A stretch of 43,958 nucleotides of DNA from Gammaproteobacteria bacterium (GTDB lineage: Bacteria; Pseudomonadota; Gammaproteobacteria; RBG-16-57-12). The DNA lies in assembly GCA_021647245.1 (NCBI GenBank), contig JAKIVC010000026.1:1-43958 (forward strand), read 5' to 3'. Positions 1 to 43,958 of this stretch are shown one piece after another; position 1 is the stretch's first letter, and each line of letters begins with the position of its first letter. The translations under genes and the position numbers were made by a program. The notes under the pieces are model-generated. The model was not told the origin of the DNA. It did not search any database and was given only the letters and a program-made list of their open reading frames with translations.

Positions 1-522
1 GCTGCTATACATGGACATCCTGACGTTCTGGTAACGGGTAAAACACGCTTTGAACCAACTGCGATAGCGTTGCCAGTACTAGAACGATATAACTGGAAAA
101 CATTACCGGAATTTTTATATATTTTTAAACTGGATTTCAATGTAATAAAAACACTTTGGGGTTTACTCCGTGTTTCAGAAATTCGAAATTACTTGTTTAA
201 AAATATGTGTTTTGAATTGCCCATAATTCGTCGCCATTTATTTCTAAGTGATGCGCGTAAAATTGTTCCTAATATGAAACTTAAAGATTTAACTTTTGCG
301 AAAAAAACAGGTGGTATTCGTCCGGTAATGATTGATAAGAAAAGCCACAGTTTGCATTTAGGTGAAGCGAAACTCAGTCCAGGAAATGGTTTGATTTTTA
401 ATATGACACCATCACCCGGGGCAACAAGTTGCTTAGGTAATGCAGAAAAAGATTTGGATATTATTGTTGAATATCTTAATGCTAATGTAGATAAGGATCG
501 TTTAAATAATGATTTGAAATAA
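1..522 (+). CDS. mqo: malate:quinone oxidoreductase-like FAD protein, 3' part
   Basis: The reading frame is open from the first base of the window, so the true start lies upstream and only about 173 C-terminal residues are present. The internal TTG at position 70 is not the start. The visible motifs GKTRFEPTAIALPVLERYNW, GGIRPVMID and FNMTPSPGATSCLGN match the C-terminal half of the FAD-dependent malate:quinone oxidoreductases of the type found in Epsilonproteobacteria. This enzyme is a peripheral membrane protein that oxidises malate to oxaloacetate and passes electrons to quinone. The FAD-binding N-terminus is outside the window, so another FAD oxidoreductase of the same superfamily cannot be excluded. 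The gene is AT-rich compared with the genes to its right. It ends two bases before the end of the opposing response-regulator remnant. Confidence 0.78.
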   Translation, partial: AAIHGHPDVLVTGKTRFEPTAIALPVLERYNWKTLPEFLYIFKLDFNVIKTLWGLLRVSEIRNYLFKNMCFELPIIRRHLFLSDARKIVPNMKLKDLTFAKKTGGIRPVMIDKKSHSLHLGEAKLSPGNGLIFNMTPSPGATSCLGNAEKDLDIIVEYLNANVDKDRLNNDLK

Positions 523-524
523 TT

Positions 525-903
525 TTAAATCAAGCGGCCAATATCATCAATAAATTCTTTTGCCTTGATAGGTTTACGTAATATTTCATCTGCGCCAAGT
601 TGTGTAGATATTTCCAGAAACTCTTCCATACGCCCATGTACATTTCCCGTCATAGCGATAATAGGAATTTCTTTGTTATGAGAACGTAATTCTCGAATAA
701 AACTAATTCCCTCCATCTCCGGCATGATGATGTCGGTAAGCACCAAATACTGGCGTATTTTCACGAAATTCTTTGAGGCCAGCTTTCCCATTTGAAGCCT
801 CGGTAATTTTGAAATTATTGATTTTCAAAACTTCCTTAACAAACTCACGCATCAAATCGTCATTGTCAACAATCAGAATGTGTTTAGGTCAATCTGAAGC
901 CAT
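525..903 (-). pseudogene. CheY-like single-domain response regulator, disrupted
   Basis: On the minus strand an ATG at 903-901 begins a receiver domain, but codon 5 is TGA (891-889). A second break follows at about 749, where one extra base shifts the frame. Read through both lesions, the product is about 126 residues with all the receiver landmarks: the acidic pair in ILIVDNDD, the phospho-acceptor Asp in LVLTDIIMPEMEG, the Thr in IIAMTGN and the Lys in LRKPIK. No output domain is present, so the ancestor was a stand-alone CheY-type protein. The intact part is 525-791. Two independent lesions argue for real decay, though sequencing or assembly error in this AT-rich end is possible. It converges on the upstream mqo-like gene. 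Confidence 0.75.
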
Positions 904-978
904 GCTTTTTGTACCTTAATAGAAATTAGTAATAATTGTAGTCTAAATAACACCTAATTGTTAAGGGTTATCATGTAT

Positions 979-1842
979 TTAACTTTTAAGTATTTTAGAC
1001 ATGGCTTTTGCTGCATTAGATAAGGTATGACCTGAATGCCAAACAATACCTAATTTACGTTCAAGTCTTATGCCTTCAATATTGAGTGTCTTCAGTTCTT
1101 CGTTGATCATACTGCGAGGAAGGACACTCCAACCGAGTCCAACACTGACCATCATTTTAATGGTCTCTAAATAATTCGTGGATAAACCAACTTTCAACTC
1201 TAACTTATGTTTGCGCATGGTGCGCTCAAAAATTTGCCGGGTATAGGTGCCACGCGTAGGCAAAATAGCGGAATAATGTGCCAATTGTTTTGGCGTCACT
1301 TTTTTCACCTGGGTTAATGGATGAGAAGGATTGACCACAATGTCCAGAGGATCCGGCCAGACTTCATAAGTCTGTAATACTTTTGCCGGTTGCAGCGGCA
1401 GGGTGACGATGCCCAGTTCAAGATCGCCATGTTCAATGGCGTGACAGGCTTCTTCCGAATCCATGAAATGTAAATCCAGCTCTACTTCGGGATAGGCACT
1501 GGTAAAAGCACGTAATACCGGCGGTAAACGATGCAAGCCAATATGGTGACTGGTGCTAATACTGAGTTTACCGGCAATGTTCCCTGAGAGATTTTGAATA
1601 GCGCGTTTGCTGTCATCGACCTGATGCAGGATATTACGGGCGCGAGGTAAAAGAGCAGTTCCCGCCTCAGTTAAGGTGACTTTCCGCCCAATACGATCAA
1701 ATAGCTGAACATCAAGCTCTGTCTCTAATGTTGAAATTCGTTTGCTAATGGCTGGTTGCGTCAGATAAAGGTGCTCGGAGGCTTCAGAAAAAGAGCCTGT
1801 ATCTGCCACAGCAATAAATGCATGAAGATTGGGTATATCCAT
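979..1842 (-). CDS. LysR-family transcriptional regulator
   Basis: This 287-residue protein has the usual LysR length and layout. The N-terminal winged helix-turn-helix covers about residues 1-60 (FSEASEHLYLTQPAISKRI, then LFDRIGRKVTLTEAG), and the rest is a periplasmic-binding-protein-like effector domain. The gene is divergent from leuC, with about 310 bases between the two starts. LysR proteins commonly control the divergent neighbour, so leuCDB or a linked pathway is the likely target. The effector cannot be read from the sequence. An AAGG stretch upstream of the ATG could serve as the ribosome binding site. The assignment to family is firm; the specific regulon is inferred. Confidence 0.93.
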   Translation of the reverse strand: MDIPNLHAFIAVADTGSFSEASEHLYLTQPAISKRISTLETELDVQLFDRIGRKVTLTEAGTALLPRARNILHQVDDSKRAIQNLSGNIAGKLSISTSHHIGLHRLPPVLRAFTSAYPEVELDLHFMDSEEACHAIEHGDLELGIVTLPLQPAKVLQTYEVWPDPLDIVVNPSHPLTQVKKVTPKQLAHYSAILPTRGTYTRQIFERTMRKHKLELKVGLSTNYLETIKMMVSVGLGWSVLPRSMINEELKTLNIEGIRLERKLGIVWHSGHTLSNAAKAMSKILKS

Positions 1843-1871
1843 TTTAAAGCCTTTTATCTATAACTTTTAGG

Positions 1872-1911
1872 AATAGTTTATATGAAAATAATGAATTTGT
1901 GTAATAGTTTA
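1872..1911. promoter_or_regulatory. candidate regulator site, direct repeat AATAGTTTA
   Basis: AATAGTTTA occurs at 1872-1880 and again at 1903-1911. The starts are 31 bases apart, close to three helical turns, immediately upstream of the lysR start. That placement suits autoregulation and activation of divergent leuC by a LysR tetramer. The motif does not show the clear T-N11-A dyad typical of the family, and the region is AT-rich, so chance is a real alternative. Confidence 0.25.
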
Positions 1912-1990
1912 AATAGGTCTATATTTGCCGCATCTGAAAAGGTGCTGTCTTTAAGCGTAATGCTGTTCAGCTAAGGTGTTATTTGTTTTT

Positions 1991-2079
1991 TGTAGGTTCG
2001 AATTTATTCGAATGCCGGTGTAAATATTAACCTCTAATGTTAATTTTTACCTCGGCATACGAATAAATTCGTACCTACA
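1991..2079. repeat. REP-like doublet / 89-base imperfect palindrome
   Basis: The left arm at 1991-2017 and the right arm at 2053-2079 are inverted copies differing at 2 of 27 positions. Both begin TGTAGGT, and both carry the short internal palindrome CGAATTTATTCG. Pairing continues inward through a TTAAC/GTTAA stem around a TCTAAT loop, so nearly the whole element can fold as one hairpin. A TGTAGG head with an inner CGAAT/ATTCG stem resembles REP sequences of gammaproteobacteria. It lies between the lysR and leuC starts, so it may also affect leu transcription. Confidence 0.75.
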
Positions 2080-2151
2080 TCCTTTACTGAACTGTATTGC
2101 ACCTATAAGTGGCACGCTTATTTAAGAAATTGAGTAATTAAGGAAAGAACA

Positions 2152-3588
2152 ATGGCAGGCAAGACCTTATACGAGAAAATTTGGGATCAACATGTGGTAC
2201 GTGACAATGGTGACGGTACCGCACTCTTATATATTGATCGTCAATTAGTGCATGAGGTGACATCACCGCAAGCATTTGAAGGCTTACGTTTGGCTGGCCG
2301 TAAATTGTGGCGTGTGGATGCAAATTTAGCGACACCAGATCACAATGTTCCGACGACGGATCGTAGTAAAGGCATAGCAGGCATTGAAGATCCTATTTCG
2401 CGCTTACAAGTTGAAACCTTAGACCAGAATTGTACAGAATTCGGTGTGACTGAATTTAAAATGGATGATATCCGTCAAGGTATTGTGCATGTGATTGGGC
2501 CTGAACAGGGCGCAACGTTGCCGGGAATGACCGTGGTGTGTGGTGACTCCCACACCTCTACTCACGGCGCTTTTGGTGCCTTGGCTCATGGTATCGGTAC
2601 CTCTGAAGTTGAACATGTGCTGGCAACCCAGTGTTTGGTCCAAAAACGATCAAAAAGCTTGTTGATCTCTGTTGATGGAGTAGTCAACAAAGGGGTAACC
2701 GCCAAGGATATTGTGTTGACGATTATTGGCGAAATAGGCACCGCAGGTGGTACCGGTTATGCGATAGAGTTTGCCGGTGAGGCGATCATGGCGCTCTCCA
2801 TGGAGGGGCGTATGACGGTTTGTAACATGGCAATTGAGGCCGGTGCCCGCGCCGGTATCATTGCGGTGGATGAAACGACAATTAACTATGTGAAAGGTCG
2901 CCCCTATGCGCCACAAGGTGATCATTGGCAGATGGCGGTCGCAGCGTGGTCTGACCTGCAGAGTGATGCGGGTGCCGAGTTTGATAAAGTGGTTCATTTG
3001 GATGCCACCACGATAAAACCACAGGTCACCTGGGGAACCTCTCCGGAGATGGTGATTGCGATTGACGCTTTGGTGCCTGACCCGGCAGATGAGCTGGATG
3101 TCGTTAAACGGGAGGGTATGGAAGCGGCATTGACGTATATGGGCTTGCAGGCCAACAGCCCGATTAGCCGGGTGATGATTGACCGCGCCTTTATTGGTTC
3201 ATGCACCAACTCGCGCATCGAAGATCTACGAGCAGCGGCCACAGTAGCAAAGGGTCGCAAAGTGGCCAAGAGTGTTAAGCAAGCGCTGGTAGTGCCGGGT
3301 TCTGGGTTGGTGAAACAGCAGGCTGAAGCAGAAGGGTTGGATCAGATTTTTATCAAAGCAGGCTTTGAGTGGCGCGAACCGGGCTGTTCAATGTGCCTGG
3401 CCATGAATGCAGACCGCTTGGGTGCGGGAGAGCGTTGTGCTTCTACCTCCAACCGCAATTTTGAAGGTCGACAGGGCCAGGGAGGGCGCACTCACCTAGT
3501 TAGCCCGGAGATGGCAGCGGCAGCGGCCATTGCGGGTCACTTTATTGATGTGGCTGATCTTGGTTCATTACCGACAGGGGCTGAATGA
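2152..3588 (+). CDS. leuC: 3-isopropylmalate dehydratase large subunit
   Basis: LeuC, with LeuD, isomerises 2-isopropylmalate to 3-isopropylmalate in leucine synthesis, in the cytoplasm. The 478 residues are close to the family norm. The [4Fe-4S] ligands are visible as GSCTNSR (Cys about 351) and CSMC (Cys about 412 and 415). The aconitase-family motifs [19 protein letters not shown] and [13 protein letters not shown] are also present. A strong ribosome binding site (AAGGAAAG) precedes the ATG. It is the first gene of the leuCDB operon and overlaps leuD by four bases. Divergence from a LysR gene suggests regulation by that protein. Confidence 0.98.
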
Positions 3589-4226
3589 TGAAAGCATTTA
3601 CAACATTAACCGGTACCGCTATTCCACTGGACCGGGCGAATGTGGATACCGATGCCATTATTCCCAAACAGTTTTTAAAGTCAATTGAGCGCAGTGGCTT
3701 TGGCCCTAACTTGTTTGATGAATGGCGCTATCTGGATCATGGTGAGCCAGGCATGGATAACCAAAATCGCCCTGTAAACAGTGACTTCGTATTGAACAAG
3801 GCGCGCTACCAGGGAGCATCAGTACTCTTGGCGCGGAAAAACTTTGGCTGTGGCTCCAGTCGTGAACACGCTCCCTGGGCTTTGGAAGATTTTGGTATTC
3901 GCTGTATTATTGCGCCAAGCTTTGCCGATATTTTTTTCAATAACTGTTTTAAGAATGGCATTTTACCCATTGAGCAGGGCGAAAGTGTGGTGGATGCGCT
4001 CTTTAAGGCGTGTGAAGCGACAGAGGGTTATCAATTGACGATTGATCTTGTCGCACAGGTAATCACTACCCCCACGGGTGAGTCATTCGGTTTTGAGGTG
4101 GACGCCTTTCGCAAGCATTGCTTGCTGAATGGTTTGGATGATATTGGAATGACGCTGCAACACATTGTAGATATTAAGAATTATGAAGAAAAACGCAAGG
4201 TCGAAGCACCTTGGTTATTTGTTTAA
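3585..4226 (+). CDS. leuD: 3-isopropylmalate dehydratase small subunit
   Basis: LeuD is the swivel subunit that completes the isopropylmalate isomerase with LeuC. The 213 residues match the typical proteobacterial length. Family motifs include [14 protein letters not shown] near the N-terminus and [15 protein letters not shown] in the middle, followed by [16 protein letters not shown]. The start codon overlaps the leuC stop, which implies translational coupling of the two subunits. leuB follows after 14 bases. Confidence 0.98.
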
Positions 4227-4240
4227 GAGGGTGAAATAAT

Positions 4241-5314
4241 ATGTCTAAGTTAATCGCTGTGTTACCGGGTGACGGTATTGGCCCTGAGATTACGGCTGAA
4301 GCGGTTAAAGTGCTTGAGGCACTGAAAACCAAACATGGCCTGGCTATTGAGATGGAAACGGCCACTGTCGGCGGAGCAGGGTATGACCAGCATGGCCATC
4401 CGCTACCACCGGAAACATTGGATCTGGCCAGAAAAGCGGATGCGATTTTATTGGGTGCCGTGGGTGGTTATAAGTGGGAGTCACTGGATATTTCGGTTCG
4501 TCCCGAAAAGGGGCTACTGGGTCTGCGTGCTGAGCTGAAACTGTTTTCAAACTTGCGTCCAGCGATTCTCTACCCTCAGTTGGCCGATGCCTCAACCTTG
4601 AAGCCAGAAGTGGTTTCAGGTCTGGACTTGATGATTGTGCGTGAATTGACTGGCGGTATCTACTTTGGTCAACCCCGTGGTATTCGCCTGTTGGATAATG
4701 GCGAGCGCCAAGGTTACAACACCTTAGTCTATGCCGAATCAGAAATCGAGCGCATTGCACGCTCTGCGTTTGATATCGCCATGAAGCGAGACAAGCGTCT
4801 CTGCTCAGTGGATAAAGCGAATGTACTGGAGTGCACGGAGCTATGGCGTGAAGTGGTTAACCGTGTTGCCAAAGAGTATCCGCAAGTGGAAGTGAGCCAC
4901 ATGTATGTCGATAATGCGGCCATGCAGCTAGTGCGCGCACCCAAGCAGTTTGATGTTATGGTGACCACAAATATGTTTGGTGATATTTTGTCAGATTGTG
5001 CGGCGATGCTGACAGGCTCTATTGGCATGTTACCTTCTGCGTCGCTGGATGCAAAGGGTAAGGGTATGTATGAGCCGATTCATGGCTCTGCGCCCGATAT
5101 TGCGGGGCAAAACATTGCCAACCCGCTGGCAACCATACTCTCTGCGGCGATGATGCTGCGTTACTCTCTGGGTAAAGAGGGGCTGGCGGATAAAGTAGAA
5201 GCGGCGGTTAATCAAGCACTGGATGCGGGTTATCGTACCAGCGACATCTACACCGATGGCATGAAGCGAGTCTCCACCTCAGAGATGGGTGATGCGATTG
5301 TGGCTAATCTATAA
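4241..5314 (+). CDS. leuB: 3-isopropylmalate dehydrogenase
   Basis: LeuB oxidatively decarboxylates 3-isopropylmalate to 2-oxoisocaproate using NAD+. The 357 residues carry the expected landmarks: [10 protein letters not shown] at the N-terminus, the substrate-binding segment [24 protein letters not shown], and the metal-binding and catalytic region VDNAAMQLV with [27 protein letters not shown] forms the nucleotide-binding end. It sits 14 bases after leuD and 20 bases before asd, so the five genes leuCDB-asd-usg are probably co-transcribed. leuA is not in the window. Confidence 0.98.
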
Positions 5315-5334
5315 AGCGTAAACAGGAAGAGATT

Positions 5335-6441
5335 ATGAAAAGGGTAGGTATCGTCGGTTGGCGTGGCATGGTGGGCTCGGTCTTAATGCAGCGTATGCAG
5401 GAGGAGCGAGATTTTGACCATATTGAACCCGTCCTATTCTCCACCTCTCAGGTGGGTATCGCCGCCCCCGATATTGGCCACGCGTTACCCGCACTGAAAA
5501 ATGCCAACAGCATTGATGAGCTGAAAGTGATGGATATCATCATCACCTGCCAAGGGGGCGGCTATACGGAAACCGTCTATCCCGCACTGCGCAAAGCAGG
5601 CTGGAAGGGCTACTGGATTGATGCCGCATCTACCTTGCGTCTGGATGATGAAGCGGTGATTATTCTTGATCCGGTGAATCTGGATGTCATTAAACAGGCT
5701 TTGCTTGAGGGTAAAAAAACCTTTGTGGGTGGCAACTGTACGGTCAGTTTAATGCTGATGGCGCTGGGTGGCCTGTTTGAAAATGAGTTGATTGAGTGGA
5801 CTTCACCGATGACGTACCAAGCTGCTTCGGGTGCCGGCGCTAAAAACATGCGTGAGCTGATAAAGCAGATGGGTGCTGTTCATCATGAAGTGGCCGAGTT
5901 GGTTGATAACCCAGCGGCAGGTATTTTAGAGATTGATAAAAAACTCTCAGAATTTCTGCGCAGCGATCAATATCCCAAAGATCAGTGGGGTGTACCGTTG
6001 GGTGGCTCATTAATCCCATGGCTGGATAGCCCAATGGCGAGTGGCCAAACTCGGGAAGAGTGGAAGGCGCAGGTTGAAACCAATAAAATTCTGGGTCGCT
6101 CTGATCGTCAAATTCCTATTGATGGCCTCTGTGTGCGGGTGGGTGCGATGCGTTGCCATAGTCAGGCGATGACCATTAAATTGAATAAAAATGTACCGCT
6201 GGATGAGATTTCGTCAATGCTGGCCGAGGGCAACGACTGGGTGAGCGTGGTGCCGAATGATCGGACGCTGACGATGGAGCAACTGACACCCGCTGCGGTT
6301 ACAGGTCGGTTGGACGTTCCTGTTGGGCGGTTGCGAAAATTAAATATGGGCGATGATTATTTGTCGGCTTTTACCGTGGGTGACCAGCTTTTATGGGGCG
6401 CGGCAGAGCCGTTGCGCCGCATGTTACGCATCCTCTTATAA
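5335..6441 (+). CDS. asd: aspartate-semialdehyde dehydrogenase
   Basis: Asd reduces aspartyl phosphate to aspartate semialdehyde, the branch point for lysine, diaminopimelate, threonine and methionine. The 368 residues are of the same length as the E. coli enzyme. The N-terminal dinucleotide-binding motif is [18 protein letters not shown]. The catalytic Cys is at about residue 135 in [15 protein letters not shown], the same position as in E. coli. The substrate-binding run [15 protein letters not shown] and the [10 protein letters not shown] segment are intact. A GGAAGAG ribosome binding site precedes the ATG. A paralogue without the catalytic Cys lies 24 bases downstream. Confidence 0.97.
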
Positions 6442-6465
6442 ATGAATTCTGGTTTGGAGTAATGC

Positions 6466-7500
6466 TTGAAGAAGGCAAACAGTTATAGTGTGGCAGTGGT
6501 GGGTGCAACAACGGGTGCAGGCGGTGTGGTGGTTGAACTGCTCGCTGAGAGAGGTTTTCCAGTCGATGAGATCCATCTGCTGGATAGTGATGATCTTGCC
6601 GGTGGCCGCGTTGAGTTCAAAGGCCACTACAAAAGTATTCGGGATATTGCTGATTTTGATTTTTCCGTTGTGCAAATTGCGCTGTTTGTGGGGAGCGAGA
6701 CGGTTGCGGCCGAGTTTGTACCAAAGGCGAGTAAGGTTGGCTGTGTGGTAATTGACAGCAGCAGCCAGTTTAGAATGGATAGTGATGTGCCACTCGTGGT
6801 GCCGGAGGTAAATCCGCAGGCTATTGCCAATTATAAGCAACGTAATATTATTGCCAGCCCGGGTAGTGCCGCTATACAAATGTTGGTCGCTTTAAAGCCG
6901 ATTTATGATGCAGTTGGCATTGAACGAATTAATGTTTCGACCTACCAGGCCGTTTCAGAAAGGGGGCAGGCGGGTACTGACGAACTGGCCTCCCAAACTA
7001 CCAGCCTATTAAATATGCAGGCGCTGGAAAATAATCAGTTTGCCAAGCAGATTGCTTTCAATGTTATTCCACAGGTTGGCACTATTTTAGACAATGGTTA
7101 CACTATTGAAGAGCTTAGGCTGATTGGTGAAAGCCAAAAGGTGCTTGATGACAAGTCGATCGTAATTAGTCCCACGGCTGTTTGGGTTCCGGTGTTTTTT
7201 AGTCATTCAGAGTCGCTGCACATCGAGACAAAAAGCAAAATATCAGCACCCGCTGCCCGTGAGTTACTCTCGCAGTGTGACGGAATTGAAGTGATCGGTG
7301 AGTGTGCAGCTAATGATTACCCAACACCGGTGAGTAGTGGTGTTGGCACCGATTTAGTGCATATTGGGCGCATTCGCGAAGATATAGGCTCTGAGAATGG
7401 TTTGAATCTTTGGGTTGTTAGCGATAATGTACGCAAAGGTATTGCACTTAATTGTGTGCAAATAGCGGAAAACCTAATAAAAAATCATCTTTGCGAATAA
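6466..7500 (+). CDS. usg: Usg-type aspartate-semialdehyde dehydrogenase homologue
   Basis: This 344-residue protein has the aspartate-semialdehyde dehydrogenase fold, with N-terminal VAVVGATTGAGGVVVELLAERGFP and VVIDSSSQFRMDSDVPLVVPEVN. Where active enzymes have an Asn-Cys pair it reads SPGSAAIQMLVALKP, so the catalytic Cys is missing. That is a feature of the Usg group, which in Pseudomonas and enterics sits between the amino-acid genes and fimV or truA. Its biochemical role is not established. The start is taken as the TTG at 6466 because a GGAG lies 6 bases before it and the N-terminus then aligns with the dinucleotide-binding strand. The nearby ATG at 6462 is in another frame. Confidence 0.9.
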   Translation: MKKANSYSVAVVGATTGAGGVVVELLAERGFPVDEIHLLDSDDLAGGRVEFKGHYKSIRDIADFDFSVVQIALFVGSETVAAEFVPKASKVGCVVIDSSSQFRMDSDVPLVVPEVNPQAIANYKQRNIIASPGSAAIQMLVALKPIYDAVGIERINVSTYQAVSERGQAGTDELASQTTSLLNMQALENNQFAKQIAFNVIPQVGTILDNGYTIEELRLIGESQKVLDDKSIVISPTAVWVPVFFSHSESLHIETKSKISAPAARELLSQCDGIEVIGECAANDYPTPVSSGVGTDLVHIGRIREDIGSENGLNLWVVSDNVRKGIALNCVQIAENLIKNHLCE

Positions 7501-7601
7501 AGTAATAGTAGTGAGTGTCGACGTACTGAATTAAGTATTTTTCAATTGATTTCGTACAGTAACAACATAATATCGGGAGATTTTTGCATAAAAAATAGTT
7601 T

Positions 7602-7630
7602 TTGCCACAGCATTTAATAACGATTATAAA
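7602..7630 (+). promoter_or_regulatory. sigma-70-like promoter for fimV
   Basis: TTGCCA at 7602-7607 and TATAAA at 7625-7630 are separated by 17 bases, a good match to the sigma-70 consensus. They lie in the AT-rich gap after usg and would give fimV a 5' leader of roughly 130 bases. No terminator was seen after usg, so read-through from the leu-asd operon may also reach fimV. Confidence 0.5.
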
Positions 7631-7771
7631 AAATTGCAACTTGCAGGTGTAAATAAGAGTTTCGAGCGTGTTTTTTAGTGCTGGCAGGGTGAAAAGTATG
7701 ACGTGTACAAAGGTCTCATTGGGGTGGTAACAACCCCGGCTATGGATACATCTAAAAGCAGGAACAAGAGA

Positions 7772-10564
7772 ATGGTGAAGCGCAAACTGGCCTCCGTAAC
7801 GGCTTCGTTGGCATTGTTGATACCTACCGGTGTGCTGGCATTGGGTCTGGGTAATATCTCAATGAATTCGGCTCTGGATCAACACCTTGAAGCTGAGATA
7901 ATAATTCGCTCTGCGACGGCGGAAGACCTTGAAGGACTCAAGGTCAACCTCGCATCTGATGCCATGTTTATTCGCTATGGAATTGATCGCCCAGAGTTTC
8001 TTGAGGAGTTGCAATTCAAGGTGGTTCAGGGCGGAGATGGTGAGAGCTATATTCAGGTCTCATCACCCAAACCGATCCGCGAACCCTTTCTTAATTTTCT
8101 GGTAGAGGCAAAATGGCCAAACGGCCACGCCCTTCGCCAGTTCACTGTTCTTGTCGACCCACCCACTATGATGGAGGCAGTACCGCTCCAAGTTACCCCC
8201 GCACGCGTTGCGACACCGCGCCATGAGGCTGCACCCACAACAAACCAGCTTACAAAAGCCGCAGCCCCGCACTCCCTGCTACACACAGACCGCAGTAGTG
8301 GTTCAATTGAGTACGGCCCCAGTCGTGCGAATGATACGCTATGGGGTATTGCTACGGCGATGCGTGGTGATCGTGATGTCACCATTCACCAGGTGATGTT
8401 GGCTATTCTGCGTGATAATCCGGACGCATTTTACCGTGGCAACGTCAATAACTTGAAAATGGGGTATGTGCTGCGGATCAATGATCCGGCAACAATGACC
8501 TCACTGAGTAAAGCGGCAGCGGAACGCGAAGTTTCACGCCAATATCGGGAGTGGAAGAACGGTGGAACAGCAGGTACTTCTACTGCTGCTGGTGCAACAC
8601 CTATAGAGGAGTCAGCTCAATCAGGTTCGACTTCGGTTGCTGACTCGAGTGGTAGCCGCCCAGCGGCACCCGCACAATTGAAATTGACCAGTGCTGGGGT
8701 GGATGACCAAGCCCAGGCGCAAGCCGGGGTAACATCAGACGCACTCGACAGTGTTAATGAGCAGCTGGCTATAGCTAATGAGCAGTTACTGGCCAACCAT
8801 CAAGAGACAACTGAGCTGACGGATCGCCTTGCTAAGCTGGAAGGACAGCTTGACTCACTCCAGCGCCTGGTTCAGCTGAAAGATAGCGAGCTGGCCGCTA
8901 TCCAGCAGAGTGCAAAAGTGCAGCCACAAGTGGTGACACAATCTGAACCTGAAGCGACAGGGCTGTTTGATAGCCCCTTAGCACTGGCTCTGATCGCGTT
9001 GGTCATCGGTCTGATTGCGGCATTAGGATTTTTACTCTATCAACGCCGTAAGCAGGATGAATATCAAGAGAGCATTCTCAGCCAGCCGACCAATATACCC
9101 ATGGGTGAAGTGCCCGCTGCTAGTGCAGCAACAGCGACTCCAGCGGCGGCTACGACTTCTACAGATGTCGCTAATGACAGTACCGAAAGCTCACTATTGA
9201 CTGACTTCTCATCCACCTCGATGGAGGGGTTGCAGAGTGATATTGGTGAGATAGACCCTATATCAGAAGCGGATGTTTACTTGGCTTACGGTCGTTATAC
9301 CCAGGCTGAAGAGATTATTAAAGGCGCTTTGCAAAGTGACCCTGAGCGCGAAGAGTACCATACTAAACTGCTGGAAATTTACCATGCAGGTGGGGAGAAA
9401 GATAAGTTCCTGGAGGCTGCACAGAGCTATCATGGCTTGCTTGGTGGTAACTTGCTGGGAGATGGCTGGGTTAAGGTTTGTGCCATGGGACGTGAGCTGC
9501 AACCGGATAGCGCCCTTTTTGCAGGCGAAGGTGATACCGCTGATCATCACGTTCCGGAGTCAAACCAGGTATTGAACGAGGTGGAAAGCCCTGATATTGA
9601 ATCATCAGAGGTACTCTCTTCACAGGACAACAGCTCCGATATTGAAGTATCGACTGACGAGATGCCGCGGGATGAGATGGATGAGTTTAACTTTAATGAA
9701 TTGGATGACAAACTGGAGCAGTTTGAAGAGAAGTCGCTGGATGACTCCTTTACCAAGTTAGATAGCCGAGTTACTGATACCGAGAAGAGCGATGAGACGA
9801 CCGATGATAATGCGCTAGAGTTTGAATCGGGTAGCCTGGAGGCTCTAAGTGCTAAAAATTCGCTTGATGAAGCAAAAGATCAACAACTGAATGAAGATAT
9901 TGCATCCAACTCACTGGAGTTCGGTTCCGATAGCTTTGCAGAGAAAACAGCGGAGTCAGATGCGGTTAATGATGTTGAGTTGTCTGAAGAGTTCAAGGCA
10001 GATGAGCCATTGGATGAGGCTTCGAAGCAATCCAATGAAGAGACCGTAGCAGAAGAAAAGAAAACTAATGTTGATGATTTTGATGTGCTGGATGTGGATG
10101 ATAGTGAGCATAAACCATCCGAGCCAGCGACTGATTTAGAGTCAGACCTGTTTGATGCGGCTGACTCACTAACAGAAGAAAAGAAAACTGATGTTGATGA
10201 TTTTGATGTGCTGGATGTGGGTGATGGTGAGCATCAACCATCCGAGCCAGCGGCTGATTTAGAGTCAGACCTGTTTGATGCAGCTGATTCATTGGATGAG
10301 AGTGTCGCTGCCGAATCTTCTAAAGATGACCTGGACAAGGTTGACTTGGGTTCAATGGCTGATCTGATGGACGATAGTGGTAGTGACTTTGACGATGACA
10401 ACCCTTTTGCAGATCTCGATGAGGTGGGTACCAAGCTTGATTTAGCCCGCGCCTATGTCGATATGGGTGACAATGAGGGTGCGCAGAGCATTATTGACGA
10501 GGTTATGCAGGAAGGCACCGATGAGCAAAAAGAAGAGGCACAAGCACTGCTTAAACAGCTTTGA
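7772..10564 (+). CDS. fimV: FimV/HubP-type polar peptidoglycan-binding protein
   Basis: FimV proteins are inner-membrane polar organisers needed for type IV pilus function and twitching in Pseudomonas. The chosen ATG at 7772 gives 930 residues and a signal peptide ending near GVLALGLG, as in known FimV. In-frame starts at 7742 and 7703 would only add a polar N-terminus. The order is: FimV N-terminal domain (GLGNISMNSALDQHLEAEI), LysM at about 188-237, coiled coil at about 330-380, transmembrane helix at about 401-425, a long acidic low-complexity region, and a C-terminal TPR-like FimV domain (LDLARAYVDMGDNEGAQSII). Two near-identical 41-residue copies lie in tandem in the acidic part. Gene order beside usg and truA supports the call. 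Confidence 0.93.
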   Translation: MVKRKLASVTASLALLIPTGVLALGLGNISMNSALDQHLEAEIIIRSATAEDLEGLKVNLASDAMFIRYGIDRPEFLEELQFKVVQGGDGESYIQVSSPKPIREPFLNFLVEAKWPNGHALRQFTVLVDPPTMMEAVPLQVTPARVATPRHEAAPTTNQLTKAAAPHSLLHTDRSSGSIEYGPSRANDTLWGIATAMRGDRDVTIHQVMLAILRDNPDAFYRGNVNNLKMGYVLRINDPATMTSLSKAAAEREVSRQYREWKNGGTAGTSTAAGATPIEESAQSGSTSVADSSGSRPAAPAQLKLTSAGVDDQAQAQAGVTSDALDSVNEQLAIANEQLLANHQETTELTDRLAKLEGQLDSLQRLVQLKDSELAAIQQSAKVQPQVVTQSEPEATGLFDSPLALALIALVIGLIAALGFLLYQRRKQDEYQESILSQPTNIPMGEVPAASAATATPAAATTSTDVANDSTESSLLTDFSSTSMEGLQSDIGEIDPISEADVYLAYGRYTQAEEIIKGALQSDPEREEYHTKLLEIYHAGGEKDKFLEAAQSYHGLLGGNLLGDGWVKVCAMGRELQPDSALFAGEGDTADHHVPESNQVLNEVESPDIESSEVLSSQDNSSDIEVSTDEMPRDEMDEFNFNELDDKLEQFEEKSLDDSFTKLDSRVTDTEKSDETTDDNALEFESGSLEALSAKNSLDEAKDQQLNEDIASNSLEFGSDSFAEKTAESDAVNDVELSEEFKADEPLDEASKQSNEETVAEEKKTNVDDFDVLDVDDSEHKPSEPATDLESDLFDAADSLTEEKKTDVDDFDVLDVGDGEHQPSEPAADLESDLFDAADSLDESVAAESSKDDLDKVDLGSMADLMDDSGSDFDDDNPFADLDEVGTKLDLARAYVDMGDNEGAQSIIDEVMQEGTDEQKEEAQALLKQL
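10051..10296 (+). repeat. two tandem 123-base repeats inside fimV
   Basis: The segment beginning AGAAGAAAAGAAAACT at 10051 recurs at 10174, a period of 123 bases or 41 codons. The encoded units both contain VDDFDVLDV and PSEPA followed by DLESDLFDAADSL, and differ at a handful of residues. In-frame repeat number could vary between strains. It is part of the coding sequence, not an intergenic array. Confidence 0.9.
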
Positions 10565-10580
10565 TCACCTTTTCGCTGCA

Positions 10581-10622
10581 ACGGCCCGCTGGACTAATGT
10601 TCAGCGGGCCGTGCTGTTTTTT
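10581..10622 (+). terminator. rho-independent terminator after fimV
   Basis: A perfect 11-base stem, ACGGCCCGCTG at 10581-10591 and its complement at 10602-10612, encloses a 10-base loop and is followed by a run of T. It lies 17 bases after the fimV stop and separates fimV from the next cluster. Confidence 0.9.
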
Positions 10623-10805
10623 GTAGCGTGAGATCTCTGCACAAATAGATGCACTGATAAAAAGGCTCCACCTCAGCTGTTTTCGTTGGTAAGTTTGTGA
10701 GTAGCACACTATTTCCCTCATTTACCGCTGCATCAACCAGCCAAGCTTTATCTCTTTTTTATCCAGCCCCCACGTGTGCAGAGGACTCAGAGCGGAAATA
10801 AACAG

Positions 10806-11474
10806 ATGCACCCGGTAATTAAAATCCTTCTCTTGTTACTTGCCGCGCTGATGACAGTCTGGGGCGGATGGTCGCAGTGGCTGTTTGCACTGTTATTGAC
10901 GGTAATTGGTTTTGTTGTTGTCAGAGATGCTGAGATCATATTGGCGTTAAAAATGGCAGCACGGTTACGCTGGTTGCTGCTCTCAATCGCCATTGTTTAC
11001 CTCTGGTTTACACCAGGCACCCCCATCTTTCCGACATTTTTAGCCTGGTCTCCCAGTTATGAGGGGGTGATGATGGGCCTCCATCGTGTAGCCATTTTAC
11101 TGTTGTTGGTTCTCGCGGTGAGCTTGTTGTTACAATCAACGCCACTAACATTGATGATTGCCGCGCTCTTGTGGTTATTACACCCCTTTGCACGGTTGGG
11201 TTTACCACACGAACGCTTTGCTGTGCGGTTGGCACTTACCTTGGAAGCGGTGGGCGACCTGCCCGCAATCATGGCGACACCTCCTCTTGTTACGAAAGGG
11301 TTGCGCCAGCGAATGCATGTTGCGGTTGTTCGAATGGTTGATTTATTTGATCAGGTCACGCAACATGCGCACTCACTGCCGTGTCGACCGATTGAGGTGC
11401 CTATCTTGAAGGCACCGGACTGGTTGCAGTGGCTAATGTTATGTCTACTGTCTGGAGTTTTTCTTGTTTTATGA
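10806..11474 (+). CDS. EcfT/CbiQ-like integral membrane protein
   Basis: This is a hydrophobic protein of about 222 residues with five or six predicted membrane segments. The cytoplasmic pattern GLHRVAILLLLVLAVSLLL, then an LHPFARLGLPHERFAVRLAL segment, resembles the T component (EcfT/CbiQ) of energy-coupling-factor vitamin transporters. No ATPase or substrate-binding S component is encoded nearby, so its function is unknown. The ATG at 10806 has a GCGGAA ribosome binding site. An in-frame GTG at 10776 is less likely because it adds a polar tail before the first membrane segment. Its stop overlaps the truA start (ATGA), so it is the first gene of the truA-trp-accD run. Confidence 0.7.
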   Translation: MHPVIKILLLLLAALMTVWGGWSQWLFALLLTVIGFVVVRDAEIILALKMAARLRWLLLSIAIVYLWFTPGTPIFPTFLAWSPSYEGVMMGLHRVAILLLLVLAVSLLLQSTPLTLMIAALLWLLHPFARLGLPHERFAVRLALTLEAVGDLPAIMATPPLVTKGLRQRMHVAVVRMVDLFDQVTQHAHSLPCRPIEVPILKAPDWLQWLMLCLLSGVFLVL

Positions 11475-12250
11475 GATATGCGGCTCGAATTGAGTATGAT
11501 GGGCGTGAATTTTGCGGTTGGCAGCGGCAAAAGCACTCCCCTAGTGTGCAGGAAAATGTAGAAAGGGCACTCTCCAGCGTTGCTAACCACCCAATAGAGA
11601 TTGCTTGTGCGGGGCGGACCGATGCCGGAGTGCATGGTGTCGGCCAGATTGTCCATTTTGACAGTGATGCAGAACGCACTATTCGATCCTGGGTGATGGG
11701 TGGGAATGCTAATTTACCCAAATCGATCTCTATTGTCTGGCTGCAGCCGGTAAGTGATGGATTTCATGCGCGCTTCTCTGCCTTGAGTCGGCATTATCGT
11801 TACGTTATTTGTAATCGGGATGTGCGCCCTAGTTTTTTGGCTTGGCGCACGACCTGGGAGTATCGCCCGCTTGATGTGGCGCTGATGCAGCAGGCGGCCC
11901 AGCAGCTGGTGGGTGAGCATGACTTCTCCTCATATCGAGCGATGGCATGCCAGGCAAAAAGCCCTATACGAACGGTACACAAGGTCGAGGTATCGCGGCA
12001 GAATGAGATGGTTTTTATCGATGTAGAAGCCAATGCTTTTTTACATCATATGGTGCGCAACATCGCCGGTGTATTGATGACTATCGGCTGCGGCGAGCAG
12101 CCACCCCGCTGGGCAGATGAAGTGTTAGCACATAAAGATCGCCGTATGGGAGGTGTGACCGCACACCCTTCCGGCCTCTACTTTATGGGTGTAAAGTACC
12201 CGGATGAATTTGAAATACCCACAGTGAAAAATAGCTCGCTGGTTTGGTAG
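11471..12250 (+). CDS. truA: tRNA pseudouridine(38-40) synthase
   Basis: TruA converts uridines 38-40 of the tRNA anticodon stem-loop to pseudouridine. Starting at the ATG at 11471 gives 259 residues beginning MRYAARIEYDGREFCGWQRQ, the usual TruA N-terminus. An upstream in-frame GTG at 11429 would overlap the preceding gene by 46 bases and is not favoured. The catalytic Asp is at about residue 51 in GRTDAGVHG. The C-terminal FLHHMVRNIAGVL motif is also present. The start overlaps the upstream stop as ATGA and trpF follows after 14 bases, an arrangement conserved in pseudomonads. Confidence 0.96.
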   Translation: MRYAARIEYDGREFCGWQRQKHSPSVQENVERALSSVANHPIEIACAGRTDAGVHGVGQIVHFDSDAERTIRSWVMGGNANLPKSISIVWLQPVSDGFHARFSALSRHYRYVICNRDVRPSFLAWRTTWEYRPLDVALMQQAAQQLVGEHDFSSYRAMACQAKSPIRTVHKVEVSRQNEMVFIDVEANAFLHHMVRNIAGVLMTIGCGEQPPRWADEVLAHKDRRMGGVTAHPSGLYFMGVKYPDEFEIPTVKNSSLVW

Positions 12251-12264
12251 CTCGGTAGGAAAAT

Positions 12265-12882
12265 ATGACAACTCGCGTTAAAATATGCGGCATTACTCGC
12301 ATTGAAGATGCCCTGACAGCGGCAGCGTTAGGTGCCGATGCCATTGGCTTGGTGTTTTATGCCCCTAGCCCCCGTGCAGTCGGTATTCAGCAAGCGGCAA
12401 ATATCGTCGCAGCACTGCCACCCTTTGTCAGCAGTGTGGGGTTATTTGTTGATGCGGATAAAGCTTTTGTAGAGGATGTTATACAAAGGCTATCAATCGA
12501 TCTATTGCAGTTTCATGGTGAAGAGTCTGCCGAATATTGCGAGCAGTTTGACAAGCCTTACATGAAAGCCGTTCGGATGCGTGAGGGGCTCTCCCTTGAG
12601 TCATGGGTGTTGCACTATGAAAACGCCAAAGCACTGTTGCTGGATAGTTATCAACCCGGCATACCCGGCGGTACCGGAACCACCTTTGACTGGGGACGTA
12701 TTCCCGATAAAATGCAAAAACCAATTGTTTTGGCAGGCGGTCTGAATGCCGCTAATGTTGCGGGTGCTATTGAGCAAGCCTCTCCCTATGCCGTCGATGT
12801 GAGTGGCGGGGTTGAGGTGAGTAAAGGAATCAAAGACGCTGCAAAAATTGCAGCCTTTATCAACGAGGTAAAACGTGTCTGA
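12265..12882 (+). CDS. trpF: phosphoribosylanthranilate isomerase
   Basis: TrpF carries out the Amadori rearrangement of N-(5-phosphoribosyl)anthranilate in tryptophan synthesis. The 205 residues form a complete TIM barrel. The catalytic Cys is at residue 8 in VKICGITR. The catalytic Asp lies in the [15 protein letters not shown] segment, and the phosphate-binding end reads [10 protein letters not shown] and DVSGGVE. It is separate from trpC, as usual in gammaproteobacteria with this gene order. Its last eight bases overlap trpB. Confidence 0.97.
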
Positions 12883-14098
12883 TTGTGTAAAGAGCTGGGC
12901 TGAGTTGCCTGATCTACCGGATAGCAAAGGCCACTTTGGTGTGTATGGTGGCCTGTTTGTCGCTGAAACCTTAATGGCGGCACTGGATGAGTTGCGTATT
13001 GCGTATGAAAAGTACCAACACGACCCTGAATTCGCTAAAGAGCTGGATAAGGATTTTCAGGACTATGTCGGTCGTCCCTCGCCGCTCTACCACGCAGAAC
13101 GGTGGTCTCAGCAGCTGGGCGGTGCGCAGATCTATCTTAAGCGTGAAGACCTCAATCACACCGGAGCCCACAAGATAAATAATACGGTTGGCCAGGCACT
13201 ACTGGCCAAGCGTATGGGGAAAACCCGTATTATTGCCGAGACAGGAGCCGGGCAACATGGCGTGGCGACTGCGACGGTGGCCGCTCGTCTGGGGCTTGAG
13301 TGCGTGGTCTATATGGGTGCTGTTGATGTAGCGCGCCAGGCACAGAATGTCTACCGCATGAAGCTGCTGGGCGCAACGGTCATTCCCGTTGAGTCAGGCA
13401 CGAAAACATTGAAAGATGCTTTAAATGAGGCGATGCGTGATTGGGTGACCCACATTGACGATACCTTCTACATCATTGGTACCGTGGCAGGGCCTCACCC
13501 TTACCCCGCCATGGTGCGCGATTTTCAGTCTATTATTGGCCGTGAAGCGCGTGAGCAGTGTATTGAAAAAACCGGTCGCCTACCGGATGCGCTGGTTGCT
13601 TGTGTTGGGGGTGGTTCCAACGCAATGGGGCTGTTTTACCCCTTTATGCGAGATGATAGTGTCGAAATGTATGGGGTTGAGGCGGCAGGTGATGGCTTGG
13701 AAACCGGTCGTCACGCCGCACCACTTTGTGCGGGGGTGCCGGGGGTGTTGCACGGTAACCGCACTTACCTGATGGAAGATGAAAATGGTCAGATATCCCA
13801 CACGCATTCGATCTCTGCCGGTCTGGATTATCCGGGAGTTGGCCCTGAACACGCTTGGTTGAAGGATGTTGGGCGAGCCAACTATGTAGCGATCAGTGAT
13901 GATGAGGCGATGGCGGCATTTTATGCCTTGACCCAAATTGAAGGTATCTTGCCCGCACTGGAGTCCAGTCATGCACTGGCTTATGCCATGAAACTGGCAA
14001 AAACCATGTCAAAAGATCAAAACATTATCGTCAACCTCTCCGGGCGCGGCGATAAAGATATCCACACTGTCGCAACCCGCGACGGCATCGAATTTTAA
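12875..14098 (+). CDS. trpB: tryptophan synthase beta chain
   Basis: TrpB condenses indole with serine using pyridoxal phosphate, in an alpha2-beta2 complex with TrpA. The 407 residues are the normal length. The PLP lysine is at about residue 100 in [10 protein letters not shown], the catalytic Glu is in AETGAGQHG, and the phosphate-binding loop is [11 protein letters not shown]. The start codon is GTG at 12875, overlapping the trpF stop by eight bases with an AGGT ribosome binding site inside trpF. That arrangement implies coupled translation. trpA follows after 12 bases. Confidence 0.98.
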
Positions 14099-14110
14099 AG
14101 GAGTTCAGCT

Positions 14111-14917
14111 ATGAGTCGTATTGCTGCAACCTTTGAGCGATTAAAAAACAGTAACCGCAAGGCGTTGATACCCTATATCACTGCAGGCGATTACACGCCT
14201 GAACTCACCGTACCACTCATGCATGCAATGGTTGAGTCGGGGGCGAATATTATTGAGCTAGGCGTGCCTTTCTCTGACCCCATGGCGGATGGCCCGGTGA
14301 TTCAAAAGGCAGCTGAACGGGCACTAGAACATAACGTTTCACTGCGTGATGTGTTTGAAATGGTTAAAGCGTTCCGTAAGCAGGATAAGACAACCCCGGT
14401 GATATTAATGGGTTATCTCAACCCGATCGAGGCGATGGGTTATGCAGCGTTTGCCTCGGCGGCGGCAACGGCGGGTGTGGATGGTGTACTAACGGTCGAT
14501 ATGCCACCTGAAGAGGGTGGTGAGTGCATATCGTTACTCAAGGCGCAGGGTGTTGATCCCATCTTCCTGATTGCCCCGACCACCACCACTACACGTATTG
14601 CCTCGCTGGTTTCAAATGCCAGTGGCTTTGTCTATTATGTCTCTTTGAAGGGCGTGACAGGTGCCGGGCACCTGGATGTCGCAGGGGCGGCTGAAAAGCT
14701 TAAGAGCATCCGGCAGATGACTGATTTACCGCTGGGTGTTGGATTTGGTATTAGAGATGCTGAAACAGCCGTTGCCATTGGCAAAGAGGCGGATGCGATT
14801 ATTGTCGGCAGTGCTATTGTGAAGAAAATTGAAGAGGGTGCCGGTAATCCGGCATTGATCACTGCCAATATCGTGGCGATGCTCTCCAGTATTCGCGGTG
14901 CACTTGATACGTTATAG
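14111..14917 (+). CDS. trpA: tryptophan synthase alpha chain
   Basis: TrpA cleaves indole-3-glycerol phosphate and channels indole to TrpB. The 268 residues show both catalytic acids: Glu in ANIIELGVPFSDPMADGP (about residue 50) and Asp in GVLTVDMPPEE (about residue 130). The phosphate-binding end is LGVGFGIRDAETA and IIVGSAIVK. An AAAGGAGTT ribosome binding site precedes the ATG. accD follows after 29 bases, which fits the known trpFBA-accD-folC order. Confidence 0.98.
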   Translation: MSRIAATFERLKNSNRKALIPYITAGDYTPELTVPLMHAMVESGANIIELGVPFSDPMADGPVIQKAAERALEHNVSLRDVFEMVKAFRKQDKTTPVILMGYLNPIEAMGYAAFASAAATAGVDGVLTVDMPPEEGGECISLLKAQGVDPIFLIAPTTTTTRIASLVSNASGFVYYVSLKGVTGAGHLDVAGAAEKLKSIRQMTDLPLGVGFGIRDAETAVAIGKEADAIIVGSAIVKKIEEGAGNPALITANIVAMLSSIRGALDTL

Positions 14918-14946
14918 TGTCGCTCTAACTAAACAGGATAAATACC

Positions 14947-15810
14947 ATGAGTTGGTTGAAGAATCTTATACCTTCTAAAATTCGTACTGAATCAGGTGGT
15001 AAAAAAGGCATTCCGGAAGGGGTTTGGGTTAAATGTGGTGAGTGTGATGATGTGCTCTACCGCCCGGAGCTGGAGCGCAGCCTGAATGTCTGCCCCAAGT
15101 GTGACCATCACATGCGCTTGACCGGTCGTAAGCGTCTTGAGGTTTTTTTAGATGAAGCGGGGCGTGAAGAGATCGCCGCTGATATGTCTCCTGTGGATGT
15201 TTTGAAGTTTAAAGACAGTAAAAAATACAAGGATCGCATTAGTCAGTATCAAAAATCATCGGGTGAAAAGGATGCGATGATTGTCATGCAGGGCACCCTG
15301 AAAGGGCTTCCCGTTGTATCCGCTGCTTTTGACTTCTCCTTTATGGGGGGGTCAATGGGTTCGGTGGTCGGTGAAAAATTTACCCGTGCTGCCAACATTG
15401 CGCTGGAAAAAAATATTCCTTTTGTCTGCTTTTCTGCATCAGGGGGAGCGCGAATGCAAGAGGCACTCTTCTCCTTAATGCAAATGGCGAAAACATCAGC
15501 GGTATTGGCGAAAATGCGTGAACAAGGCACCCCTTTTGTTTCAGTAATGACCGACCCGACCATGGGCGGTGTATCGGCCAGTTTTGCCATGCTGGGCGAT
15601 CTAAATGTTGCTGAACCAAAAGCACTTATCGGCTTTGCTGGGCCACGCGTTATTGAGCAGACCGTGCGCCAGACACTACCGGAAGGTTTTCAACGCAGTG
15701 AATTCTTGTTGGAGCACGGAGGGCTGGATATGATCATTCATCGCCACCAGCTGCGTGATCGCCTTGCCAACGCCCTCTCGCTACTGACGAACTACTCAGA
15801 GCCTTCTTAA
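14947..15810 (+). CDS. accD: acetyl-CoA carboxylase carboxyltransferase beta subunit
   Basis: AccD with AccA transfers the carboxyl group from biotin to acetyl-CoA, the committed step of fatty acid synthesis. The 287 residues start with the four-Cys zinc ribbon at about C30, C33, C49 and C52 ([15 protein letters not shown]). The crotonase-like core contains [12 protein letters not shown] and [13 protein letters not shown]. Length and motif order are normal. It is followed by folC after 23 bases. Confidence 0.98.
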
Positions 15811-15833
15811 CGTGTGCGCAGAACCTCTTTACC

Positions 15834-17126
15834 ATGCGATTTGAAACACTTCCACAATGGCTGGCATGGCAAGAGCAACTCCATCCCAACGAGATTGAGT
15901 TGGGTCTTGAGCGCGTTAGCCAAGTCTATCAACGGCTTTGTGGTGACCACCCAATACATCGGGTTATTACCGTGGGTGGAACCAACGGTAAAGGGTCATC
16001 TGTTGCCATGCTTGATGCCATTTTACGGGCCGCGGGTTATCTTGTTGGCAACTACACCTCACCCCACCTGCTGAAATACAACGAACGCATAAAACTCCAT
16101 GGCCATGAAGTTGATGATCAAACACTCTGTGATGCTTTCGAACGGGTTGATCAGGCGCGGGGGGAAATCTCCCTGAGCTATTTTGAGTTTGGCACATTGG
16201 CGGCATTGGATATCTTCAGTCGTACAGTGCTGGATGTGGTCATTCTTGAAGTGGGGCTGGGTGGTCGCCTTGATGCGGTTAATATTATCGATGCGGATAT
16301 CGCCTTGATTACCAATATCGGTATTGACCATGAGGAGTGGCTGGGTTCAGACCTTGAAAGCATCGGCTTTGAGAAAGCGGGTATTATGCGAGCGGCCCGA
16401 CCCGTGGTATTTTCAAGTGCCAACCCGCCCAATTCGCTGCGAGCACATGCCAATAAAATAGGCGCGCAGCTCTACACCCTTGGACAGAGCTACCAATATG
16501 AAACGACCGACTCAGGTTGGCGCTGGCAATCACCCCATCGCAAGCGAGAGAGCTTACCTATGCCTGCCATGCGGGGTGAGTTCCAGCTGAAAAATGCCGC
16601 TGGCGTATTGATGGTGCTGGAGTCTCTTAATCAACAACTGCCAGTTGCCCAAGCTGCGCTGCGTGTAGGTCTGCTTGATGCTCAGGTCGCGGGGCACTTT
16701 CAGGTTATTTTGACACCACTACGCCATATTCTTGATGTGGCACATAATCCCCATGCCGTTGAACAGCTCAAAATAAATCTACAAAACATTGAATGCCTAG
16801 GTAAAACCCACGCAGTGTTTGCGATGATGGGTGACAAGGCGATTGATGAGGTTATTCAGATTATTCACCCATTAATTGATGAGTGGTATATTGGTAATTT
16901 GGCGCTGCCTCGTGCCGCAACAACTGCGCAGCTCCTCCCACTAATGGAAGAGCAGGGTGTTCAACGCATTCATCAGTTTGTAACGCTCGAGCAAGCTTAT
17001 CAACACGCGTTAAAGGATGCAGGGCCCGCTGACCAGATTGTCGTGTTTGGTTCATTTTTTACCCTTGCCGTGGTTTTGAACAAGATGAAGGCTAACAAAA
17101 GGATAACAAGCAGCAATGGAAAGTAA
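15834..17126 (+). CDS. folC: dihydrofolate/folylpolyglutamate synthase
   Basis: FolC is a Mur-ligase-family enzyme that joins glutamate to dihydropteroate and extends the polyglutamate tail of folates. The 430 residues contain the ATP-binding loop VGGTNGKGSS at about 47-55, the folate-binding TSPHLLKYNERI segment, the ALITNIGIDHEEWLG motif and the C-terminal DVAHNPHA motif. The gene overlaps dedD by 11 bases. Order accD-folC-dedD-cvpA-purF is widespread in gammaproteobacteria. Confidence 0.96.
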   Translation: MRFETLPQWLAWQEQLHPNEIELGLERVSQVYQRLCGDHPIHRVITVGGTNGKGSSVAMLDAILRAAGYLVGNYTSPHLLKYNERIKLHGHEVDDQTLCDAFERVDQARGEISLSYFEFGTLAALDIFSRTVLDVVILEVGLGGRLDAVNIIDADIALITNIGIDHEEWLGSDLESIGFEKAGIMRAARPVVFSSANPPNSLRAHANKIGAQLYTLGQSYQYETTDSGWRWQSPHRKRESLPMPAMRGEFQLKNAAGVLMVLESLNQQLPVAQAALRVGLLDAQVAGHFQVILTPLRHILDVAHNPHAVEQLKINLQNIECLGKTHAVFAMMGDKAIDEVIQIIHPLIDEWYIGNLALPRAATTAQLLPLMEEQGVQRIHQFVTLEQAYQHALKDAGPADQIVVFGSFFTLAVVLNKMKANKRITSSNGK

Positions 17127-17736
17127 TCGTACCAAGCAGCGTATCGTTGGCGCTGTTATTATGCTCTCGATTGCAGTGATTGTACTGCCGATGATTCTTA
17201 GCGAAAGCGGCGAGAAAAAAATTACCGGCAGTAATATCCCTGAAAAACCGGATTACCTGATAAAGACTGAAATTATACCGCTGGAAATTAAAGCGCTGCC
17301 AAACCCGGATGATACGGTGCAGCGCCGGGTTATTCAGGAGGCTCATAATAGCGAGCAGGTGGCAGCAGAAGAGCCGACCACAGCCGCAACACTTGAAGAT
17401 ATCATTATGCCATCGGATATCAAGCCGGTAGCCGAGCCACAACCCGTCACTCCACCCCTTCCTGAGCCACAAATAGCTCATCAAGCTGAGAGACCAGCGG
17501 CCGTTTCCGGCTGGGTTGTGCAGGTGGGTAGTTTTTCTAGTCAATCTAACGCGCTGGCACTGCGAGATAAATTGCGTGGTCATGGTTTCAGCGCCTTTGT
17601 TGAGCGCGCTGAGGGGCCAGAGACTGTTTATCGGGTAAGGGTCGGGCCAGAGATAAAAAAAGAACAAGCGCACGTGGTTAAAGAGAGGCTTCAAGAGAAG
17701 TTGGCACTGGATGGTTTAGTAATCCGCCATCGTTGA
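17116..17736 (+). CDS. dedD: SPOR-domain cell division protein DedD
   Basis: This 206-residue protein has one membrane helix near the N-terminus (about residues 9-28), a proline- and glutamate-rich linker, and a C-terminal SPOR domain from about residue 132 (GWVVQVGSFSSQSNALALRD to the end). SPOR domains bind denuded glycan at the septum, and DedD is a minor division protein. Position between folC and cvpA supports the name. It overlaps the folC end by 11 bases. Confidence 0.92.
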   Translation: MESNRTKQRIVGAVIMLSIAVIVLPMILSESGEKKITGSNIPEKPDYLIKTEIIPLEIKALPNPDDTVQRRVIQEAHNSEQVAAEEPTTAATLEDIIMPSDIKPVAEPQPVTPPLPEPQIAHQAERPAAVSGWVVQVGSFSSQSNALALRDKLRGHGFSAFVERAEGPETVYRVRVGPEIKKEQAHVVKERLQEKLALDGLVIRHR

Positions 17737-17780
17737 TGTATGCGTTACAGATGAGTGGTAGAATGCTTCGATTAGCGTGA

Positions 17781-17830
17781 CTATTCAGCGTGTTTATATT
17801 TTTCCTCAAATTGAGGTGTTTTTGCATTCA
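17781..17830. repeat. palindromic repeat, family copy A
   Basis: The arm TTCAGCGTGTTTATATTT followed by the core CCTCAAATTGAGG matches two other intergenic elements in this window (25185-25280 and, inverted, 28486-28554). In this copy the left arm and core are intact and the right arm is degenerate. It lies between dedD and cvpA and could act as a terminator or mRNA processing site. No coding potential is seen. Confidence 0.75.
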
Positions 17831-17893
17831 AAGAGGGAACATATAGGGTATATGTGACCGATTAACTAGGGTTAATTTTTTAGACTGGGCCTT

Positions 17894-18385
17894 ATGATTT
17901 GGATTGATATTGCAATATTGGTAGTGCTGGGGATCTCTGTCACTATCAGCCTTGTTCGTGGCTTCGTTCGTGAGTCACTCTCACTGGCGGGCCTGGTTGC
18001 GGCGGTTGCCGCCAGTTTTTATCTGTCACAGCCTGCTTCACAGCTGCTGGAAGGTATTGTCGAAACCCCATCATTGCGCCTGATGATTGCGGTTGTGGTG
18101 TTATTTGTTGTGACGCTGTTTGCGGTGGCGATACTCAACTTCTTTGTTGTTAAGTTAGTTAAAGTCACCGGCTTGAGTGGTACTGACCGTATGATCGGGG
18201 TGATTTTTGGTACGCTGCGCGGTATTTTAGTGGTGACTGTGCTGGTGGTGCTGGCCAGTATGACAACACTGCCCGAAGATCCCTGGTGGCAACAGTCTGT
18301 TTTTCTAACCTATTTTGAGCAACTGGCGTTTATATCCAAAGATTATCTGCCCAGTGATATTGCACAATATATCCACTATAACTAG
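17894..18385 (+). CDS. cvpA: CvpA family membrane protein
   Basis: CvpA is a small inner-membrane protein named for its requirement in colicin V production and often co-transcribed with purF. The 163 residues contain four hydrophobic segments and the family pattern IDIAILVVLGISVTISLVRG, followed by FVRESLSLAGLVAA. The glycine-rich loop GLSGTDRMIGVIFGTLRGIL is typical. purF follows 70 bases later. Its molecular activity is not known. Confidence 0.95.
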   Translation: MIWIDIAILVVLGISVTISLVRGFVRESLSLAGLVAAVAASFYLSQPASQLLEGIVETPSLRLMIAVVVLFVVTLFAVAILNFFVVKLVKVTGLSGTDRMIGVIFGTLRGILVVTVLVVLASMTTLPEDPWWQQSVFLTYFEQLAFISKDYLPSDIAQYIHYN

Positions 18386-18455
18386 CCCAGATAGTTCATG
18401 AACTATCCACGCTAACTGTTTTTTATGTTTCAAGCTCTGTAATTGAGGTCTGTTT

Positions 18456-19967
18456 ATGTGCGGGATTATCGGTATTGTTGGTCAAGGAAATGTTAATCAA
18501 TTGATCTATGATGGGTTGACGGTACTACAGCACCGTGGGCAGGATGCTGCAGGGATGGTGACCTGCGATGAGGGTCACTTCAACCTACGAAAGTCCAACG
18601 GTCTGGTTCGTGATGTCTTTCATACCCGCCATATGCTACGCCTGACGGGTAATATGGGAATAGGGCATGTGCGTTACCCAACGGCTGGCAGCTTTTCCAG
18701 TGCCGAGGCGCAGCCATTTTATGTTAACTCTCCTTACGGTATTGCGTTGGCACACAACGGTAACCTTACCAACGCAGACCAATTAAAAGATGATATATTT
18801 CGAGAAGACCTGCGCCATATCAATACCAGCTCCGACTCCGAGATTTTGCTGAATGTGTTCGCCCACGAGCTACAGCGTCAAGGTAAGTTGAGTATTGACC
18901 ATAACGATGTTTTTGAAGCCGTTGCCGGTGTTCATCGCCGTTGCCAAGGGGGCTATGCTGCGGTAGCGATCATCCCGAACTACGGTATCGTCGGGTTTCG
19001 GGATCCATCCGGTATACGCCCCGCCATTTTTGGTCAACGTAAAAAAGGCGAGGGGAGTGAATATATTATCGCCTCTGAAAGTGTCGCGATTGACTCTTTA
19101 GACTTTGAAGTTATCCGTGACCTGGCACCCGGAGAGGCTGTTTTTATTAGCCTAGAGGGGCAGATGTATACCAAGCAGTGTGCACGCAATCCCCAATATT
19201 CCCCCTGTATTTTTGAGCATGTCTACTTTGCACGTCCTGATTCAATTATTGATGGCATTTCAGTCTATAAAGCGCGCCTGCGTATGGGTGACCTGCTGGC
19301 CAACAAAATCATGCGGGTGCTCCCCGAGCATGATATTGACGTGGTCATTCCCATTCCGGATACCAGCCGCACCACCGCGCTCCAGCTTGCAAACAAGATG
19401 GGGATAAAGTACCGCGAAGGCTTTATTAAAAACCGCTATATTGGTCGAACATTCATCATGCCGGGGCAGAGCCAGCGAGCTAAATCGGTGCGTCAAAAGC
19501 TCAATGCCATCGGTCTGGAGTTTAAAGATAAGGTGGTGCTGCTGGTAGACGACTCCATCGTGCGGGGCACCACTTCCAAACAGATTATTCAGATGGCCCG
19601 TGAGGCGGGTGCCCGTAAAGTTTATTTTGCCTCCGCAGCGCCCCCGGTTCGCCATGCTAATGTTTATGGTATCGACATGCCCAGTGTTAAGGAGTTGATA
19701 GGGCACGGTCGTGATGATGATGGAATTTGTAAAGAGATTGGTGCCGATTGGTTGGTGTATCAGGATATTGAAGACCTTATCGAATCTGTGCGCCAGGGAA
19801 ATCCAACCATCAAACGCTTCGATATCTCCTGCTTTAATGGTGAATATGTAACAGGGGATATCACACCGGAATATTTACAAGCACTGGAAGATCGTCGTAA
19901 TGATGTCGCCAAAAAGAAAACTGAAGCGGCCGATAATGCGGTGCTAGGGATGCATAATAACGACTGA
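18456..19967 (+). CDS. purF: amidophosphoribosyltransferase
   Basis: PurF makes 5-phosphoribosylamine from PRPP and glutamine, the first step of purine synthesis. The 503 residues start [11 protein letters not shown], so Cys2 becomes the N-terminal nucleophile of the glutaminase domain after removal of Met. [10 protein letters not shown] and HVRYPTAGS follow. The phosphoribosyltransferase domain has the PRPP loop [17 protein letters not shown] at about residue 357-373. No propeptide is present, as in E. coli. It follows cvpA, the standard pairing. Confidence 0.98.
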
Positions 19968-20129
19968 TTTGACGGTAAATCCCCACGCTAAATTGAGGTT
20001 GGTTAGTCATCGATAGGCTATGCTGTGGCTCCTCTCTGTTTTGTTGAGGTAGATCCCTTAAGCTCCTCACTTATCTGTTGATTCCACAGGAAACACTCTC
20101 TCTATCTCTATTCAAAGAGCACACTATTT

Positions 20130-22775
20130 ATGTCGCAATCACTTGATAATGTTATTTACCTGAAAGACTACTCCGCCACCGCCTATGTGATTAAAAACAC
20201 GCAATTAACTTTTGAGCTGGGTGAGGGTGAAACACGGGTTAATAGCCTGTTGACAGTTTCACGCCGTGAAGGTGTTGCTGCAGAGACACCGCTAGTGCTA
20301 GATGGGGAGGCGTTAACACTGCTCTCGATTCGTATTGATGGTGAGCGACTTGCCGCTACACAATATCGGGTGGCTGATAACCAACTCACGATAAGTGACT
20401 TGCCTTCCGAGTGTCTGTTGGCGATTGAGACCCGACTACACCCGCAGAGCAATACCTCTCTTTCCGGACTCTATAAGTCCAGCGGCAACTTTTGTACACA
20501 GTGCGAAGCGGAGGGGTTTCGGCGGATTACTTACTATTATGACCGTCCCGATGCGATGTCTATCTTCACAACCCGTATTATTGCAGATCCGCAGAAATAT
20601 CCGGTGATGTTATCCAACGGTAATTTAGTTGATAAGGGGACACTTGCGGATGGCCGGCACTGGGTGCAGTGGCAAGACCCACACCCCAAACCGGCCTATC
20701 TTTTTGCACTGGTGGCCGGTGATCTGGCCAGTATTCACGACACGTTCACCACGATGAATAGCCGTGAAGTTGACCTTTATATCTACACTGAGCTGCACAA
20801 TATTGATCAGTGCGATTATGCGATGCGATCTCTAAAGCAGGCGATGAAATGGGATGAGGTAAATTATGGCCGCGAGTATGATCTGGATACCTATATGATT
20901 GTGGCGGTGGATGATTTCAACATGGGGGCGATGGAGAACAAGGGGTTGAATGTTTTTAACTCCAAATATGTGTTGGCCAAACCAGAGACCGCCACTGATG
21001 CTGATTATCAGGGTATTGAAGGGGTGATAGGGCATGAGTATTTTCATAACTGGTCAGGCAATCGGGTCACTTGTCGCGATTGGTTTCAGCTGAGCCTTAA
21101 AGAGGGTTTTACTGTTTTTAGGGATCAGGAGTTTAGCGCAGATATGCAGTCTCGTGGGGTTAAGCGGATTGAAGATGTCAATATGCTGCGTACCCATCAA
21201 TTTCGTGAGGATGCCAGCCCGATGGCACATCCGGTGCGCCCAGAATCATATGTTGAAATAAATAACTTCTATACCGTGACAATTTATGAAAAGGGCGGTG
21301 AAGTGATTCGGATGCAGCAGCTTCTACTGGGTAACAGCGGATTCCGTAAGGGAACTGACCTCTACTTTGATCGCCATGATGGTCAAGCGGTCACCACGGA
21401 TGATTTTATTAAGGCGATGGAAGATGCCAATGGTGTGGACTTTAGCCAGTTTAAGCGCTGGTACTCCCAGGCGGGCACCCCAGAGTTGAGTATAAAATCC
21501 CGCTATGACCAAACAGCCAATCGATTTACCCTCACTATTCGACAGCATTGTCCCGATACACCGGGGCAGACCGACAAGCAGCCTATGCATATTCCGCTGG
21601 CCGTTGGACTGCTGGATCAGCGGGGGAACGATATGCCGCTCCAGCTTCAAGGTGAGGCGGCAGCTCCTTGCAAAACCCTTGTATTGCAGCTTAAACAGGC
21701 AGAGCAGAACTTTCAGTTTGAAAATATTGTAGAGCCACCCGTGCCGTCACTGTTACGGGGCTTCTCGGCCCCGGTGAAGCTGAATTCAGACCTGAGTGAG
21801 GAGCAACGCTACTTCATCATGGCCAATGATAATGACGACTATAGCCGTTGGGATGCAGGTCAGCAGATTGCGGTGACGTTGATTGTTGGACTGGCGCAAA
21901 AAATTCAACAGCGCAGCGAGTGGACGGTGGATTGCCGCTTCATTAAGGCAATGGAGAAGAGTCTCTGTGAGAGCAAAGGCCAGGATAAGGCGATGGTGGC
22001 AATGGCATTAACCTTGCCCTCAGAGGCCTATTTGAGTGGCTTTATGTCACCCATTGATCCGCTGGCGCTGCACCAGGCTCGGCGCTTTGTAAGAGAGCAA
22101 ATCGCCCAAGCATTGCAGCACCCTTTTCTTGAGGTCTACCAGGCCAATAGAGATGAAGGAGATTTTAAAAATGACCCCGCCAGTATGGCGCAACGTAAAC
22201 TGAAAAATGTCTGCTTAGGCTATTTAATGGAGCGCGGTAGCCTCGCTGTGGTTGCGCATTGTGAACAGCAGTTTTATAGCGCAAATAATATGACAGATGT
22301 ACTGGCAGCACTCAGTGCCTTGGTTAACAAAGATATTGAACTGGCCGCACCTGCACTGGAGTCATTTTATGATCAGTGGTCAGGTGAGTCGCTGGTAGTG
22401 GATAAGTGGCTAGTGCTGCAAGCGACCTCCCGCCTTGAGGGTGCACTGGACCGTGTCCGTGGATTGATTAGTCATCCCGCCTTTAAAATTACCAACCCCA
22501 ATAAAGTACGTTCACTGATTGGCGCTTTCTGCTCAGGTAATCCGGCGCAATTCCACAACCTGAATGGCAAAGGGTATGCACTGTTGAGTGAGTTTATTCT
22601 CAAATTAAACACCCTGAACCCACAAATCGCCTCACGCTTGGTTACGCCCTTGGTCTCTTGGCGAAAATATGATGAGCCACGCCAGCTACTGATGAAAGCA
22701 GAGTTGGAGAAGATAGCAGCGACACCTGAGCTGTCGAAAGATGTGTATGAAATGGTAAACAAAGCGCTGGGATAG
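20130..22775 (+). CDS. pepN: aminopeptidase N (M1 family)
   Basis: PepN is a broad-specificity zinc aminopeptidase of the cytoplasm. The 881 residues are close to the E. coli length. The exopeptidase motif GAMENKG is at about 266-272. The zinc site HEYFHNW starts at about residue 302, with the third ligand Glu about 19 residues after its second His (SLKEGFTVFRDQEF). The TVTIYEKGGEV segment holds the transition-state Tyr. No signal peptide is seen. A 162-base gap with no recognisable element separates it from purF. Confidence 0.97.
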   Translation: MSQSLDNVIYLKDYSATAYVIKNTQLTFELGEGETRVNSLLTVSRREGVAAETPLVLDGEALTLLSIRIDGERLAATQYRVADNQLTISDLPSECLLAIETRLHPQSNTSLSGLYKSSGNFCTQCEAEGFRRITYYYDRPDAMSIFTTRIIADPQKYPVMLSNGNLVDKGTLADGRHWVQWQDPHPKPAYLFALVAGDLASIHDTFTTMNSREVDLYIYTELHNIDQCDYAMRSLKQAMKWDEVNYGREYDLDTYMIVAVDDFNMGAMENKGLNVFNSKYVLAKPETATDADYQGIEGVIGHEYFHNWSGNRVTCRDWFQLSLKEGFTVFRDQEFSADMQSRGVKRIEDVNMLRTHQFREDASPMAHPVRPESYVEINNFYTVTIYEKGGEVIRMQQLLLGNSGFRKGTDLYFDRHDGQAVTTDDFIKAMEDANGVDFSQFKRWYSQAGTPELSIKSRYDQTANRFTLTIRQHCPDTPGQTDKQPMHIPLAVGLLDQRGNDMPLQLQGEAAAPCKTLVLQLKQAEQNFQFENIVEPPVPSLLRGFSAPVKLNSDLSEEQRYFIMANDNDDYSRWDAGQQIAVTLIVGLAQKIQQRSEWTVDCRFIKAMEKSLCESKGQDKAMVAMALTLPSEAYLSGFMSPIDPLALHQARRFVREQIAQALQHPFLEVYQANRDEGDFKNDPASMAQRKLKNVCLGYLMERGSLAVVAHCEQQFYSANNMTDVLAALSALVNKDIELAAPALESFYDQWSGESLVVDKWLVLQATSRLEGALDRVRGLISHPAFKITNPNKVRSLIGAFCSGNPAQFHNLNGKGYALLSEFILKLNTLNPQIASRLVTPLVSWRKYDEPRQLLMKAELEKIAATPELSKDVYEMVNKALG

Positions 22776-22821
22776 TGCTTGAGGCTCCCGTATCAATTAA
22801 CTTTTTAGTCTGGACTTTAAC

Positions 22822-23826
22822 ATGGCAACGTCTCAATTAATCGCTCACCACCTGTTCAGTAATGGAGAGCAGCCCGCTACTTTAGCACTGCGTGATCAAG
22901 TGCAGGAGGAGGGGCCGTACAAAGAGAGCCTGCTGGATAAGTTGAAAAGCAGCTTTATGGTGCGCTTAACGCGCAGGCATGGCAGCTTTTCAGCTCAAGA
23001 GGAACCACTCTTACCCGCTGAACTCGATGCCTATCTGGCCGGTGAACACAGCTTAACTGAAGTGAGTCAGCGTTTCGTGCAGGCGTTTGCCAAACAACTG
23101 GAACAGCAGAGTCTGGCACTCAATGCGCACTTTCTGTTTTTCACTGAAAAAGCCTTTGACCATCACCATATTTTCTACCTGTTTGTGGCTCACCAAAGCG
23201 AATCGCTGGCAATTAGCGAGCAGTTAGAGGTGTGTCCCAGTTATGTAATCGATACTGGCGCAACCCTGTTCGGCATTAAAGTCGATTTAGCCGAATGGAA
23301 GGGTGACCGTCAGTATGCTTATCTTTCGAGCGTCCCACCGAAAGGCGATGCGTCACTGGTTGAGCTGTTTGACCTGTTGACAGGTTTCCACCACGGTATC
23401 AATAAACAGGAGAGCACCACTCAACTTCTGGATGGTATAGAGCACTATGTGAAACAGTTACCGAATGAGCAGGCGAATGAGGTGCGACATCAGGTGGTGG
23501 AGTATTGCACAGCAAAAGAGAAGAGCGATGAACCGGTCACAATCCCGGGACTCTCTGAGGTGTTAAACGGCATCGATTGTGATCAATTTATCCGCCAGAT
23601 GGCAACCCACAACCCCAAAGCGGAAGATGAGCCGGTTATGATTGATCGGCGTGCATTGCAACGTTATGTGAAGTTTTCGGGCCGTGAAAAAGCACTGGCA
23701 ATCAGCTTTTCATCAGATCAACTCAATGAGCGCGTCATCTACGATGAGAACCGTGACACATTGACCATTAATGGCCTGCCCAAGGCACTGCGTGATCAAT
23801 TATTACGCCACTTAACGGGGCGTTGA
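22822..23826 (+). CDS. yejK: nucleoid-associated protein YejK/NdpA
   Basis: The 334-residue protein matches the YejK (NdpA) family in length and content. Recognisable blocks are NAHFLFFTEKAFDHHHIFYL near residue 100, GATLFGIKVDLAEWK, and a C-terminal KFSGREKALAISFSSDQL with VIYDENRDTLTINGLPKALRDQL. The E. coli protein associates with the nucleoid; its exact activity is unclear. The gene sits alone, 46 bases after pepN. Confidence 0.92.
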   Translation: MATSQLIAHHLFSNGEQPATLALRDQVQEEGPYKESLLDKLKSSFMVRLTRRHGSFSAQEEPLLPAELDAYLAGEHSLTEVSQRFVQAFAKQLEQQSLALNAHFLFFTEKAFDHHHIFYLFVAHQSESLAISEQLEVCPSYVIDTGATLFGIKVDLAEWKGDRQYAYLSSVPPKGDASLVELFDLLTGFHHGINKQESTTQLLDGIEHYVKQLPNEQANEVRHQVVEYCTAKEKSDEPVTIPGLSEVLNGIDCDQFIRQMATHNPKAEDEPVMIDRRALQRYVKFSGREKALAISFSSDQLNERVIYDENRDTLTINGLPKALRDQLLRHLTGR

Positions 23827-24062
23827 GGTTGTTCGATTGAAAATCGGCTGCTGCTTCTGTCGTATGATTCACACAATATAGCGTGGGATTATGATAAATA
23901 TACCGCTCGCCAGATGCAGTGACATGGCGATTTTTTCTATAAATAAAATTTTAACAAATGAGAATAATGCTATTATTTGAGCTGATAATGACGGCAAAAG
24001 CTGACATTTTATATGGACATTGGCTGTGTAATATAGCCTAATTAATGAGATTGTTTTTTTAG

Positions 24063-25133
24063 ATGAATGGTTTTTTCGGTTATCTCGCTGCTTTTGCAGT
24101 AACATTTTTTTCAGTGCTGCTTTATATCCCTGTTGCTCGACGTATCGGTTTGGTTGATGCACCGGGTGGACGCAAACACCATGATGGATCAATCCCGCTG
24201 GTGGGTGGTGTGGCGATGTTTACAGGGATTGCACTGGCCCTTTTCACTCTGCCTATTCAAATCGACCACTACTACGCCCTGATAGCCGGTATGATCATGA
24301 TGGTGGCTGTCGGGGTGATAGATGATCTAAAAGATCTCTCTGCTCGTGTACGCTTTCTCTCCCAAGTTATTGCTGCGCTACTGATGGTTTACTGGGGAGA
24401 TACGCTGCTGCTCAGTTTGGGCAGTGCACTCCATAGTGAGGTCACTGAGTTGGGCGTATGGGCGATTCCATTCACTGTATTTGCAGTGGTTGGCGTGGTC
24501 AATGCGACCAACATGACAGATGGCGTTGATGGTCTTGCGGGATCAATGGCACTGGTTATATTGAGCGCATTTGCGGTCATCGCAGCCGCTAATGGCTTGT
24601 ACAGCGACCTGATGGTGTTATTGGTGGTCATTAGTAGTGTACTGGCATTTCTCCTGTTTAACTTTCCTATTCCAGGAAGAACTCAAGCCAAAGTCTTTAT
24701 GGGCGATGGCGGGAGCATGTTTTTAGGTTTTGTGATTGCATGGTACGGCGTGTCATTAACCCAAGGTGACAATGCGGCCATCTCTCCGGCGACGGCATTG
24801 TGGGTCATTGGCCTGCCTATATTAGATACCATCGCCATTATGACGCGAAGAGTGTTACGAGGTCGCTCACCCTTTGCACCAGACCGCGAACATTTTCATC
24901 ACATTCTGCAAGTAGCAGGGTTCAGTAAAAGTGGAGTGATTGTGACCATGATGCTGATCAGCTCGCTACTGGCTGCGATTGGCCTGTTTGGCGCGTTGCT
25001 GGGGGTGGCAGAATATATTATGTTTTACGGCTACCTTGCGCTTCTGGCACTCTATTTTTGGGGCGTTATGCACGCCTGGCGGGTGATGAAGGTGATTAAA
25101 AAAGTAGGTGCTGCTGTTCAAGGCCGACGTTAA
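24063..25133 (+). CDS. WecA-type undecaprenyl-phosphate sugar-1-phosphate transferase
   Basis: This 356-residue polytopic membrane protein belongs to the MraY/WecA family, which loads a sugar-1-phosphate onto undecaprenyl phosphate to start O-antigen, enterobacterial common antigen or teichoic acid-like polymers. The family motifs are intact: GLVDAPGGRKHHDGSIPLVGG, the Mg-binding Asp pair in GVIDDLKDLSARVRFLSQ, NATNMTDGVDGLAGS, FMGDGGSMFLGF, and the cytoplasmic histidine motif DREHFHHIL. About eleven hydrophobic segments are visible. WecA (GlcNAc) is most likely. MraY is ruled out by lack of a mur/fts context. A 236-base AT-rich gap with no clear element precedes it. Confidence 0.88.
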   Translation: MNGFFGYLAAFAVTFFSVLLYIPVARRIGLVDAPGGRKHHDGSIPLVGGVAMFTGIALALFTLPIQIDHYYALIAGMIMMVAVGVIDDLKDLSARVRFLSQVIAALLMVYWGDTLLLSLGSALHSEVTELGVWAIPFTVFAVVGVVNATNMTDGVDGLAGSMALVILSAFAVIAAANGLYSDLMVLLVVISSVLAFLLFNFPIPGRTQAKVFMGDGGSMFLGFVIAWYGVSLTQGDNAAISPATALWVIGLPILDTIAIMTRRVLRGRSPFAPDREHFHHILQVAGFSKSGVIVTMMLISSLLAAIGLFGALLGVAEYIMFYGYLALLALYFWGVMHAWRVMKVIKKVGAAVQGRR

Positions 25134-25184
25134 TTACAATACGGTTCCCTATAAAATAGTAGCCATATTATTATTTATTTTGTA

Positions 25185-25280
25185 GCTACTTAGCGTGTTT
25201 ATATTTCACCTCAAGTTGAGGCACTTACGCATACTACAAAAATAACCAAGAGTTGAGGTGAAAGATGAATACGCTGAGTG
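25185..25280. repeat. palindromic repeat, family copy B
   Basis: The left arm TAGCGTGTTTATATTT plus CACCTCAA (25191-25214) and the inverted right arm (25253-25276) agree at about 20 of 24 positions, separated by 38 bases. Sequence is shared with elements at 17781-17830 and 28486-28554. This copy has a longer spacer than the others. It lies between the WecA-type gene and the VanZ-like gene. Confidence 0.8.
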
Positions 25281-25322
25281 CCCCATTAGTTTTTACATTA
25301 ATTTACAGTTAATTACCTCGCA

Positions 25323-25703
25323 ATGTTAAAGAGCTTTCCCTGCGCAAAATTTTTATTTTTTATCGGTTTTATTGCGGTGATCGTGGTTGTTGGTGTCTGT
25401 CTGATGCCAATTAATCAGTCGGCGCTGCCCTCCTTTTACGGACTGGATAAGATTGAACATTTTGTAACCTACTTTGTTTTAGCACTCTATTTTTGCCAAA
25501 TTATCACACAACGCTACCACCTCCACTGTGTGGGGTTGCTGGTGATGCTGGGCATTCTCATTGAGTGTTTACAGATTCTTACGGGCTACCGTATGTTCGA
25601 TCTTTGGGATATTGTTGCGAACACTCTGGGGGTTGTCGCTGGATACTTTATCGGAAAAAACTATGGTACTGTTTTACAAACCTGTTGCCGAAAGCTTGCC
25701 TGA
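25323..25703 (+). CDS. VanZ-like small membrane protein
   Basis: This 126-residue protein has four hydrophobic segments and the VanZ-family pattern: DKIEHFVTYFVLALYF, then GILIECLQILTGYRMFDLWDIVANTLGVVAGYF. VanZ is known for low-level teicoplanin resistance, but most chromosomal members are uncharacterised. It is 11 bases upstream of the squalene/phytoene synthase start, so the two are probably co-transcribed. No resistance genes accompany it. Confidence 0.82.
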   Translation: MLKSFPCAKFLFFIGFIAVIVVVGVCLMPINQSALPSFYGLDKIEHFVTYFVLALYFCQIITQRYHLHCVGLLVMLGILIECLQILTGYRMFDLWDIVANTLGVVAGYFIGKNYGTVLQTCCRKLA

Positions 25704-25714
25704 TCAACCTTTAT

Positions 25715-26779
25715 ATGTCTGCTAACTCAACCGTCATTTTAGGTGAACTGTTACGCGATGTTTCGCGCTCGTTCTACCTCACCCTCAGGGTTCTACCACT
25801 CCCCATACGCCAACCAATGGGTATCGCCTATCTCCTTGCGCGGGCAGCCGATACCGTTGCCGATACCGAAATTATTGTGGCAGAACAGCGATTAACCCTA
25901 TTAAACCGCTTTCGCCAGGCGCTTGCGGGTGATGACTCTGTGGCTCTGTTTCTAGCTGAGATGGAGGGGTTCATCAAGCAACAGCGCCATGCCGGTGAGC
26001 GACGACTGCTTGCGCGGCTGGATGAGGTCTTTTCTCACCTGTTTTTGCTACCCCGTGATGATCAAGAGCAGGTGATCGCGGTTGTCATGACCTTAACAGA
26101 TGGGATGTTGCTTGATTTACAGCACTTCCCCCTGAGCGAGCCGGGTCGAGTGGTCGCACTGCCAAATGCCCAATCACTGGATCGTTACCTCTATCTGGTT
26201 GCGGGCTGTGTGGGGGAGTTCTGGAGCGCGATCTGCTTTGCACATGATAAGCGACTGAGGCATTGGGATTTACCCGCACAGCAGGCACTTGGCGTGCAGT
26301 TTGGTAAGGCGCTACAACTGACCAATATTTTGCGAGATATTGCCGCAGATTTACACATGGGCCGCTGCTATCTGCCGGAAGATCAACTGGCCGACCTTAA
26401 CTTGTCTGTTGAAGTGCTGCTCGACTGCGCTCACTCTGCTGCAATGCGACCACTACACCATCAATGGATAGCCCAGGCGTTGAGCCATTACACGGCCGCT
26501 GGACAATATATTACCCATACACCACGGCGCTGCATATTGCTGCGATTGGCGACTTTGTGGCCGGTATTGATCGGATTAAAGACACTGCGGCTCACCGCTT
26601 TAAATCATAATTACCTGAACCCAGGTGTACGGGTTAAGGTTGGGCGATTTGAAATTTACCGCTTGATGCTGGTTTCATTTTTTGTGGTGGGTTCAAATGT
26701 TGCCACAAAGTGGTGGCTGAAACGGCTAAGGGGCCGAGTCATGGCGGCTCTAGTACATCAACCCTCTTCTATTGCCTAG
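25715..26779 (+). CDS. squalene/phytoene synthase family protein
   Basis: Members condense two prenyl diphosphates head to head. The start is the ATG at 25715, giving 354 residues; the open frame extends upstream, but only into the VanZ-like gene. The typical N-terminus LLRDVSRSFYLTLRVLPLPI leads to the first Asp motif DTVAD at about 46-50. The second Asp motif is in LTNILRDIAADL. A hydrophobic segment near the C-terminus could anchor it to the membrane, as in squalene synthases. Squalene for hopanoids is the likely product, but no cyclase or desaturase is in the window, so phytoene is not excluded. The last bases form one arm of a palindromic element. Confidence 0.87.
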   Translation: MSANSTVILGELLRDVSRSFYLTLRVLPLPIRQPMGIAYLLARAADTVADTEIIVAEQRLTLLNRFRQALAGDDSVALFLAEMEGFIKQQRHAGERRLLARLDEVFSHLFLLPRDDQEQVIAVVMTLTDGMLLDLQHFPLSEPGRVVALPNAQSLDRYLYLVAGCVGEFWSAICFAHDKRLRHWDLPAQQALGVQFGKALQLTNILRDIAADLHMGRCYLPEDQLADLNLSVEVLLDCAHSAAMRPLHHQWIAQALSHYTAAGQYITHTPRRCILLRLATLWPVLIGLKTLRLTALNHNYLNPGVRVKVGRFEIYRLMLVSFFVVGSNVATKWWLKRLRGRVMAALVHQPSSIA

Positions 26780-26896
26780 TCAGCGATTCTGTGGCATTTC
26801 GCATCAAGGCATAGCCGCAGGTAATGGTTATTCCCTTGACAAGCGTTGTAACGCCGAGGCGGAGTGCTACAGAAACGCCCGAAGGGTTGATGTACT
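26752..26896. repeat. 145-base palindromic element overlapping the synthase 3' end
   Basis: AGTACATCAACCCT at 26752-26765 is a perfect 14-base inverted match to 26883-26896. Inside, a GCG-TCTGT-GCA block near 26783 pairs imperfectly with its complement near 26875. The left end lies within the last codons of the squalene/phytoene synthase gene. It directly abuts a second palindromic element. It looks like a small non-coding mobile element or a structured 3' region. Confidence 0.7.
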
Positions 26897-27031
26897 GGGG
26901 GCTGTCGGAGTTAGGTGATTGTAGCGAGGGGAAGCCATTTTGAGTCTATTTTTTTGATCGTTTGAGGCGAATATTGGGCATATTCAACGAAAAGGATCGG
27001 AGAAATATTCACCCTAACTCCGACAGCCTCC
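26897..27031. repeat. 135-base MITE-like element with terminal inverted repeats
   Basis: GGGGCTGTCGGAGTTAGG starting at 26898 is inverted at 27013-27031, with 16 contiguous matching bases and one mismatch beyond. Inside is a smaller palindrome, GAATAT-TGGGC-ATATTC, near 26970. The element has no open reading frame. Its right end touches the stop codon of the minus-strand phosphatase gene. No clear target-site duplication can be read. Confidence 0.7.
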
Positions 27032-27729
27032 TAACCAGCTAACTCGGCGCTAACACCCTTCCACCGCTCAAGATAATCGAGCACATCCAGTGGTGCCTCA
27101 ATCATCCCATCTGCGCCCCATGTTTCTGGGGTCTCTGTTTCGTCAATATAGCCAAAGAGAGCGGTAAGTGTTTTCATTCCGGCGCGTCTACCCGCCTCTA
27201 TATCCCGCTGGTGGTCTCCTATATAGATGCAGTCTGCCGGATTATGGCCTGTTTTTTTGCAGGCATATAGAAGGGGTGCTGGGTGAGGTTTAGGCTGCTC
27301 AGCGGTATCGCCACTGACAATACAGGCTGCTCGCAGGCTCATGCCGAGCTCATCCATTAATGGATCGGTGAGCCAGGCGGGTTTGTTGGTAACCACGCCC
27401 CAGGGGATATTTTGTGATTCCAGGTGGGCGAGCAGTTGCTCCATCCCCGGAAACAGGGTGCTGTGAGTAGTGAGATTGTTTTTATAAATATCGAGGAACT
27501 GCTGTCGTAGTGGTGCAAAACCTGGATCCGCAGGTGTGATACTAAAGCCCAGCGCGATCAGCGCATTGCCACCGTGTGAAACGACCGGGCGAATGGTTTC
27601 AAAGGGGAGTTCAGCTTTTCCCTGATGTGTCAGCACGCTGTTGAGCGCAAATGCGAGGTCGGGTGCGGTATCGAGCAACGTGCCATCAAGATCAAACAGT
27701 ACGCTATAAGGTGTTGGTTTAGAGTTCAT
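27031..27729 (-). CDS. HAD phosphatase, MupP or phosphoglycolate phosphatase
   Basis: This 232-residue HAD-superfamily protein has motif [18 protein letters not shown] (nucleophile Asp13, general acid Asp15), motif [17 protein letters not shown] and motif [19 protein letters not shown]. By similarity it would be called Gph, phosphoglycolate phosphatase. In Pseudomonas the homologue next to ubiG is MupP, which dephosphorylates N-acetylmuramic acid 6-phosphate in peptidoglycan recycling. The neighbourhood here, ubiG and an MTA deaminase upstream on the same strand, matches that locus, so MupP is the better inference. It overlaps ubiG by 11 bases. Confidence 0.88.
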
Positions 27730-28435
27730 TACGTTTGCAGTGCATTAAATAGTTCACATTAACATCACTACTGAGTTTGTACTCTTTGCTCAAAGGGTTA
27801 TAGCTCATGCCGGTAAGATCTATCGGTGTGAGACCCGCTTGACGACACCACTGGCTTAGCTCAGAGGGTTTGATAAATTTTTGGTACTCATGAGTCCCTT
27901 TAGGAAGCATTTTCAGTAAATATTCAGCACCGATAATGGCCAGGGTGAAAGCCTTTGCATTACGGTTAATGGTTGAGAGAAATAGATCTCCACCCGGCTT
28001 GAGCATTTTGGCACAAGCGGCAATAACGGAAGAGGGGTCGGGTACGTGCTCGAGCATCTCCAGGCAGGTAACCACATCGTACTGATCGGCATGATTAATT
28101 GAAAATGCCTCTGCAGTGCTCAGCTGGTAATCCACTTTTTGGCCCGATTCATAAAGGTGCAATCGGGCAACTGTGAGGGGAGCTTCCCCCATATCAATCC
28201 CTGTCACTTCGGCTCCACGGCAGGCCATCCCTTCGGAGAGCAAGCCACCACCACAGCCCACATCAAGAACCTTTTTACCCGCGAGACCGCCGCAGTGTTG
28301 CTCTACATAGTTGAGGCGCAGTGGGTTGATGTCATGTAGCGGTTTGAATTCGCTGTTCTCATCCCACCAACGTGAGGCGAGGGCTTCAAATTTAGCGATT
28401 TCAGATGGGTCGATATTTTCTACGGTTTCGCTCAT
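27719..28435 (-). CDS. ubiG: ubiquinone biosynthesis O-methyltransferase UbiG
   Basis: UbiG carries out both O-methylations of ubiquinone synthesis using S-adenosylmethionine. The 238 residues begin with [20 protein letters not shown], a UbiG signature, followed by the SAM-binding [18 protein letters not shown] and [13 protein letters not shown]. The end of the gene overlaps the phosphatase by 11 bases. It lies 171 bases downstream of the mtaD stop, with a palindromic repeat in between. Confidence 0.97.
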
Positions 28436-28485
28436 GTGGCTTCTTCCTGCTAGGTAAGCTCATTTCAACGGTACATTAGATGTCA

Positions 28486-28554
28486 CTACTCAGCGTATTC
28501 ACCTTTTACCTCACATTGAGGAAAAATATAAACACGCTGAATCGTGATCAGTAG
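28486..28554. repeat. palindromic repeat, family copy C
   Basis: CAGCGTATTCACCTTTTACC and the following TCA (28491-28513) form the left arm. The right arm at 28517-28539 reads, on the minus strand, CAGCGTGTTTATATTTTTCC then TCA. Only three bases separate the arms, so this copy makes a tight hairpin. The minus-strand arm is nearly identical to copy A at 17781. It lies between mtaD and ubiG. Confidence 0.8.
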
Positions 28555-28606
28555 ATTACCATATTGTACCTTCTGACTGGCTGCTTTTTGATCCGCTGAG
28601 AGGTGG

Positions 28607-29935
28607 TTATGCGTGTGAGCAAGAGGGCTTGATTCGGTCTCGCCACTGCTGTGCCTGGTTAATTAGCTCATGGCTGTTAAGAGTGGTGAGTTGACGTGCT
28701 TTTAGCAGTTGCTTGCCGGCTACCCAAACATCGGTAACCTGGTGGCGACTTGCGGTATAGACAATTTGTGAAATGGGGTGGTAGACCGGCTGGCTCTCAA
28801 GCTGGCCAAGATCAATCGCCGTGATGTCAGCTGCTTTGCCAATAGTGAGTGTGCCCACTTTATCATCAATGCCGAGTGCGCGAGCACCGCCCAGCGTGGC
28901 CATCTCCAGTGCTTTATACGCTGGCAGGGTGGAGGCATCACCCGAAACACTTTTTGCCAGCTGTGCTGCCGTACGCATTTCACTGAGCATATCCAGATCA
29001 TTGTTACTGGCGGCACCATCGGTACCGAGTGCCAGATTGATACCGGCATCCAATAATTTACCAATCGGTGAAAAACCACTCGCCAGCTTAAGGTTAGACT
29101 CGGGGCAGTGGACAACACTCACCCCTGTTTTAGCGATTAATGCGATCTCATCATCATTTAGCTGGGTCATATGAACCGCTAACAGGCGCGGTGAGAGCAA
29201 ACCCAGTTTATGGAGTCTGGCCAGTGGGCGCTGGGCTGTTTTTTCCATCTCCCCGCTGATCTCATCTGCTGTTTCATGCAGGTGCATATGTAGGGGGATA
29301 TTAAGCTCCTCTGCATAGACCAGTGCGCGTTGCAGTGATTCATCAGAGACGGTGTAGGGTGCGTGCGGTGCCAGTGCGGTGTTGATCAGTGGGTGGTTTC
29401 GATATTCATCATGCAGCGCCAGCCCCTTTTCAAGGCACTCACTGCTATTTTGTGCCCAAGCCGTTGGGAAATCGATTAATATCATGCCGATGGTGGCACG
29501 CATGCCTGCGGCGTTAGCGGCGCGAGCAGCCTGGTCGGGGAAGAAGTACATATCGTTAAAGCAAGTGGTACCACAGCGCAACATCTCAGCCATAGCGAGC
29601 TGGGTGCCTGTGTAGACAAATGCTTGATCAACAAATTTAGCTTCAGCGGGCCAGATATGATCTTGCAGCCAGCTCATTAAAGGCAGGTCATCTGCCAGGC
29701 CACGCAGTAGGCTCATCGCGCCGTGGGTATGTGTATTGATCAATCCGGGTATAAGCGCGTGGTCAGTGAGGTGTTCATGTTGTTTCGATGTATATCTACT
29801 TGCACTATTTTGGCTGGGCAGAAGATCAATAATGTGACCATTGTTGATAACAAGTGAATGCTTTTCAAGTACAGTATTGGTGGGCTCAACTGGGATAATC
29901 CACCCCGCATCAATAATTGTATCAACATGCTGCAT
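28607..29935 (-). CDS. mtaD: 5'-methylthioadenosine/S-adenosylhomocysteine deaminase
   Basis: This is an amidohydrolase-superfamily (TRZ/ATZ) enzyme of 442 residues. Metal-binding HTH is in GLINTHTHGAMSLLRG, with further sites LHMHLHET, VVHCPESNLKLASG and LGTDGAASNNDLD. Members near ubiG in Pseudomonas deaminate 5'-methylthioadenosine to methylthioinosine. The start at 29935 is chosen because a GGAAGG ribosome binding site precedes it; the in-frame ATG at 29950 is part of that same leader. Substrate is inferred from family and context, and S-adenosylhomocysteine or other purines remain possible. Confidence 0.9.
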   Translation of the reverse strand: MQHVDTIIDAGWIIPVEPTNTVLEKHSLVINNGHIIDLLPSQNSASRYTSKQHEHLTDHALIPGLINTHTHGAMSLLRGLADDLPLMSWLQDHIWPAEAKFVDQAFVYTGTQLAMAEMLRCGTTCFNDMYFFPDQAARAANAAGMRATIGMILIDFPTAWAQNSSECLEKGLALHDEYRNHPLINTALAPHAPYTVSDESLQRALVYAEELNIPLHMHLHETADEISGEMEKTAQRPLARLHKLGLLSPRLLAVHMTQLNDDEIALIAKTGVSVVHCPESNLKLASGFSPIGKLLDAGINLALGTDGAASNNDLDMLSEMRTAAQLAKSVSGDASTLPAYKALEMATLGGARALGIDDKVGTLTIGKAADITAIDLGQLESQPVYHPISQIVYTASRHQVTDVWVAGKQLLKARQLTTLNSHELINQAQQWRDRIKPSCSHA

Positions 29936-30001
29936 TATGTTTCCTTCCATTATAAAATAAGTGTAGAGGCCGTGATCAGTCGAAAATGAATTTCACTGAT
30001 G

Positions 30002-30034
30002 GAGACTTTTGCGCCGCTACTTGGCAAAGGTCTC
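30002..30034. repeat. short hairpin GAGACTTTTGC, copy 1
   Basis: GAGACTTTTGC at 30002-30012 is inverted as GCAAAGGTCTC at 30024-30034 with one mismatch. The same pair of arms occurs at 34155-34198. It sits between the divergent mtaD and HD-GYP genes. It may be a remnant of a small transposable element. Confidence 0.6.
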
Positions 30035-30121
30035 TGATCGATAATAACAATAATTACAGCTAACCAGGATGGTTGCTCTTACCGGGCCAGTTGCGCTCAC
30101 CGCAGGGTAGTTATACTACAT

Positions 30122-31558
30122 ATGATAAAACCAAGTATTCAAACACTTATTGCTAAAAGTTTAATTACTTTCTTATTGATACTGGCTCTGCTGACGGCGA
30201 TTATCTCTGGAGTGAACTTTCGTGAACTCTCCAAACAATCCATCGAAAACCAAGCATTGGCGCACGCAAAATTAGTCCGTGCAGGCTTAACTGCCCATAT
30301 GAAAGGGGGGATTATGGATAAACGGGGCTACTATCTGGATGAAATTCGTCAGCTGGATAACATTAAAAGCTTGGAAATTGTTCGGGGTGCCTCCGTAATG
30401 GCTCAGTTTGGCCCGGGACTGGTGTATGAAAAGCCGGTCGATGAAACCACCGCCCAAGTGTTTGCATCTAAACAGCCACTTTTCATTATTGATGAGTTCA
30501 CCTTATCCCCAACCATTCGCGCCATTATCCCCTACATTGCAAGCAGTGAAGGGCGCTTGAACTGCCTGGGTTGCCACCAGGTAGAGGAGGGCACGGTATT
30601 GGGTGCTGTGGATATTGTGATGGATGTCTCGGAGTATCAGCGCTGGGGTTTGATGGTATTGGTTGGGATTTTCGCAACCATTATTATCTTCCTAAGCCTG
30701 ATTTTGATCAACACTATTCGAACCGTACATAAGCATGTACAGCGCCCGCTGGAAGATTTAATTAAAAATGCCGACACCGCATTTCATAATCACCAACCGG
30801 TTCATGCGGAGGAGTTCGAAACCCGCGAATTTGTGGATGTTGCTAACGAAATCAACCTCTTTAATAACGATATTATTGCACACCAGGATATGCTCAAGAA
30901 GAAGAACAGCGAGCTGGAACAACTGAATAGCGAAATTGAGAGCACCCTGCGTGACACGGTCTACACTATGGGTGTGATTGAAGAGCAGCGCTCAAAAGAG
31001 ACCAGCAATCACACCAAGCGGGTCACACTCTATAGCCAGTTGATTGCAGAAAAAATGGGGCTGACACCGCGAGAAATTGAGTTAGTAACCTTAGCCGCAC
31101 CGTTACACGATATTGGTAAAATTGGTATTCCAGACAGCATTCTCTTGAAACCTGGCAAACTGAATGATGCTGAATATGAAATTATGAAGAGCCACTCTCG
31201 TATTGGTTACACCATGCTCAGTCACTCCGAGCGCGACATTCTGCATGCCGCTAGCATCATTGCACTACAGCACCACGAAAAATGGAATGGAACAGGTTAC
31301 CCCCAAGGTCTCAAAGGGGATGGAATTCATATTTTTGGTCGTATTATCGCTTTAGCTGATGTGTTTGATGCGTTGTACTCTCCCCGTGTTTACAAAAAAG
31401 CGTGGGATCTGGAGAGTATAGTTAACTTAATAGCAGAAGAGCGAGGCCAGCACTTTGACCCACAACTGGTTGACCTGTTCCTGCGAGATATTAACGAGTT
31501 TGTGGATATCTGTAATCAATACCCATCGGGGTTTCCAGAAGATGGGTACATGAAGTAG
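30122..31558 (+). CDS. HD-GYP c-di-GMP phosphodiesterase with haem-motif sensor
   Basis: HD-GYP proteins hydrolyse cyclic-di-GMP. The 478 residues contain a membrane helix at about 10-30, a periplasmic sensor region to about 176, a second helix at about 177-200, a HAMP-like and coiled-coil linker, and the HD-GYP domain at about 285-450. The sensor ends with the CXXCH motif CLGCH at about 148-152, which in exported proteins attaches c-type haem. The HD pair is in LHDIGKIG (about 329) and the GYP in HHEKWNGTGYPQG (about 392-394), followed by RIIALADVFDAL. All catalytic landmarks are intact, so an active enzyme is likely. Redox or gas sensing is inferred. Confidence 0.92.
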   Translation: MIKPSIQTLIAKSLITFLLILALLTAIISGVNFRELSKQSIENQALAHAKLVRAGLTAHMKGGIMDKRGYYLDEIRQLDNIKSLEIVRGASVMAQFGPGLVYEKPVDETTAQVFASKQPLFIIDEFTLSPTIRAIIPYIASSEGRLNCLGCHQVEEGTVLGAVDIVMDVSEYQRWGLMVLVGIFATIIIFLSLILINTIRTVHKHVQRPLEDLIKNADTAFHNHQPVHAEEFETREFVDVANEINLFNNDIIAHQDMLKKKNSELEQLNSEIESTLRDTVYTMGVIEEQRSKETSNHTKRVTLYSQLIAEKMGLTPREIELVTLAAPLHDIGKIGIPDSILLKPGKLNDAEYEIMKSHSRIGYTMLSHSERDILHAASIIALQHHEKWNGTGYPQGLKGDGIHIFGRIIALADVFDALYSPRVYKKAWDLESIVNLIAEERGQHFDPQLVDLFLRDINEFVDICNQYPSGFPEDGYMK

Positions 31559-31577
31559 TCGCCAGTCACGGGTTCTG

Positions 31578-32732
31578 TTAAAAGTGAGTCTGCTGAATAC
31601 AGTTATCAAGGCGCAAGAAGGCGCGGTCTATGCTCTTTTGCGAGGTGTAAAAGTGTGGTGAAAAGCGGATTCCGCCACCCCGTGCAGCACAGATTACACC
31701 CCTATTCATCAAGGATTGGTAGAGGTGCTCAGAATCAATTTTTTGATGGCGAAAGGTTATAATGCCTGAGCGATGCTGAGGGTCTGATGGTGAGATTAAA
31801 GTAAGCTGCGGGCGCTGTTTGATGAGGTCAAGCATCTGATTTACCCGCTCAGCAATCAACTTCTCCACATTTTCCATGCCTACCTCAAGTAACAGCGAGA
31901 GGCTGGCATCCAGTGCGTGTATTGCCAACATGTTTGGGCTGCCACACTCGAAGCGTCGCGCTGACTTGGCAGGTTGCCAGCGCTCTTGATTATATTCACC
32001 AACAGCTTCGACCATATGCCAGCCGTACTGGTTGAGTTTCAGGGTGTTAATGTGCTCTCTACGGCAGTAGAAGAGTGCCAGCCCTTCGGGTCCAAACATC
32101 CACTTGTGCCCATCAGCCATCACGAAATCGGCATTAATCGCTTGCACATCAAATGGGTGAGCACCTAAGCTCTGTATCGCATCAACACAGAAAAGAACTC
32201 CGTTGGCATGACAATAATCACCGATCATTTTCAGGTTAAGTTTTATACCCGAAGCATACTGCACCGAGCTGACGGTTAAAAGTTGGGTCTTTCTATCGCA
32301 TTGGTCAATCAGTGCCTGCTCAGGTGAATCACTCGGCTCAAGGTTGGCTTTGCGTAACTCAACACCTTGATTTTTCAATGACTGCCAAACAATTCGATTG
32401 GATGGAAACTCTTGATCGCTGCTGACAATATTGTCACCCTGTTGCCACTCCAGGCCATAAGCAATAACAGAGAGTGCTTCGGAGGTGTTTTTAAGCAGTG
32501 CAATTTCATCAAGACCCTCAGCATGGATCAATGTTTTGAGTTGGCCACGCAGCCGGTTTTCAACTTTAAGCCACTCAAGGTAGTCGGTTGCACCCCGTGT
32601 AAGGTTTTGCTCAGTAAAGCGGGTGATAGCCTCCGCACTGCGCCGAGGCCAAGGGGCAATGGCAGCATGGTTGAGATAGTCGAGGCTATCTTCAATGGGG
32701 AACTCTTTGGCGATAATGTCAGGTGTCAGCAT
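31578..32732 (-). CDS. class V aminotransferase
   Basis: This 384-residue PLP enzyme belongs to the class V family that includes cysteine desulfurases, isopenicillin-N epimerase-like proteins and kynureninase relatives. The N-terminal LDYLNHAAIAPWPRR and SSDQEFPSNRIVWQSL fit that group. The PLP-contacting Asp is in FCVDAIQSLGAHPFDV (Asp about 184) and the Schiff-base Lys is at about 210 in MADGHKWMFGPEG. No mobile catalytic-Cys loop typical of IscS is apparent, so its substrate is unknown. It converges on the HD-GYP gene with 19 bases between stops. It is on the same strand as pgi but 76 bases downstream. Confidence 0.85.
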   Translation of the reverse strand: MLTPDIIAKEFPIEDSLDYLNHAAIAPWPRRSAEAITRFTEQNLTRGATDYLEWLKVENRLRGQLKTLIHAEGLDEIALLKNTSEALSVIAYGLEWQQGDNIVSSDQEFPSNRIVWQSLKNQGVELRKANLEPSDSPEQALIDQCDRKTQLLTVSSVQYASGIKLNLKMIGDYCHANGVLFCVDAIQSLGAHPFDVQAINADFVMADGHKWMFGPEGLALFYCRREHINTLKLNQYGWHMVEAVGEYNQERWQPAKSARRFECGSPNMLAIHALDASLSLLLEVGMENVEKLIAERVNQMLDLIKQRPQLTLISPSDPQHRSGIITFRHQKIDSEHLYQSLMNRGVICAARGGGIRFSPHFYTSQKSIDRAFLRLDNCIQQTHF

Positions 32733-32808
32733 GAGAGGAGTCAGTGGTAAAGTTGCATTAAGGAGCCTCTGAACTCATCAATGTCGCTCAGAGGCTGATA
32801 TCGAAGCG

Positions 32809-34131
32809 CTATACCGTCAGGTCCATCGCCTGTAACTCTGCCAGGTATTGGCGGGTAAGTACTTTGCTCTCCTCAACTGCGGGTTGGTCGAAAGGATCAA
32901 TGCCGAGCAGTTCACCAACCACTACCGTCTCCATCTCCAGCAATATAATGAGCTCTCCTAATGCGTAGGCATCACGGTCAAGCAGTGCAATGGTACGGTT
33001 TGGGCGTTGTCGATTGGCGTGAGAGGTACGTGTTGCTTTCATCTCAGACATGAACAACTCACCGATGGTATGCCCCGCCAGTGGCGCAATGGCAGGAATG
33101 TCTTGAAAGCGCATCGGTACTCGCTGGCCTTCATAGCGTTGTGATGGATCGGTCAGAAAGGTAACCAGCTTATCGTCCGGGCCATCAAGCAGCAGTTGTA
33201 ATACCGAATGTTGGTCGGTGACACCGTGTGCTTCCATTGGCGTGAAGCCGACACACTTGCCATTTGAGTCAACCTTACCCAGTGATTCAGCCCAAAGTTG
33301 ACGGAACCAGTTAACAATCAGGCGCATATTATCTGAGTAAGGCATCATCAAGGTGATTGAACGCCCTTTTTGCGCGTGAAGGTAGTGGGTTGCACCATTA
33401 TAAAAAGCCGGATTTTCAAGCATGTTCTTTTCAGTGCAGCGTTTAGCCATGGCGCGTGCGCCCTCTAATAGGCCATCAATATCTACGCCCGATATATACG
33501 CAGGCAGCAGACCTACTACGGACAAGACTGAAAAACGCCCACCCACCGGCGGGTGTTCTACAACGGAAATGGATAGACGCTGTGCTAATTCATACAGAGC
33601 ACCCTCTTTGTTTTCGGTAATAACTAACGTATGGTCGCGGACGTTTTCTTCACCCAGCCAGCGCTCCATGCGGGGGAGAACAGCTAGGAACTGGCTTAAT
33701 GTTTCTGCTGTATTGCCCGACTTTGAGATGATCAATAGCAGTGTTTCGCGCCAGTCGACGTCATTTAACTCACGCAGTGTTGAGGGGTCTACGTTATCGT
33801 AAAACTTTACTTTGTTTCGAGGGTTGTGGTGGCCAAGTGTTCGGATCAACATCTCCCCGCCCAGTGATGACCCGCCAATGCCAAATATCACCGTATGCTT
33901 AAAATTACGCGCAAACTCCTGACCACGGAGCTTGATCTCTTCCAGTTGGGCGGTACGAGGGAGGTTTAAAAAATGAGGAGTGGACTGGTTATACCAGTCG
34001 TCTATTTTGCTACGCAGGTTATCAAGCCTGGGGGCGAGTGCCTCGATCTCTTGATTCGAGATACCATTTTCACCAATTACATCACTCAATAAATTGCTAT
34101 TATCAATTGTCAGGCGTGAAATATCGTTCAC
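32809..34131 (-). CDS. pgi: glucose-6-phosphate isomerase
   Basis: Pgi interconverts glucose 6-phosphate and fructose 6-phosphate. The 440 residues make this the short form also seen in Firmicutes, rather than the roughly 550-residue E. coli type. Sugar-phosphate-binding SIS motifs are GIGGSSLGGEML and ISKSGNTAET. The catalytic region includes PPVGGRFSVLS, LWAESLGKVDSNGK and HGVTDQHSVLQLLLDGP. The start codon is GTG at 34131, set by an AGGAGG ribosome binding site seven bases upstream. Bifunctional Pgi/PMI enzymes are shorter still and lack these blocks. Confidence 0.93.
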   Translation of the reverse strand: MNDISRLTIDNSNLLSDVIGENGISNQEIEALAPRLDNLRSKIDDWYNQSTPHFLNLPRTAQLEEIKLRGQEFARNFKHTVIFGIGGSSLGGEMLIRTLGHHNPRNKVKFYDNVDPSTLRELNDVDWRETLLLIISKSGNTAETLSQFLAVLPRMERWLGEENVRDHTLVITENKEGALYELAQRLSISVVEHPPVGGRFSVLSVVGLLPAYISGVDIDGLLEGARAMAKRCTEKNMLENPAFYNGATHYLHAQKGRSITLMMPYSDNMRLIVNWFRQLWAESLGKVDSNGKCVGFTPMEAHGVTDQHSVLQLLLDGPDDKLVTFLTDPSQRYEGQRVPMRFQDIPAIAPLAGHTIGELFMSEMKATRTSHANRQRPNRTIALLDRDAYALGELIILLEMETVVVGELLGIDPFDQPAVEESKVLTRQYLAELQAMDLTV

Positions 34132-34146
34132 AATATCCTCCTAAAA

Positions 34147-34398
34147 TTATTTATTGAGACTTTTGCAAGAATCTATTTTATTTGTGCAAAGGTCTTTCAT
34201 TTTTATCTTGTGCAGTTGCACACTCAATGGGGTGTCGGTGTTCTTATCGGCAGTTAAAGAGACCCTGAACAGCTCATTGTTAATTTTATTGATCGGGCTT
34301 ATTTTCAGGTACTGATGGCCAAAGTACACTAGCAAGTTGAATCTACGAGTTGTCAGTTGCGTTAAAATGATTGCAAATAAAAGTACCACGTTGCTCAT
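34147..34398 (-). CDS. doubtful small hypothetical protein
   Basis: This open frame of 83 codons starts MSNVVLLFAIILTQLTTRR, a possible membrane or signal segment, followed by a polar stretch. I recognise no family. The last codons run through the GAGACTTTTGC hairpin, and codon use looks like non-coding AT-rich DNA. No ribosome binding site is obvious. It may be chance, or the remnant of a gene cut by the repeat. Confidence 0.22.
   Translation of the reverse strand: MSNVVLLFAIILTQLTTRRFNLLVYFGHQYLKISPINKINNELFRVSLTADKNTDTPLSVQLHKIKMKDLCTNKIDSCKSLNK
34155..34198. repeat. short hairpin GAGACTTTTGC, copy 2
   Basis: GAGACTTTTGC at 34156-34166 and GCAAAGGTCTT starting at 34186 form an imperfect inverted pair with a 19-base AT-rich loop. 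The arms match the element at 30002-30034. It lies immediately upstream of the pgi start on the other strand. Confidence 0.6.
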
Positions 34399-34444
34399 TG
34401 TCTACATAGAGAAGAGTATAAATCAATAATTATGTCTAAGTTTC

Positions 34445-34473
34445 TTGGCATTATCGAGTGCTTGGATTATGCT
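34445..34473 (+). promoter_or_regulatory. candidate promoter of the cold-shock gene
   Basis: TTGGCA at 34445-34450 and TATGCT at 34468-34473 are separated by 17 bases. Transcription from here would give a 5' leader of about 100 bases before the ATG at 34579, in line with the long leaders of cspA-type genes. Confidence 0.4.
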
Positions 34474-34578
34474 TAAGTTACATATCATTTTGGTCACATC
34501 TTACGTTGTTCTGGATGGTGAACTCTATGGTGGTTTTGTATCGGCAAAATTTATTTTTTAATTTAAAGGTAACAGGCA

Positions 34579-34782
34579 ATGGCAACAGGAACAGTAAAGT
34601 GGTTTAACGAAACTAAAGGCTTTGGTTTTATCTCTCAAGATGATGGCGGTGATGATGTGTTTGTACACTTCAGTGCAATCCAGACTGAAGGGTTTAAGAC
34701 ATTGCCTGAAGGCGCAAAAGTAAGTTACGACGTTCAAGATGGCCCTAAAGGTCCGCAGGCAAGTAACGTAGCTACGCTGTAA
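34579..34782 (+). CDS. CspA-family cold-shock protein
   Basis: This 67-residue protein is a single cold-shock domain. RNP1 is [12 protein letters not shown] and RNP2 is DVFVHFSAI. The N-terminus [16 protein letters not shown] is typical. Such proteins bind single-stranded RNA and DNA and act as RNA chaperones; whether this one is cold-induced cannot be told. An AAAGGTAAC ribosome binding site precedes the ATG. Two hairpins follow the stop, the second a strong terminator. Confidence 0.97.
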
Positions 34783-34844
34783 TCCTTACAAGCGTAACAC
34801 GGGGAGGTGCTGATTCGACCCGCTGGGTTGTTCAGGCACCTCCC

Positions 34845-34872
34845 AAAAAAGCCCCTTTTCTGGGGCTTTTTT
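34845..34872. terminator. bidirectional terminator after csp
   Basis: A stem of AAAGCCCC pairing with GGGGCTTT around TTTTCT is preceded by a run of A and followed by a run of T, so it can terminate both the csp transcript and the convergent minus-strand gene. A second hairpin, GGGAGGTGC at 34802 with GCACCTCCC ending at 34844, lies just upstream. Confidence 0.9.
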
Positions 34873-34877
34873 GCTCT

Positions 34878-35282
34878 CTACTCTAGCCTTGTTACTGTAC
34901 GTTCTAGCGAATGAGCAATGCTATCATCACCAAACAGCTCTTTGAAGGGTGCGTAGCCGGGGAGGGATATGCAGACTTCGCGGTCGCGCCACACATTTGA
35001 ATCAAGATAGATGCCTACTTTTTTGGGGCTAGGGAAGTAGCCATATTTATAGTCCACCCCCAAAACAAGTGGTTCGCTATCACAACCATTGACCATCACC
35101 TTACCCTGCTTTAAAAGCTTGCTGCCAAGAGGGGATCCACTGTTGTCAATAAACTGAATGTGGATAAGCTGCTTTGCCTGTATCACTTCCAGTGGGACAC
35201 CCATGATCAATCGATCACTTCCTGCCTGCACAAGAAGCGGCATACTGACGAGCAGTGCTAAAAAATAGTGTGTAAATTTCAT
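34878..35282 (-). CDS. exported protein of unknown function
   Basis: This 134-residue protein begins with a clear signal peptide, MKFTHYFLALLVSMPLLVQA, with likely cleavage after Ala20. The mature part is about 114 residues and has just two Cys, at about 67 and 104, which could form a disulfide. Its sequence (IHIQFIDNSGSPLG, VGIYLDSNVW) suggests beta structure. I do not recognise a family. It stands alone between csp, which converges on it, and cobS. Periplasmic location is inferred from the signal. Confidence 0.72.
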   Translation of the reverse strand: MKFTHYFLALLVSMPLLVQAGSDRLIMGVPLEVIQAKQLIHIQFIDNSGSPLGSKLLKQGKVMVNGCDSEPLVLGVDYKYGYFPSPKKVGIYLDSNVWRDREVCISLPGYAPFKELFGDDSIAHSLERTVTRLE

Positions 35283-35394
35283 GGTGTGACCTCTTTTTTA
35301 AAGATATGTTTCACCATACCGCGAGCTTGTCAGTAGGGGAAATTGTATTCTTATATGGCATTCATAGGCTTTATTGATGAATGTGAATCGTAGC

Positions 35395-36153
35395 TTAGTC
35401 AGCAATGCAAAACAGGCTAAAACTCACCAGTAATACCACTTCAAGTAGCTCAACCATCGCTCCCGCCGTATCACCTGTGGTGCCCTTCAGGCGTGCCAAC
35501 ATCCACCAGCGGAGCACTATAAACCCCAGTAAGGCTGATAGCAGTAAGATTAAGCCGGCGGATTTGAGGAGTAGTATGCATAAAAGAATAACACCACAGA
35601 CAACAAACCATGCTTGAGTGCGGGGCAGGTGGGTTGCCAGTGACTCTCCCAGCCCATTTTGACGAACATAGGGGGTGGTTAGAAAGAGAACCACTATAAA
35701 GCTGCGACTCAATACAGGAATAATAATTAATGCTAAATATTGAGAGTATTCCGTAACATGTTGTATTGCAGCATATTTAGTAATCAATACTAATAAAATA
35801 GTAGCCACGGCGGCAGGGCCGCAATAGGGGTCTTTCATTATTTCAAGGGTACGTTTTCGGTCACCATAACCACCCACCCAGGCATCGGCGCTATCGCCTA
35901 AACCATCAAGATGAAGTCCACCGGTAATGATTACCCAAAGTACCAACACCAGGGCGGCGGTAACTTCAATGGTTGCAGAAAAAAGCAGCCAGTTGAGTGC
36001 TGCCAGCATTAAACCGATAACGAGGCCAACAAGTGGGTAGTAGAGCAGTGAACGACCAAGATTAAGCGGGGTAATCTCCTGCAACTGGGGTGTTGGCAGG
36101 CGTGTGAGTAGCTGGAAAGCGATAATGAGAGGTGAAAGTTTTGGCTTGATCAC
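35395..36153 (-). CDS. cobS: adenosylcobinamide-GDP ribazoletransferase
   Basis: CobS is the membrane-bound cobalamin synthase that joins adenosylcobinamide-GDP to alpha-ribazole. The 252 residues contain several hydrophobic segments and the family motifs FQLLTRLPTP, the acidic GGLHLDGLGDSADAW and the KDPYCGPAAVATILLVL segment. TTGDTAGAMVELLE near the C-terminus is also typical. It is the last gene of the cobU-cobT-cobS set on the minus strand, 70 bases after cobT. Confidence 0.95.
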   Translation of the reverse strand: MIKPKLSPLIIAFQLLTRLPTPQLQEITPLNLGRSLLYYPLVGLVIGLMLAALNWLLFSATIEVTAALVLVLWVIITGGLHLDGLGDSADAWVGGYGDRKRTLEIMKDPYCGPAAVATILLVLITKYAAIQHVTEYSQYLALIIIPVLSRSFIVVLFLTTPYVRQNGLGESLATHLPRTQAWFVVCGVILLCILLLKSAGLILLLSALLGFIVLRWWMLARLKGTTGDTAGAMVELLEVVLLVSFSLFCIAD

Positions 36154-36223
36154 GTGATTCTCAATGGGGGTGCTTTAAATATAAATAACATTAAAAAGAC
36201 AGTGTAACTTATTAATAAATTAA

Positions 36224-37276
36224 CTATATTTTATTTGAAATATCAGCCTCTTCGAAGGTGGCCATTTGGCTGTGCAGATTACAGGCAAGCTTTAACAGTG
36301 GCAGCGCCACTGCAGCGCCGCTCCCTTCACCCAGCCGCATTTTAAGATCCAACAATGGTTGTGCATTTAAAGCCTCCATCAATACAGCGTGTCCAGGCTC
36401 ATGGGATCGGTGAGAGTAGATTAACCAAGGTGCGATTTCTGGTTTTATACGCACAGCAGCCAGTGCCGCCGCTGAGGTGATGAAACCATCAACCAAAGCC
36501 GGTATTCCATGCTGTGCACAGCTAATATAGGCACCGACAATAGCGGCCATTTCGAAACCAGCAAAATATTGCAGTGCATCCAGTGCAGAGTGGATGCTTT
36601 TTTGGTGATAGGCTAATGCATTATTAATGACCGTTATTTTATGTTTAATACCATCGGCATCAAGCCCGGTGCCGGGACCGGTAAGGCTTTCCGCAGAGAG
36701 TGTAAGTAATGAGCAGCCCAGTGCCGTGGCTGCACTGGTATTGGCGATGCCCATTTCACCGGCAATAAAGAGTTGCGCCTCACACTCGCTGGCATGAATA
36801 ACAGCGGAGCGCCCAATTTGTAAGGCCTGCTCCAGCTGCTCTTTACTCATTGCCGGGTGGTTGGAGAAGTTAGCAGTACCGGGCGCAATACGTGCATCTA
36901 GCACGTCCTTGAGAGGCTCTATCTTATTAACAGTGCCCACATTAACCACCTCAAGGTGGGCATGATTCTCCCGTGCCAAAATTGAAATGGCCGCACCACC
37001 ACGGGAAAAGTTACGCACCATTTCAGCGGTGACTGCTTGGGGGAAGGCCGATACACCTTCTTCTGCAACTCCATGATCAGCGGCAAATACGGTGATGTGC
37101 GAGCGCTCAAGCGTGGGGCGCTTTACACCTTGCATCCCTGCTAGTCGGATAGCCAGCGTCTCTAGCTCTCCCAATGCACCGGGTGGCTTTGTGAGTTTTT
37201 GCTGATGATTGGCGGCGGCTTGCTCTGCTGATTGATCGATGGCAGTGCTGGGGATTTCTAGCCAGCTTGGGTTCAC
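36224..37276 (-). CDS. cobT: nicotinate-nucleotide-dimethylbenzimidazole phosphoribosyltransferase
   Basis: CobT activates the lower-ligand base of cobalamin by making alpha-ribazole 5'-phosphate. The 350 residues carry KPPGALGELETLAIRLAGMQ, the FAADHGVAEEGVSAFPQAVT block, GEMGIANTSAATAL and the C-terminal LGEGSGAAVALPLL, which holds the catalytic Glu. All blocks of the family are present. Its start overlaps the cobU stop by four bases, so the two are translationally coupled. Confidence 0.97.
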   Translation of the reverse strand: MNPSWLEIPSTAIDQSAEQAAANHQQKLTKPPGALGELETLAIRLAGMQGVKRPTLERSHITVFAADHGVAEEGVSAFPQAVTAEMVRNFSRGGAAISILARENHAHLEVVNVGTVNKIEPLKDVLDARIAPGTANFSNHPAMSKEQLEQALQIGRSAVIHASECEAQLFIAGEMGIANTSAATALGCSLLTLSAESLTGPGTGLDADGIKHKITVINNALAYHQKSIHSALDALQYFAGFEMAAIVGAYISCAQHGIPALVDGFITSAAALAAVRIKPEIAPWLIYSHRSHEPGHAVLMEALNAQPLLDLKMRLGEGSGAAVALPLLKLACNLHSQMATFEEADISNKI

Positions 37277-37788
37277 AGTGGATCTCCTTTCATAATTAGC
37301 GGAAGACCTGCCGCAGTAAAGACAACCCGGTCACACTGTTGTGCCAGGGATTGATGTAGCCACCCTGACTCATCAACAAATTGACGGCTTATGCTGCCCA
37401 TAGGAATGATGCCAAGGCCAACCTCGTTGCTAACGAAAATAATTTCACCCGGCAGCTCGGCAACCACATTAAGTAGTGATTTTCTCGCCAACTCGGTCTC
37501 CCCAGTGCTACAAAGGAGGTTGCTTAGCCATAATGTGAGGCAATCAACCAAAATGCAGCGCTGGGAAGCTGCCTGCTGTTGCAAGGTTTCAACCAGATTA
37601 TAAGGTGATTCGATGGTTGTCCAGTGGGCAGGGCGCTGCTGTTTATGTCGATTAATTCGTTGCTGCATCTCTGCATCACTTGCAGTGGCAGTAGCGATAT
37701 AGATAACCGGTAAGCCGGTTTCTGCCGCGATCTTTTCAGCTAAAGCACTTTTCCCCGAACGCGCCCCCCCTAGAATCAGTTGTTTCAT
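37273..37788 (-). CDS. cobU: adenosylcobinamide kinase/guanylyltransferase
   Basis: CobU phosphorylates adenosylcobinamide and then attaches GMP, preparing it for CobS. The 171 residues start with the P-loop LILGGARSGKSALAE and include the YIATATASDAEMQQRI motif with RPAHWTTIE, then ILVDCLTLWLSNLL and EVGLGIIP. It is first in the cobUTS run. I saw no cobalamin riboswitch upstream. The de novo corrin ring genes are absent from the window, so the set could serve salvage as well as synthesis. Confidence 0.96.
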   Translation of the reverse strand: MKQLILGGARSGKSALAEKIAAETGLPVIYIATATASDAEMQQRINRHKQQRPAHWTTIESPYNLVETLQQQAASQRCILVDCLTLWLSNLLCSTGETELARKSLLNVVAELPGEIIFVSNEVGLGIIPMGSISRQFVDESGWLHQSLAQQCDRVVFTAAGLPLIMKGDPL

Positions 37789-38197
37789 TGTCGCATCATA
37801 CCTCTCTTCAGGGGGATTCTGAACAGTACAGGGCGTAAAGAATCGAAAGTAACACGTTGATAAAATATATGCGCTGCATAGTGCACATACTGACAGGTTA
37901 TTGCAAATGAAGCGGGGATGCTCCTACAGGGCGGGCGTGGGGGAGGCTAAGTGTCAAAATGAGAGATAAATACTGGATTAGGGCCTTTTTGAGTAGCTGT
38001 TTAACGCGCTAGAGAGTTGATATTGCTCACTCTTTTTTTGAATATAAAAATCATATTTTTTTATATAATAACGGTTGCCAATAAAAGCAATTTTCTGTAC
38101 TATTCGGCTCCTCGTTAGGCCTTACGGCTAGCGGGAAAGCGTCGTAAATAAAGCTTGCATCACATACACCGAAATGTATAATGCACGCCAACACAAT
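37789..38197. other. cobU-tRNA intergenic region
   Basis: This 409-base gap between divergent units contains the tRNA promoter at its right end. The rest is mixed: a G-rich patch with CTCCTACAGGGC near 37921, which faintly recalls a REP half, and an AT-rich stretch near 38040-38070. No gene and no cobalamin riboswitch core could be recognised. Confidence 0.55.
38155..38182 (+). promoter_or_regulatory. sigma-70 promoter of the tRNA operon
   Basis: TTGCAT at 38155-38160 and a consensus TATAAT at 38177-38182 are 16 bases apart. The tRNA begins 16 bases after the -10 box. The GCACGCC stretch right after the -10 is a GC-rich discriminator, as in promoters under stringent control. Confidence 0.85.
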
Positions 38198-38274
38198 CGG
38201 GGCGTAGCGCAGTCTGGTAGCGCGCCTGCTTTGGGAGCAGGATGTCGGGAGTTCGAATCTCTCCGCCCCGACCA
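38198..38274 (+). tRNA. tRNA-Pro (TGG)
   Basis: A 77-base cloverleaf with acceptor CGGGGCG pairing CGCCCCG, discriminator A and encoded CCA. The anticodon loop TTTGGGA between CCTGC and GCAGG gives anticodon TGG. The T loop is GTTCGAATC. It is the first of three tRNAs in one transcript. Confidence 0.97.
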
Positions 38275-38293
38275 ATTTTTTCGAACAAGTCAT

Positions 38294-38370
38294 GCGCCCG
38301 TAGCTCATCTGGATAGAGCATCGGCCTTCTAAGCCGAGGGTAGCAGGTTCGAGTCCTGCCGGGCGCACCA
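38294..38370 (+). tRNA. tRNA-Arg (TCT)
   Basis: A 77-base cloverleaf with acceptor GCGCCCG pairing CGGGCGC, discriminator A and encoded CCA. The anticodon stem TCGGC/GCCGA holds loop CTTCTAA, so the anticodon is TCT, reading AGA/AGG. It is 19 bases after the tRNA-Pro. Confidence 0.97.
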
Positions 38371-38395
38371 TATTCCGGTAGTTATCATCATTATG

Positions 38396-38471
38396 GTGGG
38401 CGTAGCTCAGTTGGTAGAGTCCTGGATTGTGATTCCAGTTGTCGTGGGTTCGAGCCCCATCGTCCACCCCA
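38396..38471 (+). tRNA. tRNA-His (GTG)
   Basis: A 76-base cloverleaf with acceptor GTGGGCG pairing CGTCCAC (one G-T pair), discriminator C and encoded CCA. The anticodon stem CTGGA/TCCAG holds loop TTGTGAT, anticodon GTG. A G at 38395 supplies the extra G-1 that pairs with discriminator C, the identity mark of bacterial tRNA-His. Confidence 0.97.
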
Positions 38472-38477
38472 TCCATA

Positions 38478-38516
38478 TAAAAGGCCTAGCACTTAACGAG
38501 TGCTAGGCCTTTTTTA
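38478..38516 (+). terminator. terminator of the tRNA operon
   Basis: A perfect 12-base stem, AGGCCTAGCACT and its complement, with a 5-base loop, is flanked by A on the left and a T run on the right. It ends the Pro-Arg-His transcript just before rlmA. Confidence 0.93.
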
Positions 38517-38537
38517 TTGGCTAAAAATAATTAGTTG

Positions 38538-39365
38538 ATGGAGTCTGGTTTGAAGTCCATATATAAGTGTCCCGTCTGTAGTGAAACGCTTGAGTTATTG
38601 CAGCGCAGCTGGCGGTGTGCGAATAATCATCACTTTGATATGGCCCGTGAGGGGTATGTGAACCTGCTACTGGCGCACCAAAAGAAGAGCAAGCAGACCG
38701 GTGACAATAAGATGATGATTCAAAGCCGTCGTCATTTTTTGAATAACCACTATTACGATATTCTCCCTGAAAAGCTATCTGCACTACTGAGTGTCCATTT
38801 TTCATCAAAGCTCTTTTCACTGCTCGATATCGGCTGTGGCGAAGGGTATTACAGTGATTTTATTCAAAACAACCTGCCCGAGTGCCAGGTGTGGGGAGTT
38901 GATATATCGAAGCCCGCCATTATTGCAGCGGCTAAGCGTTACCCCAACATTTCATTCTCTGCGGCCAGTAGCTACCGCTTGCCGATTAATGATCAGGCGG
39001 TGGATGTAGTCACTAAAATTTATGCCCCTGCCGAGAACGATGAGATTTTTCGTGTGTTAAAGCCTAATGGGTTATATTTTTCAGTAACACCTGGAAAATC
39101 ACACCTGTTTGGCCTTAAAAAACTTATTTACGATACGCCAAAAGAGCATGATGAGGCGGAGAGTGTGCCGGCAGGCTTTGAGTGGCTGGATCGATCTGTT
39201 TTGTGTGATGCGATTAAAATAGAAAATAATCAGGATATTGCGAATCTTTTAGCGATGACCCCGTATTTCTGGCAGCTGAGTAAGTCACGCCATCAAGAGA
39301 TTGCCGCACTCAGCACACTGAACACTGAGATCAGCTTTATAATTAATATTTACAGAAAAAATTGA
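38538..39365 (+). CDS. rlmA: 23S rRNA (guanine-N1) methyltransferase RlmA
   Basis: RlmA methylates guanine 745 of 23S rRNA in E. coli. The N-terminal zinc finger is YKCPVCSETL with CANNHHFDMAREGYVNLLL, diagnostic of the family. The SAM-binding LLDIGCGEGYYSDFI follows at about residue 96. Later blocks KIYAPAENDEIFRVLKPNG and the TPYFWQLSK segment also fit RlmA. The start is uncertain: ATG at 38538, an adjacent TTG at 38535, or a TTG near 38550 preceded by GGAG. All leave the zinc finger intact. yajQ follows 12 bases downstream. Confidence 0.9.
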   Translation: MESGLKSIYKCPVCSETLELLQRSWRCANNHHFDMAREGYVNLLLAHQKKSKQTGDNKMMIQSRRHFLNNHYYDILPEKLSALLSVHFSSKLFSLLDIGCGEGYYSDFIQNNLPECQVWGVDISKPAIIAAAKRYPNISFSAASSYRLPINDQAVDVVTKIYAPAENDEIFRVLKPNGLYFSVTPGKSHLFGLKKLIYDTPKEHDEAESVPAGFEWLDRSVLCDAIKIENNQDIANLLAMTPYFWQLSKSRHQEIAALSTLNTEISFIINIYRKN

Positions 39366-39377
39366 GGAGTATGAGCC

Positions 39378-39860
39378 GTGCCATCATTCGATATTGTTTC
39401 AGAGGTGGATATGCATGAAATCACCAATGCAGTTGACCAAGCAAACCGCGAAGTCAGCACCCGTTTTGATTTTCGCGGGGTTGATGCGCGCATAGAGTTG
39501 AAAGGAGAGGCGATTACGTTGTTTGCCGATGTCGACTTCCAGCTCAAGCAGCTACTTGATATTTTGTACAACAAGATGACCAAGCGCAATGTTGATATTG
39601 GCTACTTGGATACAGATAAAGTTGAGGGCGTTGGTAAGCAGGTACGCCAACGTTTGAGTTTAAAGCAGGGCATTGACTCACTCACCGCCAAAAAAATCGT
39701 TAAAATGATCAAAGATAAAAAGCTTAAAGTGCAGGCTCAGATTCAAGGTGACCAAGTGCGTGTTACCGGTAAAAAGCGAGATGACCTGCAAACCGTGATG
39801 GCTTTCCTGCGTGGTGAGAGTGTGGATGTACCGCTGCAATTTAACAACTTCCGCGATTAG
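39378..39860 (+). CDS. yajQ: YajQ-family nucleotide/cyclic-di-GMP-binding protein
   Basis: The 160-residue protein matches YajQ throughout: MPSFDIVSEVDMHEITNAVD, STRFDFRG, LKQGIDSLTAKKIVKMIKD, KLKVQAQIQGDQVRVTGKKR, DDLQTVMAFLRG. In Xanthomonas the homologue binds cyclic-di-GMP and affects transcription; other work found nucleotide and tRNA binding. The start is GTG at 39378, set by the conserved MPSFDIVSEV N-terminus. The next gene, 63 bases on, encodes a two-PilZ protein, another predicted cyclic-di-GMP receptor. Confidence 0.96.
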   Translation: MPSFDIVSEVDMHEITNAVDQANREVSTRFDFRGVDARIELKGEAITLFADVDFQLKQLLDILYNKMTKRNVDIGYLDTDKVEGVGKQVRQRLSLKQGIDSLTAKKIVKMIKDKKLKVQAQIQGDQVRVTGKKRDDLQTVMAFLRGESVDVPLQFNNFRD

Positions 39861-39923
39861 GCCTAATATTCTGTAGATGATGGACGTTATTGGGTGTACA
39901 CCCTTATTGCGTTAGACGGAAAA

Positions 39924-42305
39924 ATGGCAGATATAGACGAATATAAATTCGAGCAAGCCCCTTCAACCAACTCTCTTGGTGACGCTTCCGCTTTTGTAGA
40001 GAAGATGGAGGAGGCGCGCCTCTCCCGACCATGCCCTTCATTTGTCGATATGCGAGGAAAAGTGGCGGGAATCTGCAAGCCATACCAGTATGGTGATCGT
40101 ATATTTCACATGGATGCCGCCTCTCAAAGCATATTTGAGCGGCGCTTGAGTGACAATGGCGGCGTTTTTACCCAGGGCGCTTATGAGGAGATTATTAACG
40201 GCGAGCACACCCTGCGCTATATTCGCCAAAAACGTGAACAGGCACAGCGAGCGCTAGATCAAAAAGGGGCGCTAGAGTCCAACATCGATATTATTGACTT
40301 TGGCTTTTACCGCAAGCGAGAGCAGGAGCGCTATGAGCTAGTGACACACCTGGTGGTTTTTACGGATGAAAATAATTACTACGGCACTACTCGGGATATA
40401 TCCGACAACGGACTTTTGGTACTCATTCCACTTAATTACACCGTTAAAAATGGCGATGTCGTACATTTATCATTTTATGATGAACGCGATGAATACATTA
40501 CTGACGATGACCTGAAAAAACTGCATAAAATCCCTTACGAAGTGAGGCGAACCACCGAAAAGGGTGACCGCCTGGCACTGGCTTTGCAGCGCAAAATTGA
40601 TGAAGATGACGAGGCAAACCTAGCTTATCTCAGAAAAGCCATTGAGGATAGAAGAAGCCGCCTGCGGGCAGATACGAAAGGTATTGTTTCCAATCGCAGC
40701 ACTGAGGTTTTTGAGCGTTACTACGCCGACAGCGCGGTTCCCATGTCTCTTTTTTACAACTATGGTCGAGGTGAGTCCCAGTTGCTGGGAGTAGGGCGCT
40801 CTGCGGGTAATGAGCGACTGCACAATTTTTTTAAAATAGATAAGACCCAATACGATTATTCAGCACTTAATGATGCGCGCTGGCTGCCACCACTGATTGC
40901 CCGCTGTCTTGAACGCGGTGCGGCGACCAGCTGCATCGTCACCCTTTACCGTTTTAAAGGCCAAAAATCCAAATCCCTACATGTCATTAGTAGTGATCAA
41001 CTGCCATCAATAAAGCTATTTACCCTGTTATGGGCGCACCTGGCTGATGCGGAGCAGCGTACTTTTCGGTTAACCCTCAACCCGGCCCAGGAGGTTCCTA
41101 ATGAGCAGATGCAAGAGATACTCCAGCCGATGCTGCAATATTTCCCCGAACAGGTGGATGCCATTGAGCAGACCATTTCATCGGTAAAAGTTGTTGGCAC
41201 ACTGCTTGACCTTACCGATAGTCTGATACTTGCGACAAAACAGCGTGGGGCACACAACCTCACTCCACAGAGACTTCTCAAAGCAATTAACAGCCAATTT
41301 CCTGATGACCTTCTCAGTTCATTCCCTCGCCCAATAAAACAACCGAAACAGATACTGTTTGGTTATCACCAACAGCGGAATGAGGAGCGTTATATCATTG
41401 AGCTGGAGCTGGTATTGATGCACTTTGATGAAACTTTTCATGCCACCTCGCTGGATTTATCGATTCGGGGTTTACGCGTCCGCCTTAAAGATGAGTCGGG
41501 TGATTTTTATAAAGGGCAGGAGTTAAGTGTCTGCTTCACATCCTTGTTAACATCCGCTTCTGTAAACCTGAAAAAAGTGATCTATAAAGTTGTCAAAGTA
41601 TTTGATGACACGAATGAACTAGCGCTGGTAAGAGTCTCCCATAGTCGTGAAGACTTTTTGATTGATGATTTTTTCAACAGCCTCATCTTGCGTAATAAAG
41701 AGATTTTAAATATTGATGCGGGAGATATTAGTGATGAAATATTGAGCGCACTCTATGAAAACCTGATGGTGGCAGATCTGCAATCTGTACCACTCTTTTT
41801 GGCAAGAAAAGAGGGGGAAATGAGCGTTGCCCATGTGGCAATGACCCTACAGGGAAATAACCTGCTGGATTACCTGAAGAACAGCAAAAAACAGCTTGAA
41901 CTTGAGTTTATCAATAACCCAGAGGTATTGGGACGATTAATGCGATTACTTAAATCAAGCGATGATGGGCAGGCAGAGGTGATGATATTAAGCTACCGCT
42001 CTGCAATGAGTGGTGAGTTAATAACGGTTCCTGATTATGAGATCGATAACAGGGAAGAGCGGGTTGAATTCATTCGGCAAATGGTACGTAACAAAAACTA
42101 CCGCATACTGCAGTTATCAATCAGCGGGCTGCCACACTACACAGATGATGATGAGAGAAGAATTTTAGCTCCCGTCTATAGCCAGTCCATGTCACACGCT
42201 AAGCGGTTGAAACTGAAGCTTGATCGTTTGTGGGCCATTGGTGAGATCAATGATGTTACCCGTGAGTATCTATTGGCACTGCGCAGCCCATCAGTTGGAG
42301 ATTGA
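39924..42305 (+). CDS. large protein with two PilZ domains
   Basis: PilZ domains bind cyclic-di-GMP through an RxxxR motif and a D/NxSxxG motif. This 793-residue protein has two sets: RKREQERY at about 130 with DISDNGLLV at about 158, and RNEER at about 485 with DLSIRGLRV at about 511. Both sets look complete. The roughly 260 residues between them and the last 200 have no family I recognise. No signal peptide or membrane helix is visible, so it is probably cytoplasmic. The ATG at 39924 is preferred; an in-frame GTG at 39894 would add ten residues. It is downstream of yajQ on the same strand. Output and partner are unknown. Confidence 0.85.
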   Translation: MADIDEYKFEQAPSTNSLGDASAFVEKMEEARLSRPCPSFVDMRGKVAGICKPYQYGDRIFHMDAASQSIFERRLSDNGGVFTQGAYEEIINGEHTLRYIRQKREQAQRALDQKGALESNIDIIDFGFYRKREQERYELVTHLVVFTDENNYYGTTRDISDNGLLVLIPLNYTVKNGDVVHLSFYDERDEYITDDDLKKLHKIPYEVRRTTEKGDRLALALQRKIDEDDEANLAYLRKAIEDRRSRLRADTKGIVSNRSTEVFERYYADSAVPMSLFYNYGRGESQLLGVGRSAGNERLHNFFKIDKTQYDYSALNDARWLPPLIARCLERGAATSCIVTLYRFKGQKSKSLHVISSDQLPSIKLFTLLWAHLADAEQRTFRLTLNPAQEVPNEQMQEILQPMLQYFPEQVDAIEQTISSVKVVGTLLDLTDSLILATKQRGAHNLTPQRLLKAINSQFPDDLLSSFPRPIKQPKQILFGYHQQRNEERYIIELELVLMHFDETFHATSLDLSIRGLRVRLKDESGDFYKGQELSVCFTSLLTSASVNLKKVIYKVVKVFDDTNELALVRVSHSREDFLIDDFFNSLILRNKEILNIDAGDISDEILSALYENLMVADLQSVPLFLARKEGEMSVAHVAMTLQGNNLLDYLKNSKKQLELEFINNPEVLGRLMRLLKSSDDGQAEVMILSYRSAMSGELITVPDYEIDNREERVEFIRQMVRNKNYRILQLSISGLPHYTDDDERRILAPVYSQSMSHAKRLKLKLDRLWAIGEINDVTREYLLALRSPSVGD

Positions 42306-42359
42306 GTACCACTATCCCAGATGCTTCCAAAAATTAAGGTGACTGTTGACAGTTAAGTT

Positions 42360-43781
42360 TCAAATCGCCCTGGGCAGGGTAATAGTCGACTCCTCAAGCT
42401 TCCCTTCAGGGAGTTGCCCACTCTCTTTATCACCCGAAATCCGCTGTACCAAATCATAATAGTTACGAATATTACGAACATACATGACCGGCTCGTGTCC
42501 CCGCGCATAGCCATAACGGGTATTTTTATACCACTTTTTCTGTCGTAACAGCGGCAAGCTCTCCTTCACATGCATCCACTTGTCAGGATCTAGCCCTCGT
42601 TGGGCAGTGATGATACGTGCATCCTCAAGGTGGCCAAATCCAACATTATAGGCCGCAATAGCCATCCAGGTTCGATCCGGCTCCTCTATTCTTTTAGGGA
42701 TTCTTCTCATCAGTGACTTCAAATAGCGTGCACCCCCGTTAATACTCTGCTTGGGGTCAATACGGTTGCGTATTCCAAGCTCTCTCGCGGTGGTGAGTGT
42801 CAGCATCATCATACCCCTTACCCCGGTTGGTGAGACCGCCTTTGGGTTCCAGTGGGACTCTTGGTAAGAGATGGCTGCAAGTAGTCGCCAATCAATATCA
42901 TTCTCGATGGCCGCTTCTTCAAATAGCTCGCGATAGACTTGCAACCGCTGGTAGTAGTGTGTTTTGAATTTTCGCGTACCCACGTAATCAAATGACTCTG
43001 TGTGACCGTAATAACGCTCCAGCAGTTGAGCCAACTCACCCGAATCGGCAAGTGATGCAAAAAAAACGACCGCTTGATCATATAAACTACTGTCATCACT
43101 CAAAGGGAAGGCCCATGCAAGTGACTCGGGTTCACCTAGGTCAAATGCGACGCGAAGCTCTGGATAAAAACGCTGGCTAAGAGCAACCTCATTAGAGTCT
43201 GCAATGGTGTAGTCAATCATGTGTTCCCAGACAAACGTGAGTAACTCCTCCGACTCCATTTCGCTGTTTTCGCGCCAACGCAGGGCAGGGTATTGCTGTT
43301 GTAGTGTGACGAGCTGCTCAACATGACTGCTGCCACTTACCACTTCGATATCGCCTTCAATAATATCGGCAACACTTTTCGGTCTTGGATTACCGTAGCG
43401 ATATATTAACTGCTGGGTTATCTGCTGATAACCTGGGCCAAAGCGGACCACTTTTTGACGCGCTTCGGTAATCGAGAGACCTGCCGCCGCAAAGTGAGCA
43501 TCACCCCGGGTAATCATGGGGATAATATCCGGGAAAAAAGGCGGGGTAATGATTTTTAGTTGTACACCGAGCTGGTCAGCAAAACGCTTGGCAAGTTCAT
43601 ACTCAAGTCCGGTAGGTTGATCATCAGGCCCCTGGTAATAGGTGGTTGCACCGGGGCGCATGATGACCACAATCTCACCCTCTGCTTTTATTTTTGCCAG
43701 CACGGAAGTCTCAGGGAAAAAATTACACCCCTGCAAAAACAGTCCCAATAAAATAATTTGTAAAATGAGTAACCAGCGCAT
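42360..43781 (-). CDS. mltF: membrane-bound lytic murein transglycosylase F
   Basis: MltF cleaves peptidoglycan glycan strands with formation of anhydromuramic acid. From the ATG at 43781 the product has 473 residues and a lipoprotein signal ending LFLQGC (Cys19). A solute-binding-like domain (about 30-255; GLEYELAKRFADQLGVQL) is followed by the transglycosylase domain (about 285-420) with catalytic Glu at about 308 in YQESHWNPKAVSPTGVRGMM and the AYNVGFGHLEDAR motif. Two upstream in-frame ATGs (43820 and 43901) are disfavoured: the first displaces the lipobox and the second lies inside the intron-like sequence. An AGG lies seven bases before the chosen start. Confidence 0.94.
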   Translation of the reverse strand: MRWLLILQIILLGLFLQGCNFFPETSVLAKIKAEGEIVVIMRPGATTYYQGPDDQPTGLEYELAKRFADQLGVQLKIITPPFFPDIIPMITRGDAHFAAAGLSITEARQKVVRFGPGYQQITQQLIYRYGNPRPKSVADIIEGDIEVVSGSSHVEQLVTLQQQYPALRWRENSEMESEELLTFVWEHMIDYTIADSNEVALSQRFYPELRVAFDLGEPESLAWAFPLSDDSSLYDQAVVFFASLADSGELAQLLERYYGHTESFDYVGTRKFKTHYYQRLQVYRELFEEAAIENDIDWRLLAAISYQESHWNPKAVSPTGVRGMMMLTLTTARELGIRNRIDPKQSINGGARYLKSLMRRIPKRIEEPDRTWMAIAAYNVGFGHLEDARIITAQRGLDPDKWMHVKESLPLLRQKKWYKNTRYGYARGHEPVMYVRNIRNYYDLVQRISGDKESGQLPEGKLEESTITLPRAI

Positions 43782-43833
43782 CGGTAACCTAATTAAGAAC
43801 CATAACAACGGTAGCGGCATATGGTTACATATT

Positions 43834-43958
43834 GTGTACGCCCAGCATGGGCATGAACTCATGAGGTGAAAGTCCTCTGTAGGAAGATCACCGTCGAACA
43901 CCGTGTTGTTAGTAGACGATAACTACTAGCGAATGGCAAGGGCCAACCCGCGAGGGGC
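43834..43958 (+). mobile_element. 5' end of a group II intron, continues past the window
   Basis: From 43834 the plus strand reads GTGTACG, which fits the GUGYG consensus of group II intron 5' ends. The short hairpin GCCCAGCATGGGC and the stem-loop GAGGTGAAAGTCCTC follow, as in domain I of bacterial group II introns. The remaining 70 bases contain further stems but no reading frame. The ribozyme and its reverse transcriptase gene, if present, lie beyond the window. It inserts just upstream of mltF, on the opposite strand to it. Confidence 0.77.

Follow-up and report, generated by a model that had tools for sequence, protein, structure and literature searches.

A predicted group IIC-attC intron inserted antisense upstream of mltF at a contig end of a gammaproteobacterial genome

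A full-length mobile intron, assigned to group IIC-attC, was almost certainly inserted upstream of mltF, in the opposite orientation and at a TTGT/T site (the slash marks the point of insertion). The window analysed here is the entire contig C26 (43,958 nt) of a 64-contig genome, and it terminates within a repeat. The insertion is precise, the element occurs in several copies, and its 3' end encodes the C-terminus of a reverse transcriptase (RT)-maturase. The interior of the mltF copy is absent from the assembly, most likely as a collapsed repeat, and is expected to be complete with an active RT-maturase. The element on the mltF side is another copy of a known kind, the group IIC-attC family that commonly occurs in integrons, and its biology is otherwise already known; it provides a clean case of such an intron at a non-integron location, for which sister species show the precise empty sites, and it explains the end points of C26 and of several other contigs in the assembly.

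Boundaries of the intron and its empty site

The first 123 nt of the intron occupy positions 43836..43958 of the + strand, antisense to mltF on the - strand, and the contig end falls inside the element. C26 stops at this position because its end lies within a multi-copy intron. The exon/intron junction reads ...CATATTGT / GTACGCCCAGC and the end of the window reads ...CGGCATATGGTTACATATTGTGTACGCCCAGCATGGGCATGAACTCATGAGGTGAAAGTCCTCTGTAGG.... A single occurrence of the 17-base motif GTACGCCCAGCATGGGC was found in the window, against an expectation of 0 (100 shuffles, up to 2 mismatches). The first-pass annotation had placed a GTGTACG boundary at 43834. An intron 5' end is indeed present there, but it starts 2 nt later, at 43836 (GTACG), because the preceding GT belongs to the exon; this position is based on the empty sites in a congener. 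Group II introns typically begin with GUGYG and end with AY. The 5' terminus of this element, GUACG, shows a single departure from this rule that is common to the whole lineage, and its 3' terminus, AT, conforms to it. A scan of the window with Rfam at gathering and permissive thresholds gave no intron match, since the first group II block (RF02001) begins only at about intron position 110.

The two short stem-loops described in the first-pass annotation proved to be real. In a comparison of 34 relatives, the first (GCCC-AGCAT-GGGC, 43840..43852, + strand) was invariant, partly by construction, as the relatives had been gathered with a pattern containing that motif. The second (GAGG-TGAAAGT-CCTC, 43863..43877, + strand) showed a compensatory change in 9 of the 34, in which the GAGG/CCTC pairing was kept by an exchange of A-U for G-C. 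Moreover, a third helix (CGTC/GACG) showed both-sided changes at three pairs, and over the 34 relatives 98% of the helix cells were paired versus 28-57% in slid controls.

The 3' part of the intron was found on contig C37, which starts with the 17 C-terminal codons of the intron RT, followed by domains V-VI and then by ...CTACCCGAT / TTAATAAAAC. This 3' end encodes, in frame, QGLVALRDGWIKLHYAK and a stop codon, corresponding to the C-terminus of the RT-maturase, and domain V/VI was recognised by Rfam RF00029 with 49 bits (gathering threshold 40). Of the RT and the domain V that had been named as the check on the intron, the partner contig thus carries the RT C-terminus and domain V. The congeneric genome G002 has an empty site, CATATTGTTTAATAAAAC, which joins C26 and C37 with neither gap nor duplication: its intron-free region upstream of mltF reads CATATTGTTTAATAAAACAACAGG, which equals CATATTGT of the window plus the C37 flank TTAATAAAACAACAGG. 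The congener G001 is likewise without an intron upstream of mltF. The linkage of C26 to C37 rests on the congener's empty site, not on reads. The whole intron thus has the termini GTACGCCC...CTACCCGAT and lies in a TTGT/T target without duplication; the partner contig and the empty site together bear out the claim that a group II intron begins upstream of mltF. As a candidate partner contig, the one carrying purL, the expected neighbour of mltF, was rejected; purL is located on C41.

Intron copies in the genome

Seven intron 5' ends were found in the genome, that of the window and six more (78-100% identity, with some at 95-99%), as well as 14 group II domain V matches above the family cut-off. 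In seven contigs one terminus lies 122-127 nt into the 3' end of an intron, which would reflect a k-mer assembler stopping at a multi-copy repeat. Six near-identical 3' ends of 122-126 nt (L035, L032, L033, L034, L036 and L037) are located at the ends of contigs C32, C2, C17, C20, C37 and C56, and a variant is located on C9. Matching 5' ends at contig ends were seen only on C26 and C36, and for five 3' ends no 5' partner was found in the assembly.

Truncated or internally deleted intron copies are common in this genome (C10, C1, C42 and C43), and no matching intact intron-encoded protein (IEP) was found in the assembly. Both observations would fit a truncated or ORF-less fragment, instead of a full mobile copy, upstream of mltF. 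However, the mltF copy is intact at its 5' as well as at its 3' end, the latter carries 17 in-frame IEP codons with the stop and is common to five other contig ends, and a short piece would not normally break an assembly, which makes a fragment quite unlikely. Two internally deleted copies, L026 (6279-6630, C32) and L027 (6246-6633, C1), keep the 5' end and have no RT frame; the one on C1 also keeps part of domain V. An RT search of the genome itself returned only another intron family, on C7. This second, perhaps also a third, group II intron family (L039, L040, L044, L029 and L031, on C7, C3, C41, C42 and C16) has its own domain V, with the C-terminal part of an RT on C7 and an RT remnant on C42.

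Intron class, relatives and target site

The genome collection was scanned once for the 17-base motif, which yielded many relatives. The complete ones are 1,920-1,948 nt long, contain a frame of 449-460 aa and possess all of the Rfam D1-D4 blocks and domain V. Their IEP matched TIGR04416 (group II intron RT/maturase) above the cut-off and consisted of RVT_1 and GIIM, with no other Pfam domain and no endonuclease domain. Compared with solved structures, the IEP of the Paraglaciecola intron (L156) was most similar to the GsI-IIC RT (459 bits), followed by 7uim (378) and LtrA (155); the GsI-IIC protein (PDB 6ar1) is a class C RT-maturase, and this likeness is that of the L156 IEP and not of the unassembled IEP of the mltF copy.

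IBS1 and EBS1 pair, with covariation, in about 30 relatives, the EBS1 loop ACAAGAC matching an IBS1 TTGT. Most relatives form 4-8 IBS1-EBS1 pairs, either TTGT/ACAA or the variant TGGT/ACCA, and ACCAG loops mostly accompany TGGT exons; these pairings provide independent support for the intron boundary. In the window, the 5' exon end CATATTGT (43828..43835, + strand) contains the TTGT complementary to the ACAA of EBS1, which here is that of the relatives, since the window does not reach as far as the EBS1 of the mltF copy.

Among annotated relatives, those most similar to the intron (87.8%) are located on Enterobacteriaceae plasmids. In total, 347 plasmid records, mostly from Klebsiella, contain a copy with a coverage of 80% or more of the 123 nt; the best reaches 87.8% over all 123. 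The copy that was inspected, on the E. coli plasmid NZ_CP028486.1, adjoins blaIMP-4, and a group IIC intron, Kl.pn.I3, has been described beside this gene (PMC5027574). The plasmid copy is probably Kl.pn.I3, as judged from the blaIMP-4 context in that paper and not from a named record. It aligns with the window intron over 123 of 123 nt (87.8%), shares both the start GTACGCCC and the end CTACCCGAT, is 87% identical at the 3' end and has a junction of the TTTGT/T type. It differs by about 12% divergence and by its blaIMP-4 integron context, whereas the copy described here is located upstream of a core gene. The complete introns of Paraglaciecola, Vibrio rumoiensis (L146) and Marinobacter (L106) likewise share both ends, the IEP and insertion at TTGT/T or TTGGT/T, but are only about 81-86% identical over the 5' end, and many are found at attC-like sites.

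The endonuclease-less IEP, the best match to GsI-IIC and the short IBS1, all taken from the relatives, predict that the element belongs to group IIC. A group II intron of another class (IIA or IIB) with its own homing site would fit the 5' GUACG, which departs from GUGYG, and the insertion site at mltF, which is not an attC. This alternative is nevertheless very improbable given the endonuclease-less IEP nearest to GsI-IIC, the short IBS1 TTGT, the many relatives at attC-like GTCCG...TTGT/TAGG sites and the blaIMP-4 plasmid relative that fits the published IIC intron Kl.pn.I3.

The genome copies are inserted at CATATTGT/TTAATA (mltF) and at TTTTGT/TGGCC (C36/C32). In the latter case the 5' flank of C36 and the 3' flank of C32 map to adjacent bases of G002 (C109, 5834/5833) and to near-adjacent positions in G001, so that precise insertion without target duplication was observed at two empty sites. 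A chimera created by the assembly, the cell having no intron there, as the position of the junction 123 nt from the contig end and inside a repeat might suggest, is extremely improbable because in two independent cases the flanks from two contigs match a single empty site, meeting precisely at the splice boundaries.

Group IIC introns require a hairpin upstream of IBS1. At mltF, a candidate target hairpin of 7 bp (AACCATA/TATGGTT, 43798..43826, + strand) ends 9 nt before the junction; its DNA fold of -4.7 kcal/mol was not significant, as 22 of 200 shuffles folded as well. By inspection, the mltF site does not contain GTCCG...GTTRRRY and is not an attC. Group IIC-attC introns use a TTGT/T target in the orientation opposite to the cassette genes and prefer attC bottom strands, not exclusively, as other hairpins are also used (PMC7923331). 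The exons of many relatives read GTCCG..TTGA.CG..TTGT/TAGG, resembling an attC bottom strand, and other copies in the genome are found at attC-like sites too. When the copies were read by eye, the recent identical 3' ends were mostly followed by non-attC-core sequence and some diverged copies were located at attC cores; the near-identical recent copies thus seem to sit mostly outside attC. Reverse splicing and target-primed reverse transcription would have brought the intron into the intergenic region ahead of mltF, possibly with use of the candidate hairpin. An integron integrase (G000:C20:51126-52064, L235; TIGR02249, 433 bits) is encoded about 4.3 kb from the intron copy at the end of C20, and such an integrase is present in all three genomes of the genus.

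mltF and its promoter region

The mltF gene (42363..43781, - strand) encodes an intact membrane-bound lytic murein transglycosylase F of 473 aa in an open frame, with 93% identity to its G002 orthologue. The intron is separated from the mltF ATG (43781) by 54 bases, in agreement with the earlier estimate of about 50. It had also been proposed that the element cuts mltF off from its promoter. Upstream of the position that corresponds to the insertion, G002 has two promoter-like sites on the strand of mltF, which is in line with this proposal, but only weakly so, since three such sites were found in the region versus 1.2 expected. It is plausible that the intron lies between mltF and a possible native promoter, and it could thereby affect mltF transcription.

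An outward promoter, Pout, is known for the intron S.ma.I2. The antisense strand of the present intron family contains TTGCCA-N17-TTTAAT in several members. By antisense alignment, the mltF copy has TTGCCA-N17-TCTACT (43910..43939, - strand), a putative outward promoter directed toward mltF with a poor -10 element. A scan of the window end for consensus promoters found none, this candidate included. The ability of IIC-attC introns to supply an outward promoter has been reviewed (PMC8876359). In a broader scenario, one IIC-attC intron of this lineage would have spread recently to TTGT/T sites other than attC, the mltF promoter region among them, where its antisense Pout would take over from the native promoter and thereby rewire a peptidoglycan gene; this appears unlikely. 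Elsewhere in the window, three tandem tRNA genes were identified with Rfam at 38198-38468 on the + strand.
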